From Caldicellulosiruptor kronotskyensis 2002 (lineage in GTDB: Bacteria > Bacillota > Thermoanaerobacteria > Caldicellulosiruptorales > Caldicellulosiruptoraceae): a stretch of 64,000 nt of DNA. The stretch is taken from the NCBI RefSeq assembly GCF_000166775.1, contig NC_014720.1:1358501-1422500 (forward strand), written 5' to 3'. The stretch's first letter is position 1. The number at the start of each line of letters is the position of its first letter. The position numbers and the translations under genes are program-made. Under the pieces are notes generated by a model. That model was not told the DNA's origin and made no database searches. It was given only the letters and a program-made list of their open reading frames with translations. Shown here piece by piece: positions 1 through 64,000 of the stretch.

Positions 1-2
1 TA

Positions 3-1904
3 AACCAGCTTGGTAAAATACTTGCTGTAATTTGTATTGCTATATGCAGTGTAATAGTAATACTGGGAATAATTAGAAAACAAAATATCTACGATATGTT
101 TATGATAGGAATAAGTTTAGCAGTTGCAGCAATTCCTGAAGGTCTTCCTGCTATTGTAACCATTACTTTGGCAATAGGTGTTCAGCGTATGGCAAAGAAA
201 AATGCCCTTGTAAGAAAGCTTTCATCTGTTGAGACCTTAGGGAGTGTGAATGTTATTTGTTCAGACAAAACAGGGACTTTGACAGAGAACAAGATGACTG
301 TGAAAAGGATAGAGACAGTTGATATGAGTATTGAGGTTGAAGGGACAGGGTATGATTTAAAAGGAAGGATTCTTTTAAACGGCCGAATTGTAAAAAATCA
401 GCTTCTTGATTACATAATGATGTGTGCTGTTAACTGCAACAATGCAGAGTTAGAAAAAGACAGAAATGAGTTAAAAACAAGTGGTGACCCAACTGAAATA
501 GCACTTTTGGTTTTGGCCAAAAAATATAAAGAGTATATAAAAAGAGAAGAAAAAGTAGCAGAAATACCTTTTGATTCTAACAAACGGTATATGGGTGTAA
601 CAGTAAAATGTGGTGATAGCAGTATTTTATTTGTCAAGGGTGCATATGAAAGCTTGATTGGAATATGCAAGTTTTATATGTGTCAAGATGGGACAATAAA
701 AGAACTTACCTCCTATGAAAAGCGGATAATTGCCAAGAAAAATGAACTAATGTGTAGTGCAGCATTGAGAGTTTTGCTTATGTGCATGAAATTTAATTCA
801 CAAGATGTAGATGATATGATTTTTTTGGGGCTTGTTGGAATGATAGATCCACCCAAAAGAGGTGTCAAGCTGGCAATTAACAAGGCAAAAAAAGCTGGAG
901 TTAAGACAGTTATGATAACAGGTGACCATAAACTTACAGCGTTTGCAATAGCAAGGGAACTTGGAATTGCAGATAGCATTGAAGAGGTAGTCACAGGCGA
1001 GGAACTTCAAAAGGATGAGAAGTTTATCGAGAAGAATATTGACAATATTTCGGTATTTGCAAGGGTAGACCCACTTTCCAAACTAAAAATTGTAAGACTT
1101 TTGAAAAGAAAAGAGAACATTGTTGCTATGACAGGTGATGGAGTAAATGACGCACCAGCACTCAAAGAAGCAGATATTGGCATAGCTATGGGGATAAGTG
1201 GAAGCGATGTTACAAAAGAAGCTGCTTCAATGGTATTACTTGATGATAATTATGCTACGATTGTTCATGCTATAGAAGAGGGAAGAATTATCTACGACAA
1301 CATAAAAAAGTTTGTTAAGTATCTTATTGCTTGTAATATTGGCGAGGTATTGATAATGCTTTTTACCTCAATATTAAATTTGCCAATTGCCCTCTTACCC
1401 ATGCAAATTCTATGGGTAAATCTTGTGACAGATGGTCTTCCAGCAGCAGCTCTTTCTCTTTCCAAAGGTGATGAAAACTTAATGAGAAGACCGCCAAGAC
1501 CAAAAAAAGAAAGCCTTTTTGCAGGTGGACTGATGCAAGAAATTGTAATAAGAGGGTTTTTAATCGGCTTTTTTGCAACCTTGTCATTTTACTTACCTCT
1601 TTTTAAAGGCTACAACCTCAAAACAGCGAGAACAGTTGCATTTGCTACACTTGTAATATCTCAACTTATTTTTGCTTTTGAGTGTTCGACAAATAAAAGA
1701 AATGTATTTTCAATGTTATTTGAAAATATATACCTCTTAATTGCTGTAATTTCATCATTTGTTTTATTTTTACTGGTAATATATATACCACAGCTGGGTA
1801 TAGTATTTGAGGTAAGTTCCTTGAAAAGTCTTGAATGGGGTATCATCATAATTTGTTCATTATTTCCATCTTTGCTTCATAATATATTTGCAAAAAATAT
1901 CTAA
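3..1904 (+). CDS. Calcium-type cation-transporting P-type ATPase, C-terminal part (5' end outside window)
   Basis: ATP-driven membrane cation pump. The frame is open from base 3, so the start lies upstream; about 633 residues are visible. Seen in order: a membrane helix, PEGLPA in the M4 ion-binding helix, the phosphorylation motif DKTGTLT near visible residue 88, a nucleotide-binding domain with a GDPTE motif, the hinge motif TGDGVNDAP, then about six hydrophobic helices forming the C-terminal transport domain. PEGLPA plus a long C-terminal membrane domain is the type II (SERCA/PMCA-like) pattern, so Ca2+ is the likely substrate, although Mn2+ or another cation cannot be excluded. It ends 87 bases before the next gene, with no clear terminator between them. 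Confidence 0.93.
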   Translation, partial: NQLGKILAVICIAICSVIVILGIIRKQNIYDMFMIGISLAVAAIPEGLPAIVTITLAIGVQRMAKKNALVRKLSSVETLGSVNVICSDKTGTLTENKMTVKRIETVDMSIEVEGTGYDLKGRILLNGRIVKNQLLDYIMMCAVNCNNAELEKDRNELKTSGDPTEIALLVLAKKYKEYIKREEKVAEIPFDSNKRYMGVTVKCGDSSILFVKGAYESLIGICKFYMCQDGTIKELTSYEKRIIAKKNELMCSAALRVLLMCMKFNSQDVDDMIFLGLVGMIDPPKRGVKLAINKAKKAGVKTVMITGDHKLTAFAIARELGIADSIEEVVTGEELQKDEKFIEKNIDNISVFARVDPLSKLKIVRLLKRKENIVAMTGDGVNDAPALKEADIGIAMGISGSDVTKEAASMVLLDDNYATIVHAIEEGRIIYDNIKKFVKYLIACNIGEVLIMLFTSILNLPIALLPMQILWVNLVTDGLPAAALSLSKGDENLMRRPPRPKKESLFAGGLMQEIVIRGFLIGFFATLSFYLPLFKGYNLKTARTVAFATLVISQLIFAFECSTNKRNVFSMLFENIYLLIAVISSFVLFLLVIYIPQLGIVFEVSSLKSLEWGIIIICSLFPSLLHNIFAKNI

Positions 1905-1991
1905 AGTGATAAAATGAAATGAGAAGATAATTTGATAAAGAAATGACATATAGAATTTAAAATTACTGATAGAAAGGGGAATGGCAAACAA

Positions 1992-3644
1992 ATGAAAATT
2001 GTTATAATCGGTGGAGTGGCAGCTGGAGCATCTGCAGCTACAAAAGCCAGAAGAACAAGCGAACATGCTCAAATTGTGCTATTTGAACAAGGAGAATATG
2101 TATCATTTGCGAACTGTGGTCTTCCGTACTATGTTGGTGGAACAATCCCAAAAAGAGATAGCTTGCTTGTTGTAAGAGAGGAGCTATTCAGGAAAAGATA
2201 TAACATTGATGTTCGCACGTTATCCCAGGTTATGAAAATCAACAGAAATAGGAAGACTGTGACAGTTTTAGACAAAAGAAATAATACAACATATGAAGAA
2301 AGCTATGATAAGCTTATTATTGCAACAGGTGCAAGACCTTTTGTTTTGCCTTTTTTGAAAGATTGCAAAAACTCTTATACATGTTTTACACTCTACGATG
2401 TTGATAAAATAAAAGAGACTTTATCTGCAGCTCCAGTTAAAAAAGCAATTATAATTGGAGCTGGTTATATTGGCATGGAACTTGCTGAGCAACTAAATCT
2501 TCTGGGTTTGGATTGTACCATTGTTGAATTAAAAAGTTCTATTTTACCTCAGTTTGACAAAGAGATAACAAACCCTGTTGTATATACGTTAAAAGAAAAA
2601 GGTATTGATGTGAAAACTGGTGTATCTGTAGTTGATGCAGATGTTGTTGACGGGATTGCAAAGAGATTAAAACTTTCAAATGGCGAAGAGATAGAATGCG
2701 ATGTTGTTTTCCAGACAGCAGGTGTGATACCAAATGTTGAGCTTGCAAGAGAAGCAGGCCTTGAAGTGAACAGGGGAATTGTGGTAAATAACAAGATGCA
2801 GACCTCTGACCCTGACATTTATGCAGCCGGCGATGCAGTTGAAGTAAAGAGTATTATTACAGGCAAAAATGTATGGATTCCTTTGGCGGGACCTGCAAAC
2901 AAACAGGGAAGAGTTGCTGGGTGCAATGCAGCAGGCGGAAACTTGGAATTCAAAGGAGTTGTAGGCAGTTCTATTATCAAAGTATTTGACTGGGCTTTGG
3001 CGAAGGTTGGACTTAGCGAAGCTGAATGCAAAGACCAGGGAATTGATTATAACGTGACAATTGTTCATCCTCTTCATCATGCTGGTTACTATCCTGGGGG
3101 AAAACAGCTAACAATAAAACTTATATTTGACAACTCAACTGGCAGAATTTATGGTGCACAGGTTGTGGGGAAAGAGGGTGTTGACAAAAGAGCTGATGTT
3201 ATTGCAACTGCTATATATGCAGGTTTGACTGTATTTGACTTGGAAAATCTTGATCTTGTTTATGCACCGCCATTTTCATCTGCAAAAGACCCTGTTATAA
3301 TGGCTGGTATGACAGCTTCTAATATAATTCGTGGAGAGGTCAAGAATATTTTACCTGACAGAGTATTTGAGCTTCTTGATAATCCAGAGTATCTTATCTT
3401 AGACGTAAGAACACCAGAAGAGTACGAGTTTGGACATATAAAGAGAGCGATAAATATTCCTGTAGATGAGCTTAGAAACAGACTAAGCGAACTTCCAAAG
3501 GACAAGAAGATTATTGTTTACTGTGGTGTTGGATTTAGGTCATATCATGGATGTTTGATTTTAAAAGCAAATGGTTTTGATTGTTTAAATATGAGTGGTG
3601 GCTGGACATCATGGAGAATGTATTATCCTGATATGGTAGAGTAA
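1992..3644 (+). CDS. cdr: CoA-disulfide reductase / pyridine nucleotide-disulfide oxidoreductase with C-terminal rhodanese domain
   Basis: FAD-dependent NAD(P)H oxidoreductase, 550 aa. The N-terminus has the FAD dinucleotide fold (GGVAAGASAA), followed by the single active-site cysteine in SFANCGLPYY (Cys42), typical of CoA-disulfide reductase and NADH oxidase rather than the CxxxxC glutathione-reductase type. A second Rossmann motif (GAGYIGMELAE) binds NAD(P)H. A rhodanese module fills roughly residues 465-550, with the loop VYCGVGFRS carrying its own cysteine near 511. Known CoADR-rhodanese fusions reduce CoA disulfide or CoA persulfide and polysulfide. The start has AAAGGGG upstream. In an anaerobe it probably maintains CoA thiols or handles sulfane sulfur; the exact substrate is not readable from sequence. 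Confidence 0.93.
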   Translation: MKIVIIGGVAAGASAATKARRTSEHAQIVLFEQGEYVSFANCGLPYYVGGTIPKRDSLLVVREELFRKRYNIDVRTLSQVMKINRNRKTVTVLDKRNNTTYEESYDKLIIATGARPFVLPFLKDCKNSYTCFTLYDVDKIKETLSAAPVKKAIIIGAGYIGMELAEQLNLLGLDCTIVELKSSILPQFDKEITNPVVYTLKEKGIDVKTGVSVVDADVVDGIAKRLKLSNGEEIECDVVFQTAGVIPNVELAREAGLEVNRGIVVNNKMQTSDPDIYAAGDAVEVKSIITGKNVWIPLAGPANKQGRVAGCNAAGGNLEFKGVVGSSIIKVFDWALAKVGLSEAECKDQGIDYNVTIVHPLHHAGYYPGGKQLTIKLIFDNSTGRIYGAQVVGKEGVDKRADVIATAIYAGLTVFDLENLDLVYAPPFSSAKDPVIMAGMTASNIIRGEVKNILPDRVFELLDNPEYLILDVRTPEEYEFGHIKRAINIPVDELRNRLSELPKDKKIIVYCGVGFRSYHGCLILKANGFDCLNMSGGWTSWRMYYPDMVE

Positions 3645-3658
3645 ATGGGGGGAAAAGA

Positions 3659-4333
3659 GTGAAAACATGTGCTATTCTATGTGCAGCAGGTAAAGGCACA
3701 AGGTTTGGGGGGAATACCCCCAAACAATTTTTATTTTTAAAGGGCAAAATGATAATTGAATATTCTCTTGAAGTGTTTGAAAAATCACATTTTATTGATG
3801 GAGTTGTGCTACTTGTACCTCAAGGTTTTGAAGATATTGCAAGATATTTAAAAGATAAATTTAGCAAGGTTATTTTTTGGGATTATGGTGGGAACGAGAG
3901 AGCAGACACTGTAAAAAGAGGATTGGAGATTTTAAAAGGAGAATGTGATATTGTTGCAATCCACGATGCTGCAAGACCTTTTATTACTTTAGAACTTCTG
4001 GAAAAACTAATTGCTGATGTTGAGACTCATTTTGCAGTTGCGCCAGGGGTTTTGGCAAATGATACTGTAAAGTTTGTAGTGGATGGTCACATTCAAAATA
4101 CATTGCCACGGTCTAATATATGTTTGATACAAACACCTCAAGTTTTTAAATTTGATTTAATATACAGGGGATATGAGATGTTTAAAAATGAGTTGTTTAC
4201 AGATGATCTTCAGTATGTTGAACGGTTAGGTATAAAACCTAAAATAATTGAAAATAGTAGAATAAATTTCAAGATAACAACAAAAGAAGACCTTCTAATT
4301 GCGGAGGCTATTGTAGAGAAGGGGTATTGGTAG
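3659..4333 (+). CDS. ispD: 2-C-methyl-D-erythritol 4-phosphate cytidylyltransferase
   Basis: Third step of the MEP isoprenoid pathway: CTP plus MEP gives CDP-ME. The 224-aa length is normal. The CTP-binding loop AAGKGTRFGG..PKQFL lies at the N-terminus, and the family motifs HDAARPF and NDTVK follow. GTG start, with a GGGG-rich ribosome site just upstream, 14 bases after the preceding stop. The usual partner ispF is not adjacent. The N-terminal pattern also occurs in TarI-type ribitol-5-P cytidylyltransferases, which are close relatives, so IspD is favoured by length and motifs but is not absolute. Confidence 0.88.
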   Translation: MKTCAILCAAGKGTRFGGNTPKQFLFLKGKMIIEYSLEVFEKSHFIDGVVLLVPQGFEDIARYLKDKFSKVIFWDYGGNERADTVKRGLEILKGECDIVAIHDAARPFITLELLEKLIADVETHFAVAPGVLANDTVKFVVDGHIQNTLPRSNICLIQTPQVFKFDLIYRGYEMFKNELFTDDLQYVERLGIKPKIIENSRINFKITTKEDLLIAEAIVEKGYW

Positions 4334-4383
4334 TAAAATATCTTTTGAAAGGTTTTAAAACTTTTTGAAAAGGTTGTGAGGCT

Positions 4384-5193
4384 GTGAAAGTGTATGCTTT
4401 AGTTGGACCAAGTGGTACAGGTAAAAGCTATAAGGCAATAGTGGTTGCGAAGATGCTGGGAGCAAGTGCTATAATAGACGACGGTATTTTGGTTTACAAC
4501 TCAAAGCTTGTTGCAGGAAAGTCTGCAAAGAAAGAACCTACATATTTGGCTTCGGTAAGAAGAGCACTTTTTATGGAAGATGATCATGCAAATGAAGTGA
4601 AAAAAGCAATAAAGGATTTGAACATTGATTCGATTTTAATATTAGCTACATCCAAGCAAATGGCACAGATGATAGCAAGGAGATTAGAATTGGGAACTAT
4701 TGAAAGGTTTGTTGATATCAAAGAGGTTTCGAATGACTTTGAAATAAAAAAAGCAATAACCATGCGAAATAAAGAGGGAAAACACGTTGTGCCTGTTCCA
4801 ACTTTTGAAATAAAAAAAGACTTTTCTGGTTTGCTGATATATCCTTTAAAGCTTTTTAAGAGAATTAACCTAAACGATTATATTGTTGCCGAAAAGACTA
4901 TAGTAAGACCTACCTTTAGCTATTTGGGCGAATATACTATTTCAGAAAATGTCTTGATTGCGTATATTCGCAGAGTACTCAAAAAAAGCAATGATATTGC
5001 TAAGATACTTTCAATTGACCTTGCTATCAAAAATAATCTGTTGTATATAAAAATAGAGGTTATACTAAAATTTGGTTGCAACATAAAATTTGTGCTTGAA
5101 AAAATACAAAGGGAGATAAAAGAAGAAATAGAATATTATACCTCAATAAATGTAGAATACATTCATATCATTGCAAAAGGAGTACAGGTGTAA
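4384..5193 (+). CDS. P-loop nucleotide-binding protein with Asp23-like C-terminal region
   Basis: 269 aa, no firm family name. Residues 8-15 are a clear Walker A motif (GPSGTGKS), and the first ~170 residues look like a small P-loop ATPase or kinase fold. The last ~85 residues, from YTISENVLIAYIRR to VEYIHIIAKGVQV, read like an Asp23/Gls24-type domain: a start helix, a strand-rich core with a hydrophobic Gly-containing strand, an amphipathic helix, then an INVEYIHI strand. The Asp23 call is inference from pattern. GTG start with weak GAGG upstream. It converges on the DUF6062 gene 7 bases away. The P-loop is sure; the function is unknown. Confidence 0.75.
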   Translation: MKVYALVGPSGTGKSYKAIVVAKMLGASAIIDDGILVYNSKLVAGKSAKKEPTYLASVRRALFMEDDHANEVKKAIKDLNIDSILILATSKQMAQMIARRLELGTIERFVDIKEVSNDFEIKKAITMRNKEGKHVVPVPTFEIKKDFSGLLIYPLKLFKRINLNDYIVAEKTIVRPTFSYLGEYTISENVLIAYIRRVLKKSNDIAKILSIDLAIKNNLLYIKIEVILKFGCNIKFVLEKIQREIKEEIEYYTSINVEYIHIIAKGVQV

Positions 5194-5200
5194 AAATGTT

Positions 5201-5959
5201 TTACTTGTATTTTCCGAGTTTTTCAGTAGCATTCAAAAGAGAGTTTCTTATCTCTTCAGTCACTGTATTATTGGCATTTCGATAGTCAAACTGTTTATTA
5301 AAGTCACAAACGTTTGTATAAATTCGAGAGATATTATCAAGCTCAATTTTACAAATTTTTTCGGCAAAATTGTTTAGTTCTTTTCTAGACAAACAATTTA
5401 AAGAATACTTTAAAAGTTCGTTGAAATGATGTAGGCAAAATCCTTTGGAAGAAAGAACTTTTTGCTGAAAATCTTTTTGGTTTTTCCACATGAAAAAGAA
5501 TACTTCAAAATAATTTTTCATCCTTGCTTGAATTCTTTCACAGATAACGCACTGGACAGAGAGGTTTTCTAAGTATTGTATTAGATCTGTCAGTTTGTTT
5601 TTGTTCAAATTTTGATTACCCAGAAGTTTTTTTAGAAATCTGTCTTTTTGCTGCAAAGTTACCGCTGAGAAATTGGAATATATAAGTTTTTCAAGATGTT
5701 TTTTTATTTCATTAAGGTGAGTTTCCAATATAAGGCCATAAGGAAGTTTATTTTTTTGTTCAAGCAGCATGTGAAAATGCCTTCTGCAAAAGCCTTTTTC
5801 ATTAGTTTCTATCCTTGCATCAACTTCCATAACACTTTCACCGAGCACTATTTCAATGCATTGTTTTTCAAAATTATTTTCAAGGTAACAAAAAGCACAT
5901 TCGCAATTTATCGAGAAAGCATCATTGACAGGAATCATGTATATTTTTTCTTTCCCCAT
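5201..5959 (-). CDS. DUF6062 family protein with two Cys/His modules
   Basis: 252 aa; matches my memory of the DUF6062 family (N-terminus IYMIPVNDAF, then CxFC). No known function. Two similar halves are visible: CAFC followed about 40 residues later by GFCRRHFHMLL, and CVIC followed by GFCLHHFNELL. This repeated CxxC...CxxH pattern looks metal-binding (zinc or Fe-S; inference). The start is the ATG at 5959, with AAGGAG nine bases upstream on the minus strand; a TTG nine bases further out overlaps that ribosome site. It is divergent from the lon-like gene, sharing a 187-bp region with dyads. Confidence 0.8.
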   Translation of the reverse strand: MGKEKIYMIPVNDAFSINCECAFCYLENNFEKQCIEIVLGESVMEVDARIETNEKGFCRRHFHMLLEQKNKLPYGLILETHLNEIKKHLEKLIYSNFSAVTLQQKDRFLKKLLGNQNLNKNKLTDLIQYLENLSVQCVICERIQARMKNYFEVFFFMWKNQKDFQQKVLSSKGFCLHHFNELLKYSLNCLSRKELNNFAEKICKIELDNISRIYTNVCDFNKQFDYRNANNTVTEEIRNSLLNATEKLGKYK

Positions 5960-5994
5960 TTTCAGCAACTCCTTATATTTTTTTATTTATTAAT

Positions 5995-6068
5995 TGTTAC
6001 CAATTTTAAAATGGTTCATAACATTTATTTTACAGTCTTTTTCTTTTTGTAACAACTGCAAAGTTGTT
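5995..6068. promoter_or_regulatory. Two dyads in the DUF6062 / lon-like divergent intergenic region
   Basis: Between the divergent starts lie two inverted repeats. At 5995-6023, TGTTA...TAACA encloses CCA-A-TTTT/AAAA-TGG. At 6051-6068, AACAACT-GCAA-AGTTGTT is a perfect 7-bp dyad. Neither is followed by a T-tract, so operator use is more likely than termination. The regulator is unknown. Confidence 0.4.
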
Positions 6069-6146
6069 TATATAAAAAAGAATAAATATCGAAAAAATGG
6101 GTATAAAATTTTTAAAGCAAAACTACAAAGATGGAGTGAAAAGTTT

Positions 6147-8510
6147 ATGAAACTTACACCAGATAAATTAAAAAAGAATGTAGATTTATCCAATTTTGAA
6201 TTTAAAACCACAAATGAGATAGAACCTTTAACAACTATAATTGGGCAAGAAAGAGCCAAAAGAGCATTTGAGTTTGGACTGAGCGTTACCACAAAAGGAT
6301 ACAACATTTACATGTGTGGTCCCACAGGTACAGGTAAGACAAGCTTTGCCGAAAATTATTTAAAGGAGATAGCAAAAAACAAACCTGCTCCGAACGACTG
6401 GGTTTATGTTTATAATTTTGCCAATCCTGACTCACCTATTGCAATATCTTTGCCAAAAGGAATGGGCAAAGTTTTCAAGAAGGATATGACAGATTTCTTA
6501 GAGTTTGTAATTAATGATTTGAAGAAGGTTTTTAACAGTGAGGAATACGAAAATGACAAAAATAATATTTACAATGAATATCAGGAAAAAAGGACACAGC
6601 TTTTAGATAGGTTAGCTGAAGAAGCAAGAGAATATGATTTTGAGATAAAATATACTCCAAGCGGTGTGTATTTTATTCCTATTGTAAATGGTAGGGCGAT
6701 TTCAGAAGAGGAATATCCTGAGTTAGAAAAGACTATCAGAGATGAAATTGAAAAAAAGGTCAAGAAGCTTCAACTTGAAACTCAAGAAGTTTTAAAGAAG
6801 ATAAAGATTCTTGAAAAAGAGTTGAAAGAGAGAATAAAAGAACTACAAAAGAGGATAGCTGTCTTTACAATAAGTCATTATGTATATGAAATTAGAAGCA
6901 AGTATAAAGATAACATAAAAATCTTGGATTATATTGATAGTGTAACAGATGACATTATTGAAAATCTTGATGATTTTTTGGACAAAGAAGAAGAAGACAC
7001 ACAAATACCTTTGCAATTTGTTCCATATAAAAAATTCTCAAGACTTGATAAATATAAGGTCAATGTAATCGTTGACAATTCAGAATTAGATGGCGCGCCT
7101 GTTGTTTATGAAGTAAATCCCACTTATTACAATCTCATAGGAAAAATTGAATATGATAACGAGATGGGCAACATTCTTGTTACAGACTACACCAGAATCA
7201 AGGCGGGAGCAATTCACAAAGCAAACGGAGGATATCTCATCCTTCAGGCAAAAGATTTGCTAAGCTATCCACAGACATGGGAAGCCTTGAAAAGAGTACT
7301 AAAAACAGGTCAGATATACATTGAAAATCTAAAGGATATTTATGGACTTTTTATAACTCCTTCTTTAAAACCAGAACCTATACCAGTTGATTTAAAGGTT
7401 ATTTTGATTGGTAGTGAGTATATTTATAACATCTTATACACATACGATGAAGATTTTAGAAAGCTTTTCAAGATTAAAGCTGATTTTGACAGCGAAATGG
7501 ATTACAATCAAGATAATCTCTATAAGATGATTCAGTTTATTAGTTCATTTTGTAAAAAAGAAAATGCATTGCCGTTTTCCAAGGATGCCGTTGAGAAGGT
7601 AATTGAATACTCCTGCAGACTTGTTGAGAACCAGGAAAAGCTTTCAACACGGTTTAATGAAATTGTTGAGATATTGGCAGAAGCTAACACCTGGGCTCAA
7701 CTGGAAAGAAGTAATGTGGTGAAAAAGGAACATGTGAGCAAAGCAATTTGTGAAAAAGAATACAGAAGCGCAAAATATGAAGAAAAAATAAACCATATGA
7801 TTGAGGAAGGTACTATTTTAGTTGATGTAGATGGCTATAAGGTAGGCCAAATAAATGCTCTTGCAATTCTGGATGTTGGTGACTATGTTTTTGGCAAACC
7901 TTCTCTAATAACTGTTACCACAAGTAGCGGAAGAAGTGGTATAATAAATATTGAACGTGAAGTACAAATGTCTGGTAAAACTCATAGCAAAGGTATTTTG
8001 ATTATCTCAGGGTATATTTCCCAGCTGTTTGCCCAAGATATGCCACTTACTTTAAATGCAACTATATGTTTTGAACAACTATATTCTGGCATTGAAGGTG
8101 ATTCTGCATCAGCAGCTGAACTTTGTGCCCTGCTTTCAGCCTTGAGTGATATGCCCATCTATCAGGGAATAGCAATAACAGGTTCTGTAAACCAAAAAGG
8201 AGTGATTCAGCCTGTTGGCGGTGTGACAAAAAAGATAGAAGGTTTTTATTATGTTTGCAAGAAAAAAGGTTTAAATGGCAAGCAGGGTGTTATAATCCCA
8301 CACCAAAATATAAAAAATTTAGTATTGTGTGACGAGGTGGTAGAAGAAGTTAGAAAAGAAAATTTTCACATCTGGGCAGTAAAAACAATCGATGAAGCTA
8401 TTGAGATTTTGACAGGCAAAAAGTTTGAAGAAGTGGTACTTTTGGCAAGGCAAAAGTTAAAAAGATACTTAGACAATTTGGTAGGTTTTAGTGATAAAAA
8501 AGATGAGTAA
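6147..8510 (+). CDS. Lon-family ATP-dependent protease, LonB-like (AAA_32 type)
   Basis: 787-aa energy-dependent protease for damaged or regulatory proteins. Walker A GPTGTGKT sits at residues 58-65, inside an AAA+ module split by a long coiled-coil insertion (about 130-260). The C-terminal Lon protease domain has the catalytic Ser653 in EGDSASAA and Lys696 in PVGGVTKK, 43 residues apart as in Lon. It lacks the LonA N-terminal substrate domain. The start is the ATG at 6147 with GGAG eight bases upstream; the same frame is open for 51 more codons, but that stretch is low-complexity intergenic sequence. Followed 20 bases later by a nitroreductase gene. The cell role is not readable. Confidence 0.92.
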   Translation: MKLTPDKLKKNVDLSNFEFKTTNEIEPLTTIIGQERAKRAFEFGLSVTTKGYNIYMCGPTGTGKTSFAENYLKEIAKNKPAPNDWVYVYNFANPDSPIAISLPKGMGKVFKKDMTDFLEFVINDLKKVFNSEEYENDKNNIYNEYQEKRTQLLDRLAEEAREYDFEIKYTPSGVYFIPIVNGRAISEEEYPELEKTIRDEIEKKVKKLQLETQEVLKKIKILEKELKERIKELQKRIAVFTISHYVYEIRSKYKDNIKILDYIDSVTDDIIENLDDFLDKEEEDTQIPLQFVPYKKFSRLDKYKVNVIVDNSELDGAPVVYEVNPTYYNLIGKIEYDNEMGNILVTDYTRIKAGAIHKANGGYLILQAKDLLSYPQTWEALKRVLKTGQIYIENLKDIYGLFITPSLKPEPIPVDLKVILIGSEYIYNILYTYDEDFRKLFKIKADFDSEMDYNQDNLYKMIQFISSFCKKENALPFSKDAVEKVIEYSCRLVENQEKLSTRFNEIVEILAEANTWAQLERSNVVKKEHVSKAICEKEYRSAKYEEKINHMIEEGTILVDVDGYKVGQINALAILDVGDYVFGKPSLITVTTSSGRSGIINIEREVQMSGKTHSKGILIISGYISQLFAQDMPLTLNATICFEQLYSGIEGDSASAAELCALLSALSDMPIYQGIAITGSVNQKGVIQPVGGVTKKIEGFYYVCKKKGLNGKQGVIIPHQNIKNLVLCDEVVEEVRKENFHIWAVKTIDEAIEILTGKKFEEVVLLARQKLKRYLDNLVGFSDKKDE

Positions 8511-8530
8511 GAAAGGAGAGATATTTTGAG

Positions 8531-9043
8531 ATGTCTATAGATATGTTAGAAGTTTTAAAGTCTCGAAGAAGTATCAGGAAATATAAAAAGAATATAGCTA
8601 TTGACAGAGAAGTTATTGAAAAGATAATTGATACTGCAAGATTTGCACCTACTGCAAGAGGAAATGAAGGCTGGGAATTTGTTGTAGTAACAGATGAAAA
8701 CATTAAAAGACAAATTGCTCAAAAAGCCCGATATGGCAAATTCATAGAAGACGCTTCATGCTGTGTTGCTGTGCTTTATGAGAAAGATTTCGAATATATT
8801 TTAGAAGATATGTCAGCAGCGACCACGTATATTTTAGTGGCTGCAAAAGCTTTAGGACTTGGTAGCTGTTGGGTTGCAAGCTATAAAAAGGAGCATTCTG
8901 AAGATGTCAAGAAGCTACTAAACGTTCCAGACAATTTAGAACTTTGTGCGCTCATTGCAATAGGTTATGCTGATGAAGAACCTGTGAGAAATAAAAAGCC
9001 ACTATCCTCTATACTTCACTGGGATAAATACCAAAGAAAATAA
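8531..9043 (+). CDS. Nitroreductase family FMN-dependent oxidoreductase
   Basis: 170 aa, the compact single-domain size of the family. The N-terminal MLEVLKSRRSIRKY and FAPTARGNEGWEF segments are the classical FMN phosphate-binding motifs. GLGSCWVASY is the second conserved block. Such proteins use NAD(P)H to reduce nitroaromatics, quinones, flavins or related compounds; the natural substrate cannot be told from sequence. The start has AGAAAGGAG ten bases upstream. It is sandwiched between the lon-like gene and a YjbQ gene with gaps near 20 bases, so the three may share a transcript. Confidence 0.9.
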   Translation: MSIDMLEVLKSRRSIRKYKKNIAIDREVIEKIIDTARFAPTARGNEGWEFVVVTDENIKRQIAQKARYGKFIEDASCCVAVLYEKDFEYILEDMSAATTYILVAAKALGLGSCWVASYKKEHSEDVKKLLNVPDNLELCALIAIGYADEEPVRNKKPLSSILHWDKYQRK

Positions 9044-9064
9044 ATACAGGAGGGAATTTCTGAT

Positions 9065-9457
9065 TTGTTTAGGGAAATTGAGATAAGAACAAAAGACAGG
9101 GTGGACTTTGTTGATATTACAAGTAAACTAAAAGAAATTGTTAGACAGTCTAATATCGAAGAAGGACTAATGACAGTATTTGTTCCACATACAACTGCAG
9201 GTATTACAATCAATGAACATGCTGACCCCTCAGTTGTAAGTGATATAAAAAAACAACTTGAAAAGTTAGTGCCAGCGAACAATGGCTATAGCCATAGTGA
9301 GGGGAATTCTGATGCGCATATAAAGGCAAGCCTGATAGGTTCATCTGTTAATATTATAATTCGAAATGGTGAAATGATGCTTGGTACATGGCAAGGAGTG
9401 TTCTTTTGTGAGTTTGATGGACCAAGGAGAAGGAAGATATATGTGTATATAAAATAA
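9065..9457 (+). CDS. YjbQ / UPF0047 family protein
   Basis: 130 aa, a small beta-rich family. The signature HTTAGITINEHADP is present near residue 41, and the C-terminal GTWQGVFFCEFDGPRRR completes the conserved pocket. Members have been reported with weak secondary thiamine-phosphate synthase activity, but the physiological role is unsettled. TTG start, with the strong ribosome site GGAGGG eight to ten bases upstream. It lies 21 bases after the nitroreductase gene and ends just before a long hairpin. Confidence 0.9.
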   Translation: MFREIEIRTKDRVDFVDITSKLKEIVRQSNIEEGLMTVFVPHTTAGITINEHADPSVVSDIKKQLEKLVPANNGYSHSEGNSDAHIKASLIGSSVNIIIRNGEMMLGTWQGVFFCEFDGPRRRKIYVYIK

Positions 9458-9530
9458 AGTTTTTATTTGCTCCGAACACCTCATGAAACAATAGCACGGA
9501 TTAAGATAGGTGTTCGGAGCAAAAAACTTT
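9456..9530. repeat. Long perfect inverted repeat (16-bp stem plus 7-bp extension)
   Basis: Left arm 9466-9481 (TTTGCTCCGAACACCT) and right arm 9508-9523 are perfect reverse complements around a 26-base loop. A further 7 bp (AAAGTTT / AAACTTT) pair after a 3-base bulge. No U-tract follows on either strand, so it is not a standard intrinsic terminator. It sits directly between the yjbQ stop and the tRNA promoter. It could be a transcript-end processing hairpin or a small repeat element. Confidence 0.6.
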
Positions 9531-9534
9531 AAAT

Positions 9535-9563
9535 TTGACAAAGAAGAAAGCTTGTGCTAAAAT
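9535..9563 (+). promoter_or_regulatory. tRNA cluster promoter
   Basis: Consensus -35 TTGACA (9535-9540), 17-bp spacer and -10 TAAAAT (9558-9563), ending 17 bases before the first tRNA. Confidence 0.75.
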
Positions 9564-9580
9564 ATTATACGCAAAAGCAA

Positions 9581-9665
9581 GCGGGTATGGCGGAATTGGC
9601 AGACGCGCTAGACTTAGGATCTAGTGGCAACAGCCGTGGGGGTTCAAGTCCCTCTACCCGCACCA
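9581..9665 (+). tRNA. tRNA-Leu (anticodon UAG)
   Basis: Class II tRNA, 85 nt with encoded CCA. The acceptor stem GCGGGTA/TACCCGC is perfect. The anticodon loop is CTTAGGA, there is a long variable arm, and the T-loop is TTCAAGT. Discriminator A fits Leu. Confidence 0.95.
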
Positions 9666-9678
9666 AGAGAAAAATCTC

Positions 9679-9707
9679 TTGACAAAATTAAATGTAATCA
9701 TTAAAAT
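9679..9707 (+). promoter_or_regulatory. Second promoter inside the tRNA cluster
   Basis: TTGACA (9679-9684), 17-bp spacer and TAAAAT (9702-9707) in the gap between the two leucine tRNAs. It follows a small AGAGA/TCTCT hairpin. It uses the same -10 as the first tRNA promoter. Confidence 0.7.
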
Positions 9708-9720
9708 ATATAATTGCGAT

Positions 9721-9810
9721 GCCGGAGTGGCGGAACTGGCAGACGCACAGGACTTAAAATCCTGGGACCTGAATAAGGTCGTACCGGTTCAAGTCCGGTT
9801 TCCGGCACCA
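9721..9810 (+). tRNA. tRNA-Leu (anticodon UAA)
   Basis: Class II tRNA, 90 nt with encoded CCA. The acceptor GCCGGAG pairs with TTCCGGC (one G-U). The anticodon loop is CTTAAAA, with a long variable arm and the T-loop TTCAAGT. Confidence 0.95.
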
Positions 9811-9815
9811 GATGT

Positions 9816-9891
<76 letters not shown>

Positions 9892-9911
9892 AATATAAAT
9901 ATAGTAAAAAT

Positions 9912-9988
9912 GGCGGCGTAGCTCAGTTGGCTAGAGCATGCGGTTCATACCCGCAGTGTCAGCGGTTCGAATCCGTTCGCCGCCACCA
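9912..9988 (+). tRNA. tRNA-Met, elongator (anticodon CAU)
   Basis: 77 nt with encoded CCA. The acceptor GGCGGCG/CGCCGCC is fully paired, unlike the initiator. The anticodon loop is TTCATAC. The body resembles elongator Met more than tRNA-Ile2 (lysidine type), though both carry a CAU gene sequence. Confidence 0.9.
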
Positions 9989-10008
9989 TTTTATGTAAAA
10001 AGAGGTAT

Positions 10009-10083
10009 GGCCCCGTGGTCAAGTGGTTAAGACACAGGCCTTTCACGCCTGTAACAGGGGTTCGAATCCCCTCGGGGTCACCA
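10009..10083 (+). tRNA. tRNA-Glu (anticodon UUC)
   Basis: 75 nt with encoded CCA. The acceptor GGCCCCG pairs with CGGGGTC (one G-U). The anticodon loop is CTTTCAC and the T-loop is TTCGAAT. It is the last gene of the first tRNA run. Confidence 0.95.
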
Positions 10084-10096
10084 AATAAAAAAGGAA

Positions 10097-10125
10097 AAAA
10101 GGGCTTTTTAAAAAAGCCCTTTTAT
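10097..10125 (+). terminator. Intrinsic terminator of the tRNA cluster
   Basis: AAAAGGGCTTTT pairs with AAAAGCCCTTTT, followed by TTATTT, starting 14 bases after tRNA-Glu. The ~160 bases from here to the transposase fragment hold no gene that I can see. Confidence 0.8.
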
Positions 10126-10286
10126 TTATCTTATACAATTAGGTTGTTGAAGAAAAAATAGGCACTAAAATAAATATTGGGGTGGTAAGAAAAGAAAAAT
10201 ATAGCGCTTGTTTTAAATGCCTGCTATAGTTAAAATTGTTTTTAGGTACAAAAAAACACACAAAAGAAAGGAGGCACCCCGAATAA

Positions 10287-10556
10287 GTGCTTAATCATAA
10301 TTATATCACAGAACTTTTGAAATCAAAGGATCTCATTTTCCACCAAATAGTAGAAAGCGAAAGGGAAGTAGAATTGTACATAAGTCAGACGCAAAAACCT
10401 CATAAGTGTCCTAAATGTGGTAGTATCACAAGCAAGATACATGATCATCGTGTCCAAAGAGTAAAGAACGTACCAATAATGGGTAAGAGGACATATTTAA
10501 TAGAAATAGACAAATTTCATTTTACAAGATATGTTTATTGGGCATTAGAAAATTGA
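10287..10556 (+). pseudogene. ISL3-family transposase, N-terminal fragment
   Basis: 89 residues only, against about 400 in intact ISL3 transposases. The visible part is the N-terminal zinc-ribbon region (HKCPKCGS), then HDHRVQRVKNVPIMGKR, a common ISL3 block, and the reading stops at a nonsense codon soon after. GTG start with AAAGGAGG upstream. No DDE catalytic region and no matching terminal inverted repeat were found, and the next 100 bases show no clear continuation. It separates the tRNA run from tRNA-Leu(CAG), so an insertion between tRNA genes followed by deletion is likely. Confidence 0.8.
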
Positions 10557-10662
10557 AGGAAAAGTGTAAAATAGGAATTAGAAAACAATTTAGTATTTTC
10601 GCACATTCTTTCGCTGTAGAAAATATCTCTACACCTATTCGAGGGAATCCAAAATAATGTTA

Positions 10663-10692
10663 TTGACAGACCATGTGGTAATGGCTTAAAAT
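10663..10692 (+). promoter_or_regulatory. Promoter of tRNA-Leu(CAG)
   Basis: TTGACA (10663-10668), 18-bp spacer and TAAAAT (10687-10692), ending 24 bases before the tRNA. It uses the same hexamers as the two promoters of the upstream tRNA run. Confidence 0.7.
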
Positions 10693-10716
10693 ATATTGAA
10701 GAAAGAGTGAAGTTTT

Positions 10717-10803
10717 GCGGATGTGGCGGAATTGGCAGACGCGCAAGACTCAGGATCTTGTGGGGCTCTCCCCATGGGGGTTCAAATCCCCCCATCCGCA
10801 CCA
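10717..10803 (+). tRNA. tRNA-Leu (anticodon CAG)
   Basis: Class II tRNA, 87 nt with encoded CCA. The acceptor GCGGATG/CATCCGC is perfect. The anticodon loop is CTCAGGA, the variable arm is long and the T-loop is TTCAAAT. Confidence 0.95.
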
Positions 10804-10835
10804 TGTAAAAAATGAGAGGTAGATATAGAAAAAAG

Positions 10836-10871
10836 ACCTCACCAGAACAAAACTCTGGTGAGGTTTTTCTT
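10836..10871 (+). terminator. Intrinsic terminator after tRNA-Leu(CAG)
   Basis: ACCTCACCAGA (10836-10846) pairs perfectly with TCTGGTGAGGT (10854-10864), followed by TTTTCTTTTT. Confidence 0.85.
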
Positions 10872-10887
10872 TTTAGGAGTAGTAAAA

Positions 10888-11310
10888 ATGAAAGTAAAAA
10901 GTAAAACATTCAAACAAGTATCCGACGAATTTATTACACACTGCAAACTCAAAAATTTAGCTAATACCTTCCCTGAATATTATACCATAAACTTTGAATA
11001 ATTTACTCGTTTTATTGATGCAAACACCAATATTCATGAAATAGACAAAAAGACAATAGAAAGATATACCCGATTTTTGAAACAAAATAATGTGTGCTAA
11101 AGATACTTAAAAGTTTAAGGAAAACATCTTGTAGCCATATTAAAGAAAGCTATTACATATTTTATTTTTTGATTAAGTACTTGATGAGATTGGAAAAACT
11201 TGAACATAGATTTTAGTAAGAAATTTATGAGACTAAAGGAAATTAAGAAAATTTTGGAAGAGACAAAAAAGAGTAATTTTTACTATGATATTTTGCTAAA
11301 ACTTAAATAG
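10888..11310 (+). pseudogene. Decayed tyrosine recombinase (integrase) N-terminal domain
   Basis: Reading from the ATG at 10888 gives a stretch like the SAM-like core-binding domain of phage integrases (FITHCKLKNLANTF, then FTRFIDANTNIHEIDKKTI, then RYTRFLKQN). It is broken by in-frame stops at 10999 and 11098. After 11100 another frame gives YYIFYFLIKYLMRLEKLEH, which fits the next helix of the same domain, implying a frameshift. No catalytic Arg/His/Tyr domain remains. Its position directly downstream of a tRNA gene fits a former integrated element. It shows clear decay and no function. Confidence 0.65.
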
Positions 11311-11314
11311 ACTA

Positions 11315-11355
11315 CAATCCTTTATTCACAAGGGATTGCAAGCTATTTTTATTTT
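11315..11355 (+). terminator. Probable terminator after the integrase remnant
   Basis: CAATCCTT (11315-11322) pairs with AGGGATTG (11331-11338, one G-U), followed shortly by TTTTTATTTT. The flanks AGCTA/TAG(A)CTA may extend the stem. Confidence 0.5.
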
Positions 11356-11432
11356 AACTATCTGCAAAAGTCAGGCTTCACTTTGTACAATTATTCCATT
11401 AGTTCCCTTTAACGGTTTGTCACTTCTTTTTA

Positions 11433-11461
11433 TAGACAGAGCTTGTGAGATGTAATATAAT
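11433..11461 (+). promoter_or_regulatory. Promoter of the GGDEF-nrdR operon
   Basis: TAGACA (11433-11438), 17-bp spacer and TATAAT (11456-11461), about 120 bases upstream of the start codon. Confidence 0.55.
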
Positions 11462-11582
11462 AAAGATAAAAGAAGTATACTTGTGTTGTATTTTTTGATT
11501 ATTGTAAATATATAGCATAAATGCAAAAAAAAAAAAGTTGTTACTTGAAGACAATGGATTGCTATAAATGGGAGGAAGGTTT

Positions 11583-13256
11583 GTGAGCACTGAAAAAATA
11601 GCAATTGAAAGGGAATACATAAAAATTTCATGGTTTTTAATTTTATCAATTGCAGTGTACTTACTTTTTGATAAGCTGTTATTTTCACCCACTATAGAAA
11701 CACTTTCTTTTTCACAGTGGCTTGTTCCTCTAATATTTTTGTTTATTTCATCAGCCTACAATATATTTAAGATATGGCTTTTTGGTAAGAATGGACAGAT
11801 TAATGAAGAGATTTTTAGGTATTTGAAATTTTTTGAGGTTGTAAATCTTGTATTCTTTTTCGGATATGAGAGGCTTTTTGATTTGATGTTTGTCATATCG
11901 CTTGTATTCCTATTCTACATTGAAAGAATAAATATGAGAAATTTAAGGCAAGTAGCAATGGTTTTGATTTTTTCATATACATTTTTTATATTTCTCGATT
12001 TTATTACAAACAATATCACCAGCGAAGATTTGAGAAACCTATTTTATATTCTATTTTATATCTTTTGGTTTTCTTATTCTAACAAACTTGAGGTCTTTGA
12101 AAAAAGTCAAACTAATGAAATTAGTATAAAACTAAAACAGTACGAAGAAAATTTAAGAAACCAACAGCAGCTTAGTGAGGCAAAAGATGCAAAAATTAAA
12201 GAATTGGAAAGGGAAATAAGTTATCTGAAGGAGATTAACAAAAGACTAAACATCTCTCTGGGGGAATTTTTTAATCTTCAGGAAATTAGTAAAATAATAA
12301 CACAAATACTTGATACTAATGAGCTTTTAAAGTTTGTTAATGATGTTTTAATTGGAGTCACTGGTGTTGACAAAAGCTCTATACTTTTATTTAATAAAGA
12401 AAAAACAGAGCTTTATGTTGCATTTTCTAACCTTCCAGAGAACGAACAAAAAGAAAGCTTTAAGCAGGAGAATATAGGGTGGCTCAGAAGTGTTGCATTA
12501 AATTGTGAAAATGGCTATAGGAATAAGGTGAGCAGTGAAGATTGTCCTTTTATAAATGGAAGAGCTACAAAGTCGATAATGTATGCTTCATTGGCGACAA
12601 AAAATGACAAGTATGGAATAATACTACTCGAACATATATTTGAAGATGTATTTACAGAAGACAATCTTAGATTTTTAACATCTATTGCTGCACAAGTTTC
12701 AATTGCATTGGAAAACTCAAGTTTGTATCAGCAGATGAGGTCAATGGCTATGGTTGATGGGCTAACGGGTGCTTTCAATAGAATATATCTTTATGAAGTC
12801 TTAGAAAGAGAGATTCAGGCATCTGCAGGAAGATATCCGATTAGCATTGCTCTTTTTGATGTTGATAATTTTAAAAAGTTAAATGATACATACGGACATT
12901 TGTTCGGCGACAAGGTGTTGCAAACGATAGTTAGAATAGCAAAAGAAAGAGTACGAAAAGGTGATATTGTTGCACGTTATGGAGGAGAGGAATTTATAAT
13001 AGTCTTTAATCACCTTGAAAGTAATGAAGCTTACAAGGTAGTTGAGAGAATCAGAAGAGCTATTGAAAGTGAAACAATAGAAGATAATTTGATTCAAACA
13101 CGGGTAACAGTTAGCTTTGGTATTGCTTCTTATCCTTTGCATGCTGACAATGTAAAAGATCTTATTAAATGTGCAGATATTGCAATGTATAGAGCAAAAA
13201 GTAGTGGGAAAAATTGCACAGTAGTATATAATCAGGAATTGGAGATGAAAGTATGA
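11583..13256 (+). CDS. Membrane-bound diguanylate cyclase (GAF-GGDEF)
   Basis: 557 aa. About six hydrophobic segments fill the first ~170 residues, then a coiled coil (about 175-225), a GAF-like sensor domain (about 230-375) and a GGDEF domain. The active-site motif is GGEEF (around residue 467), a functional variant, and RKGD lies exactly five residues before it, the inhibitory I-site for c-di-GMP feedback. It should therefore make c-di-GMP from two GTP in response to a membrane or cytoplasmic signal. I chose the GTG at 11583 because the GGGAGGAAGG ribosome site covers the in-frame ATG at 11568. It overlaps nrdR by 4 bases (ATGA), indicating translational coupling. Confidence 0.92.
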
Positions 13257-13714
13257 GATGTCCTTTTTGTGGGTATGAAGACAGTAAAGTTGTTGATACT
13301 CGCCCAACTAATGAAGGAAAAACTATAAAAAGAAGACGTGAGTGTCTAAAATGTCAAAAAAGGTTTACAACATACGAAAAAATAGAAAAACAGCCAATTT
13401 TAGTTATTAAAAAAGATAATAGAAGAGAAGAGTTTGACAGGAATAAGATCTTAAATGGTATTATAAAAGCGTGCCAGAAAAGACCTGTCTCTATTGAGCA
13501 GATGAATAAGATTGTAGATGAAATTGAGAATGAGATTTATAATTCTATGCGCGAAGAAATCTCATCAAGAGAAATTGGTGAGATGGTTATGGAAAAGCTC
13601 AAGAAGATTGATGAGATTTCATATGTGAGGTTTGCTTCTGTTTACAGGCAGTTTAAGGATATAAATACCTTTATAGAAGAGCTTCAGAAGCTTTTAACAG
13701 AAAAGATAGAATAA
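13253..13714 (+). CDS. nrdR: Transcriptional repressor NrdR
   Basis: 153 aa, the standard size. It is the ATP/dATP-sensing repressor of ribonucleotide reductase genes. An N-terminal zinc ribbon (CPFC at 3-6, CLKC at 31-34) with the DNA-binding RRRREC-type arginine patch is followed by an ATP-cone domain (about 49-139). No ribonucleotide reductase gene is in the window, so its targets lie elsewhere. The start codon overlaps the GGDEF gene stop, so expression is probably coupled to c-di-GMP synthesis; this pairing is context only. Confidence 0.96.
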
Positions 13715-13792
13715 TCTTGAGAGAAAGTGAGAAAAATAAAAGTAGAGTACAAAAAATCACAGAAAATCGTCGATTTTGGGCAAATTTGAGAA

Positions 13793-13847
13793 TTGAAAGT
13801 AAAAGAAAAAGGTATATAATAGTAATTGAAAGTCAAAGATAGTCAAA
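13793..13847 (+). promoter_or_regulatory. hsp20-clpB promoter with CtsR operator
   Basis: -35 TTGAAA (13793-13798), 16-bp spacer and -10 TATAAT (13815-13820). Starting 10 bases downstream is AGTCAAA-GAT-AGTCAAA (13831-13847), an exact match to the CtsR heptad direct repeat RGTCAAANNNRGTCAAA, over the expected transcription start. A bound repressor would block initiation; release on heat stress is the known CtsR mechanism. The ctsR gene is not in the window. Confidence 0.88.
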
Positions 13848-13897
13848 ATCAAAAACGCCCTAAAAATAAAAAATAGAAAAGAGGAGGGTGATGTAAG

Positions 13898-14344
13898 ATG
13901 CTCAGAGACATAGTTCCATTTGGAAGAAAACCGTTTGACATTATGAGAAAGATTGAAAGAGAGTTTTTTGACATTGATGACTGGTTTGAAGATTTCTTTG
14001 CACCTTTTGAAAAAGGTACAAGATTCATGAGGACTGACATTAAGGAGACTGAAAATGAGTATATTATTGAAGCAGAACTTCCGGGGGTCAAAAAAGAGGA
14101 TATCAAGATAGAGCTTTATGATAACAAACTTACAATAAAGGCAGAGACAAAGAAAGAGGAAAAAGAAGAGAGAGAAAACTTTATAAGACGAGAAAGAAGA
14201 TATGGTGCATTTTCCCGAACATTCTATCTTGACAATGTAAAAGAGGATGGTATCAAAGCAAAATACGAGGACGGAATCTTGAGAATAGTACTTCCAAAAG
14301 AACGACCTTCAAAACCAAATGTAAGAACAATTGATATAGAATAA
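13898..14344 (+). CDS. Small heat-shock protein, Hsp20 / alpha-crystallin family
   Basis: 148 aa ATP-independent holdase chaperone. The variable N-terminus (FGRKPFDIMRKIEREFFD) is followed by an alpha-crystallin domain (about residues 45-135) with AELPGVKKEDIKIE near 58 and the conserved end YEDGILRIVLPK. The start has GAGGAGGG upstream. It is preceded by a CtsR operator and followed by clpB after a hairpin, so the holdase and the disaggregase are probably co-regulated. Confidence 0.95.
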   Translation: MLRDIVPFGRKPFDIMRKIEREFFDIDDWFEDFFAPFEKGTRFMRTDIKETENEYIIEAELPGVKKEDIKIELYDNKLTIKAETKKEEKEERENFIRRERRYGAFSRTFYLDNVKEDGIKAKYEDGILRIVLPKERPSKPNVRTIDIE

Positions 14345-14352
14345 GCAAATTC

Positions 14353-14386
14353 TCAGGGAAGGTAAAGACCTTCCCTGATTGTTTTA
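14353..14386 (+). terminator. Hairpin between hsp20 and clpB
   Basis: TCAGGGAAGGT (14353-14363) pairs perfectly with ACCTTCCCTGA (14368-14378) around AAAG, followed by TTGTTTTA. The weak U-tract suggests partial termination or mRNA processing that tunes clpB below hsp20. Confidence 0.65.
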
Positions 14387-14428
14387 TACTGTCCTTTAAA
14401 TACTTTTTACGTGAGGTGTTGATTTGAG

Positions 14429-17023
14429 ATGAATATGGAAAGATTTACTCAAAGTCTTCAAACTGCTCTATTAGATGCACAAAATACAGCTATTGTTTAC
14501 AAGCATCAAGAAATAGGTCCAGAGCATCTCCATTATGCACTTGTGAATGAAGATGATAAACTTGTAGCAAAGATTCTTAAAAACATGGGTATTGACATAG
14601 AGCTTTATAAAAGAGATATTGAAGAGCAGCTGAAAAAGATTCCAATGGTATACGGACCTGGTGCTTCAACGGTATACGTAAATAGATATGTAAACGAGAT
14701 TTTAATCAGGGCAGAAGAGGAAGCAAAAAAGTTTAAAGACGAATATATAAGCGTTGAGCATGTTTATTTAGCTATGATAGACTCAGATATCCCTTCTTCT
14801 AAGAGTATATTCAGAAAATATGGAATTACACGCGAAAAATTTTTACAGCAGCTTTATAAAATTAGGGGGAATCAAAGAATAACAAATCCAAATCCTGAGG
14901 AAGTTTATGAAGTTTTAAAAAAATATGGCCGCGACCTTACTGAACTTGCAAGAAAAGGCAAGCTTGATCCTGTAATTGGAAGAGATGAAGAGATAAGAAG
15001 AGTTATCCAAATACTTTCGCGCAGAACCAAAAATAACCCTGTTTTAATTGGCGAGCCTGGAGTTGGTAAAACTGCTATTGTTGAAGGGCTTGCACAAAGA
15101 ATTGTAAAAGGAGATGTACCAGAGGGGCTTAAAGACAAGACAATTTTTGCTCTTGATTTGGGTGCCCTCATTGCAGGTGCAAAATACAGAGGAGAGTTTG
15201 AAGAAAGACTGAAAGCTGTTTTAAATGAAATCATTGCTTCTGAAGGAAGAATAATACTTTTTATTGATGAGATACACAACATAGTTGGAGCTGGAAGAGC
15301 AGAAGGTGCTATGGATGCAGGAAACCTTTTAAAGCCCATGCTGGCAAGGGGAGAACTGCATTGTATCGGTGCAACAACAATTGACGAATATAGAAGATAT
15401 ATAGAAAAGGATGCTGCACTTGAAAGGAGATTTCAGCCTGTTTTAGTAAATCCTCCATCTGTTGAAGATACCATTTCCATTTTGAGAGGACTTAAAGAGA
15501 GATTTGAAATCCATCACGGAGTACGAATCACAGATGATGCTTTGATTGCAGCAGCAAAGCTTTCGGACAGATATATTTCAGATAGATTCTTACCTGATAA
15601 AGCAATCGACTTGATTGACGAGGCAGCTGCACTTTTGAGAACTGAGATAGACTCTATGCCTACAGAACTGGATGAAATTACAAGGAAAATTATGCAGCTG
15701 AGAATTGAAAAGAATGTTTTGCAAAAAGAAGAAAACCCGAGCGCAAAACAGCGCATAGAGGAGATTGAAAAGGAAATTGCGCAGCTTCAAAGCAGGGCAG
15801 ATGAGCTTTCAGCTCAATGGGATTATGAAAAAGAGCTAATAAAAGAGGTAAGAAGAATCAAAGAAGAGATTGAAAATGTTAAGATTCAAATTGAAGAGGC
15901 TGAAAGAAACTATGACCTAAATAGGCTCTCTGAGCTGAAATATGGCAAGTTAATAGAACTCCAAAAAGCTTTAGATAGAAAACGTCAGGAGTTAGAAAAG
16001 ATCCCACCGGAAAGAAGACTTTTAAAAGAGGAAGTAACAGAAGAGGAGATTGCAAAGATTGTATCAAAATGGACAGGAATTCCTGTTGCTAAGCTTGTAG
16101 AGACAGAAAGGCAAAAGATTTTAGAGCTTGACAAAATTTTGCACAGACGTGTTGTTGGTCAGGATGAAGCAATTGAAGCTGTGTGCAATGCAATAATGAG
16201 AGCACGAGCTGGAATAAAAGACCCGAGAAAACCAATAGGTACCTTCTTGTTTTTAGGTCCAACTGGTGTTGGTAAAACAGAACTTGCAAGAGCGTTAGCT
16301 GAAGCTCTGTTTGACTCTGAAAACAATATGATAAGAATTGACATGACAGAGTATATGGAAAAACACTCAGTTTCACGCTTGATTGGAGCACCACCAGGAT
16401 ATGTAGGATATGAAGAAGGAGGCCAGCTCACAGAAGCTGTTAGAACAAAACCTTATTCTGTTGTGCTTTTTGACGAGATAGAAAAAGCTCATAGAGATGT
16501 TTTTAATATTCTTCTTCAGATAATGGATGATGGAAGGCTTACTGATTCTAAGGGCAGGACTGTGGATTTTAAAAATACAATAATAATAATGACCTCTAAC
16601 TTGGGAAGTGAGTATCTTTTGAATGCAAAAATTTCAAATGGTGAAATAGATGAAGAGACACGGAAACTAATAGATAGAGAATTAAAATTACATTTTAGAC
16701 CAGAGTTTTTAAACAGGCTTGACGAGATTATAATCTTCAAACCTCTCACAAAAGAGCAGATTATAAAAATTATTGACCTTCGAGTTGCAGAAATCCAGCA
16801 GAAGCTAATAGAAAAAGGAATTTCAATAAGGCTGACACAAAGAGCAAAAGAGTTTGTTATGGAAAATGCCTTTGATGTAAACTTTGGTGCAAGGCCAATA
16901 AAAAGGTTCTTGCAAAAAAATGTTGAGACACTTATAGCAAAAGAGATTTTAAAGGGTACCATTGTTGAAGGTGAGAGGATTGATATAGATATTGAAAATG
17001 GAAAATTTGTTATAGTAAAGTAG
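14429..17023 (+). CDS. clpB: ATP-dependent protein disaggregase ClpB
   Basis: 864 aa Hsp100 hexamer that rescues aggregated protein together with DnaK. Seen: a Clp N-domain repeat (1-145), AAA+ domain 1 with Walker A GEPGVGKT, the long M-domain coiled coil (about 400-520) that separates ClpB from ClpA/ClpC, AAA+ domain 2 with GPTGVGKT and the sensor motif GARPIKR, and a short C-terminal cap. No ClpP-binding IGF/IGL loop stands out, as expected for ClpB. GAGGTG lies 11 bases before the ATG; a second ATG six bases in is possible. Likely read from the CtsR-controlled hsp20 promoter. Confidence 0.97.
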
Positions 17024-17024
17024 A

Positions 17025-17068
17025 GCCATGTCGAACATTTTGTGAGGTTTGACATGGCCTTTTTTTTA
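17025..17068 (+). terminator. Intrinsic terminator of clpB
   Basis: GCCATGTC at 17025 pairs with GACATGGC (17051-17058), with a bulged G and further AA/TT pairs, followed by nine Ts. Confidence 0.85.
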
Positions 17069-17077
17069 GTTTTTTGC

Positions 17078-17106
17078 TTGAAAAAGATGAGATATTAAAA
17101 TATAAT
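17078..17106 (+). promoter_or_regulatory. Promoter of the paaK-ior operon
   Basis: TTGAAA (17078-17083), exact 17-bp spacer and TATAAT (17101-17106). The leader to the start codon is about 65 bases. No riboswitch-like fold was recognised. Confidence 0.7.
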
Positions 17107-17175
17107 ACTTAATAAGTTTGTGGTTTTTGCATATTTGAATTTATACATAAAAGGTAGGAAGGATGGTAGGTTGGG

Positions 17176-18477
17176 ATGATATGGTCTGAATATGAAAAAC
17201 TCAATAGAAAACAGTATGAAGAACTGCAGCTTGAAAGACTTAAAAGAACGGTAGAAAGGGTTTATGAAAATGTTCCTTTTTACCGTAAAAAATTCGATGA
17301 AATAGGAGTAAAGCCACATCATATTAAGACTTTAAAAGATATTCGGCTTCTTCCCTTCACAACTAAGGATGACCTGAGAGAAAACTATCCGTATGGTCTT
17401 TTTACTGTCCCTCTTTCAAAAATTGTTAGAATTCACGCCTCCTCAGGCACAACAGGTAAGCCAACCGTTGTAGGATATACAAAACATGACATGGAAGTGT
17501 GGACAGAGGTTGTTGCAAGAATAGTCACAGCAGCAGGTGTCAGAGAACATGATATTGCTCAGATTGCTTTTGGTTACGGACTCTTTACTGGTGCTTTTGG
17601 ACTTCACCAGGGTTTAGAGAGAATTGGTGCAACAGTAATTCCAATTTCAAGTGGTAATACTGAAAAGCAGCTTATGGTTATGCAGGATTTTGGAGCTACA
17701 GTTTTGGTATGTACACCGTCTTATGCACTTTACATAGACGAGGTGGCAAATGAACTTGGCATTGATAAGTCAAAGATAAAACTAAGACTGGGCCTTTTTG
17801 GTGCAGAAGCTTCAACAGTTGAGATGAGAAGAGAGATTGAAAAGAAGTGGGGACTTTTTGCAACAGAAAATTATGGACTTTCTGAAATAATTGGTCCAGG
17901 GGTTTCTGGAGAGTGTGAATATAGAGAAGGGTTACATATAAATGAAGACCATTTCTATCCTGAGATAATAAATCCCGACACAGGAGAGGTTCTTGAAGAA
18001 GGAGAAACAGGAGAGCTTGTATTGACAACCATCACAAAAGAAGGTATGCCTCTTATAAGATATAGAACAAGGGATATCACCTCACTTATATATGAGCCAT
18101 GCAAGTGCGGAAGGACAAATGTGAGAATGACATCTGTTAAAGGAAGAACAGATGATATGCTAATAATCCGAGGTGTCAATGTATTTCCCTCTCAGATAGA
18201 AAGTGTTCTAATGGGAATTGAAGGTATAGGTCCTCACTATCAACTTGTTGTCACAAAGAAAGGATATTTGGATGATTTAGAAGTTCATGTAGAGCTTGTT
18301 GATGGAAAACTTTTGGAAAGATATGCTGAACTCGAGAAATTAGAAAATAAGATAAGGCACAGGATATTTACTGTATTGGGATTAAATGTTAAGGTAAAAC
18401 TTGTTGAACCAAAAACTTTAGAAAGAACTACTGGAAAGGCAAAAAGAGTAATTGATTTGAGAAATAAAAACAATTAA
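17176..18477 (+). CDS. paaK: Phenylacetate-CoA ligase (first copy)
   Basis: 433 aa AMP-forming aryl-CoA ligase: arylacetate, ATP and CoA give arylacetyl-CoA. The P-loop-like SSGTTGKP lies near residue 90, the adenylate motif [10 protein letters not shown] near 235, and the C-terminal swivel domain has [11 protein letters not shown]. Length and motifs fit PaaK. It is the first gene of a unit with iorA, iorB and a second paaK; the context suggests indole-, phenyl- or hydroxyphenylacetate as substrate. The start has GGTTGGGATG just upstream, with no strong alternative. Confidence 0.93.
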
Positions 18478-18499
18478 ATGTAATGGAGGCTGAGATAAA

Positions 18500-20236
18500 T
18501 TGAAAAAGCTTTTGCTTGGAAATTTTGCTGTTGCCAGAGGATGTTATGAAGCAGGAGTTAAGGTTGCAACAGCTTACCCTGGCACACCTTCAACAGAGAT
18601 TACAGAGGCAATAGCCCAGTATGATGAAATCTATTGTGAATGGGCGCCAAACGAGAAAGTAGCGCTTGAGGTTGCAATTGGTGCAGCTATTTACGGCAGG
18701 CGTGCCATCTGTTCAATGAAACATGTAGGTTTAAATGTGGCAGCAGACCCTCTTTTTACTGCATCTTACACAGGAGTAAATGCCGGGCTTTTGATAGCTG
18801 TTGCAGACGACCCAGGTATGCATTCTTCTCAAAACGAGCAAGATACCAGAAATATAGCAAAAGCAGCAAAAGTACCTGTATTAGAGCCATCTGACAGTCA
18901 GGAATGCATTGATTTTGTCAAGATTGGTTTTGAGATGAGCGAAAAGTTTGATACTCCTGTAATTTTGCGGCTTACCACAAGAATTGCTCATTCTCAATCT
19001 GTTGTAGAAGAAGGGCAGCGAGAAGAAGTAAAATTTGAATACAAAAAAGATATACAAAAATATGTCATGATGCCTGCAATGGCCCGTCCACGCCATGAAT
19101 TTGTAGAAAGAAGATTAAAAAGTTTAAAAGAATTTTCAGAGACAATTGGAATTAACAAGGTTGAACAAGGAACAGAGAAAATGGCTTTCATTGCCTCTGG
19201 GATAGCTTACCAGTATGTCAAAGAAGCTTATCCTGATGCGTGGGTTTTGAAACTTGGCATGGTTTGGCCACTTCCAGAGAGACTAATAAAAGATTTTTGT
19301 TCTCGATTTGAAAAGGTGTATGTAGTTGAAGAGCTTGACCCATTTTTGGAAGAGAATATAAAAGCAATGGGGATAAACAATATTGTGGGAAAAGAGATTT
19401 TCAAATTAACAGGTGAATATTCGCCATCATTTATAAAAAAGGCAGTGGAGAACAAAGAAGTTGAACTTCCGTACAAAGTAAAACAGACACTACCTCCAAG
19501 ACTTCCTGTACTCTGTCCTGGATGTCCCCACAGAGGAATTTTTTATGTTTTAAGCAGACTAAAAGATGTTGTCATCACAGGGGATATTGGATGTTACACC
19601 TTAGGGGCACTATCTCCTTTTAATGCAATGGACAGTTGCGTTTGCATGGGTGCAAGTATTGGAATGGCGCACGGAATATCAAATGCATCAGATAAAAATC
19701 AAAAGGTTATCGCAGTGATTGGAGATTCTACATTTGTTCACTCAGGGATAACAGGTATTATTGATGCTGTATACAATGGTTCTGATATACTTGTTATGAT
19801 TTTAGACAACTCAACAACTGGAATGACGGGGCATCAAGACCATCCCGCAACAGGATATACAATAAAAGGAGAGCAAACTTACAAACTTGACCTTATGAGC
19901 CTTTGCAGAGCATTAGGCTGCGTTGCAGTAGAGGAAGTAAATCCGTATAAAATAAAGGAAAATGTAGTAAAAATAAAGCAATTATTAGACCTCCCAGGTG
20001 TTAAGGTTGTAATTGCTAAAGCACCATGCAGATTACACCGAAGACATAAGTTTACAATTTCAAAAAGATATATTGATTTTGAAAAATGCAAAAATTGCAG
20101 ACTATGCTTGAGTTTGGGTTGTCCTGCTATTTCCTTAAAAGATAAACCTACAATTGATACTAACTTATGTCTTGCATGTGGAATGTGTGAAGATGTTTGT
20201 AAGTTTGGAGCAATTTCAAGTCAAAAGGAGCAGTGA
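18500..20236 (+). CDS. iorA: Indolepyruvate ferredoxin oxidoreductase, alpha subunit
   Basis: 578 aa. It oxidatively decarboxylates aryl-2-oxoacids (from Trp, Phe, Tyr) to arylacetyl-CoA, reducing ferredoxin. The N-terminal pyruvate:ferredoxin-oxidoreductase-like domain has AYPGTPSTEITEA. The TPP-binding domain includes GDIGCYTLG and GDSTFVHSG...LDNSTTGMTGHQ. The C-terminus carries two ferredoxin clusters: CKNCRLCLSLGCP (CX2CX2CX4CP) and CLACGMCEDVC. TTG start with GGAGGC upstream. iorB follows after only 4 bases. Confidence 0.96.
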   Translation: MKKLLLGNFAVARGCYEAGVKVATAYPGTPSTEITEAIAQYDEIYCEWAPNEKVALEVAIGAAIYGRRAICSMKHVGLNVAADPLFTASYTGVNAGLLIAVADDPGMHSSQNEQDTRNIAKAAKVPVLEPSDSQECIDFVKIGFEMSEKFDTPVILRLTTRIAHSQSVVEEGQREEVKFEYKKDIQKYVMMPAMARPRHEFVERRLKSLKEFSETIGINKVEQGTEKMAFIASGIAYQYVKEAYPDAWVLKLGMVWPLPERLIKDFCSRFEKVYVVEELDPFLEENIKAMGINNIVGKEIFKLTGEYSPSFIKKAVENKEVELPYKVKQTLPPRLPVLCPGCPHRGIFYVLSRLKDVVITGDIGCYTLGALSPFNAMDSCVCMGASIGMAHGISNASDKNQKVIAVIGDSTFVHSGITGIIDAVYNGSDILVMILDNSTTGMTGHQDHPATGYTIKGEQTYKLDLMSLCRALGCVAVEEVNPYKIKENVVKIKQLLDLPGVKVVIAKAPCRLHRRHKFTISKRYIDFEKCKNCRLCLSLGCPAISLKDKPTIDTNLCLACGMCEDVCKFGAISSQKEQ

Positions 20237-20240
20237 TTGT

Positions 20241-20834
20241 ATGAAGAAGAATATAAATATATTGATAGTTGGTGTTGGTGGTCAGGGAAATATATTATTT
20301 AGCAAAATTTTGGGAGATGTTCTATTAAATGTTGGATATGATGTAAAAATTTCTGAAGTCCATGGTATGGCACAAAGAGGCGGAAGTGTAGTTACATATG
20401 TAAAAGCAGGTGAAAAAGTATTCTCACCTCTTGTGGACAGAGCAGAAGCTGATTATATTTTGGCGTTTGAAAAATTAGAAGCTTTAAGGTGGCTTGAGTA
20501 TCTGAAAAATAATGGCATTTTGATATATTCAGATTATGAAATTCCTCCTCTGAGTGTAATAACAGGAGCTTATGAATATCCTGATGTAGAAAAAATCTTG
20601 CAAACAGTTGGTGTTAAGGCTTGTAGAGTTGAAGTTAAAAAGCTGCTTTCTCAGTTAGGAAATTCAAGGGTCCAAAATACCTTGATGCTGGGATTTTTTA
20701 GCAGGTTTTTGGATATAGATGAGGCTTTATTTAAAAAGTCTATAGAGAGGAATGTAAAAAAAGAGTTTATTGAAATTAATTTAAAAGCATTTGAGCTTGG
20801 TAGAAGAATAGAAATGTGTGAGGTGGAAAAGTGA
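20241..20834 (+). CDS. iorB: Indolepyruvate ferredoxin oxidoreductase, beta subunit
   Basis: 197 aa gamma-type subunit of the 2-oxoacid:ferredoxin oxidoreductase family. The opening [19 protein letters not shown] is the CoA/nucleotide-binding loop, followed by [17 protein letters not shown], the family signature. The start is the ATG at 20241 with AAAGGAG upstream; the longer frame from 20154 runs inside iorA and is not used. Its stop overlaps the GTG of the second paaK, so the three genes are translationally linked. Confidence 0.96.
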
Positions 20835-22138
20835 AGATGAGATATTGGGATGAACATATGGAGTGCATGGACAGAAGTACTTTGCAGGAAATTCAGCTCA
20901 AAAGACTTGTTGAGACTGTAAAAAGAGTATATACGAGCGTGCCGTATTACAGGCGAAAAATGCAAGAGCTTGGTATTATCCCTGAAAACATAAAGAGCTT
21001 GGACGACCTAAAGAAACTTCCATTTACTACAAAACAGGACTTGCGTGATAACTACCCGTATGGACTTTTTGCTGTACCTTTGAGCGAAATTGTAAGAATT
21101 CATGCTTCTTCTGGAACAACAGGTAAACCCACTGTTGTCGGATACACAAAACATGATATTGGTATTTGGTCTGAGGTTATGGCAAGGACACTTGTGGCAG
21201 CTGGAGCTGACAAACACTCGTTTGTCCAGATAGCATATGGCTATGGTCTTTTCACAGGTGGGCTTGGTGTTCACTACGGGGCAGAGCGGATTGGTGCATC
21301 AGTAATACCAATTTCATCTGGAAATACGCGAAGACAGATACAGATTATGGTGGATTTTGGAACAACAGTTTTGGCTTGCACACCTTCATATGCTCTCTAT
21401 CTTGCTGAAACTATGGAAGAGATGGGAATTAATAAATCTCAGCTTAAATTAAAGTCAGGGGTATTTGGTGCAGAACCGTGGTCAGAAAACATGCGAAAAG
21501 AGATAGAATCAAAATTGAATATCAAGGCATACGATATATACGGTCTTTCAGAAATAATTGGACCTGGGGTTTCGTTTGAATGTGAATATCAGTGTGGAAT
21601 GCATATAAATGAAGACCATTTCTTACCTGAAATAATTAATCCCGAAACAGGTGAGGTTTTGGGCGAAGGTGAATATGGTGAGCTTGTATTTACCACAATT
21701 ACAAAAGAAGGACTTCCGCTTATAAGATACAGAACAAGAGACATAACTGCTCTTCACTATGATAGGTGCAAGTGTGGTAGAACATTAGTAAGGATGGAAA
21801 AGGTAATTGGTAGAACTGATGATATGATAATTATACGTGGTGTCAATGTCTTCCCATCTCAGATAGAAAGCGTCCTACTTGAGATGGGAGAAGTCGAGCC
21901 ACATTATCAGCTGATTGTGGACAGGGTTAACAATCTTGATGTTCTTGAGGTTTTAGTAGAAGTTTCTGAAAGAATGTTTTCTGATGAGGTTAAAAAACTT
22001 GAACAGCTTGAGAAGAAAATAACAAAAGCTATTGAAGAGACTCTTGGAATTTCTGTAAAGGTTCGACTTGTTGAACCAAAGACAATTGAAAGAAGTGAAG
22101 GGAAGGCCAAAAGAGTTATTGACAAGAGAAAAATATAA
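20831..22138 (+). CDS. paaK: Phenylacetate-CoA ligase (second copy)
   Basis: 435 aa, clearly a paralogue of the ligase at 17176: long blocks are the same ([32 protein letters not shown]), so a duplication flanks iorAB. The adenylate motif is [10 protein letters not shown] and the C-terminal domain has [11 protein letters not shown]. It starts at the GTG overlapping the iorB stop by 4 bases; an ATG six bases later is possible. Two ligases with one oxidoreductase suggest different arylacetates, or use of one ligase in the reverse, ATP- or PPi-linked direction (inference). Confidence 0.93.
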
Positions 22139-22204
22139 TTAAAAAAATTGGGTATCTATATAATAGGTAAAGTGGTAAGTCTGTGATTGTAGGAGGTAAT
22201 TAAG

Positions 22205-22636
22205 ATGTTTGTAAAGCAAATCTCAGTTTTTTTGGAAAACAAATCAGGCAGGCTTGCAGAAGTGACAGGGATATTAGGTAAGCACGATATAGACATCTCA
22301 GCTTTGTCAATTGCTGATACAACCGATTTTGGTATCTTGAGGCTGATTGTTAACAAGCCTGATTTAGCCTTGCAGGTTTTAAAAGAAAATGGTTTTACAG
22401 TTTCGGCAACAGATGTAATTGCCATTGCTGTGGAAGACAAACCAGGAGGGCTTGCAAAGGTTCTTGAAATACTTTACAAAAAAGACATAGGGATAGAGTA
22501 CATGTATGCTTTTGTCGGAAAGCTTAGTGACCAGGCTCTTGTTATACTAAAAGTAGAGAAAGCTGATGAGGCAATTGAAGTGCTAAAAGAAAACAATGTA
22601 AAAATACTTCCAGCTGAAGAGGTATATGCATTGTAA
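22205..22636 (+). CDS. Tandem ACT-domain protein
   Basis: 143 aa consisting of two ACT modules, roughly 1-70 ([20 protein letters not shown]) and 71-143 ([19 protein letters not shown]). ACT domains bind amino acids and usually regulate. Similar small proteins are found next to ior/paaK genes in anaerobes, where an amino-acid sensor or regulatory subunit role is likely. AGGAGG ribosome site. It is 66 bases after paaK with no terminator between them, so it is probably the last gene of that operon. Confidence 0.9.
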
Positions 22637-22660
22637 TTTGATTATATTAATTGAGAAGAT

Positions 22661-22695
22661 GGGGAGGAAAGTTTTGACTTTCCTCCCCGTTTTGT
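22661..22695. terminator. Terminator shared by the ACT and SASP genes
   Basis: GGGGAGGAAAG (22661-22671) pairs perfectly with CTTTCCTCCCC (22678-22688), followed by GTTTTGTT on the plus strand. It lies between the two convergent stops and probably serves both. Confidence 0.75.
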
Positions 22696-22892
22696 TATTG
22701 CTGATTTTTTGCTCTGTTTTGATAGTCCTGTATCATCTTTTTAACCATATATCCACCGACAGTTCCAGCTTGTTTTGCAGTGATGTTAGGATTGTAGTTG
22801 TCAAGAGTTACACCAACCTCACTGGCAGTTTCCTGTTTTAATTTGTCAAGTTGAGGTGCTGCCTCTGGAACAAGTCTCTTTCTTCTTGGCAT
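22695..22892 (-). CDS. Alpha/beta-type small acid-soluble spore protein
   Basis: 65 aa DNA-coating spore protein. Core motifs are present: LDKLKQETASEVGV with the GPR protease-site region (here TASEVGV), then GGYMVKKMI near the C-terminus (family GGXMVKXMI). AGGGAGGAAAA lies upstream on the minus strand. It is monocistronic. I found no convincing sigma-G type promoter in the ~100 bases upstream, so regulation is open. Its presence implies sporulation ancestry. Confidence 0.93.
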   Translation of the reverse strand: MPRRKRLVPEAAPQLDKLKQETASEVGVTLDNYNPNITAKQAGTVGGYMVKKMIQDYQNRAKNQQ

Positions 22893-23069
22893 CTTAGTTT
22901 TCCTCCCTTTTTGTTGAAAAAGATTTTTGTTTCTGCTTTCAATAAAGAAGTGTGCACCAAGTATTAAAGAAATATTAAGAAAAAAATGGGAGACTTTAAG
23001 ATATTATAATTTGACAAATAAAATGCTATAATAAAGCTTGTCAAATAAAAAGTTTTGAGGGGGATAAAA

Positions 23070-24485
23070 TTGGAAAACAAAGGCATTTATTATATAGATT
23101 TTGGAACACAGGCGCCGTTTGTTGAAGAGATTGAAAAAATGAATACAGAGTATTACCTTGCAAATGGCAAAAATAAAAAATATCATATTGTGACATACGG
23201 CTGTCAGATGAACGTTCATGATTCTGAAAAATTAGCTGGAATATTAAATGCAATGGGATACATTGAGACTGAAAACATTCAAGAAGCTGACTTGATAATA
23301 TTTAACACATGTAGCGTGCGAGAACATGCAGAGTCAAGGGTATATGGAAATATTGGTCCTTTAAAGAGGCTAAAGGAAAAAAAGCCTGATTTGATAATTG
23401 GTGTGTGCGGATGTATGCCGCAGCAGGTTGAAGTTGCACAAAAACTTGCAAAATTGTTTCCATTTCTGGATATAATATTTGGCACAAAAAGTCTTCATAA
23501 ATTTCCGCAACTTCTTTACACTGCTATTACCGAGAAAAAAACTGTTATTGATGTTTCGGAAGATGAGGATGTGGTTGTTGAAGGAATTCCAACTGCAAGA
23601 AGGCAAGGAGTTAGTGCATTTGTCAATATAATTTACGGATGTAACAACTTTTGTTCTTATTGCATAGTTCCATATGTCAGAGGAAGAGAAAGAAGCAGGC
23701 AACCTGAAGAGATTATTTATGAGATTGAACAGCTTGCTCAAAATGGAATAAAAGAAGTTACTCTTTTGGGGCAAAATGTTAATTCATATGGAAAAGACTT
23801 AGGAAATAATATCACCTTCCCGAAGCTACTTGAAAAGGTAAATGAAATAAAAGGAATTGAGAGGATTAGATTTGTAACTTCTCATCCTAAGGATTTGTCA
23901 GACGAGCTTATTGTGGCTATGAGGGATTTGGAGAAAGTCTGTGAACATATACATCTGCCAGTTCAGTCGGGGTCAACAAGGATATTAAAGGCTATGAACA
24001 GGCACTATACAAAAGAAGACTATCTTAGACTTGTTGAAAAGCTTAAAACAAATATTCCTGATATAGCAATTACCACTGACATAATTGTAGGTTTTCCGGG
24101 AGAAACAGATGAAGATTTTGAAGATACTCTTGATGTGTGCAGAAAGGTAGAGTTTGATTCTGCATATACATTTATCTATTCGAAAAGAAGAGGGACACCA
24201 GCTGAAAAAATGCCCAATCAAGTTCCAGATAATATAAAACACCAAAGATTTCAACGTCTTGTAAAGCTTGTTGAAGAGATAGCTTTAAAAAAGAACAGGC
24301 AGATGCTTGGCAGAACATACGAAATTCTTATTGATGGTCGCTCTAAAAGAAATAACTTGCTTGTTGGAAGGACAAGAACAAACAAGGTTGTCAATGTGAA
24401 ATGTTCTGAGGAGTTTATGTTTAAGTTTGTCAATGTAAAGATATTAGAAGCTGCAGAGCATTGGCTGTATGGCGAGGTGATTTAG
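23070..24485 (+). CDS. miaB: tRNA-2-methylthio-N6-dimethylallyladenosine synthase
   Basis: 471 aa radical-SAM methylthiotransferase acting on i6A37 of tRNA. The N-terminal UPF0004 domain has YGCQMNVHDSEKLAG and further cysteines (FNTCSVREHAE, GVCGCMPQ) for the auxiliary cluster. The radical-SAM motif is CNNFCSYC, followed by a C-terminal TRAM domain. The TTG at 23070 is chosen because GAGGGGG sits just ahead of it; an in-frame TTG 15 bases upstream would overlap that site. miaA, which supplies its substrate base, is 4 kb downstream in the same block. Confidence 0.96.
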   Translation: MENKGIYYIDFGTQAPFVEEIEKMNTEYYLANGKNKKYHIVTYGCQMNVHDSEKLAGILNAMGYIETENIQEADLIIFNTCSVREHAESRVYGNIGPLKRLKEKKPDLIIGVCGCMPQQVEVAQKLAKLFPFLDIIFGTKSLHKFPQLLYTAITEKKTVIDVSEDEDVVVEGIPTARRQGVSAFVNIIYGCNNFCSYCIVPYVRGRERSRQPEEIIYEIEQLAQNGIKEVTLLGQNVNSYGKDLGNNITFPKLLEKVNEIKGIERIRFVTSHPKDLSDELIVAMRDLEKVCEHIHLPVQSGSTRILKAMNRHYTKEDYLRLVEKLKTNIPDIAITTDIIVGFPGETDEDFEDTLDVCRKVEFDSAYTFIYSKRRGTPAEKMPNQVPDNIKHQRFQRLVKLVEEIALKKNRQMLGRTYEILIDGRSKRNNLLVGRTRTNKVVNVKCSEEFMFKFVNVKILEAAEHWLYGEVI

Positions 24486-24488
24486 ATT

Positions 24489-27080
24489 ATGCAAGAGTTA
24501 ACTCCTATGATGCAGCAATATATGGAAATAAAACAGAAGGTGAAAGATTGTATTTTATTTTTTAGGCTTGGCGATTTTTATGAGATGTTTTTTGAAGATG
24601 CGATTGTGGCGTCTAAAGAGCTTGAGATAGCTTTAACCAGCAGAGATTGTGGAAACAATGAAAAAGCTCCTATGTGCGGTGTGCCGTACCATTCTGCGAC
24701 CAGTTACATTGCAAAGCTTATCGAAAAAGGTTACAAGGTTGCTATCTGCGAACAGGTGGAAGACCCAAAGCTTGCAAAGGGAATTGTTAAAAGGGAAATT
24801 ACAAGAATAATAACTCCAGGCACATTTATTGACGATAATATTTCGACAGCCAATAATTTCATATGTTGTATATCAAAAGGCAGATCTGAATTTGCCCTGA
24901 CATTTGTAGATGTTTCAACTGGTGAGATGTACTCTTGCCTTCTTGAAGAGGACCTTCAGAAACTGGTAAATGAAATTGGCAAATACAGTCCCAGTGAAAT
25001 TTTAATTTCAAATATAGAAGATGAGCTTTATGAATTTTTGAAGAAAAACTGCGCTTCTTTTGTGCAGATGATAGAGTTTGTGGATTTACAAAAGTGCTAT
25101 GAGGTCATAGAAAATCAGATAAATGTAGGTAAAATAGATGAAAGGCTAATTTTGAGCGTAGGGAATCTGCTAAAGTATTTAATAGAGACCCAAAAAATTT
25201 CCTTTGATTATATAAGAAGGTATGAATTTTACAGAGTCCAAAACTATCTTCAGATTGACATAAATACAAAGAGAAATTTGGAGCTCACAGAGAGTATTAT
25301 TCAGCGCTCCAGAAAGAATAGCCTTCTTGGTATTTTGGACCAAACAAAGACGTCAATGGGTTCAAGGCTATTAAAAAAATGGATTGAAAGACCTCTTATT
25401 GACGTTATTGAGATTAATAGAAGGCTCGACAGTGTTGAGCAGCTCAAATCAAACTATTCCATTTTAGTACAGATAGAAGAGCTTTTGAGTAGAATGTATG
25501 ACATAGAAAGACTTTCTTCAAAGTTTGCATATAAGAATGTGAATGCCAAAGATTTGCTAAGTCTAAAAAGGTCGATTGAAGTGCTGCCAGCTTTAAAAAA
25601 ACTTCTTTCTTCATTTTCTGCACAACTGTTAAAAGAGATTTATGAGGGTCTTGATACATTAGAAGATATATATGCGCTTATTGACAGTTCTATAAATGAG
25701 GATGCACCTGTGACCCTAAAAGAGGGTGGAATAATTAAAGATGGTTTTAATGAAGAAGTAGATAGATTGAGAAATATATCCAAAAATAGCAAGGAACTTT
25801 TGGTTCAGTACGAAGAGAAAGAGAGAAACCTCACAGGTATAAAAAATCTCAGGATTGGTTATAACAAGGTTTTTGGATACTATATTGAGGTGACCAAGTC
25901 AAACTACTCTCTTGTTCCGGACAGGTACATTCGAAAACAAACTCTTGCAAATGCAGAAAGATATATAACAGAGGAGCTCAAAAAATTGGAAGATGAAATA
26001 TTGGGTGCTGACCAGAAACTCATCGAACTTGAATACCAGCTTTTTTGCGAAATAAGGGATAGGATTGAGGCTCAGATTGAAAGAATTCAAAAGACAGCAA
26101 GCAATATTGCCATCTTGGATGTTCTGTGTTCATTTGCCCGTATTGCAATTGACAATGAGTATGTCAGGCCAAATGTTTACTTAGGGGATAGAATATATAT
26201 TAAGAACGGTAGACACCCAGTTGTTGAAAAGATGATAGGCAGGGGCAATTTCATTCCAAATGACACTGAACTTGATCAGGCAGAAAACAGAGTTTTGATT
26301 ATAACTGGTCCAAATATGGCTGGTAAGTCTACATACATGAGACAGGTAGCCTTAATTGTCATAATGGCACAGATGGGATGTTTTGTACCTGCTGATGAGG
26401 CATACATTGGTGTAGTTGATAAAATCTTTTCACGGATAGGGGCATCTGATGATATTTCATCTGGGCAGAGTACCTTCATGGTTGAGATGTCAGAAGTTGC
26501 GAACATACTGAAAAATGCAACGCCAAAAAGCCTTATAATTTTTGACGAGGTTGGAAGAGGAACAAGCACATATGATGGACTTTCCATAGCATGGGCAGTT
26601 TTAGAGTATGTTGCTGATAAATCTAAAATTGGTGCAAAAACTCTTTTTGCAACTCATTACCATGAGCTAACAGAGCTTGAAGAGAGGATTCCAGGTGTAA
26701 AAAACTATAGGGTTGATGTAAAGGAGGAGGGCAAAAACATTATATTTTTAAGGAAAATTGTTAGAGGTGGATGTGACTCAAGTTATGGGATTCATGTTGC
26801 ACGGCTTGCTGGAATTCCAGAAGAGGTATTAAAAAGGGCAGAGGAAATTCTAAAACAGCTTGAAGAAGCTGATATAAATAGAAAGAATATTAGAAAACTT
26901 AGAAAAGAAATCAAAAAGGAGTTTACAGAGCAGATAGATTTCTTTTCATATAAAAAAGAGGAGATAATAGACAAAATTGAAAAGCTTGATATATTAAATA
27001 TAACTCCTATCCAGGCTTTAAATATCCTAAGTGAGCTCAAACATGAAATAATTAAAGCCAAAGAGAGGCAATTGATATGA
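24489..27080 (+). CDS. mutS: DNA mismatch repair protein MutS
   Basis: 863 aa. The mismatch-wedge motif GDFYEMF is at the N-terminus, connector and clamp domains follow, and the ATPase has Walker A GPNMAGKSTYMRQ, Walker B LIIFDEVGRGTS and the C-terminal helix-turn-helix dimer region. It starts 3 bases after miaB and overlaps mutL by 4 bases, as in many Clostridia miaB-mutSL-miaA-hfq blocks. Confidence 0.98.
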   Translation: MQELTPMMQQYMEIKQKVKDCILFFRLGDFYEMFFEDAIVASKELEIALTSRDCGNNEKAPMCGVPYHSATSYIAKLIEKGYKVAICEQVEDPKLAKGIVKREITRIITPGTFIDDNISTANNFICCISKGRSEFALTFVDVSTGEMYSCLLEEDLQKLVNEIGKYSPSEILISNIEDELYEFLKKNCASFVQMIEFVDLQKCYEVIENQINVGKIDERLILSVGNLLKYLIETQKISFDYIRRYEFYRVQNYLQIDINTKRNLELTESIIQRSRKNSLLGILDQTKTSMGSRLLKKWIERPLIDVIEINRRLDSVEQLKSNYSILVQIEELLSRMYDIERLSSKFAYKNVNAKDLLSLKRSIEVLPALKKLLSSFSAQLLKEIYEGLDTLEDIYALIDSSINEDAPVTLKEGGIIKDGFNEEVDRLRNISKNSKELLVQYEEKERNLTGIKNLRIGYNKVFGYYIEVTKSNYSLVPDRYIRKQTLANAERYITEELKKLEDEILGADQKLIELEYQLFCEIRDRIEAQIERIQKTASNIAILDVLCSFARIAIDNEYVRPNVYLGDRIYIKNGRHPVVEKMIGRGNFIPNDTELDQAENRVLIITGPNMAGKSTYMRQVALIVIMAQMGCFVPADEAYIGVVDKIFSRIGASDDISSGQSTFMVEMSEVANILKNATPKSLIIFDEVGRGTSTYDGLSIAWAVLEYVADKSKIGAKTLFATHYHELTELEERIPGVKNYRVDVKEEGKNIIFLRKIVRGGCDSSYGIHVARLAGIPEEVLKRAEEILKQLEEADINRKNIRKLRKEIKKEFTEQIDFFSYKKEEIIDKIEKLDILNITPIQALNILSELKHEIIKAKERQLI

Positions 27081-28846
27081 GAGAGCTTTACAAACTTCCT
27101 GAACAGTTAACTCACATCTTGGCAGCGGGTGAGGTTGTAGAAAGACCGGCATCCTGCCTCAAAGAACTTTTGGAAAATTCAATAGATGCAGGAGCAAATT
27201 TAATTGATGTTAAAATAGAAAAAGGTGGTATGAAGAGAATTGAGGTATATGATAATGGAAAGGGAATTCACCCTGATGACATGGAATATGTGTTTGAAAG
27301 ACATACAACCAGCAAGATAAAATCTTTTGAGGATATATTTAGCATCAAAACAATGGGATTTAGAGGGGAGGCGCTCTGTGCAATATCAAGTGTATCAAAG
27401 GTGACACTTGTTTCTAAGCATTTAGAAGAAGAACGAGGGTGCATGGTAAAAGTAGAAGGTGGGAAAGTCCTTTCTAAAAGTTTTTGTCCTTTTAAAGAGG
27501 GGACAAGAATTGTTGTTGAAGATATCTTTTACAATACTCCTGCAAGGTTAAAATTTTTAAAATCTCCAACAACTGAACAAAAGTATTGTCTTGAGGTGGT
27601 AGAAAAGATTGCAATTGCATGGCCGGAGATTTCATTTCGGGCAGAGGCAGATGGCAAAAGACAAATTTTTACACCAGGAGATAATAAGATTGAGTCTGCC
27701 ATTGGTTCTATATTTGGGATAGAAATAGTAAAAAATCTTGTTGAATTTTCTCTTGAGAAAGAATCTTTAAAAGTTTGGGGTTATTTTGTAAACCCCACTG
27801 TGAGCAGAGCTACACGCTCAGGTTATCATTTTTATGTCAACAGAAGATATATCAAAAGCAAACTTCTTTCATCGTGCATTGATGAGGCGTTTAAGAATTC
27901 GGTCATCACAGGTAGATTTCCAATAGTTTTTCTTTTTATACAAATTCCGCCTTCTGAGATTGATGTCAATGTGCATCCATCAAAACTCGAAATAAAGTTC
28001 AGAGATGAAAGATTTGTTTACAATACTATTTATAAAGCTATAACAGATTCGTTGAAATCGGAAAAAATGATTCCTAAAGCTGATTTAAGTAAAACTAATG
28101 TTGGAAATGATGCTGTTGCTGAGCGAAAACAAGCTGGAGTTTTATCTGATAACTTAAAAAATAATATATCCTTAGTTATTTCAGAGCAGCCAAATTTCTT
28201 TAGAATTTTTTCAAGGAGAGAAGAGATTGTAATTGAGCAACAGGGCTTTGAAAACTTTGATGCAGGAAACTACAAGATTGTTGGTTACGCTTTTGATACC
28301 TATATTATTGTGCAAGGCGATGACAGCTTATACCTTATTGACCAGCACGCGGTGCATGAAAGAAGATTATTTGAAGATTTTAAAAGCCAAATTTATTCTT
28401 CAAATGTTCAAAGCCAAGTGTTGGCTTCTCCTGTTATTGTTCAGATTCCATCTTCACGAAAAGAGTTTGTGATTTCAAACCAAGCTATCTTTCAAAAGAT
28501 GGGTTTTGAAATTGAGGATTTTGGGAAAAATGAAATATTAGTGAGGACATGGCCTGCTATACTGACTGAGAATATCGAAAAAATGTTTTTAATTGACATA
28601 ATAGAGATGATATACGAACAAATGGTTGAAGATAAGAGTCTTGTAGGAATTTCTGAGGACCTGCTAAAAAGAATTGCTTGCAGAGCAGCAGTAAAAGGAA
28701 ATAGTAAAATTTCAGACTTAGAAAAAAAAGAAATAGTTGAACTTGTGCTAATCAAAAAAGAAATTTTTCACTGTCCGCATGGAAGACCAGTGGTAGTAGA
28801 GATTTCTAAGAGAGAAATTGAAAAAATGTTCAAAAGAATTGTATAA
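27077..28846 (+). CDS. mutL: DNA mismatch repair protein MutL
   Basis: 589 aa GHKL ATPase that couples MutS to excision. N-terminal motifs are LLENSIDAGA, DNGKGI and TMGFRGEAL. The C-terminal dimerisation domain keeps DQHAVHERRLFE (DQHAX2EX4E), the endonuclease metal site, and CPHGRP, so this MutL should nick DNA itself, as expected in an organism without MutH. The start overlaps the mutS stop (ATGA). Confidence 0.98.
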   Translation: MRELYKLPEQLTHILAAGEVVERPASCLKELLENSIDAGANLIDVKIEKGGMKRIEVYDNGKGIHPDDMEYVFERHTTSKIKSFEDIFSIKTMGFRGEALCAISSVSKVTLVSKHLEEERGCMVKVEGGKVLSKSFCPFKEGTRIVVEDIFYNTPARLKFLKSPTTEQKYCLEVVEKIAIAWPEISFRAEADGKRQIFTPGDNKIESAIGSIFGIEIVKNLVEFSLEKESLKVWGYFVNPTVSRATRSGYHFYVNRRYIKSKLLSSCIDEAFKNSVITGRFPIVFLFIQIPPSEIDVNVHPSKLEIKFRDERFVYNTIYKAITDSLKSEKMIPKADLSKTNVGNDAVAERKQAGVLSDNLKNNISLVISEQPNFFRIFSRREEIVIEQQGFENFDAGNYKIVGYAFDTYIIVQGDDSLYLIDQHAVHERRLFEDFKSQIYSSNVQSQVLASPVIVQIPSSRKEFVISNQAIFQKMGFEIEDFGKNEILVRTWPAILTENIEKMFLIDIIEMIYEQMVEDKSLVGISEDLLKRIACRAAVKGNSKISDLEKKEIVELVLIKKEIFHCPHGRPVVVEISKREIEKMFKRIV

Positions 28847-28869
28847 ATATCAGCGCAGGTGAAAGAATA

Positions 28870-29808
28870 ATGGAGAAAATACCTTTAATTGTTATTGCAG
28901 GACTTACTGCCACGGGGAAAACAGATGTTGCAGTGGAGCTGGCTCAGCTTGTAAATGGCGAGATTGTGTCTGCAGATTCGATGTGTGTATACAAGCTTAT
29001 GGATATTGGTACAGCAAAGCCTACAAAGGAGCAAAGAGAAGCTGTCAGACATCATGTTATTGATGTAGTATTTCCAGATGAGGACTATAATGTGGCGATG
29101 TTTCAAAAGGATGCAACGAATGCAATTTTTGATATTTATAAAAGAGGTAAGGTACCTTTACTTGTGGGCGGTACTGGCTTTTATATAAAGTCAGTTGTGG
29201 ACGATATTGAATTTCCTGAGATGGGGGATTCAAAACAAGTTAGAAAAAAGCTTTTTGATGAGCTTAATAATAAAGGCAATATGTATCTTTACGAACTTCT
29301 TAAAGAAATAGACAAAGATGCTGCAAATTCTGTTCATCCAAACAATGTAAAAAGGGTTGTAAGATATTTGGAAATTTATTTTTTGACTGGCAAAAAGCCA
29401 ACAGAGTTTTTAGATAAGGTAAGAAGGAAGGGAAGTGAAAAATATAATGTATTGTCGCTATGTTTTATAATGGAAAGAGAAGCTCTTTGGCAAAGAATTG
29501 ACCAGCGGGTTGAAAAAATGTTTGACATGGGACTTGTAGATGAAGTCAAAAAGCTTTTAGAGATGGGATATTCGAAGGATTTGAAATCTATGCAAGGGCT
29601 TGGATATAAGCAGGTGATACCGTATGTTGAAGGGAAGATTTCTTTGCAAGAGGCCAAAGAAGAACTTAAAATAAGGACAAGACAGTTTGCTAAAAGGCAG
29701 AGGATTTGGTTTAAATATCAGGGAGAATTTGTATTTTTGGATGTAACAGGTATGAGGTTTGAAGAAGTTGTGAAAAAATGTTTTGAACTTTGCAAAAGTG
29801 TGGTATAA
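28870..29808 (+). CDS. miaA: tRNA dimethylallyltransferase
   Basis: 312 aa. It transfers a dimethylallyl group to A37 of tRNAs reading UNN codons. P-loop GLTATGKT at the N-terminus; DSMCVYKLMDIGTAKPT and GGTGFYIKS are family signatures; the C-terminus has RTRQFAKRQRIWF. Its product is the substrate of MiaB in the same cluster. The ribosome site is weak (CAGGTGAAAG). Confidence 0.97.
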   Translation: MEKIPLIVIAGLTATGKTDVAVELAQLVNGEIVSADSMCVYKLMDIGTAKPTKEQREAVRHHVIDVVFPDEDYNVAMFQKDATNAIFDIYKRGKVPLLVGGTGFYIKSVVDDIEFPEMGDSKQVRKKLFDELNNKGNMYLYELLKEIDKDAANSVHPNNVKRVVRYLEIYFLTGKKPTEFLDKVRRKGSEKYNVLSLCFIMEREALWQRIDQRVEKMFDMGLVDEVKKLLEMGYSKDLKSMQGLGYKQVIPYVEGKISLQEAKEELKIRTRQFAKRQRIWFKYQGEFVFLDVTGMRFEEVVKKCFELCKSVV

Positions 29809-29872
29809 TTTAAGAAAAACATATAAAAATTATAATATAAAAAACTTTTAAGTTTGGGGAGGAATACATAAA

Positions 29873-30151
29873 GTGGCGAAAGGAAGTTTAAACTTGCAGG
29901 ACTTATTTTTAAACCAATTAAGAAAAGAAAAAGTAAATGTTACAATTTTCCTACTCAGCGGTTTTCAGTTAAAAGGTACTATCAAGGGTTTTGACAATTT
30001 TACATTGATTGTAGAGACTGACAATAACAAGCAACAACTAATTTACAAACACGCTATATCTTCAATCATGCCTTCAAAGCCAATAAACTATATGGCTCAG
30101 GCACAGAATAATCAACAAGCTTCTCAACAATCAAATAATAATCAAGGTTAA
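29873..30151 (+). CDS. hfq: RNA-binding protein Hfq
   Basis: 92 aa Sm-like hexamer. Sm1 is recognisable ([14 protein letters not shown]...[21 protein letters not shown]), and Sm2 has YKHAIS with the conserved Lys-His pair that binds U-rich RNA. The last ~20 residues are Gln/Asn-rich ([15 protein letters not shown]), a longer tail than in Bacillus. GTG start with GGGGAGG ten bases upstream. A strong terminator follows. Confidence 0.97.
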
Positions 30152-30177
30152 GAGACAAAATAGAACGCACAATTTCA

Positions 30178-30222
30178 AAAGAAAGCTCATGAACGAGTGT
30201 TTCATGAGCTTTCTTTAATTTT
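30178..30222 (+). terminator. Intrinsic terminator after hfq
   Basis: AAAGAAAGCTCATGAA pairs with TTCATGAGCTTTCTTT (16 bp, perfect, 7-base loop), followed by AATTTTT. Confidence 0.88.
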
Positions 30223-30252
30223 TGACAATCAGAATTTAAAAGAGAGGTGCCA

Positions 30253-31533
30253 ATGATATTGAAGATAGATATCGACGGATTAAAAAAATTTTATAATTTT
30301 TCTTATGAATTACTAAGCTTAACAGAACAAGCTTTAGAAGATTTAAAAGAAAATTTTGAATTTGTAGAGCAAATAAAGTCATTCAATCAGTTAAAGGTTT
30401 TAAATGCTTTTCACATAAACAAACTTTCATACACACATTTGAATAAGACAGATGGATATGGGTACTCAGATAGCGGGCGAGATGTGACTGAAAAAATCTT
30501 TGCAAAAGTTTTCGGATGTGACGATGCACTTGTGCGAATCCAATTTATTTCTGGTACGCAGGCAATTGCAACAATGCTATTTGCTTTGCTCAGACCAGGT
30601 GATATCCTTCTTTCAATCAGCGGAAAACCATACGATACACTTCAAAAAGTAATAGGAATAAAAGAAGGTGGGCATGGAAATCTTATTGAGTACGGAATAA
30701 AATACCAGGAAATCGATTTGAAGGGTAATAGCTTTGACTTTGAAAAAATAGAAACTACTTTAAAAGAAAATTTTATAAAAGTAGTTTTTATTCAGCGTTC
30801 ACGAGGATATTCTCTCAGAAGTTCAATTTCAATTGAAAAGTTAGAAATGGTAATTAAGTATATAAAATCTATTTCTCCACAAACATTTGTTGTAGTTGAC
30901 AACTGTTACGGTGAATTTGTGGAAAAATTGGAACCAACCGAAATAGGAGCAGACTTGATAGCAGGTTCACTTATCAAAAATCCTGGTGGGACAATTGCTT
31001 CATGTGGCGGCTATATCGCAGGGAAAAAAGAACTTGTTGAAATGTGTGCAGACAGGCTGAATTCTCCCGGCATGGGGAAAGAAGTTGGGCCGTCTCTTGG
31101 ATTTAACAAAGAGATTTTACAAGGGCTTTTATTCTCACCATATCTTGTTGCTGAAAGCTTGAAAGTGGCTATGTTTGCTTCATATATAATGGAAAAGTTA
31201 GGATATGAAGTTTTTCCAAAATTTAATGAAAAAAGAACAGATATAATTCAGACAATTGTGTTTAAAAACGAATACGAACTTATAAGATTTTGTCAAGGGG
31301 TGCAAAAAGGCTGTCCTGTCGACAGCAATGTTTTGCCTGAACCTTGGGATATGCCGGGATATTCTCATAAAGTAATAATGGCAGCAGGCGGATTTGTACA
31401 GGGTACGTCTTTGGAACTTTCTTGTGATGCGCCAATCAGAGAGCCTTATGCCGCATACCTTCAAGGTAGTTCTTCATTTGAAACTGGACTTGTTGGGATT
31501 TTGCATGCTATAGAAAATATCAGGAGGATGTAA
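30253..31533 (+). CDS. Methionine gamma-lyase-like PLP enzyme (aluminium-resistance family)
   Basis: 426 aa PLP-dependent fold-type I protein related to B. subtilis YnbB, the gene that also follows hfq there. The PLP lysine is in AGSLIKNPGG, and GDILLSISGKPYDTL and VVDNCYGEFVE fit the Cys/Met-metabolism fold. The exact reaction of this family is not established; names such as methionine gamma-lyase or aluminium resistance are by homology only. The ATG at 30253 is preferred because AGAGAGG lies six bases upstream and abuts the alternative GTG at 30247. Its last codons form half of a palindrome with lexA. Confidence 0.85.
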   Translation: MILKIDIDGLKKFYNFSYELLSLTEQALEDLKENFEFVEQIKSFNQLKVLNAFHINKLSYTHLNKTDGYGYSDSGRDVTEKIFAKVFGCDDALVRIQFISGTQAIATMLFALLRPGDILLSISGKPYDTLQKVIGIKEGGHGNLIEYGIKYQEIDLKGNSFDFEKIETTLKENFIKVVFIQRSRGYSLRSSISIEKLEMVIKYIKSISPQTFVVVDNCYGEFVEKLEPTEIGADLIAGSLIKNPGGTIASCGGYIAGKKELVEMCADRLNSPGMGKEVGPSLGFNKEILQGLLFSPYLVAESLKVAMFASYIMEKLGYEVFPKFNEKRTDIIQTIVFKNEYELIRFCQGVQKGCPVDSNVLPEPWDMPGYSHKVIMAAGGFVQGTSLELSCDAPIREPYAAYLQGSSSFETGLVGILHAIENIRRM

Positions 31534-31552
31534 TTGCTACATCCTCCTGATA
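31518..31552. repeat. Perfect 15-bp palindrome across two convergent stop codons
   Basis: 31518-31532 (TATCAGGAGGATGTA) is the exact reverse complement of 31538-31552 with a 5-base loop. It contains the last five codons of both convergent genes, so both proteins end in IRRM. It would form a strong hairpin in either mRNA, but a U-tract is lacking. Confidence 0.85.
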
Positions 31553-32145
31553 AGTCCTATTACTTTGCCAAGGATTTTTACGTCTTTGACGATAATTGGT
31601 TCCATAGCCTTATTCTCTGGTTGAAGTCTTATATGGTCGTGTTCTTTATAGAATCTTTTTACTGTTGCTTCATCATCAATTAAGGCAACAACAATATCTC
31701 CATTTTCAGCTACATTTTGTCTTCTGACAATTATTATATCATTGTCGAAAATTCCTGCCTCAATCATGCTATCTCCCCTAACTCGGAGTAAGAATGCATC
31801 TTCTGTTCCAACAAGGTCGTACGGCAGGGTCATAGTTTCTTCTATATTTTCCACTGCTAAGATTGGTTCACCTGCTGTTACCTTTCCAACAAGAGGAAGT
31901 TGAACAACATTTCTGTGAACATAAAATTCTTCATCTACTATTTCTATGGCTCTTGGTTTGGATGGGTCGCGTCTAATATAACCTTTCTTTTCAAGTCGTG
32001 TCAGGTGACCATGGACTGTTGAGGTAGACTTCAGACCTGTTGCCTCACAAATTTCCCTCACCGCAGGAGGGTAGCCTTTTTCCTTGATTCTCTTTTTGAT
32101 AAACTCTAATATTTCCTCTTGCTTTTTTGTAAGCTGTTTTTTCAT
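31537..32145 (-). CDS. lexA: SOS repressor LexA
   Basis: 202 aa. An N-terminal winged helix ([26 protein letters not shown]) is followed by the S24 self-cleavage domain: cut site Ala91-Gly92 in KVTAGEP, Ser126 in GDSMIEAG and Lys163 in ATVKRF, spaced 37 as in E. coli. The start at 32145 uses AAGGGG on the minus strand; the 20 extra in-frame codons upstream look like leader. It converges on the methionine gamma-lyase-like gene with 3 bases between the stops. A promoter and possible self-operator lie just upstream. Confidence 0.97.
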
Positions 32146-32187
32146 AATACTTATTTCCCCTTCTTTAAGCATTATTATTTTGAGATA

Positions 32188-32216
32188 ATTATAACACAAA
32201 AACATACATTCTTCAA
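32188..32216 (-). promoter_or_regulatory. lexA promoter with SOS-box-like site
   Basis: On the minus strand: TTGAAG (32216-32211), 17-bp spacer and TATAAT (32193-32188). GAATGTATGTTT (32211-32200) inside the spacer resembles the Firmicute LexA box GAACNNNNGTTY with one mismatch, which would allow autorepression. Confidence 0.55.
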
Positions 32217-32267
32217 ACTTTTGTTTAGTATTTTAAGGCGGAAATTTATTTTAAAAGTAAAATAATT

Positions 32268-32298
32268 CTTGTATACAAGATACAATTTGTTTTATAAT
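32268..32298 (+). promoter_or_regulatory. pta-ackA promoter overlapping a perfect palindrome
   Basis: TTGTAT (32269-32274), 18-bp spacer and TATAAT (32293-32298). The -35 is embedded in CTTGTATACAAG (32268-32279), a perfect 12-bp palindrome, a possible operator for an unknown regulator. Confidence 0.55.
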
Positions 32299-32345
32299 AT
32301 ATAAGGTGCAATATGTCAAATAATAAACGAAAGGAGTATTAAAAA

Positions 32346-33344
32346 ATGGCATTTATTGATACAATCATAGAAAAAGCAAAATCAGATATAAAAACAATTG
32401 TACTACCCGAAAGCTACGAAGAAAGAAATTTAAAGGCTGCCTCTATAGCTTTGAAAGAAAAGATAGCTAAGATAGTTTTGATTGGCAAAGAAGATGAGAT
32501 AAAAAAAGAGGCAGCAAAGTTTGATGCAAATGTAGATGAAGCTATTTTTATTGACCCAGACAATTTTGATAGATTTGATGAATTTGTCAATGAATTTTAT
32601 GAACTAAGAAAAAACAAGGGTATAACACTGGAAGATGCAAAAAAGTTTATGAAAGACCCGATGTATTTTGGTGTTATGCTTGTGTACAAAGGTTTGGCAG
32701 ATGGTATGGTGTCTGGTGCTATTCACTCAACAGCAGATACATTAAGACCGGCTCTGCAGATATTAAAAACTGCACCTGGGGTAAAACTTGTTTCAAGCTT
32801 CTTTATTATGGTTGTACCAAACTGCGAATATGGTGAAAATGGAGTTTTTGTATATGCTGATGCAGGTTTGAATCCAAATCCAACAGCAGAAGAGCTTGCT
32901 GATATAGCTATTACATCTGCAAAGAGCTTTGAAGCTTTAGTTGGTAAAACTCCAAAAGTAGCAATGCTTTCATATTCAACCAAAGGTTCTGCAAAGTCTG
33001 AGATGGTTGACAAGGTTGTTGAGGCAACAAGGATTGCAAAAGAGAAAGCACCAGACATTTTAATAGATGGCGAACTTCAAGCAGACGCAGCAATAGTTCC
33101 TTCTGTTGCAAAGCTGAAAGCGCCAGGAAGTCCTGTTGCAGGGCAAGCAAATGTTCTAATCTTCCCTGATTTGGATGCTGGCAACATTGCATACAAACTT
33201 ACAGAAAGGCTTGCAAAAGCAGAAGCGTACGGACCTATTACCCAGGGAATAGCAAAACCTGTAAATGATTTGTCCCGAGGCTGCAAAGCTGAAGACATTG
33301 TGGGGGTTATTGCTATTACTGCTGTACAGGCTATGATGAAATAA
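32346..33344 (+). CDS. pta: Phosphate acetyltransferase
   Basis: 332 aa, the short (PTA_PTB domain only) form. It converts acetyl-CoA and phosphate to acetyl phosphate. Family blocks: VLPESYEERNLKAA, GMVSGAIHSTADTLRPALQI, MLSYSTKGSAKS, DGELQADAAIVP and NVLIFPDLDAGNIAYKL. AAAGGAG ribosome site. It is followed by ackA after 20-odd bases, the standard acetate-forming, ATP-yielding unit of fermenters. Confidence 0.97.
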   Translation: MAFIDTIIEKAKSDIKTIVLPESYEERNLKAASIALKEKIAKIVLIGKEDEIKKEAAKFDANVDEAIFIDPDNFDRFDEFVNEFYELRKNKGITLEDAKKFMKDPMYFGVMLVYKGLADGMVSGAIHSTADTLRPALQILKTAPGVKLVSSFFIMVVPNCEYGENGVFVYADAGLNPNPTAEELADIAITSAKSFEALVGKTPKVAMLSYSTKGSAKSEMVDKVVEATRIAKEKAPDILIDGELQADAAIVPSVAKLKAPGSPVAGQANVLIFPDLDAGNIAYKLTERLAKAEAYGPITQGIAKPVNDLSRGCKAEDIVGVIAITAVQAMMK

Positions 33345-33370
33345 ATTATTGATAGAAGGGGAATGTGGAA

Positions 33371-34570
33371 ATGAAGGTTTTAGTATTAAATTCAGGAAGT
33401 TCATCTTTAAAGTATCAATTTATTGATACTGATACGGAGGTTGCTCTTTGTAAAGGTGTTGTTGACAGGATTGGTTTGCCGGGGGCATTTATTAGACATC
33501 AAAAGAATGGTCAAGAGATTGTAAAAGAACAGGAAATAAATGATCACAATGTTGCTATTAAGCTTGTGTTAGAGATGCTTACACATGAAGAAGCTGGTAT
33601 TATCCATTCCATGGATGAAATTGATGCAATTGGTCACAGGGTTGTTCATGGCGGGGAATATTTTAGTGATGCGGTAATTGTCAATGAAGAGGTAAAGAAA
33701 GCAATAAGGGAATGTATTGAACTTGCGCCTCTTCACAATCCTGCTAATTTAATGGGGATTGAAGCATGTGAAAAAGAGATTCCTGGGAAACCTAATGTGG
33801 CTGTATTTGATACAGCATTTCATCAAACAATGCCAAGATATGCGTATATGTATTCGCTTCCATATGAGGTGTATGAAAAATATAAAATTAGAAAATATGG
33901 ATTCCATGGAACATCACACAAATATGTTGCAATTAAAGCTGCAGAGTACTTAAGAAGACCTCTTGAGGAGTTAAAACTTATAACATGTCATCTTGGAAAT
34001 GGTTCGAGTGTATGTGCAATAAAGTACGGAAAATCAGTTGATACAAGCATGGGATTTACTCCTTTGGCTGGTCTTGCAATGGGAACAAGAAGCGGAACAA
34101 TTGACCCTGCTGTGATACTCTATCTTATGGAAAAAGAAAAAATGGATGTAAAACAGATGAATGATTTTCTGAATAAAAAGTCGGGTGTGCTTGGTATATC
34201 AGGTGTGAGCAGTGACTTTAGAGATTTAGAAAAAGCTGCAAATGAGGGTAATGAAAGAGCACAGCTTGCAATTGACATGTTCTGTTACAGGGTTAAAAAG
34301 TATATTGGTGAGTACGCAGCAGTCTTGGGTGGAGTAGATGCAATAATATTTACTGCTGGAATAGGTGAAAATAACGCTCTTGTGAGAGATAAATGTTTGA
34401 CTGATTTAGAGTATATGGGTGTTCTGTACGATAGAGAAAGAAACTTCAATGTAGAAAAAGGCAAGGTTTTTGAAATAAACAAACCTGAGAGCAAGGTAAA
34501 GGTTTTAATAGTTCCTACAAATGAGGAACTTATGATTGCAAGAGAGACAAAAAGACTTCTTTCAAAATAA
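33371..34570 (+). CDS. ackA: Acetate kinase
   Basis: 399 aa. Acetyl phosphate and ADP give acetate and ATP. Motifs: [12 protein letters not shown] at the start, [25 protein letters not shown]-type loop [19 protein letters not shown] and the end [13 protein letters not shown]. The ATG at 33371 is preferred, with GAAGGGG nine bases upstream; a GTG six bases earlier is too close to that site. It forms a two-gene operon with pta. Confidence 0.98.
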
Positions 34571-34585
34571 GCTTTCATGAAAAAG

Positions 34586-34648
34586 ATAGGGGGTTGCAAA
34601 TATAAGAAGAAAAACAAAAGATTTTTATGCAACCCCCTATTGTTTATT
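34586..34648. terminator. Bidirectional terminator between ackA and desulfoferrodoxin
   Basis: ATAGGGGGTTGCA (34586-34598) pairs perfectly with TGCAACCCCCTAT (34628-34640) over a 29-base A-rich loop, followed by TGTTTATT. It lies between convergent genes. Confidence 0.72.
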
Positions 34649-35024
34649 ATTCTTTTTTCCACAATCCGTGTAAATTGCAGTATTCATACGCCACTACATT
34701 CTCAGCCGAGACCTCAAACAATGCCTTTGGTTCATCACCTGGTTTTAAATATTTTCTGTAGACTTTATCGTCGGCAATAAGTTCTATCCACATAATGTAG
34801 TGCTTTTCTTCCATTGGATGAGCAACTTCACCTACTTTGACCAAGATGCCCTCTTCTGTCTTTTCGATAACAGGGACATGCTTTTCTAAACTTGCATCAA
34901 CTGTGTTAGCTTCAAGCAGCGTCATAGGTTGTCCACAGCATACAAGCTGGCCACCACCCGCATACAAAACCTCTACTATGTTTCCACAGACTTCACATTT
35001 GTATACATTTCCTCTTTTAATCAT
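34647..35024 (-). CDS. dfx: Desulfoferrodoxin / superoxide reductase
   Basis: 125 aa. The N-terminal desulforedoxin-like rubredoxin centre has YKCEVCG and LVCCGQPM (Fe bound by four Cys). The C-terminal neelaredoxin domain carries the active Fe(His)4Cys ligands: [19 protein letters not shown] and YCNLHGLW. It reduces superoxide to peroxide without making oxygen, a typical anaerobe defence. GGGAGGG ribosome site on the minus strand. It is monocistronic, divergent from valS. Confidence 0.96.
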
Positions 35025-35108
35025 TGATTAAGACCCTCCCTTGTAAAAATTAATTTTTTAAATTACAATTACTTTATACCCACCAAATTAATATTCCTAA
35101 CACAAAGT

Positions 35109-35137
35109 TTGAAACAAAATTAAAATTGAAATAATAT
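35109..35137 (+). promoter_or_regulatory. valS promoter
   Basis: TTGAAA (35109-35114), 17-bp spacer and TAATAT (35132-35137). No T-box leader fits in the ~40 bases left before the gene, so tRNA-dependent control is unlikely. Confidence 0.5.
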
Positions 35138-35175
35138 AAAATATGAAATAAAAACATTTTAAGGGGGATGTGAAA

Positions 35176-37800
35176 GTGCAAAAAGTATATAATCCGAAAG
35201 AGGTAGAAGACAGGCTCTACAAAATGTGGCTTGATAAAAAGTATTTCCATGCAAAGATTGATTATTCAAAAAAACCTTTTACAATTGTTATTCCACCTCC
35301 AAATATTACAGGGCAGTTACATATGGGCCATGCACTGAACAATACCATCCAAGATATTCTTATTAGGTTCAAAAGAATGCAGGGATACTGTGCACTTTGG
35401 CTTCCTGGTACTGACCATGCAAGCATTGCAACAGAGGCAAAGATTGTTGAAAATATGAAAGAAGAAGGCTTAACGAAGGAGATGATAGGGCGAGAGAAAT
35501 TTTTAGAGCGTGCGTGGGAGTGGAAAAGAGTATATGGTGGCAGGATTATTGAACAACTCAAGAAACTGGGGGCATCTTGTGACTGGGACAGAGAAAGGTT
35601 CACAATGGACGAAGGACTTTCAAATGCTGTAAAAGAAGTTTTTGTAAGACTTTATGAAAAAGGACTTATATATAAAGGCGAGAGGATGATTAACTGGTGT
35701 CCAACCTGCCACACTACAATTTCTGATGCCGAAGTTGAATATGAAGAGAAAAAAGGAAAGCTCTACTATATAAAATACCCTGCAAAAGATAATTCGTACT
35801 ATGTGATTGTGGCTACAACAAGGCCTGAAACAATGCTGGGTGATACTGCCGTTGCAGTAAACCCTAATGACCAAAGATACAAGCATTTGATTGGGAAGAC
35901 AGTTGTGCTTCCTCTTGTGAATAGAGAAATACCAATAATTGCAGACGATTATGTTGACATGGAATTTGGAACAGGTGTTGTAAAGATAACTCCTGCCCAT
36001 GACCCGAACGACTTTGAGATTGGGCAAAAACACAACCTTCCAATGGTTCAGGTGATAGACACAAAAGGGTATATGAACGAAAATGCAGGAAAATATGCAG
36101 GGCAGGAGAGGTATGAAGCAAGAAAGAATATTGTAAAGGACTTAAAAGATCTTGGTCTTCTTGTGAAAGAAGAGGACTATACTCACAATGTGGGACACTG
36201 TTATAGATGTTCAACTGTAATAGAGCCTCTTGTCTCAAAACAGTGGTTTGTCAAGATGAAACCTTTAGCAGAGCCTGCAATAAAAGTTGTGAAGGAAGGA
36301 AAGATTAAATTTATACCTGAAAGATTTGAAAAGATATACTTTAACTGGATGGAGAATATAAAAGACTGGTGTATATCAAGACAGCTGTGGTGGGGGCACA
36401 GAATTCCTGCTTATTATTGCCGTGATTGCGAAAATATGATGGTCAGCAGAGAAGAAGTAAAGGTATGTTCAAAATGCGGTTCTACCAACGTGTATCAGGA
36501 TGAGGACACGCTTGACACTTGGTTTTCGTCTGCTCTGTGGCCATTTTCTACGCTTGGCTGGCCTGAGGAGACAGAAGACCTGAAGTATTTCTACCCAACA
36601 GATGTTTTGGTAACTGCATATGATATCATTTTCTTCTGGGTTGCAAGGATGATTTTTTCTGGTTTAGAGCATATGGGTAAAGAACCCTTTAAGTATGTTT
36701 TGATACACGGTATTGTAAGAGATGCTCAGGGGAGAAAGATGAGCAAATCCTTGGGCAATGGTATAGATCCCCTTGAGGTAATAGAAAAGTACGGTGCTGA
36801 CGCGCTCAGATTTACACTTGTCACTGGTATATCTCCTGGAAATGACACAAGATTTCATATGGAAAAGGTTGAAGCTAATAGAAACTTTGCAAACAAGATT
36901 TGGAATGCTGCAAGATTTGTGATCATGAACCTTGACATTGACACAAGTTTTAAACCTGATGAAAGCAAGTTTACATTTACCGAAAGATGGATTCTTTCCA
37001 GGCTTGATACACTTATCAGCGAAGTTACAGAAAACCTTGAAAAGTTTGAAATTGGGATTGCTGCTCAAAAGTTATATGACTTTATATGGGATGAATTTTG
37101 CGATTGGTATATTGAAATGTCTAAACCAATACTTTACAATAAAGAAGCCGAGAACAATAAAGAAGTTCAATATGTACTGTTGACAGTATTAACAAATGTT
37201 CTGAAACTATTGCATCCGTTTATGCCATTTGTAACAGAGGAAATTTATTTGAACCTTCCACATGTTGAAGAGAGTCTTGTGATAGCAACCTGGCCAAAGC
37301 CAAGGGGATATCAATTTACTGAAGACATTCAAATGGTTGAAAAACTTATAGAACTCATAAGAAGTCTGAGAAATTTGAGATTAGAGAAAAACATCAAGCC
37401 TGATATCAAGCCTAAGGTATATATAAAGACTGATGACCTTTCAATGGCAAATCAATTGAGCTTATGGGAGATTTACGTCAAAAGACTTGCAAATTTTGAT
37501 CAGGTTATAATCTCAAATGAAGCTCCAGAAGATAGCGTAGCTTTAGTACTGTCTTGGGGAGTTGCGTATGTGAAATTGAAAGAAATAGTTGATGTTCAAG
37601 CAGAGCTTAAAAGACTACTTGATGAAAAGGAAAGACTTTTAAAAGAGGTTGAGAGATCTGAGAAACTGCTGAACAATCAAAACTTTTTACAAAAAGCACC
37701 TGAAAAGGTTGTAAATGAAGAAAAAGAAAAATACGAGAGATACAAGCAGATGCTTCTTTCAGTTGTACAGCAGATAGAAAGATTAGAAAGTCTCAGGTGA
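35176..37800 (+). CDS. valS: Valyl-tRNA synthetase
   Basis: 874 aa class I synthetase. HIGH-type motif MGHALNN follows [10 protein letters not shown]. The CP1 editing domain has [15 protein letters not shown] and a Cys cluster ([26 protein letters not shown]). The KMSKS motif is [11 protein letters not shown]. The C-terminus has the anticodon domain and a Val-tRNA arm coiled coil (about 800-874). The GTG at 35176 is preferred because AAGGGGG needs spacing; a GTG six bases earlier is almost against it. folC overlaps or abuts downstream. Confidence 0.97.
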
Positions 37801-37808
37801 TGTTAAAG

Positions 37809-39113
37809 ATGCTCATGACTTATGAACAAGCTTTAGATTTTATTCATTCAACCTATAAATTTGGTACAAAGCTTGGTCTTGAGAATATAACAAAACTTCT
37901 TGAGTTTATGGGGAATCCTCAAAAAGGGTTAAAGGTTATTCACGTTGCGGGCACGAATGGGAAAGGTTCCACATGTGCTTTTATAAATCAGATGTTGATT
38001 GAGGCAGGCTTTAGGGTGGGGCTTTATACCTCACCCTTTCTTGAATCTTTTAACGAGAGGATAAAACTCAACAATCAACCAATAGACAATCAAGAACTTG
38101 CCAGTATTACAGAGTTTGTAAAAGAAAGAATTGAAGAGATGATAAGACAAGGTTTTTCACATCCCACAGAGTTTGAGGTTGTAACTGCCATTGGTTTTGA
38201 GTTTTTTAAAAGAAAAAATGTAGACTTTGTTGTTCTTGAGGTTGGACTTGGTGGAAGATTTGATGCAACTAATGTAGTAGAAAACCCTGAAATTTGCGTA
38301 ATTACATCAATAGGTTTTGATCATATGGACATTTTAGGTTCAACAATTGAAAAAATTGCTTTCGAGAAGGCAGGAATAATAAAGCAAAATACCAAAGTAA
38401 TACTGGCACTTCAGCGATATGAAAAGGTAAAAGAGGTTATTTCGAAAGTGTGCAAGGAGCAAAATGCTCAGCTAATCGAGGTAGAAAGAAATTATCATGT
38501 ATTGAAGAACACACTGGAAGGAATTGTTTTTGATTGTGTTACTCCAAAAGGAATTTATAAAAATCTTGAGATTAAGCTACTTGGCACACATCAGGTAGAA
38601 AATGCTCTAAATTGTGTTTATGTGTATGAATGTTTGAAAGAAAAATATGACATAAAAACTGAAGCGTTAATAAAAGGGCTATTGAATGCTCGCTGGAACG
38701 GTCGGTTTGAGGTTTTGATAGATACACCTTTGGTTGTATTAGATGGTGCGCACAATGTAGATGGGATGAAAGTGCTTGTAGAAAACTGCAAAATATACTT
38801 AAATGATAAGAAGATTGTGGCTGTTGTAGGAATTTTAAAGGACAAAGAATATGAAAAGATGATTTCGTTGATAAAGAGTGTGGCGCAAAGGGTTATATTT
38901 ACTCTTGTTCCTTCCCAAAAGAGAGCTTTTTCTGAAAAAGAAGCTCTTGAGATTTCGCATAAGTGTGGTGTTGAGTTTGTACCAGATTTCAGAGAAGCAA
39001 TTAAATATGCATTAGGTTTGTGTAATGAAGATGATGCAGTCATAATTTGTGGTTCTTTATATCTTGTAGGGGCAGCAAGAGGTTTTCTGAAAAGCATGTT
39101 AAGTAGGTTGTAA
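37809..39113 (+). CDS. folC: Folylpolyglutamate synthase / dihydrofolate synthase
   Basis: About 434 aa Mur-ligase-family enzyme that adds glutamate to folates. P-loop HVAGTNGKGSTCAF near residue 50, then GLYTSPFLESFNERI and the family motif LEVGLGGRFDATNVV; DGAHNVDGMKVL is the C-terminal signature. Several start codons lie in frame (37797, 37800, 37809, 37815). I chose 37809 because AGGTGAT, a perfect anti-SD match, ends 8 bases before it inside the end of valS. The valS-folC pairing is common in Firmicutes. Confidence 0.95.
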   Translation: MLMTYEQALDFIHSTYKFGTKLGLENITKLLEFMGNPQKGLKVIHVAGTNGKGSTCAFINQMLIEAGFRVGLYTSPFLESFNERIKLNNQPIDNQELASITEFVKERIEEMIRQGFSHPTEFEVVTAIGFEFFKRKNVDFVVLEVGLGGRFDATNVVENPEICVITSIGFDHMDILGSTIEKIAFEKAGIIKQNTKVILALQRYEKVKEVISKVCKEQNAQLIEVERNYHVLKNTLEGIVFDCVTPKGIYKNLEIKLLGTHQVENALNCVYVYECLKEKYDIKTEALIKGLLNARWNGRFEVLIDTPLVVLDGAHNVDGMKVLVENCKIYLNDKKIVAVVGILKDKEYEKMISLIKSVAQRVIFTLVPSQKRAFSEKEALEISHKCGVEFVPDFREAIKYALGLCNEDDAVIICGSLYLVGAARGFLKSMLSRL

Positions 39114-39177
39114 TTATACAGCAATTGCTATAAAATATTAATACGAAGAAAATTAAAAGAAAGAGGTGTTGTCAGAA

Positions 39178-39831
39178 ATGAAACTTTTTATTGATACTGC
39201 AAATGTGAATGAGATAAGAGAAGCTCATTCTTGGGGAATAATTTGTGGTGTTACTACAAATCCGTCTTTGATTGCAAAAGAGGGCAGAGATTTCAAAGAA
39301 GTAGTTAATGAGATTTGTTCAATTGTAGATGGTCCAATCTCTGCAGAGGTAATTTCTCTTAAAGCAGAAGGTATGATTGAGGAAGCAAGAGATTTAGCAA
39401 AGATTCATAAAAATATAGTTATTAAAATTCCAATGACTGCAGAGGGGCTCAAAGCTGTGTCAGTTCTTTCGAAAGAAGGTATTAAGACAAATGTTACACT
39501 CATCTTCTCAGCAGCTCAAGCACTTTTAGCAGCAAAAGCTGGAGCAACTTATGTATCGCCATTTGTGGGAAGACTTGATGATATTGGGCAAAATGGTATT
39601 GAGCTTATAAAGGAGATTGTACAAATATTCAAGAATTATCCTGATATTAAAACAGAGATAATTGCAGCAAGTATAAGACATCCTATACATGTCATTGAAG
39701 CTGCAAAAGCAGGTGCTCATATAGCAACAGTGCCATTTAAAGTTTTAGAGCAGATGACAAAACATGCTCTGACCGATGTTGGTATCGAAAGATTCTTGAA
39801 AGACTGGGAAAAGGTACCCAAGAAAAGTTAA
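39178..39831 (+). CDS. Transaldolase, short TalC/Fsa-like form
   Basis: 217 aa, the compact TIM-barrel subfamily. The Schiff-base lysine is in [11 protein letters not shown], the N-terminus is [13 protein letters not shown] and [12 protein letters not shown] follows; [11 protein letters not shown] is another family block. This size covers both true transaldolase and fructose-6-phosphate aldolase. In organisms of this type it usually serves the pentose phosphate pathway, but the split cannot be decided by eye. AGAGGTG ribosome site. Monocistronic with its own terminator. Confidence 0.93.
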
Positions 39832-39863
39832 AGCAACCCTGAAAGAAGGGTTGCTGTTTTTTT
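39832..39863 (+). terminator. Terminator of the transaldolase gene
   Basis: AGCAACCCT (39832-39840) pairs perfectly with AGGGTTGCT (39847-39855), followed by GTTTTTTT. It begins one base after the stop. Confidence 0.9.
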
Positions 39864-39886
39864 AAATTTTTGACTGGAGGGGAAAG

Positions 39887-40681
39887 ATGGGATTTGTAAA
39901 AGAGAATATAAATGGTATAGAGATATTTAGAATAAGCGAATTTGAAGAATATGGTATAGAGGGTTTTTTCACAACACGAAAGGGTTGTGGAAATGATAGT
40001 TTCAATCTGAGCTATAAATGGACTGCACAGAAAGATGAAGTGGACAAAAACTTTCATATTCTTTTTGAGGCTTTAAAAATAGACCATAGAAATATTTTCT
40101 ATGCAAAACAGGTGCATAAAAATGATATAATAATTGTAGAAAGAGGATTTGACTTTTTTGAATATAATCAAGAAGCAGAGGCAGATGGACTTATAACAAA
40201 TATCCCTGAAATTGCACTTATAACGATGCATGCTGATTGTTTTCCTGTTTATATTGTCGATACAGAGAAAAGGGTAATTTCTCTGGTTCATTCTGGTTGG
40301 AGAGGGGCTTTGCTGCATATAACCGAAAATGCCATCCAGGTTCTGAAGAAAGAATTTTTTTCTATTGCTGAAGATTTACTTGTGGCGATCGGGCCAGGGA
40401 TATGTAAAAGACATTTTGAGGTGGGTGAAGATGTTTACAAGATGTTTTTGAGAGAATTTGGAGATGAGGTTTGTTTGGAGTCTAAAGAGGGTCTTTTTGT
40501 CGATTTGAAAAAAGCAATATTTCTTGATTTGAAGAAAAATGGTATTAAGACCTGTCAGATAATATCTTGTGATATGTGTACGTATGAGAATGTAGATATA
40601 TTCTTTTCGTACAGAAGAGACTACAGAAAGCCAGAAAATTTGGGTAGTATGGTTGCAATCTTGAGGATGGTGAGAAGGTAA
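39887..40681 (+). CDS. pgeF: Peptidoglycan editing factor PgeF (YfiH / multicopper-like family)
   Basis: 264 aa. Active-site blocks: AKQVHKNDI, MHADCFPVYI and VHSGWRGALLHI, with Cys and His ligands in the family arrangement, plus AIGPGICKRHFEVG. Members remove wrongly built muropeptides (L-Ser for L-Ala) or act as purine nucleosidases or laccases; which applies here is unknown. It ends exactly where the response regulator starts (TAA then ATG), so it is the first gene of an operon with phoPR. Confidence 0.9.
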   Translation: MGFVKENINGIEIFRISEFEEYGIEGFFTTRKGCGNDSFNLSYKWTAQKDEVDKNFHILFEALKIDHRNIFYAKQVHKNDIIIVERGFDFFEYNQEAEADGLITNIPEIALITMHADCFPVYIVDTEKRVISLVHSGWRGALLHITENAIQVLKKEFFSIAEDLLVAIGPGICKRHFEVGEDVYKMFLREFGDEVCLESKEGLFVDLKKAIFLDLKKNGIKTCQIISCDMCTYENVDIFFSYRRDYRKPENLGSMVAILRMVRR

Positions 40682-41380
40682 ATGAAAAATATTCTAATAG
40701 TTGATGACGAGCAGCACATTCTTGAGCTTCTTAAATTTAATCTCAGAAAAGAAGGATATAATACATTTGAGGCAGATAGTGGCATATTAGCACTTGAGAT
40801 TTTAAAGCATAATAAAGTTGACCTTGTTATACTCGATATTATGATGAGTGACAAGGACGGATATGAAGTTTTAAAAGAGATTCGATTTAATAAAGATACA
40901 AAAAATTTGCCAGTGATTTTGTTATCTGCAAAATCTGAAGAGATTGATAAAATACTTGGGCTTGAGCTTGGCGCAGATGACTATATAACAAAGCCTTTTA
41001 GTGTAAAAGAGCTGGTTGTAAGAGTAAAGGCACTTTTGAGAAGAGTAGAGAGTTTAAAGCCTGAGGTCGAAGATAAGGTCAAGTTTGGAGATGTAGAAGT
41101 GGACTTTTCGAAAAGAACAGTTAAGAAAAATAATCAGGATGTACCTCTTTCGTTCAAAGAGTTTGAACTTTTGAAGCTTCTTATCGAAAACAGAGGCAGG
41201 GTGTTGGACAGAGACTTTATTTTGCAAAGGGTATGGGGATACGAGTTTGATGGAGATACACGAACAGTTGATGTGCATATAAGGTTTTTGAGAAGAAAAC
41301 TTGAAGACGATGAGAAAAATCCACGATACATAGAAACAGTCAGAGGCGTAGGTTACAGGTTTAATGAAAGGTCTGAGTAA
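40682..41380 (+). CDS. phoP: Two-component response regulator, PhoP/PhoB (OmpR) type
   Basis: 232 aa. The receiver domain has Asp8/Asp9, phospho-acceptor Asp52 in LVILDIMM, a conserved Thr/Ser and the Lys of TKPFSVKEL. The C-terminal winged helix ends with RTVDVHIRFLRRKLEDD and VRGVGYRF, as in PhoB/PhoP/WalR. The phosphate name rests on the neighbours (pit, pstB, phoU) and on the tandem TTAACA boxes nearby. It abuts pgeF and sits 3 bases before its kinase. Confidence 0.88.
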   Translation: MKNILIVDDEQHILELLKFNLRKEGYNTFEADSGILALEILKHNKVDLVILDIMMSDKDGYEVLKEIRFNKDTKNLPVILLSAKSEEIDKILGLELGADDYITKPFSVKELVVRVKALLRRVESLKPEVEDKVKFGDVEVDFSKRTVKKNNQDVPLSFKEFELLKLLIENRGRVLDRDFILQRVWGYEFDGDTRTVDVHIRFLRRKLEDDEKNPRYIETVRGVGYRFNERSE

Positions 41381-41383
41381 AGC

Positions 41384-43111
41384 ATGAGGTCGAAGCTTTT
41401 TGGTTATACTATATTAGTTGTGGTAGTTATAACACTTCTTCAAGGAATTCTTTCATATGAGACTTATAAAAACATATATATAGATGAAAACAAAAAATGG
41501 CTTGTTGCTAAAATAAATGAAGTTGAAAAATACATTTATTCTTTTGGTGTTGATAAACTGAATAATATCTATAACAAAGGCGATTTTAGAGTAACTATTG
41601 TTGGTAGCAGTGGGGTTGTTCTTTACGACTCTGAAGCAAATGTAAAGAAAATGGAAAATCACTTAAAAAGACCAGAGATTGCAAATGCCAATAGAGTTTT
41701 TGGAAAAGTAGAGTTTTCGATGAGAAGGAGCAAAACACTGGGGCATTACTTTTTGTATGCAGCAAAAAAAGTTAAAATTTACAATACATTAATGTTTATA
41801 AGAGTTTCAGTTCCTCTTGACAAAGTAGACACAATCTTAAAAAAGGTTTTATTAAATACTCTAAAATTTGCAGTGATGTGTATTTTTCTGGGTATAGCCT
41901 TGGCAATAGGAATCTCATCTGTTTTATATCAACCGTTAAAAGGCCTGATTTCGCTTATTTCAGAGGGACTGGAAAAATTTAGCATTCAAGATGTTAAAAG
42001 TCCAAAAGATTTCAGATGGCTTAGTCTCAGCTTTTCAAAGATGTATCAGCTTTTGGAGGAAAAGATTGGCGAATCTAATATATTAAGAAAAAGGCTCACT
42101 TCTCTTTTAGACTCATTAGACATTGGTATAATCTTTTTTGATATGAATAAAAGAATACTTACGTTCAACAGGGGAGCAGAAAACATTCTTGAAACTAACC
42201 TCAAAGTTGGATTAAGTTTACTTGAATGCGTCCGAGTATATGAACTTTTCGAGTTTCTTTTCCAACAGGATATAAATGAAAAGGAGATTGAAATTAGTAT
42301 CAATAATAAAACAAAGTTTCTGAAAATAAATAAGAAGAAAATTTCATATGAAGACAATAAAGAAGGTATACTTTTAATATTAAGTGATATTACCTTTTTG
42401 AAAAAGTTAGAAAGAATTCGGTCTGACTTTGTGGCAAATGTATCGCATGAACTCAAAACACCACTTACTTCAATAAAGGGTTTTGTAGAAACACTTAAAG
42501 ATGGTGCAATTGATGATAAAGATGTTGCTATTAAGTTTCTCAACATTATTGAGGTTGAGGTAGAAAGGCTTGTGAGACTTATAAATGATCTTCTCTATCT
42601 TTCGGAAATAGAGAATGCGGCAATGCCCATTTTAGAAGAAAAAGTGGTGGTTAAAGAAGTTGTGCTTGAGATTATCGAACTTTTAAAAATAAAAGCTGAG
42701 AAGAAGAATATTCAACTTGATATAAAGGTCCAAGAGGGTCTTGAGATGAACATATATCGCGATTGGCTAAAGCAGATTTTTATAAATTTAATAGATAATG
42801 CAATTGTTTATAACAAAGAAAATGGGAAAGTATGGGTGACTGTAGAGAAATTAGATAACTTAATTGTTATAAAGGTTAAGGACACAGGAATTGGAATACC
42901 TGGAAGGGAAGTTGAGAGGATATTTGAAAGATTTTACAGAGTGGATAAAGGAAGGTCCAGAAAGTTTGGAGGCACAGGCTTGGGTCTTTCTATTGTAAAG
43001 CACATAGTAGAGCTTTATGGAGGAAAAGTTTGGGTTGAAAGCCAGGAAGGTATAGGCAGTGAGTTTACGGTAACAATTCCAATTGTAAAAAAGGCTGACC
43101 CACATCAATAG
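41384..43111 (+). CDS. phoR: Sensor histidine kinase, PhoR type
   Basis: 575 aa. Transmembrane helix 1 (residues ~6-25), an extracytoplasmic sensor loop (~26-155), helix 2 (~157-180), a PAS-like domain, then the H-box NVSHELKTPLTSIKGF with His355 and the ATPase domain (NLIDNAIVYN, DTGIGIPG, FGGTGLGLSIVKHIV). Its order of domains and position in the phosphate block favour PhoR. Its stop is inside the stem of a terminator shared with pit. Confidence 0.9.
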   Translation: MRSKLFGYTILVVVVITLLQGILSYETYKNIYIDENKKWLVAKINEVEKYIYSFGVDKLNNIYNKGDFRVTIVGSSGVVLYDSEANVKKMENHLKRPEIANANRVFGKVEFSMRRSKTLGHYFLYAAKKVKIYNTLMFIRVSVPLDKVDTILKKVLLNTLKFAVMCIFLGIALAIGISSVLYQPLKGLISLISEGLEKFSIQDVKSPKDFRWLSLSFSKMYQLLEEKIGESNILRKRLTSLLDSLDIGIIFFDMNKRILTFNRGAENILETNLKVGLSLLECVRVYELFEFLFQQDINEKEIEISINNKTKFLKINKKKISYEDNKEGILLILSDITFLKKLERIRSDFVANVSHELKTPLTSIKGFVETLKDGAIDDKDVAIKFLNIIEVEVERLVRLINDLLYLSEIENAAMPILEEKVVVKEVVLEIIELLKIKAEKKNIQLDIKVQEGLEMNIYRDWLKQIFINLIDNAIVYNKENGKVWVTVEKLDNLIVIKVKDTGIGIPGREVERIFERFYRVDKGRSRKFGGTGLGLSIVKHIVELYGGKVWVESQEGIGSEFTVTIPIVKKADPHQ

Positions 43112-43125
43112 GCCAGCCTTATTTA
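43091..43125. terminator. Terminator between phoR and pit
   Basis: AAGGCTG (43091-43097) pairs with CAGCCTT (43114-43120), with two further G-C pairs after one mismatch, followed by ATTTAT. It overlaps the last phoR codons and lies between convergent genes. Confidence 0.65.
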
Positions 43126-43128
43126 TAG

Positions 43129-44127
43129 TTATGCTATCCAGCTGATTAGTATAGAAATGATAGCTCCCAAGAGAGCACACATTGGAATTGTCAAAACCCA
43201 TGCAATAACAATATTTCTTGCAACCCCCCATCTAACAGCTGAAAACTTTTTACATGCACCTACCCCCATAATAGAGGATGAGATGACATGAGTGGTGGAA
43301 ACTGGTGCACCAATATGAGTTGCAAACTGGATTGTTAGTGCTGCACCAGTTTCTGCTGCAAAGCCGTTTATTGGTGCAAGTTTTATTATCTTTATTCCCA
43401 TTGTTTTAATTATTCGCCAGCCACCTACTGATGTACCCAAAGCCATGGCGAGAGCACAGGCAAATTTAACCCAGTCAGGTACAACAAACTCATTTAAAAT
43501 TCCACTTCCTACCAGCGCCATGGTTATTATTCCCATGGATTTTTGGGCGTCGTTTGAACCATGACTATATGCCATCCACATTGCAGAGAGTATTTGGAAC
43601 TTTGAAAAGTATCTATTCACAATTGTTGGATGTACTTTGGCAAACAATATGTAAAGAATCATCATAAATAGGTATCCAAAAACAAAACCTAAGATAGGAG
43701 AGACAATCAAAGGAAGAACAATCTTTTTGACAAATCCTATCCAATTTATATCGGCAAGTGATTTTGTTGCGGCAATTGCAGCACCCACAAGACCACCAAT
43801 TATTGCATGTGATGAGGAAGAAGGTATTCCCCACCACCATGTAATCAAATCCCATACAATTGCTGCTATTACAGCCGCAAGCACAAGGTTTTGTGTAACA
43901 AATCTCGGGTCAACTATTCCATGGCCAATTGTCTTTGCAACCTCTGTGTTTATCATTGCACCAAAGAAGTTAAAAACTGCTGACATAAATATGGCAGTGC
44001 GTGGTGTTAACACTCTTGTTGAAACTGATGTTGCAATAGCATTTGCCGTGTCATGAAAGCCGTTTATAAAGTCAAAAGTCAGAGCTAAAATGATTATTAA
44101 AAGTAAATTAAGTGGTATGTTATGCAT
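43129..44127 (-). CDS. pit: Low-affinity inorganic phosphate transporter, Pit/PHO4 family
   Basis: 332 aa, about ten membrane helices. Both PHO4 signature repeats are present: FDFINGFHDTANAIATSVSTR near the N-terminus and AYSHGSNDAQKSMGI in the second half. GTSVGGWRIIKTMG and HIGAPVSTTHVISSSI are also family blocks. It is a proton- or cation-coupled metal-phosphate symporter. It overlaps the upstream DUF47 gene by 8 bases, so the two are co-translated. Confidence 0.96.
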   Translation of the reverse strand: MHNIPLNLLLIIILALTFDFINGFHDTANAIATSVSTRVLTPRTAIFMSAVFNFFGAMINTEVAKTIGHGIVDPRFVTQNLVLAAVIAAIVWDLITWWWGIPSSSSHAIIGGLVGAAIAATKSLADINWIGFVKKIVLPLIVSPILGFVFGYLFMMILYILFAKVHPTIVNRYFSKFQILSAMWMAYSHGSNDAQKSMGIITMALVGSGILNEFVVPDWVKFACALAMALGTSVGGWRIIKTMGIKIIKLAPINGFAAETGAALTIQFATHIGAPVSTTHVISSSIMGVGACKKFSAVRWGVARNIVIAWVLTIPMCALLGAIISILISWIA

Positions 44128-44746
44128 TTTTTGTCACAACCCCTTCTATTACATTTGCTACATCTTCACACGCATCAAGTGTGTCTTCCAAAAAGCCAAA
44201 AATTTCTTTCCAAATGATTACTTCAATAGGCTTGTCCTTATTTTCAGCAAAAAGTTTTTTAATTGCATTTCTGTACACAATGTCACCTTCATCTTCAATT
44301 CTATTTACTTCTATTATTTTTTCTTTTATGAGTTTAGTATTTTTTAAATCCTTTAGATTTTCTACTACTCCTTTTAATTCTTTTGTGCAGTTTATGATCA
44401 TTTCCGATAAGATCTTTGCCTCAGGCTTAACTGTGTCTACATTATAGATTTCAAACCTATGCGCAACTGTTTCGAGCGAATCGACAATGTTGTCAATCTC
44501 TTTGATTATTGCAAACAAATCTTCTCTGTCAAGAGGTGTGATAAAAGTTTTGTTGAGGAGTTCAATCACTTGGTGGGTAATATCATCCCCTTTGTTTTCA
44601 GCTTTTTCAAGCTTTGAGATAAGCTCTTGCATATTTGAAAGGTTATTGAGGAGTTGATTTAACATCACTGCTGATTGATAAGCATTTTCAACAGCGTTTG
44701 TCAATAAAACAAAAAACTGGTTTTCTTTTGGAATTATGCTCCACAT
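44120..44746 (-). CDS. DUF47 (PhoU-like) Pit accessory protein
   Basis: 208 aa, helical, TIGR00153-type. Features: IIPKENQFFVLL at the N-terminus, the metal-binding-like motif EDEGDIVYRNAI, and LDREDLFAIIKEIDNIVDSLE, which resembles PhoU repeats. Proteins of this family sit next to Pit transporters and are thought to gate or regulate them. AAGGGG ribosome site on the minus strand. It is the first gene of the two-gene pit operon, transcribed away from pstB. Confidence 0.92.
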   Translation of the reverse strand: MWSIIPKENQFFVLLTNAVENAYQSAVMLNQLLNNLSNMQELISKLEKAENKGDDITHQVIELLNKTFITPLDREDLFAIIKEIDNIVDSLETVAHRFEIYNVDTVKPEAKILSEMIINCTKELKGVVENLKDLKNTKLIKEKIIEVNRIEDEGDIVYRNAIKKLFAENKDKPIEVIIWKEIFGFLEDTLDACEDVANVIEGVVTKNA

Positions 44747-44859
44747 ATTTCACAACCCCTTCTTTGTAGAATTTTTGCCACAAAGACCATTTTAATAAAA
44801 GTTATTTTTGTTTATCAATCCTGCGAACCTCATAAAAAGTTTTACATTGCACAAAGAAT

Positions 44860-44917
44860 ATTATATAATATTTAACACAGTTTTAACATACATTAAACAA
44901 GAATTTAATGTTATAAT
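44860..44917. promoter_or_regulatory. Divergent phosphate promoters with a four-repeat Pho box
   Basis: TTAACA at 44872 and 44883, TAAACA at 44894 and TTAATG at 44905: four hexamers at exactly 11-bp period, the PhoP-type direct-repeat layout (TTAACA every 11 bp). A plus-strand -10 TATAAT (44912-44917) follows for pstB. A minus-strand TATAAT (44865-44860) lies on the other side for DUF47-pit. The array could activate both operons; promoter use is inferred. Confidence 0.8.
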
Positions 44918-44969
44918 TATAAAATATATAAGTTGTAGCTATCAAAAAGTAGGGAGAGGTTGCTTCAAG

Positions 44970-45719
44970 ATGGTAATAATAGAAACAAAGGATTTAAATC
45001 TATATTATGGGGAGAACCATGCTCTGAAAAATATAAACATAAAGATAAACGAAAAAGCTATAACTGCATTGATAGGACCATCTGGCTGTGGAAAATCTAC
45101 TTTCTTGAGGACTTTAAATAGAATGAATGACCTTATTGAAAACGTAAAAATAGAAGGAACTGTATATTTTGAAGGCAAAAACATCTACAAAGAGATTGAT
45201 GTTATTCAACTTAGAAAAAAAATTGGAATGGTATTTCAAAAACCAAATCCATTCCCAATGAGCATATATGACAATGTAGCGTATGGGCCAAGAATTCATG
45301 GTATTAAAAAGAAAGAAGTACTTGATGAGATTGTAGAAAGCAGTCTTAAAAAAGCCTATCTGTGGGATGAAGTAAAGGATAGGCTGAAAAAAAGTGCATT
45401 TTCGCTCTCTGGAGGCCAGCAGCAAAGGCTCTGCATTGCAAGGGTTTTGGCAGTCGAGCCTGAGGTAATTTTGCTTGATGAGCCAACATCTGCTCTTGAC
45501 CCAATTTCAACATTAAAAATAGAAGAGCTTTTAGAACAGCTCAAGAAAAACTACACAATAATAATAGTCACTCATAATATGCAACAGGCTGCTCGAATTT
45601 CTGATTTTACAGGATTTTTCTTAAATGGAGAGCTTGTAGAGTTTGACAAGACAATCACTATATTTAATACCCCTCGGGACAAAAGAACAGAGGACTATAT
45701 TACTGGTAGGTTCGGATAA
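44970..45719 (+). CDS. pstB: Phosphate ABC transporter ATP-binding protein
   Basis: 249 aa. Walker [11 protein letters not shown]-loop [15 protein letters not shown] (a PstB hallmark), signature LSGGQQQR, Walker [12 protein letters not shown] and the His switch THNMQQA. The start is the ATG at 44970 with GGGAGAGG upstream; the longer open frame before it contains the promoter and Pho box. pstS, pstC and pstA are absent here, so the permease must be elsewhere or this ATPase is an orphan. phoU follows after 30 bases. Confidence 0.95.
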
Positions 45720-45749
45720 TTATATTATTTTGAGAGGTGAACTTTTGAT

Positions 45750-46427
45750 ATGACAAGACCGACATTTGAAAATGAGCTCAAAGAAATCCATCTTGATATT
45801 CTCAAGATGGGAGCTATGGCAGAAGAGGCTATTGACAAAGCAATTTTGGCACTTAAGACAAAAGATGTTGAACTTGCACAAAGAATAATAGATAACGATG
45901 ATAAGATTGATGAGCTTACAGAAGAGATAGAGAAAAAATGTGCTATTGTTATTGCTACTCAACAGCCGCTTGCAAGTGACCTAAGGCTTATAATAACTGC
46001 GATGAGAATTGCAACAGATATTGAGAGGATTGCTGACCATGCAGAGGATATTTCCCAGATAACGCTCAAGCTTGCAAAAGAGGATTATGTAAAACCTTTA
46101 ATTGACATTCCTAAAATGGCTGAAATTACTCGTTCGATGTTAAAAGATGCATTAGATTCGTATGTAAATTCTGACATAGAACTTGCAAAGTCTGTTGTCA
46201 AGCGTGATGATTTGGTTGATACAATGTATCAAAACCTTATTGATGAACTTGAGCAAATAATGAAAGAAAATTCTGCAGCAGTTTCTCAATGCGTTCAGTT
46301 TTTATTGGTCATAAAATATTTAGAAAGAATAGCAGACCACTCTACAAATATAGCCGAATGGGTTGTGTACAAGATAACAGGTATGCATAAACATGAATGG
46401 GAAGGCAGGGAAGAGGAAACAAGGTGA
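45750..46427 (+). CDS. phoU: Phosphate signalling protein PhoU
   Basis: 225 aa, two three-helix PhoU repeats, each with the E/D-rich metal-binding motif (RIADHAEDI near residue 90, RIADHSTNI near 195). It signals phosphate sufficiency from Pst to PhoR and limits uptake. GAGAGGTG ribosome site. It sits between pstB and queT; its stop overlaps the queT start by 3 bases. Confidence 0.96.
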   Translation: MTRPTFENELKEIHLDILKMGAMAEEAIDKAILALKTKDVELAQRIIDNDDKIDELTEEIEKKCAIVIATQQPLASDLRLIITAMRIATDIERIADHAEDISQITLKLAKEDYVKPLIDIPKMAEITRSMLKDALDSYVNSDIELAKSVVKRDDLVDTMYQNLIDELEQIMKENSAAVSQCVQFLLVIKYLERIADHSTNIAEWVVYKITGMHKHEWEGREEETR

Positions 46428-46963
46428 AAAGGAAAATTGAGATTGACAGTAAGGTAATTGCAAGGGCTGCTCTGATTGCAGCATTATATTTTGTTTTAAC
46501 CGCGTTTCTACCAGCTATATCATATGGACCATTGCAGATAAGAATATCAGAGGCACTTACTCTTCTTCCTGCCTTGATGCCAGTTTCAGCTACTATTGGT
46601 CTGTTTGTGGGGTGTTTTTTAGCAAACCTATATGGCATGGTAGTAAGTATAACAGGTATATATGATGTGATTTTTGGTTCTCTTGCAACACTAATAGCTG
46701 CGCTGCTTACAACCAGAATAAAGAAAAAACCTTTTTTACCTCTGCCCACTATTATAGTAAATGCTGTGGTTGTATCAGCTTATATATGGCAATATTTTAT
46801 AGGCAGCTTGAAAATTGAGTGGTTGAAAAATCTAAATCCAATTATCAGGTATCTTTTTACAGTATTATCGATTGGAATGGGAGAGGCAATTGCCACATAC
46901 TTTTTGGGGTTACCTTTATTTTTGGCACTTGAAAAGCAGATGAAAGGCAAAAATCTCATATAA
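46424..46963 (+). CDS. queT: QueT family transporter (queuosine-precursor ECF S component)
   Basis: 179 aa, about five to six hydrophobic helices. The signature ISEALTLLPALMPVSATIGL and FVGCFLANLYG...DVIFGSLATLIAALLT match QueT, the substrate-binding component for preQ1/preQ0-type queuosine precursors. I chose the GTG at 46424, with AAGAGGAAAC ahead of it and an ATGA-like overlap with phoU; the upstream ATG at 46397 lies inside phoU and covers the ribosome site. No preQ1 riboswitch precedes it, which is unusual for this family. Confidence 0.88.
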   Translation: MKRKIEIDSKVIARAALIAALYFVLTAFLPAISYGPLQIRISEALTLLPALMPVSATIGLFVGCFLANLYGMVVSITGIYDVIFGSLATLIAALLTTRIKKKPFLPLPTIIVNAVVVSAYIWQYFIGSLKIEWLKNLNPIIRYLFTVLSIGMGEAIATYFLGLPLFLALEKQMKGKNLI

Positions 46964-46973
46964 GTTTCTTAAC

Positions 46974-47016
46974 AAGTGGAGCCCTATATGATTAAGATGA
47001 TGGCTCCACTTTTTTG
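46974..47016 (+). terminator. Terminator of the pstB-phoU-queT operon
   Basis: AAGTGGAGCC (46974-46983) pairs perfectly with GGCTCCACTT (47002-47011), followed by TTTTT. Confidence 0.85.
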
Positions 47017-47045
47017 TTGCTTTTTTAGTTCTTTTGTAATATAAT
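47017..47045 (+). promoter_or_regulatory. his operon promoter
   Basis: TTGCTT (47017-47022), 17-bp spacer and TATAAT (47040-47045). The leader to hisZ is about 50 bases, too short for a T-box or a classical his attenuator, so regulation must be at the promoter or elsewhere. Confidence 0.6.
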
Positions 47046-47101
47046 ATAACATGATATCTATTCATCACTTCATTATGATAAAGTAATGAAAGGGAGAAAA
47101 A

Positions 47102-48283
47102 ATGAGCAAAAAGTTTGTGGATTACTATCCTCCAGTGTCTGATACCTTAGAAGAGGTAAGAGAAAGGACTATCTTTTTATTTAAAAAATTTGGGTACAAA
47201 TTGGTTGAACCTTCAACTTTTGAAGATTATGAAAAGTCAAAAAACTTAAATGGCAGCAACACTATAAAGTTTATGGACAGCGATGGAACTGTAATTGCCT
47301 TGAGAAATGAATTTACTCCAAAGGTTGCAGAGATTGCAGCTAAGTTTCAGACAAAAGTTTATCCACTCAAATTGTGTTACTTTGGCAAGGCATATCAGTT
47401 TCTTCAACAAGAAGCAGGGGATTTGAGGGAATTTTTTCAAGCAGGCATAGAAAACTTTCATACATCTGATAGTTTCTATATAGACTTAGAGGTATTAGCG
47501 CTTGCGGTAGAAAGTTTACTTGAACTTGGAGTGAATAACTTTACAATAGATGTTGGAGAGGTAAATTTCTTTAAAGGAATTGCTAAGGACTGTGAGATTG
47601 ATGAGGCTTCCTCAGAAGTGCTCTGCAAGCTTGTTGACAAGAAGGACTATATAGGGATTGAAAACTTTTTGATTCGAAAGGGCATTTCCCAAAAAGTGAT
47701 AGATATTTTCAGAAATCTCACAAGACTTTATGGTAGAGAGGACAAGATAAAAGAGGCTAAAAAATTTGCGAATAATGAAATGTCTAAACAGGCGATTGAG
47801 AGACTAAGTGAGATATATAATAATATGGTAAAACTGGGTTATCAAAATTATATTACTATTGACTTTGGAATGGTAAAACATCTAAACTATTACACAGGTA
47901 TAATATTTTCTGGTTATATACAAGAACTTGGCTATCCTGTGCTAAATGGTGGTAGATACGATAATTTGTGTGAAATATTTGGTACCAAATTATATGCCAT
48001 TGGATTTGCAATTGGTTTAGACAGAATTTTAGAGTGGAAACTAAAAAATGCTCAAAGAAGGGAAAGACAATACGACAGCCTTGTTTTATATAAGGAAGGG
48101 CACTTTGAAATGGCATTAAAACTGCTTCTTAAGACAGACAATGAAAAACAGAAGATTTACTTTTATACAGTACCAGCAAAAATAGAAGAAGCCTTTCTTA
48201 TTAGCAAAGCTATGAAGGTTGAAAAATTCATGTATATAGATGAAGAAGGCGTAAAAACATATGTTTTGGAGGATTTAGAATGA
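47102..48283 (+). CDS. hisZ: ATP phosphoribosyltransferase regulatory subunit
   Basis: 393 aa HisRS-like paralogue without tRNA charging. Features: class II core (FRNEFTPKVAEIAA-like motif 1/2, QEAGDLREFFQAGIENF), then GGRYDNL and a motif 3-like FAIGLDRIL. It is needed by the short HisG that follows (209 aa), which lacks the regulatory C-domain. Start with AAAGGGAG upstream. First gene of the his operon; its stop overlaps the hisG start. Confidence 0.95.
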   Translation: MSKKFVDYYPPVSDTLEEVRERTIFLFKKFGYKLVEPSTFEDYEKSKNLNGSNTIKFMDSDGTVIALRNEFTPKVAEIAAKFQTKVYPLKLCYFGKAYQFLQQEAGDLREFFQAGIENFHTSDSFYIDLEVLALAVESLLELGVNNFTIDVGEVNFFKGIAKDCEIDEASSEVLCKLVDKKDYIGIENFLIRKGISQKVIDIFRNLTRLYGREDKIKEAKKFANNEMSKQAIERLSEIYNNMVKLGYQNYITIDFGMVKHLNYYTGIIFSGYIQELGYPVLNGGRYDNLCEIFGTKLYAIGFAIGLDRILEWKLKNAQRRERQYDSLVLYKEGHFEMALKLLLKTDNEKQKIYFYTVPAKIEEAFLISKAMKVEKFMYIDEEGVKTYVLEDLE

Positions 48284-48909
48284 TCACTATAGCGTTGCCA
48301 AAAGGAAGGTTAGCCCAGCAAACAGTTGAACTTTTGAAAAGAGCATCACTTGTAGACATTGATATATCTGAGGAAAGCAGAAAATTGATCATCGAGGACA
48401 CTCAAAATTCTCTGCGTTTTCTCATGGTAAAACCTTTTGACGTACCCACTTATGTGGAATATGGTGTTGCAGATGTTGGTGTTGTTGGTAAAGATGTGTT
48501 GCTTGAAATGAATAAGAGAGTGTACGAACTTTTAGATTTAAAGATTGGGAAATGTTTTGTAGCCTTGGCAGGACCTAAAGGGATAAGCGAAGCTCTTTTG
48601 AAAAAGCCTGATAAGACAATTGCAACTAAATTTCCTAACATTGCTAAAGAGTATTTTGAAAATGTTAGGGGTGAGGATGTAAAGATAATAAAGCTCAATG
48701 GTTCAGTAGAGCTTGCTCCTATTTTAGGACTTTCAGACATGATAGTAGACATTGTAGAGAGTGGTAGAACTCTGAAGGAAAATGGACTTGAAGTATATGA
48801 AAAGCTATACGACATTAGTGCTCGGCTTATTGCAAACAGGGCAAGTCTAAAATTAAAAACTCAGATAGATGATATTATAAATCGTTTGGAAAGGATGATT
48901 GAAGAGTGA
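48280..48909 (+). CDS. hisG: ATP phosphoribosyltransferase, short form, catalytic subunit
   Basis: 209 aa. First step of histidine synthesis: ATP and PRPP give PR-ATP. Motifs: ITIALPKGRLA at the start, YGVADVGVVGKDVL and the PRPP loop DIVESGRTLKENGL. The length identifies the short HisZ-dependent class, consistent with hisZ upstream. ATGA overlaps on both sides. Confidence 0.98.
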   Translation: MITIALPKGRLAQQTVELLKRASLVDIDISEESRKLIIEDTQNSLRFLMVKPFDVPTYVEYGVADVGVVGKDVLLEMNKRVYELLDLKIGKCFVALAGPKGISEALLKKPDKTIATKFPNIAKEYFENVRGEDVKIIKLNGSVELAPILGLSDMIVDIVESGRTLKENGLEVYEKLYDISARLIANRASLKLKTQIDDIINRLERMIEE

Positions 48910-50201
48910 GAATCTTGTCCAGCAAACAACAGATTGAAAACTACATAGAGACGGCTAAAATAAGAAAATGGGAAAACGAGGAAGAAATTGAACAGAAGGT
49001 TCGCAGAATAATCTCTGATGTAAAAGATAAGAAAGATGAAGCATTGCTTTACTACACCCGGATGTTTGATTGTAAGGGTATTTGCTTGAATGAGCTGCGA
49101 GTGGTCCAAGAAGAGATTGAAAGAGCATATTTTGAATGTGAAAAAGAAGATGGTGATTTCATAGATGCTTTGAATGCTGCGTATAAAAATATCTATGAGT
49201 ATCACATGAGGCAAAAAGAGGAAAGCTGGTTTTATATAAAAAATGGGTCGTTACTTGGCCAGATTATTATGCCTCTTGAAAAAGTAGGAATTTATGTTCC
49301 CGGTGGGAAAGGGGCTTATCCTTCAACAGTTTTGATGAATTCAATTCCTGCAAAAGTTGCTGGCGTTGAAAAAATAATAATGGTAACTCCACCTGACAAG
49401 AACAAGAGTATCAGCAAGTACACTTTGGCAGCAGCAAAAATTTGTGGCATTGATGAGATTTATAAAGTGGGAGGAGCTCAAGCAGTTGCGGCGCTTGCGT
49501 TTGGAACACAGATTATACCCAAGGTAGATAAGATTGTGGGACCAGGAAATATCTATGTAGCAACTGCTAAAAAATTGTTGTTTGGATATGTAGATATTGA
49601 CTCAGTAGCAGGACCAAGTGAAGTAATGGTTATTGCAGACGAGTCTGCAAATCCGAAATACATTGCTGCAGATTTGCTGTCTCAGGCGGAACACGACCCC
49701 ATGGCAAGATGTATTTTAGTGACAACATCTTTGCAGGTGGCTCAAGAGGTTTCTGAGAATGTTGATAAGATGCTTGCAAGATTTGAAAACTCAGTTGCTT
49801 TTGAAGCTATCGAAAAAAACGGTGTGATAATAGTTGTTGACGATCTTTTTGAGGCTGCTGAGATTGCGAATATAATTGCACCTGAGCACTTAGAGATTTG
49901 TTGCAATGATGCAGAAAAAGTGTTGTTTAAGATCAGAAACGCTGGTGCAGTTTTTGTAGGTGAATATTCCCCTGAACCTATTGGAGACTACATCGCAGGA
50001 CCAAATCATGTACTGCCAACATCTGGTACAGCAAGTTTCTTTTCTCCCCTCGGGGTTTATGATTTTGTCAAGAGAATGAGTTTAATAAAGTATTCAAAAG
50101 AACAGTTTTTGACAGATGCACCACATGCAATAAACATAGCGCAAAAAGAAGGTTTCCTCTTTCATGCAAATTCGTTGAAGGTGAGGTTAGAAGATGTTTA
50201 A
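48906..50201 (+). CDS. hisD: Histidinol dehydrogenase
   Basis: 431 aa, zinc-dependent; two NAD-linked oxidations of histidinol to histidine. Family motifs: GVYVPGGKGAYPSTVLMN-type block, GGAQAVAALAFGT, IVGPGNIYVATAKK, DSVAGPSEVMVIAD and LLSQAEHDP, followed by the ligand histidine region GPNHVLPT. It overlaps hisC by 8 bases. Confidence 0.98.
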   Translation: MRILSSKQQIENYIETAKIRKWENEEEIEQKVRRIISDVKDKKDEALLYYTRMFDCKGICLNELRVVQEEIERAYFECEKEDGDFIDALNAAYKNIYEYHMRQKEESWFYIKNGSLLGQIIMPLEKVGIYVPGGKGAYPSTVLMNSIPAKVAGVEKIIMVTPPDKNKSISKYTLAAAKICGIDEIYKVGGAQAVAALAFGTQIIPKVDKIVGPGNIYVATAKKLLFGYVDIDSVAGPSEVMVIADESANPKYIAADLLSQAEHDPMARCILVTTSLQVAQEVSENVDKMLARFENSVAFEAIEKNGVIIVVDDLFEAAEIANIIAPEHLEICCNDAEKVLFKIRNAGAVFVGEYSPEPIGDYIAGPNHVLPTSGTASFFSPLGVYDFVKRMSLIKYSKEQFLTDAPHAINIAQKEGFLFHANSLKVRLEDV

Positions 50202-51267
50202 AAAAAGATTAGAAAATTTTTCAAACTATACAACACCCCAAATAGAATGTTTAGTTAAAGCAGATGCCAACGAAAATCTTCTTGAACTTCATGAAGAGTT
50301 AAAAGATATAATTTTGGATACTTTAAAAAATAGCATACCTAATTTGTGTTTTTATCCCGAAATCAATTCTCAACCACTTAAAGAAGCTTTAGCGAAATTT
50401 TACAATTTAAAAAGTGAAAATTTTATTGTAGGAAATGGTTCAGACCAGATAATTCAGCTTATTGTTCAAGCATGCTGTGATCAGGATGACCATGTATTTT
50501 TTCTATATCCTTCGTTTACAATGTATAGGATAACTGCTGAACTTTTTGACGTAGGATTTTGTTTTTTTGATATTACTTCCCAATGGAAAATTGATGTTGA
50601 AAAGGTAATTGCTAAGATAAGTGCAAATGAGAGAATAAAGGTAATATTTATTGATACTCCAAATAATCCAACTGGTATTGCATGGAGCGCTGAAAATTTA
50701 AAAACTCTTGTAGAAGCATTTCCTTCAAAGCTTATAGTAATTGACAACGCCTATGGTGAATATAGCGATATTGACTATATAGAGTTTGTAAGAAGATACA
50801 ATAATACGATTATACTTAAAACATTTTCCAAAATAGGTTTTGCAGGTATAAGATGTGGTTATGGTATTGCAAATGAAAATATTATAAAAAACCTTCACAA
50901 AGTAAAACCTCCCTATAATGTCAATGTCTTAACCCAAAACATAGCTATCAAGGTGCTTGAAAATTTCGAAAAGCTAAAAGATAACATCCAGCTAATAAAA
51001 GATGAAAGAGATAGGATGATACAAAAACTCAAAGAATACTACTATGTTATTCAGTCTGAAGCAAACTTTGTGACAGTTGTAGATGAGTATGCCGACAGAA
51101 TATTTGAATACCTTGTTGCGAAGAAAATTCTTGTAAAAAAGTTTGAGGTGGGGGACAAAAAACTTTTAAGAATTACATTGGGCAAGCCTCAAGATAATGA
51201 TATAATAACAGAAAATCTCATTCGATTTAAAAAGGAGAACGCAAAAGATGGGTCAAAGAGTTGCTGA
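50194..51267 (+). CDS. hisC: Histidinol-phosphate aminotransferase
   Basis: 357 aa PLP enzyme of fold type I. ANENLLELHEEL and VGNGSDQIIQLI at the N-terminus, NPTGIAWS, the PLP lysine in TFSKIGFAGIRCGYG. It lies between hisD and hisB in the operon. Its 3' end overlaps hisB by 20 bases, carrying the AAGGAG site for hisB inside its last codons. Confidence 0.96.
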   Translation: MFKKRLENFSNYTTPQIECLVKADANENLLELHEELKDIILDTLKNSIPNLCFYPEINSQPLKEALAKFYNLKSENFIVGNGSDQIIQLIVQACCDQDDHVFFLYPSFTMYRITAELFDVGFCFFDITSQWKIDVEKVIAKISANERIKVIFIDTPNNPTGIAWSAENLKTLVEAFPSKLIVIDNAYGEYSDIDYIEFVRRYNNTIILKTFSKIGFAGIRCGYGIANENIIKNLHKVKPPYNVNVLTQNIAIKVLENFEKLKDNIQLIKDERDRMIQKLKEYYYVIQSEANFVTVVDEYADRIFEYLVAKKILVKKFEVGDKKLLRITLGKPQDNDIITENLIRFKKENAKDGSKSC

Positions 51268-51832
51268 AGTTCAGAGAAAGACAAAAGAGACAGATATTAA
51301 ACTAATTCTTAATATTGATGGAAATGGTGATTACAAAATCTCAACAGGCATAGGTTTTTTTGACCACATGCTTCAGTTATTTTCTCATCATGGAAAATTT
51401 GACATTAATCTTGAAGCGAAGGGTGATATATACATTGACGACCATCACACCATAGAAGATGTCGGAATAGTTTTGGGTCAGGCTTTTTTAAAGGCTTTGT
51501 CAGATAAAAGAGGTATAAAAAGATATGCGCATGTTATTTTACCTATGGATGAGGCACTTATAATGGTAGCAGTAGATATCTCAGGAAGGCCATATTTGGC
51601 ATTTGATGTAGATTTTAAGCTACCGAAGCTTGGAGATATGACTTCTCAAATGGTTGTAGAGTTTTTCAAAGCTTTTGTTTGGTCTTCTAAAACCACAGTT
51701 CATATAAAAAAACTTGCTGGTGAGAATGACCATCACGTTTGCGAGGCCATTTTTAAAGCTATTGGAAGAACCTTAAAAGAAGCTTGTACGATAATCGATG
51801 ATAGAATTCCATCGTCAAAAGGAGTGTTATAA
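51248..51832 (+). CDS. hisB: Imidazoleglycerol-phosphate dehydratase
   Basis: 194 aa, dehydratase only; there is no fused histidinol-phosphatase domain. Metal-binding histidines are in FFDHMLQLFSHHG, DDHHTIEDVGI and NDHHVCEAIFKA. The start ATG lies inside the end of hisC. The missing phosphatase of the pathway is not in this window. Confidence 0.98.
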   Translation: MGQRVAEVQRKTKETDIKLILNIDGNGDYKISTGIGFFDHMLQLFSHHGKFDINLEAKGDIYIDDHHTIEDVGIVLGQAFLKALSDKRGIKRYAHVILPMDEALIMVAVDISGRPYLAFDVDFKLPKLGDMTSQMVVEFFKAFVWSSKTTVHIKKLAGENDHHVCEAIFKAIGRTLKEACTIIDDRIPSSKGVL

Positions 51833-51835
51833 GTT

Positions 51836-52441
51836 GTGAAAAAAATATGCATTGTGGACTATGGGATGGGAAACTTAAGGAGTGTACAAAAAGCATTTGA
51901 ATACATAGGCTTTAGAGCTTTTGTTACATCAAGCAAAGATGAAATTGAAAAGGCCGAGGCAATTGTTCTACCAGGAGTAGGAGCATTTGACGTAGCTGTA
52001 TCAAACCTTGAAAGATTTGGCCTTGTTGATGTCTTGAAAAAAAAAATAAAAGAGTCTTTATTTTTGGGTATTTGCTTGGGTTATCAGCTCTTGTACGAAT
52101 TTAGCGAAGAAGGCAATTGTGAGGGTTTAAGAATTTTCAACGGAGAGGTCAAAAAGTTTCCTCAAAAAGAGAACATCAAAATTCCACACATGGGATGGAA
52201 CAGGATAAAAGTTAAAGGAAATTCAAAACTTTTAAAGGGTGTGGATAACCAGTTTGTGTATTTTGTTCATTCGTATTATGTGGAAAATAGAGATAAATCA
52301 ATAGTATCTTCTGTGTGTGAGCATGGTATTGAGTTTGACTCTTCAATAGAAAGTGGCAATATATTTGGTACTCAGTTTCATCCTGAAAAAAGTGGTGAAG
52401 TGGGACTGCAAATACTTAAGAACTTTGGGGGATTGCTATGA
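51836..52441 (+). CDS. hisH: Imidazole glycerol phosphate synthase subunit HisH (glutaminase)
   Basis: 201 aa class I amidotransferase. Nucleophile Cys in FLGICLGYQLL, with His and Glu in TQFHPEKSG. It hydrolyses glutamine and passes ammonia to HisF. GTG start with AAGGAGTG upstream. It overlaps hisA by 4 bases. Confidence 0.97.
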   Translation: MKKICIVDYGMGNLRSVQKAFEYIGFRAFVTSSKDEIEKAEAIVLPGVGAFDVAVSNLERFGLVDVLKKKIKESLFLGICLGYQLLYEFSEEGNCEGLRIFNGEVKKFPQKENIKIPHMGWNRIKVKGNSKLLKGVDNQFVYFVHSYYVENRDKSIVSSVCEHGIEFDSSIESGNIFGTQFHPEKSGEVGLQILKNFGGLL

Positions 52442-53151
52442 TTGTTATACCTGCAATAGACCTTATAGATGGAAAGTGCGTAAGACTTACTCAGGGAGAT
52501 TATAGTCAGGTTCAACTGTTCAATTCAGACCCAATTGAGCAGGCAAAACTTTTTGAAAAAAGTGGTGCTAAATACGTCCATGTTGTTGATTTGGATGGAG
52601 CAAAAGTTGGAAGGCCAGTGAATTTTGAAGTTATAAGAAACATAAAAAGAGTTACATCCTTGACAGTTGAATGTGGTGGTGGCATTAGAGACAAGGCTAC
52701 TGTTGAGCTTTATATATCTTCAGAAGTTGACTATATCATTTTGGGTTCTGTAATCTTTAAAAATCCTGATTTTGTAAATGAAGTTATGAAGGTGTTTGGT
52801 AAAGAAAGATTTATTGCTTCTCTTGACTTTAAAGATGGTTTTGTAAAACTTTCTGGATGGCAGGAAGCAACAACAATTACCATTGAAGAAGGAATTATGA
52901 AAATAAAAACTTTGGGATTTGAAAGGCTTATTTATACAGATATAACAACTGATGGGATGCTAAAAGGACATAACTTTGAAGCTGCAAAATATATTCGAGA
53001 ACTTTTTGATGGTTTTTTAACAGCATCAGGTGGGATTTCAACAAAAGAGGATATTATGAGGCTTAAAAGTATAGGTGTTGATGCGGCAGTTGTTGGAAAA
53101 GCTCTTTATACAGGACAGCTCAAATTAGAGGAGGTAATTAATTTACTTTAA
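52438..53151 (+). CDS. hisA: ProFAR isomerase (HisA)
   Basis: 237 aa TIM barrel. Motifs: [19 protein letters not shown] with the catalytic Asp, VECGGGIR, and [15 protein letters not shown] with the second Asp; GGIST and [11 protein letters not shown] form the phosphate sites. Fourth step of the pathway. HisF is the homologous next gene, 26 bases on. Confidence 0.98.
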
Positions 53152-53177
53152 ATATTCAATTAAGGAGAAGGATACAA

Positions 53178-53930
53178 GTGGTTGCAAAGAGAATAATTCC
53201 CTGTCTTGATGTCAATAGAGGAAGGGTTGTTAAAGGAATAAACTTTATCAACCTTGTTGATGCTGGTGACTCTGTCGAAAGTGCTCAAAAATATAACCAG
53301 CTTGGTGCTGATGAGCTTGTGTTTTTAGATATTACAGCATCGCATGAAGAGAGAAATATAATGATAGAGGTTGTAAAGAATGTAGCTGAAAAAGTTTTTA
53401 TTCCTTTTACGGTAGGCGGTGGAATAAGAAATTTAGATGACATTAGAAATTTACTTTTGGCTGGTGCTGATAAGGTTTCAATTAACTCTGCAGCGGTTAA
53501 GAATCCTGACCTTGTAAATGAAGCTGCAAAGGTTTTTGGTTCACAGTGTATTGTGGTGGCAATTGATGCAAAAAGGCACAGTGACGGTTTTCATGTCTAT
53601 ATAAACGGAGGAAGGATAGACACAGGACTTGACGCTGTAAAGTGGGCAAAAGAAGTTGAAATGAGAGGGGCAGGCGAGATACTACTTACCTCAATGGACA
53701 GAGACGGAACAAAAGCAGGGTATGATTTAGAGCTTTTAGAGGCTATTTGTAACAGCGTAAATATTCCTGTCATTGCTTCAGGTGGTGCTGGAAGGCCTGA
53801 GCATTTTTTAGAGGCTTTCAAAGTTGGAGCAGAAGCTGCTTTGGCTGCTTCTATATTTCATTTTGGAGAGATTTTAATTGGGGATTTAAAGAGTTACTTA
53901 AAAGATAATGGCATTGAGGTGAGGATATAA
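53178..53930 (+). CDS. hisF: Imidazole glycerol phosphate synthase subunit HisF (cyclase)
   Basis: 250 aa TIM barrel. Asp11 in [15 protein letters not shown] and Asp130 in VVAIDAKR are the catalytic pair; GGGIRNLDD and GGAGRPEHF bind phosphate. GTG start with AAGGAG upstream. It works with HisH to form imidazole glycerol phosphate and AICAR. Confidence 0.98.
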
Positions 53931-53931
53931 A

Positions 53932-54549
53932 ATGATAGATATTTCAGCTTTGAAGTTTGACCAAAATGGACTTGTGCCTGTTGTTGTACAGGATAACTCA
54001 ACAGGTGAAGTACTTATGTTGGCGTACATGAACAAGGAAGCTTTAGAGCTTACCATTCAGACAGGGTATATGCACTATTTTAGCCGAAGCAGAAACAAGA
54101 TATGGAGAAAAGGGGAGACTTCAGGCAATGTCCAAAAATTAAAAAGTTTATTTTTAGACTGTGACGGTGATACCTTGCTTGCCATTGTTGAACAAACAGG
54201 GGTTGCATGTCATACTGGCAACAAAACATGTTTTTTCACCGCATTGGAAGGTGATAAAAAAAAGGTGGCAACTGACATTATTTTTGAACTAATGAAAACA
54301 ATTAATGATAGAAAGCAAAATAAGGTAGAAGGTTCGTATACCTCTTACCTATTTGAAAAGGGACTTGATAAGATACTTAAAAAGATTGGCGAGGAGGCAA
54401 CAGAGGTAGTAATTGGAGCAAAGAATGGTAAAAAAGAAGAAGTAATATATGAGATATCTGATTTGATGTACCACTTGAGCGTTTTACTGGCGTATTTTAA
54501 CCTTGACTGGACAGATATTTTAAAAAGCTTGGAGGAAAGAAGAAAATAA
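53932..54549 (+). CDS. hisIE: Bifunctional PRA-CH / PRA-PH (HisIE)
   Basis: 205 aa fusion. PRA-cyclohydrolase domain (1-~110): [23 protein letters not shown] and zinc ligands [14 protein letters not shown] pyrophosphohydrolase domain (~120-205): [15 protein letters not shown] and EISDLMYHL. Last gene of the operon; it starts 1 base after hisF. No clear terminator hairpin was seen in the 100 bases after it. Confidence 0.98.
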
Positions 54550-54569
54550 TACTTTTTGGCTTTTTTCCA

Positions 54570-54599
54570 TTGTTTAAAATTTGAAAAATATTATATAAT
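54570..54599 (+). promoter_or_regulatory. Promoter of the mannose-1-P guanylyltransferase gene
   Basis: TTGTTT (54570-54575), 18-bp spacer and TATAAT (54594-54599), about 49 bases before the start codon. Confidence 0.5.
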
Positions 54600-54647
54600 A
54601 TAAATGTTGAAGATTTTTACTATTTCTTAAAGAGGAGGGGTTTAAAA

Positions 54648-55727
54648 ATGCAAAGATTTGCAGTGGTTATGGCAGGTGGTGGCGGTACAAGGTTTTGGCC
54701 TTTGTCACGAAGCTCGTCGCCGAAGCAATTTTTAAACCTCTCTGGAAATGACATTTTGATAAATGAAACAATTGATAGGATATCAAAGGTCATTCCCAAG
54801 AAAAACATTTTTATTGTCACAAACATAAACCAAAAAGAGATGATAGAGAAGGTACTTGATGAAGAGATAGATAGAAATAACATCATTTATGAACCAATTG
54901 GAAGAAACACTGCAGCTTGTATTTTATATGCTGCACTTAAAATTAAAAAAATACATGAAGATGGAATAATGTGTGTATTTCCATCTGACCACTATATTAA
55001 AGATAACGAGGGATTTGCTGAAGTAATAAATACCTGCATTGAAATTGCTGAAAAGCATGATAAGCTCATAACAATTGGAATAAATCCAACTTTCCCATCA
55101 ACTGGCTACGGTTATATAAAATTTGACAGAGATTCAAGTGATAAATATGAGAAAAAAGCTTATGAGGTTTTGGAATTTGTCGAAAAGCCATCATTTGACA
55201 GAGCAAAAGCGTATATAAAAAGCGGTAATTACCTGTGGAACAGTGGTATGTTCGTGTGGAAGATAGACACAATCATTCAAAACTTCAATAGATTCCTCCC
55301 CAGAATCTACAATAGATTTTATTCTGTATATGAATATCTTTGGACAGACCAAGAGTTTGAGAAAATAGGAGAGATATATCCATCTCTTCAGGATATATCT
55401 ATTGACTATGGGATAATGGAAAGAGCTGACGAGGTGGTAGTGGTACCTGGCGATTTTGGCTGGAATGATGTGGGGTCATGGGATTCTCTTGGTGCAATAT
55501 TTCCACCAGACGATGATGGTAACATTGTGAAAGCTTTGCATGTTGGGATTGATACGCGTGACTGCATAATTTATGGAAACAACAGACTTATCGCCACAAT
55601 TAATGTATCTGATGTAATTATTGCTGAGACAGAAGATGCAGTTCTTGTTTGTGCAAAAAACAGAGCACAGGATGTTAAAAAGATTGTTGAAATTCTCAAA
55701 GAACGAAAGCTGGACAAGTTTATATAA
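54648..55727 (+). CDS. Mannose-1-phosphate guanylyltransferase
   Basis: 359 aa nucleotidyltransferase. MAGGGGTRFWPLSRSSSPKQF is the nucleotide-binding signature; FPSDHYI, EKPS and NSGMFVWK follow, and GDFGWNDVGSWDSL is the mannose-1-P motif. It should make GDP-mannose for cell-surface glycans. It lacks the fused isomerase of long ManC proteins. GAGGAGGGG ribosome site. The next gene, murJ, is also envelope-related. Confidence 0.93.
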   Translation: MQRFAVVMAGGGGTRFWPLSRSSSPKQFLNLSGNDILINETIDRISKVIPKKNIFIVTNINQKEMIEKVLDEEIDRNNIIYEPIGRNTAACILYAALKIKKIHEDGIMCVFPSDHYIKDNEGFAEVINTCIEIAEKHDKLITIGINPTFPSTGYGYIKFDRDSSDKYEKKAYEVLEFVEKPSFDRAKAYIKSGNYLWNSGMFVWKIDTIIQNFNRFLPRIYNRFYSVYEYLWTDQEFEKIGEIYPSLQDISIDYGIMERADEVVVVPGDFGWNDVGSWDSLGAIFPPDDDGNIVKALHVGIDTRDCIIYGNNRLIATINVSDVIIAETEDAVLVCAKNRAQDVKKIVEILKERKLDKFI

Positions 55728-55773
55728 TCTTTTTATTAGCTCGTCATTATTTTTTTAAGAAGGGCGGTCTTAT

Positions 55774-57345
55774 ATGTCTGACAGTGCCAAAAAAATTACC
55801 AAAGCTACTTTTTTTGTTATCATTACAACTATACTGTCAAAATTGTTTGGATTTTTGCGTGAGGTTGTTTTAGGTGCTTTCTACGGGACGAGTTATAAAT
55901 TGGACTCTTTGATTGCAGCCCAGCTGTTGCCGGGCGTTTTTTTTGCAAGTATTTTAGCTTCTTTTTCTACTACCTTTATCCCTATATACAATGAAATATT
56001 AGTAAAAGAGAACAAAGAGAAAGCAAGTAGATTTGCAAGCAAGTCCCTTTTTTTAATTGTTCTGGCTGCGTTTATAGTAGCAGTAATAGGTTCTATCTTT
56101 TCACCGTTTATAGTTGAAGTGATCTTTAGAGGATTTGATAGTTCTGTAAAACAGCTAACCTGGCAGCTGATGAGAATTACATTTTTTTATATAATCTTTT
56201 TAGGAGCTAACTATATCTTGCAAGGATTTCTTCAGTCTAATGAAAATTTTGTAGTGCCTGTACTTGTAGGACTACCATTCAATGCAATTATCATCTTATC
56301 AGCTTTTTTAAAGAAAGAATTTGACATATACGGTGTTGCTATTGCGTTTGTACTTGGATACCTTTCAATGGTGTTATTTCAAATGCCGTTTGCAATCAAA
56401 AAGGGATTTAAATTTAAATTAGATATTAATTTACGTGACCCATACATAATCAAACTTTTTAAGCTTGTTCTGCCTGTATTTATTGGTTCGTCGGTTATGT
56501 CACTTAATTCTTTTGTTGATAGGTACTTGGCTTCCTTTTTACCTGAGGGAAGTATTTCAGCTTTGAACTTTGCAGATAAACTAAATGGAGTAGTTTATGG
56601 TATATTTAGTGGCTCGATCTCTGCTGTAATTTATCCGTATTTATCACGATTTTTTTCAAGTGAAAAGAAAGAAGAGTTCAAAAAATATTTGCTACTCTCT
56701 ATAAATTCTCTCATATTGATTATGGTGCCTATTACAGCTGCAGTTTTGGTATTATCACGTGAGATTGTCCAGTTTGTATATGAAAGAGGGGCATTTGATA
56801 GCCGTTCAACTTATCTGACAAGTGGTGCTCTTATGTTTTTTTCCTTAGGGTATTTAGGTTATGCAGTGAGAGAAATCCTTAGCAGAACTTTTTATTCAAT
56901 CCAGGATACTCTCACACCAATGAAAAATGGTATTTTAGCTGTAGCAATTAATATAGTTTTAAATATCGTTCTTGTCAAATACCTAAAACACAGAGGTTTA
57001 GCGCTGGGTACAAGTATTGTTGCATATGTATCAGTATTTTTACTTATGCGTAGTTTGTTTAAAAAGATAGGAAAGATTGATCTAAAAAGCTCAATGATAG
57101 TCTTTGTAAAAGCACTATTTGCTTCTTTTGTGATGGTTATAAGTATTATTTTAGTAAAAAATCTGATACAAATAAAAACGCCTGTGACATTTATAACTAA
57201 GGTAACTAATCTTTTGATCTGGGGGTTTGTAGGTGTAATTTCATATAGTACAGTAATATATTTATTGAAAATAAAAGAAGCTCAGTGGATATTGGAAAAC
57301 TCAATAAAAATAATAAAAAAGGTTAAAGGATTAGCTGTAAAATAA
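55774..57345 (+). CDS. murJ: Lipid II flippase MurJ
   Basis: 523 aa, about 14 membrane helices (MVF/MviN family). The N-terminal signature FGFLREVVLGAFYG and helix-1 arginines, then SVMSLNSFVDRYLAS in the middle and YERGAFDSRSTYLT, which is a strong MurJ motif. It moves lipid II across the membrane for peptidoglycan synthesis. Its 3' end overlaps the convergent GNAT gene by 23 bases. Confidence 0.93.
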   Translation: MSDSAKKITKATFFVIITTILSKLFGFLREVVLGAFYGTSYKLDSLIAAQLLPGVFFASILASFSTTFIPIYNEILVKENKEKASRFASKSLFLIVLAAFIVAVIGSIFSPFIVEVIFRGFDSSVKQLTWQLMRITFFYIIFLGANYILQGFLQSNENFVVPVLVGLPFNAIIILSAFLKKEFDIYGVAIAFVLGYLSMVLFQMPFAIKKGFKFKLDINLRDPYIIKLFKLVLPVFIGSSVMSLNSFVDRYLASFLPEGSISALNFADKLNGVVYGIFSGSISAVIYPYLSRFFSSEKKEEFKKYLLLSINSLILIMVPITAAVLVLSREIVQFVYERGAFDSRSTYLTSGALMFFSLGYLGYAVREILSRTFYSIQDTLTPMKNGILAVAINIVLNIVLVKYLKHRGLALGTSIVAYVSVFLLMRSLFKKIGKIDLKSSMIVFVKALFASFVMVISIILVKNLIQIKTPVTFITKVTNLLIWGFVGVISYSTVIYLLKIKEAQWILENSIKIIKKVKGLAVK

Positions 57346-57808
57346 TAACATCCAAAAACCTACCAAATTTGCTACCAACTTTGATTAGCTTTCCGACTTC
57401 TACAAAACCAAATGATTTGTGTAGATGCAAACTTATATAGTTTTCAGCACACACTTTTGCAATTATGTTGGCAGCCCCTGTGTCTTTAGCTTTTTCTATT
57501 AAGAATTTTAAAATCTGCTTGCCAATGCCTTTGCCTCTGTGCAATGGATGTATATATATAGTATCTTCAACTGTGATTGAATAAGCTTCTTTTTCTGAGA
57601 ACGGGGAGAGATAACCATAACCCAGTATAGTGGAATTTTCTTCTGCTACATAAATAGGGTACCTGTGACTGTGGCTATCGAACAATTTCAGAAAATCTTC
57701 GGTAGTCTTGGGATGAATATCGAATGTAGATGTTGAATTCAAAACTTCATAGTTATAGATATAAAGCATGTTTGTGATATCAGAAATTGTTGCTTTACGA
57801 ATATTCAT
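57323..57808 (-). CDS. GNAT family N-acetyltransferase
   Basis: 161 aa. Acetyl-CoA loop LHRGKGIGKQIL (R-x-x-G-x-G/A) near residue 100, N-terminal IRKATISDITNMLYIYN and the end FGFVEVGKLIKVG resemble the phosphinothricin/methionine-sulfoximine acetyltransferase (PAT/YwnH) group. The substrate is unproven. Start at 57808 with AAAGGAG upstream on the minus strand. It ends inside the 3' end of murJ. Confidence 0.9.
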   Translation of the reverse strand: MNIRKATISDITNMLYIYNYEVLNSTSTFDIHPKTTEDFLKLFDSHSHRYPIYVAEENSTILGYGYLSPFSEKEAYSITVEDTIYIHPLHRGKGIGKQILKFLIEKAKDTGAANIIAKVCAENYISLHLHKSFGFVEVGKLIKVGSKFGRFLDVIILQLIL

Positions 57809-57883
57809 TTTACTTTTTTCTCCTTTCATCAAAAAATTCTTAGGGAGTGAACGAAGATTACAAAAAAAGAAAAAGCAAGCTAT

Positions 57884-58492
57884 GTGATAAAAGAACTTTT
57901 AAAGATTTATCCACAGCCAAAGTGTACTTTAAATTATAATAAACCATATGAGCTTTTAATTGCAACCATTTTAGCAGCACAGAGTACAGATGAGCGTGTA
58001 AATAAGATTACCGCTGAGCTTTTCAAAAAGTATCCTACACTTGAAAGCTTTGCAAAGGCTAATATCTCTGAGCTTGAGAACGATATAAAGCCTGTTGGGT
58101 TTTATAAAAATAAAGCTAAAAGTATAAAAGAGACTGCAAGAATCATAGTTGAAAAATATAATGGTACATTACCAACTACTATAGAAGAACTTGTAAAACT
58201 TAAAGGAGTTGGGAGAAAGACAGCAAATGTAATAATGGCAAATATCTATGGAATACCTTCCATAATAGTTGACACTCACTGCAAAAGACTGTCAAACAGG
58301 CTTGGACTTGTAAATAGTAAAGATGCAACAAAGATAGAGTTTGAGCTAAAGAAGATTGTAGAGCCTCAGTTGTACACTATATTTAGCAATTTGATGGTTT
58401 ACCATGGGAGAGCAGTTTGTAAGGCAATAAAACCAAGATGTGAAGTGTGTACTATAAAAGATGTTTGTGAATATTTCAAGGCCCGAAAATAG
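57884..58492 (+). CDS. nth: Endonuclease III
   Basis: 202 aa from the GTG used here. It is a DNA glycosylase/AP lyase for oxidised pyrimidines. Motifs: helix-hairpin-helix LKGVGRKTANVI with catalytic Lys, VDTHCKRLSNRL with catalytic Asp, and a 4Fe-4S loop CKAIKPRCEVCTIKDVC (CX6CX2CX5C). I report the first canonical start. The frame is open nine codons further to an ATT at 57857 that has GGGAGTG at good spacing and gives the normal family N-terminus, so the true start may be that ATT. Confidence 0.95.
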   Translation: MIKELLKIYPQPKCTLNYNKPYELLIATILAAQSTDERVNKITAELFKKYPTLESFAKANISELENDIKPVGFYKNKAKSIKETARIIVEKYNGTLPTTIEELVKLKGVGRKTANVIMANIYGIPSIIVDTHCKRLSNRLGLVNSKDATKIEFELKKIVEPQLYTIFSNLMVYHGRAVCKAIKPRCEVCTIKDVCEYFKARK

Positions 58493-58508
58493 AAGGGCCT
58501 ATTTTTTT
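58479..58508 (+). terminator. Terminator overlapping the end of nth
   Basis: AGGCCC (58479-58484) pairs with GGGCCT (58495-58500), followed by seven Ts. The stem includes the last nth codons. Confidence 0.7.
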
Positions 58509-58585
58509 GTATTTTTACTGCCAAAGTGGTGAAAAATAAGTAAATAGAAAAACGCTCTCAATCTTTGAAAGGAAGAATTGAAAAA

Positions 58586-59464
58586 GTGAAGGTAGGAGTT
58601 CCAAATAGTTTTTGCTATGCTGGAATGGAAAACTTTTTTATAAGAGTTATACCAGAAATCTTAGAAGATTCTCAAATAATCTTTTCAGGTAAGACAACAA
58701 AGGAAATGATAGAATATGGTCTTAAAAATGGCTGTGATGAACTTTGTATCCCTGCCAAAATTTTTATTGGACATGTAGAATATCTTATAAGAAAAAAGAA
58801 TGTAGATGTGTTGTTTTTGCCACGCCTTGTTTCTTTATTACCAGGCACATATTCATGCCCCAAGATTATTGGTATTCCAGATATCATAAAAACCAACTAC
58901 TGTGGAGTTGAGCTTATAGTCCCGGAGATAAATTTAAGAAAAAAGAGAAAAATAATGTCAGAAAAAAGTATGAAAAATGAACATCTTTTTGATTTTCCTA
59001 TGTCCAAGATAGCTAAAACTAAAAATATACTGGTATTGGCACATAGCTATGTAATCTTTGATGAATTTTTAAACAAGGGTATATTGGAAACTATAAAAAG
59101 CGCGGGCTACAATCCTATTTACCCCGCATACTATCGTTTTAATTCTTTTTATATCTCCTCTGATTTGCCAAAGGAGTTCTTCTGGTCCTCTGCAAGGGAT
59201 ATCTACAATTATTTTGAATGGACAGTAAATAATACACAAATTGACGGCATAGTGTACCTTATGACATTTGGATGTGGGATTGACTCTTTTTTGCAGGAAC
59301 TGATTATGAGAAAATGCAATAAAGTAGGACTGCCTTATCTTTGTATAACTGTGGATGAACACTGTGCTGATGTGGGGATACAAACAAGAATAGAAGCATA
59401 TTTAGATATGATTGAATGGAGGAGAAAAAGTGATGAGAAAAATAACATTTCCACATATGGGTAA
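58586..59464 (+). CDS. 2-hydroxyacyl-CoA dehydratase-activator related protein (DUF2229-like)
   Basis: 292 aa. The start KVGVPNSFCYAG and the block NGCDELCIPAKIFIGHVEYL are typical of DUF2229, the region fused to an activase in large clostridial proteins. The C-terminal motif DEHCADVGIQTRIEAYLD recurs in the next gene, so the two are related. Conserved cysteines (DELCIP, YSCP, FGCG) suggest an Fe-S site (inference). The GTG at 58586 is preferred, with AAAGGAAG 10 bases upstream. Its 3' end overlaps the next gene by 32 bases. Function unknown. Confidence 0.8.
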   Translation: MKVGVPNSFCYAGMENFFIRVIPEILEDSQIIFSGKTTKEMIEYGLKNGCDELCIPAKIFIGHVEYLIRKKNVDVLFLPRLVSLLPGTYSCPKIIGIPDIIKTNYCGVELIVPEINLRKKRKIMSEKSMKNEHLFDFPMSKIAKTKNILVLAHSYVIFDEFLNKGILETIKSAGYNPIYPAYYRFNSFYISSDLPKEFFWSSARDIYNYFEWTVNNTQIDGIVYLMTFGCGIDSFLQELIMRKCNKVGLPYLCITVDEHCADVGIQTRIEAYLDMIEWRRKSDEKNNISTYG

Positions 59465-60527
59465 TCTATTTATCATAGGCAAAGCACTTTTTGAAGAACT
59501 TGGATTTGAAGTGGTCATTCCTCCATATAACAACAAAAGTGCTCTTGAAATTGGAAAGAGACTTTCACCCGAATTTATTTGTCTACCTTTTAAATTGAAC
59601 ATGGGAAATTTCATTCAAGCAATTGAAATGGGTGCTAACACTATTGTAATTTTTGGTGGATGTGGACCGTGTAGATTTGGATACTATGGTGCACTTGAAA
59701 AAGAGATTCTCAAAGATTTGGGCTATGATGTAGAGATGATAGTCATCGAACCTCTTTTTTATGGTTTTAGGAATTTTTTGGAGCGGGTAAGTAAGATATT
59801 TGCAAGAAAAAATATAGCCAGTGTATTAAAAAGAGTGTATAGGTTAGCCAAAAAGGTAGATGGGATTGAAAAAAAAGTACATTTTTTAAGACCAAGGGAA
59901 ATGGTTAAGGGAAGTGTAGATAAGATATATGAAAAATTCAGAAATGAAGCAATTAAAGTTTTCGGAATTGATCAAATGGAAAGATTGGTTGATACCACGA
60001 ATGTTTTGCTTGACAACTTATACATTGTAAATGAGAAGGTCAGAAAAATAGGAATTGTAGGGGAAATATATACTATTATTGATAGTTTTTCAAGCTTGAA
60101 TATTGAAAAAATACTTGGTGAGATGGGATGTGAGGTTGAAAGAAATCTTTATATTTCCCAGTGGATTGATACACATCTAATATATCCAATATTTAAAAGG
60201 GAAGATCCAATTGTTAAGAGATATTCTAAAGATGTAATGCCAGTTTTAATTGGAGGTCACGCACGAGAGACCATTTCTTATGCCAAATACTATGCAACCC
60301 AGAAATATGATGGAATATTGCATATTTTTCCTCTCACATGTATGCCAGAAATAATAGCAAAATCAGTATTAAACGGTATAAGAAATCAAATAAATATTCC
60401 TGTACTACACGTTGTAATAGACGAAGTTGACAGTGACGTAGGAATTAAAACACGTTTAGAAGCCTTTTTAGACCTAATTGAAGCAAGGAGTGAGAAATTT
60501 GAGAGAGGAGTTATTTCTTGGGATTGA
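59433..60527 (+). CDS. 2-hydroxyacyl-CoA dehydratase-like protein (HgdB/DUF2229 superfamily)
   Basis: 364 aa. Features: FPHMGNLFIIGKAL, then SPEFICLPFKLNMGNFIQAI, then GGCGPCRFGYYG with a Cys pair, and the C-terminal DEVDSDVGIKTRLEAFLD that is shared with the gene before. This looks like the second part of the large activase-related protein. ATG at 59433 with GGAGGAG eight bases upstream; a GTG three bases earlier is possible. It overlaps both neighbours. No catalytic assignment is possible. Confidence 0.78.
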   Translation: MRKITFPHMGNLFIIGKALFEELGFEVVIPPYNNKSALEIGKRLSPEFICLPFKLNMGNFIQAIEMGANTIVIFGGCGPCRFGYYGALEKEILKDLGYDVEMIVIEPLFYGFRNFLERVSKIFARKNIASVLKRVYRLAKKVDGIEKKVHFLRPREMVKGSVDKIYEKFRNEAIKVFGIDQMERLVDTTNVLLDNLYIVNEKVRKIGIVGEIYTIIDSFSSLNIEKILGEMGCEVERNLYISQWIDTHLIYPIFKREDPIVKRYSKDVMPVLIGGHARETISYAKYYATQKYDGILHIFPLTCMPEIIAKSVLNGIRNQINIPVLHVVIDEVDSDVGIKTRLEAFLDLIEARSEKFERGVISWD

Positions 60528-61491
60528 TATTGGTTCTGTTAGTACCAATGTAGTCTTGATTGATAAAAAAGGTGAAGTAATTGAAAGCATATATCTCAGA
60601 ACCCAAGGAAAGCCTATTGAAATTTTACAAAAGGCTCTTGGCACTTTGTATGAAAAGTATGGAGACAGGTTGAAAATAAAAGGAGTTGGTACTACAGGGT
60701 CAGGAAGACATTTGGCATCGCTGGTGGTAGGAGCAGATATTGTAAAAAATGAGATAACTGCTCATGCAAAATCTGCAATCTTTTTTGTACCTGATGTAAG
60801 AACTATAATTGAAATAGGTGGACAAGATTCGAAAATAATTTTAATAAAAGATAGAATTGTTATTGATTTTGCTATGAATACAATCTGTGCTGCAGGAACA
60901 GGTTCTTTTTTAGATAGGCAAGCAGAAAGACTTAATATTCCAATAGAAAAATTTGGTGAGATAGCAATAAAATCACAAAATCCTGTAAGAATAGCTGGCA
61001 GGTGTGCTGTATTTGCTGAGTCAGATATGATTCACAAACAGCAGCTTGGACATCCTTGTGAAGATATTCTTTTTGGGCTGTGTTTAGCTCTGGCAAGAAA
61101 CTATCTTGCTAATTTGGCAAAAGGAAAAAGGTTGGAAAGTCCAATACTATTTCAAGGAGGTGTTGCGGCAAATATAGCAATGAAAAAGGCATTCGAAGAG
61201 CTTCTTGGAATTCAGATTATAGTTCCCAAATACTATAATGTTATGGGGGCAATAGGTATTGCACTTTTGGCAAAAGAGAGGACAAAAGGTCTTATCACCA
61301 AATTCAGAGGTTTTGAAAACATACACAGGTGCAAATTTGAGACAAAAGGATTTGAGTGCCGTGATTGCTCAAACTATTGCGAGGTTGTTAGTTTTTATAA
61401 TAATGGCAATTTAGTGGCAAGGTGGGGTGATAAATGCCAGAAATACTCATCTAATAGGAATTATCATATTGAAAACTCTAAAAATCTGTGA
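60499..61491 (+). CDS. Acyl-CoA dehydratase activase (BadF/BadG/HgdC family ATPase)
   Basis: 330 aa. Actin-like ATPase fold: LGIDIGSVSTNVVLID, GTTGSGRHLA, IGGQDSKII and QGGVAAN. The two cysteines that hold the bridging 4Fe-4S cluster are in MNTICAAGTGSF and GRCAVFAESDM. Such proteins pump one electron into a dehydratase at the cost of ATP. A Cys-rich tail (CRDCSNYC) is added. TTG at 60499 with AAGGAGTG upstream. No hgdAB-type dehydratase pair is adjacent except the related genes upstream, so the partner is probably one of those. Confidence 0.9.
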   Translation: MREELFLGIDIGSVSTNVVLIDKKGEVIESIYLRTQGKPIEILQKALGTLYEKYGDRLKIKGVGTTGSGRHLASLVVGADIVKNEITAHAKSAIFFVPDVRTIIEIGGQDSKIILIKDRIVIDFAMNTICAAGTGSFLDRQAERLNIPIEKFGEIAIKSQNPVRIAGRCAVFAESDMIHKQQLGHPCEDILFGLCLALARNYLANLAKGKRLESPILFQGGVAANIAMKKAFEELLGIQIIVPKYYNVMGAIGIALLAKERTKGLITKFRGFENIHRCKFETKGFECRDCSNYCEVVSFYNNGNLVARWGDKCQKYSSNRNYHIENSKNL

Positions 61492-61497
61492 TATATT
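61469..61497 (+). promoter_or_regulatory. Promoter of the structured RNA
   Basis: TTGAAA (61469-61474), exact 17-bp spacer and TATATT (61492-61497), located at the end of the activase gene. Transcription would start near 61504, just before the folded region. Confidence 0.6.
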
Positions 61498-61519
61498 TAA
61501 ATTAAGAATAACAAAACAA

Positions 61520-61746
61520 AGCTATGGCAGGAACTCTGCCGTGTGCGTTACAAGATGGTGAAGTTCCAGGCCAACACCATCAAAAAAGGGAATCCGGAGT
61601 CCAATAGTGGCGCATAGGCTTCCCACCCAAGGTTTTGCTTGGGTGACAAACAGGAAGTAATGCAAAGCTATTGGCAGGATACCCACCTGCTGAGGCAGGG
61701 TCTGGGAAACTCCCTGAGGACGGCATGGTGGAGTTCCTGACATGAA
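61520..61746 (+). ncRNA. Structured non-coding RNA (candidate raiA RNA)
   Basis: No good protein frame, but dense base pairing. Closing stem CAGGAACTC (61528-61536) with GAGTTCCTG (61731-61739), extended by TGCCGT/ACGGCA (61537-61542/61720-61725). Inner stems: GATGGTG/CACCATC (61554-61560/61575-61581), GGGAA/TTCCC (61588-61592/61620-61624), ACCCAAG/CTTGGGT (61625-61631/61638-61644), CCTGC/GCAGG (61686-61690/61695-61699) with CCCA/TGGG outside. CCAATAG (61601-61607) matches CTATTGG (61668-61674), crossing the GGGAA stem: a pseudoknot. GC is well above the flanks. Size and Firmicute setting fit the raiA motif, but I cannot confirm the family. Confidence 0.75.
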
Positions 61747-61751
61747 AGAAG

Positions 61752-61789
61752 AAAGACCCAAAAAACAAAAGAGGGTCTTTTATTTTTTT
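61752..61789 (+). terminator. Terminator of the structured RNA
   Basis: AAAGACCC (61752-61759) pairs perfectly with GGGTCTTT (61773-61780), followed by TATTTTTTT. Confidence 0.88.
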
Positions 61790-61820
61790 GATTTTCTTGT
61801 GAGAGGAGAGAATAAGAATA

Positions 61821-62549
61821 TTGATAGGTCCAGCAGATATTTTCCAAAGAACTATGATGCTGATTGGAGAAGATAAGATTGAAAAACTGTCAAAGGCAAA
61901 AATAGCAGTATGTGGGCTTGGTGGAGTTGGAAGTTTTGCGTTTGAAGCTCTTGTTCGTTGTGGAGTAGGAAATTTTGTTATTGTTGACAAAGATAGAGTT
62001 GTTCCCTCTAACTTGAACCGTCAACTGATAGCTGCAATTCCAAATATAGGTAGATATAAAGTGGATATTGCACATGAAAGGGCAGTTGAAATTAATCCTT
62101 TTGTGAAAATAGAGATAATACCAAATAAAATTACATCTGAGAATATTTATAAGATTTTTGGGAATAAGAATTTAGATTATATATTAGATGCAATAGATGA
62201 TATTGGGGCAAAGGTTGCACTTATAAAATTTGCTACAAAAGAGAACATAAAAATAATAAGCTGTATGGGTATGGGCAATAGGATAAATCCTTTGCTTATA
62301 AAAGTTTCTGATATATATTCTACACGTTATTGTCCACTCGCTAAAAAACTTAGAAGTATTCTGAGAAAAGAAAATATTAAGAGTTTAAAGGTTGTGTACT
62401 CTGAGGAAAAACCATCAAAACCCGATTATAGATATTTAAAAGAAGAGTCAGAGAAAAAGCATGTACCAGCAAGTATTTCGTTTGTTCCACCTGTTGCAGG
62501 ATTTATTATGGCTTATGAGGTGGTAAAGGACTTGGTTTTTGGTGATTAA
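61821..62549 (+). CDS. tcdA: tRNA threonylcarbamoyladenosine dehydratase (TcdA / ThiF-like)
   Basis: 242 aa E1-like adenylating enzyme. GLGGVGSFAFEALVRCGVG is the nucleotide loop, DKDRVVPSNLNRQ the following acidic and Asn/Arg motif, then ILDAIDDIGAKVALI. The TcdA branch (cyclic t6A formation at A37 of ANN-reading tRNAs) is favoured by NRQLIA and MGMGNRINP over MoeB/ThiF. TTG start with GAGAGGAG upstream. It lies after the structured RNA terminator and so is separately transcribed. Confidence 0.92.
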   Translation: MIGPADIFQRTMMLIGEDKIEKLSKAKIAVCGLGGVGSFAFEALVRCGVGNFVIVDKDRVVPSNLNRQLIAAIPNIGRYKVDIAHERAVEINPFVKIEIIPNKITSENIYKIFGNKNLDYILDAIDDIGAKVALIKFATKENIKIISCMGMGNRINPLLIKVSDIYSTRYCPLAKKLRSILRKENIKSLKVVYSEEKPSKPDYRYLKEESEKKHVPASISFVPPVAGFIMAYEVVKDLVFGD

Positions 62550-62621
62550 TTTTGATATACAAAAATAATCTTTTTTATGTTAAAATATTCAAAAAGGTCT
62601 TAAGAGAATCTGGAGGGAAAA

Positions 62622-63077
62622 ATGAATACATACAAATTTGCAAGAACTTTTAGGGGTTTTAAACCAAGCTCTGTTATAGAGTATTTAAATAATTTGGAGA
62701 TGACCTATGAAAAGGAAATAAAAGAAAAACAGGAAAAGATTGAAGAACTTAAGAAGGAAAATGAGGAGCTAAAAAATACTTTGAAAAAGCTTGAGGAAGA
62801 GCTTTCAAAATTGAACGAACAGAAAATAAAAATAGCAGAACTTCTCATAATTGCTCAGGAAAAAGCAGAGGGTATCGTATCAAAAGCAATTGAAGAAGGA
62901 GAAAATAAAAAAAGAGCTCTTCTTGCTGAAATTGAAGAGCATGAAAAACTTCTTCAAAATTTAAAAGACGAAATAAAGCGAATAAAAGGAGAACTTCAAT
63001 CCTTCATTTCAAAATTTGATGAAAAAACTGTGAGAGATTCTCAATCTGAACTTCAAGAAGAGAGTAGCATTATGTAA
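62622..63077 (+). CDS. DivIVA-like coiled-coil protein
   Basis: 151 aa. A short N-terminus FARTFRGFKPSSVIEYLNNLE resembles the DivIVA membrane-binding domain (FxxxxxGYdxxeVd.FL), followed by a highly charged coiled coil (about 25-135). DivIVA proteins mark curved membranes, septa or poles and recruit other proteins. The weak N-terminal match means it could also be a GpsB- or SepIVA-like adaptor. GGAGGG ribosome site. Its stop codon lies inside the loop of its own terminator. Confidence 0.75.
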   Translation: MNTYKFARTFRGFKPSSVIEYLNNLEMTYEKEIKEKQEKIEELKKENEELKNTLKKLEEELSKLNEQKIKIAELLIIAQEKAEGIVSKAIEEGENKKRALLAEIEEHEKLLQNLKDEIKRIKGELQSFISKFDEKTVRDSQSELQEESSIM

Positions 63078-63098
63078 AAATATGCTACTCTATTTTTT
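63062..63098 (+). terminator. Terminator of the DivIVA-like gene
   Basis: GAGTAGCAT (63062-63070) pairs perfectly with ATGCTACTC (63082-63090), followed by TATTTTTT. The left arm is coding sequence. Confidence 0.85.
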
Positions 63099-63156
63099 CA
63101 TATTATTTCTGCCATTTTCATAAATTTACCTTAGAACAAACTTTGTGGAATGAGTA

Positions 63157-63924
63157 ATGATAAGAGTGTTTAACATTTCCAAAATTATGAAGCTGGTCCT
63201 AATCACAATTCTTGTTTTGCTTACAATAAATACTATATTTATCTATTCAAGGCTAACTGTAGAGGTTATAAATCAAAAAAAGCTTCTACCAATTTACTGT
63301 GTTGACAGAAATGACAAGAAAATAGCGTTAACATTCGATGCTGCATGGGGAAACGACGATACAAAAGAACTGCTTAGTATACTCAAAAAATTCAATGCAA
63401 AAGCTACTTTTTTCCTTGTAGGATTTTGGGTAGAGAAATATCCTGAAGATGTAAAAAATATCTTCAGTCAAGGGCATGAAATAGGAAGCCATTCTGACAA
63501 GCATCTTCACATGTCAAGATTATCTGAATCTGAGATAATTAAAGATGTCAAAAGCTGTGAAGAAAAAATTATGAGAATTATTCATAAAAAGCCAGTGGTT
63601 TTTAGACCTCCATATGGCGATTACAGTAACACTTTAATAAGAACTCTTTCTTCCTTGGGATATTATGTTATCCAATGGGATGTTGATTCACTTGATTGGA
63701 AAGATTTATCTGCACAAGAGATTGCACAGAGAGTATTAAAGAGAGTAAAAAGTGGCTCTATCGTATTGTTTCATAATAATGCAAAAAATACTAAATATGC
63801 TTTGCCAATGATATTAAATACACTTACCCAGCAAGGGTATGAATTTGTTACAGTTTCAGAACTTATATACAAAGATGGTTATTATATTGACCATCAAGGT
63901 GTTCAGAGGAAAGTAGTAAGGTAA
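63157..63924 (+). CDS. Polysaccharide deacetylase (PdaB-like, NodB domain)
   Basis: 255 aa, one N-terminal membrane anchor (residues ~10-31) and an extracellular NodB domain. Metal and catalytic motifs: ALTFDAAWGNDDT (Asp-Asp), HEIGSHSDKHLHMS (HxxxH), RPPYGDYSN and VLFHNN. It deacetylates N-acetylglucosamine or muramic residues of peptidoglycan. Closest in style to sporulation PdaB/YlxY proteins; together with the SASP gene it hints at spore-cortex history. The ribosome site before the ATG is weak. Confidence 0.9.
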   Translation: MIRVFNISKIMKLVLITILVLLTINTIFIYSRLTVEVINQKKLLPIYCVDRNDKKIALTFDAAWGNDDTKELLSILKKFNAKATFFLVGFWVEKYPEDVKNIFSQGHEIGSHSDKHLHMSRLSESEIIKDVKSCEEKIMRIIHKKPVVFRPPYGDYSNTLIRTLSSLGYYVIQWDVDSLDWKDLSAQEIAQRVLKRVKSGSIVLFHNNAKNTKYALPMILNTLTQQGYEFVTVSELIYKDGYYIDHQGVQRKVVR

Positions 63925-63992
63925 CTTAAATAATTGAAATAAGAATGGTAACACTAATATATGCGGTAGAAAACAGCGGGGAGAAAAATAAA

Positions 63993-64000
63993 ATGGTAAA
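63993..64000 (+). CDS. Probable start of a further gene (truncated by window end)
   Basis: GCGGGGAG at about 63976-63983, then an ATG nine bases on, reading MVK before the window ends. The ~70 bases after the deacetylase stop are otherwise empty. Only start-site context supports this. Confidence 0.35.

Follow-up and report, generated by a model that had tools for sequence, protein, structure and literature searches.

Genes and features of the DUF47-pstB intergenic region

We analyzed a Pho box array in the 224-bp intergenic region between the divergent genes DUF47 and pstB, which lies in a 64-kb stretch of DNA referred to here as the window (Table 1). The gene names of the original prediction were upheld, and the products are a phoP-like regulator, PhoR/PnpS-like kinase, PHO4 transporter, DUF47, PstB, PhoU, and QueT. 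The overlap of the queT GTG start with the phoU stop codon, together with the hairpin after queT, indicates that pstB-phoU-queT is one operon ending before hisZ. The queT gene, encoding a queuosine-precursor transporter, is the last in this predicted Pho-controlled operon. The sister genus has no queT between phoU and hisZ; its gene order is otherwise equal (phoP, phoR, pit, DUF47, pstB, phoU, hisZ), and its box lies beside pstB, approximately 190 bp from DUF47.

The regulator and the kinase scored below the cut-offs of the curated NCBIfam models (PhoB, 233 against 296 bits; PnpS, 387.9 against 400; PhoR, 303.9 against 334), so the PhoP identity rests on neighborhood and similarity. After the sister genus, the best matches of the regulator were 5 pst-linked regulators (229.7-212.7 bits), and a WalR-like paralogue (209.5 bits) outranked the remaining regulators in this ranking by similarity score. 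The gene order at the locus is less usual; among the 80 pstB loci listed in other genomes, none of them from close relatives, DUF47 or Pit was nearby in none, and pstA was beside pstB in 77. The genes pstS, pstC, and pstA (L131:2603-5146) are located approximately 300 kb from pstB-phoU, and each half has its own Pho box. No Rfam match to an RNA element was found in positions 40000-49000.

Table 1. Positions of the genes, promoter elements, and Pho box in the window
Feature	Position	Strand	Remarks
phoP-type response regulator, presumed box ligand	40682..41380	+	
phoR/pnpS-type sensor kinase	41384..43111	+	PnpS model 387.9 bits, cut-off 400
pit-type low-affinity phosphate transporter, PHO4 family	43129..44127	-	PF01384, 348.8 bits
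DUF47 (PhoU_div)/PitR-type accessory gene	44120..44746	-	PF01865, 104.3 bits
Proximal DUF47-pit promoter, TTGATA-18-TAAAAT (10/12)	44789..44818	-	42 bp from the end of the -10 to the start codon
Sigma-A-like promoter, TTTACA-17-TATAAT (11/12)	44841..44869	+	Hexamers and spacing invariant in 12 genomes
Perfect 16-bp palindrome AATATTATATAATATT	44857..44872	.	TATAAT on each strand; invariant in 12 genomes
Leftward TATAAT, left half of the palindrome	44860..44865	-	Invariant; -35 poor, 9/12 at best
Pho box	44872..44910	+	Direct repeats TTAACA (44872), TTAACA (44883), TAAACA (44894), and TTAATG (44905); period exactly 11 bp; facing pstB
Rightward TATAAT of the original prediction	44912..44917	+	0/6 columns invariant; probably incidental
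Conserved -10 of the pstB Pho promoter	44920..44925	+	TAAAAT, TATAAT in 4 relatives; 9 bp past hexamer 4
pstB	44970..45719	+	TIGR00972, 428.9 bits, over cut-off
phoU	45750..46427	+	TIGR02135, over cut-off
queT	46424..46963	+	GTG start overlapping the phoU stop codon
Likely intrinsic terminator AGTGGAGCC / GGCTCCACT + T run	46975..47015	+	Hairpin read from the sequence

The Pho box array and its recurrence at phosphate operons

The 4 hexamers at exact 11-bp spacing described in the original prediction are real, with the four-hexamer pattern (up to 3 mismatches) giving 1 match in the window and 0 in 100 shuffles. To avoid circularity, we trained a hexamer matrix without the window site, on 5 other boxes, namely those of pstSCA, pstS2-alkaline phosphatase, GDPD, the ABC permeases, and sister-genus pstB. 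By this independent matrix, the window Pho box scored 28.5 bits, above all of the training boxes (26.5-27.7 bits). The maxima of simulated 64-kb sequences had a mean of 12.0 and a top value of 17.9 bits, and 0 of 60 simulations attained 28.5 bits.

The box was retained in 12 of 12 genus genomes, with hexamers 1 and 2 invariant and hexamers 3 and 4 nearly so. The longest invariant intergenic run in these 12 genomes, which are close relatives, was 41 bp (44857-44897) and comprised the palindrome, hexamers 1 and 2, and part of hexamer 3; its conservation could reflect several overlapping constraints that are inseparable here.

We identified equal arrays upstream of other phosphate operons in the genome, and the window array is for this reason very probably the Pho box of the organism, bound by its phosphate-starvation regulator. 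In addition to pstSCA, boxes precede the second PstS gene with alkaline phosphatase, GDPD, and, on the opposite strand, 2 ABC permeases, with a weaker box at a 5'-nucleotidase. The pattern also has matches just upstream of pstS in class relatives. Across 9 genus genomes, the degenerate four-hexamer pattern occurred at 3-6 sites per genome and the reversed control pattern at 0. As far as sequence can tell, this distribution is that expected of a Pho regulon, and the Pho box model for the genus (4 hexamers, 9 bp, and a -10) predicts its phosphate regulon. Further four-hexamer arrays were located at G000:C1:1015199-1015237 and, in G001, G004, and G008, near 2.79-2.95 Mb. The pstS2-alkaline phosphatase promoter (L133:4548-4640) has 2 successive arrays with approximately 7-8 hexamers in register, an arrangement kept in the genus.

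The general structure of Pho boxes is described in PMC4415409. Of the features that define the class, we found 4 TT(A/T)ACA-like direct repeats approximately 11 bp apart, recurrence at phosphate genes with conservation in relatives, and a fixed short distance from the last repeat to the -10, the last of these for the rightward -10 but not for the leftward one. Every testable Pho box feature is present at the window site, from which we infer binding by phosphorylated PhoP and a response to phosphate. Sequence, period, neighbors, genus-wide conservation, and recurrence at phosphate operons all agree with the Gram-positive-type Pho box that had been proposed.

Promoters on the two sides of the array

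An outward-facing TATAAT had been predicted on each side of the array, at 44912-44917 on the plus strand and 44865-44860 on the minus strand. Both sequences exist, and the leftward one, like the 4 repeats, is conserved in relatives, which suggests by its perfect invariance that it matters, but the rightward one is not conserved. At 44912-44917, relatives have TGGAGT, TGGAAT, TGAAAT, TAGAGT, TACGAG, and others, and we rejected this hexamer, which is just 1 bp past the box, as the pstB -10. A conserved -10 is located 8 bp farther on, where TAAAAT or TATAAT was present in 12 of 12 genus genomes, and the pstB start predicted from it is at approximately 44932. The 9-bp distance from hexamer 4 is common to the pstSCA, pstS2-alkaline phosphatase, GDPD, and ABC promoters and sister-genus pstB, with TAAAAT, TATACT, TATGAT, TAAATT, and TATAGT as the -10-like hexamers and TATCAT in the sister genus. 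When the -10 matches were added up at each distance from 0 to 20, leaving out the window site, the total peaked at 9 (29 vs. at most 24 elsewhere), although the training sites behind this spacing are few (6). A WalRK-like locus (L134:4478-4520) has a TTAACA/GTAACA/GTAATA array (TGTAAC-type) 9 bp before TATAAT, which suggests that this spacing is a common OmpR-family promoter geometry in the genome.

The palindrome bordering the box on the left carries the -10 of a rightward sigma-A-like promoter whose predicted start, at approximately 44876, falls just within the Pho box. Simulation predicts approximately 3 promoters of this quality per 64 kb, which makes a chance occurrence in the 224-bp gap unlikely. 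The predicted leftward start is at approximately 44853, which places the box at -19 to -57. In bidirectional promoters with a shared -10, the TATAATs of the 2 strands overlap and the starts are separated by 10, 18, or 23 bp. If each start lies 7 bp past its -10, ATTATATAAT predicts a separation of 23 bp, which is among the preferred spacings (PMC12825309). The palindrome is thus possibly a bidirectional sigma-A promoter core. It occurs as a single exact copy per genome in the 9 genus genomes searched, and we rejected it as a multi-site operator; none was found in class relatives, and it is absent beside the sister-genus box.

On the DUF47 side, we identified a separate proximal promoter, which scores 10/12 in 8 genomes and 9/12 (TTGAAG) in 3 and is lost in 1 (L091), where the palindrome is the best leftward candidate. 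The sister-genus DUF47 promoter, TTGATT-18-TATAAT, is 45 bp from the start codon, so the position is kept. A leftward TTGATA-18-TATAAT at 44945-44916 was rejected, scoring 11/12 in 3 genomes and being weaker or absent in the rest.

The array itself scored 14.7 bits on the minus strand, and the minus strands of the pstSCA, pstS2, and sister-genus boxes scored 14.0-14.7 bits. Since the back strands of single boxes score likewise, we read this value as a symmetry shadow and rejected a second, minus-strand array. A matrix scan found no box in its own orientation on the DUF47 side, where the score was -5.2 bits. A box common to 2 divergent operons should present an oriented array at the right distance each way, and the window array does so rightward only. 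The GDPD/ABC-permease divergon (L132:4500-4660) does so in both directions, with 2 separate, opposed, full-strength Pho boxes (27.5 and 27.3 bits on the 2 strands). The opposed arrays are also present in a second clade, and the divergon is kept in G005 and, in diverged form, in G004.

Proposed regulation and comparison with known systems

We consider it likely that PhoP activates the pstB Pho promoter, that DUF47-pit is transcribed mainly from its own promoter, and that the palindrome may act as a bidirectional promoter that bound PhoP would shut. The box, its orientation, the 9-bp geometry, the conservation, the regulon context, and the separate pit promoter can be read directly from the DNA, and from them we infer PhoP binding, activation, occlusion, and the activity of every promoter. 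The ligand of the array would be phosphorylated PhoP, whose gene is 3.5 kb distant. Under low phosphate, 2 tandem PhoP dimers on the 4 hexamers would bring RNA polymerase to the -10 at 44920-44925, and pstB-phoU-queT would be driven from approximately 44932, together with pstSCA and the remaining operons that carry a box. DUF47-pit would receive no activation from the array and would be transcribed mainly from its proximal sigma-A promoter. Under ample phosphate, the palindrome may give basal pstB-phoU and some pit transcription; by simple geometry, PhoP on the box would mask both the rightward start and the leftward -35 region of the palindrome, shutting rather than sharing it. In E. coli, PstB and PhoU belong to the phosphate signaling complex. 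Basal expression on both sides would make sense, since PstB and PhoU signal in E. coli and PitR restrains PhoPR in S. aureus.

The orientation and spacing of the array, as read from the sequence, fit only the high-affinity operon pstB-phoU-queT, and to this extent the site looks like an ordinary phosphate switch. Induction of pit by the window Pho box is unlikely, because the array is directional, the DUF47 side is boxless, pit has a separate promoter, and the sister-genus box is distant from DUF47. Pit regulation differs across species (PMC4415409), and separate control of pit is therefore unsurprising.

An alternative that we hold to be possible, though unlikely, is a reciprocal switch, in which activation of pstB-phoU-queT by the array would go with repression of DUF47-pit, since PhoP~P would cover the -35 region of the leftward start in the palindrome and RNA polymerase at the Pho promoter would compete with that start. 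The invariant 41-bp run spans the palindrome as well as hexamers 1 and 2, and the predicted divergent starts have the bidirectional spacing noted above. In E. coli, strong one-way activation can repress the other direction, and tagAB is repressed by PhoP~P in B. subtilis. Further, S. meliloti pit is repressed under phosphate starvation, as summarized in PMC3131613 and PMC8829014. However, approximately 53 bp separate the proximal pit promoter from the box, so that direct occlusion would not reach it, the sister genus has no palindrome by its box, and the leftward -35 is poor.

Likewise unlikely is a changeover at the 1 directional array in which PhoP~P would block both symmetrical sigma-A starts and fire the Pho promoter 9 bp downstream. 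Were this so, ample phosphate would give DUF47-pit leftward and basal pstB-phoU rightward from the symmetrical promoter, and low-affinity uptake would fall as high-affinity uptake rises, within approximately 85 bp.

The original prediction had PhoP~P on 1 array inducing both operons through the 2 outward -10s, which we consider very improbable. A TATAAT does face outward on each side, the leftward one being invariant, and L091 is without a proximal pit promoter. Against this, the array is directional and its minus-strand score is that of a single-box shadow, the box is just 6 bp from the leftward -10, the TATAAT at 44912 is not conserved, and the 9-bp spacing fits pstB only. DUF47-pit is preceded by a proximal promoter of its own, and 2 opposed arrays serve the genuine two-sided divergon. 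Sharing of the array by both operons was thus left unsupported.

Least probable of all is that the array is mainly bound by another OmpR-family regulator, e.g., WalR-like, whose sites share the 11-bp period: a three-hexamer array much like it, also with 9-bp spacing, is found at the WalRK-like locus (at 86 kb in the genome) and the window regulator scores near YycF/WalR models, but full-strength boxes sit at phosphate genes, the WalRK-locus hexamers are TGTAAC/TGTAAT and not TTAACA, and phoPR is adjacent in both the genus and the sister genus.

Overall, the site is, on its sequence features, a well-formed ordinary Pho promoter with 1 corrected element and 1 testable twist. Before a directional array flanked by divergent operons is taken as shared activation, its orientation and spacing have to be checked. 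The locus is also well suited to studying how a bacterium holds Pit and Pst in opposite phase.

At Pho-activated promoters of B. subtilis, the PhoP core binding site is made up of direct repeats resembling TTAACA. The window site likewise has 4 AT-rich TTAACA-type hexamers, spaced at 11 bp ahead of a phosphate operon, and its -35 is poor or absent as in B. subtilis Pho promoters. Unlike in B. subtilis, pstB-phoU is separate from pstSCA here, and a palindrome with a double -10 overlaps the box.

In S. meliloti, orfA-pit is repressed and pst/pho are induced on phosphate starvation, according to Bardin et al. as cited in PMC3131613, and pit is lowered (PMC8829014). The pairing of an accessory gene with pit is common to both loci, whereas reciprocal Pho control is a feature of S. 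meliloti and putative here; in that account, the S. meliloti Pho box is just upstream of the orfA-pit translation start, and the box here is oriented and spaced for pstB. Bidirectional sigma-70 promoters with symmetrical -10s have been described by Warman, Grainger and co-workers (PMC12825309), and the palindromic -10 here resembles them, with TATAAT on both strands and predicted starts 23 bp apart. It differs in that an adjacent Pho box would override both directions, and its activity is a prediction. In S. aureus, the PhoU-like accessory protein PitR is associated with Pit (PitA) and restrains PhoPR (PMC13170248). Here, too, a PhoU-like accessory protein goes with Pit, but DUF47-pit is back to back with pstB-phoU and adjoins phoPR, and a signaling role for it is putative.
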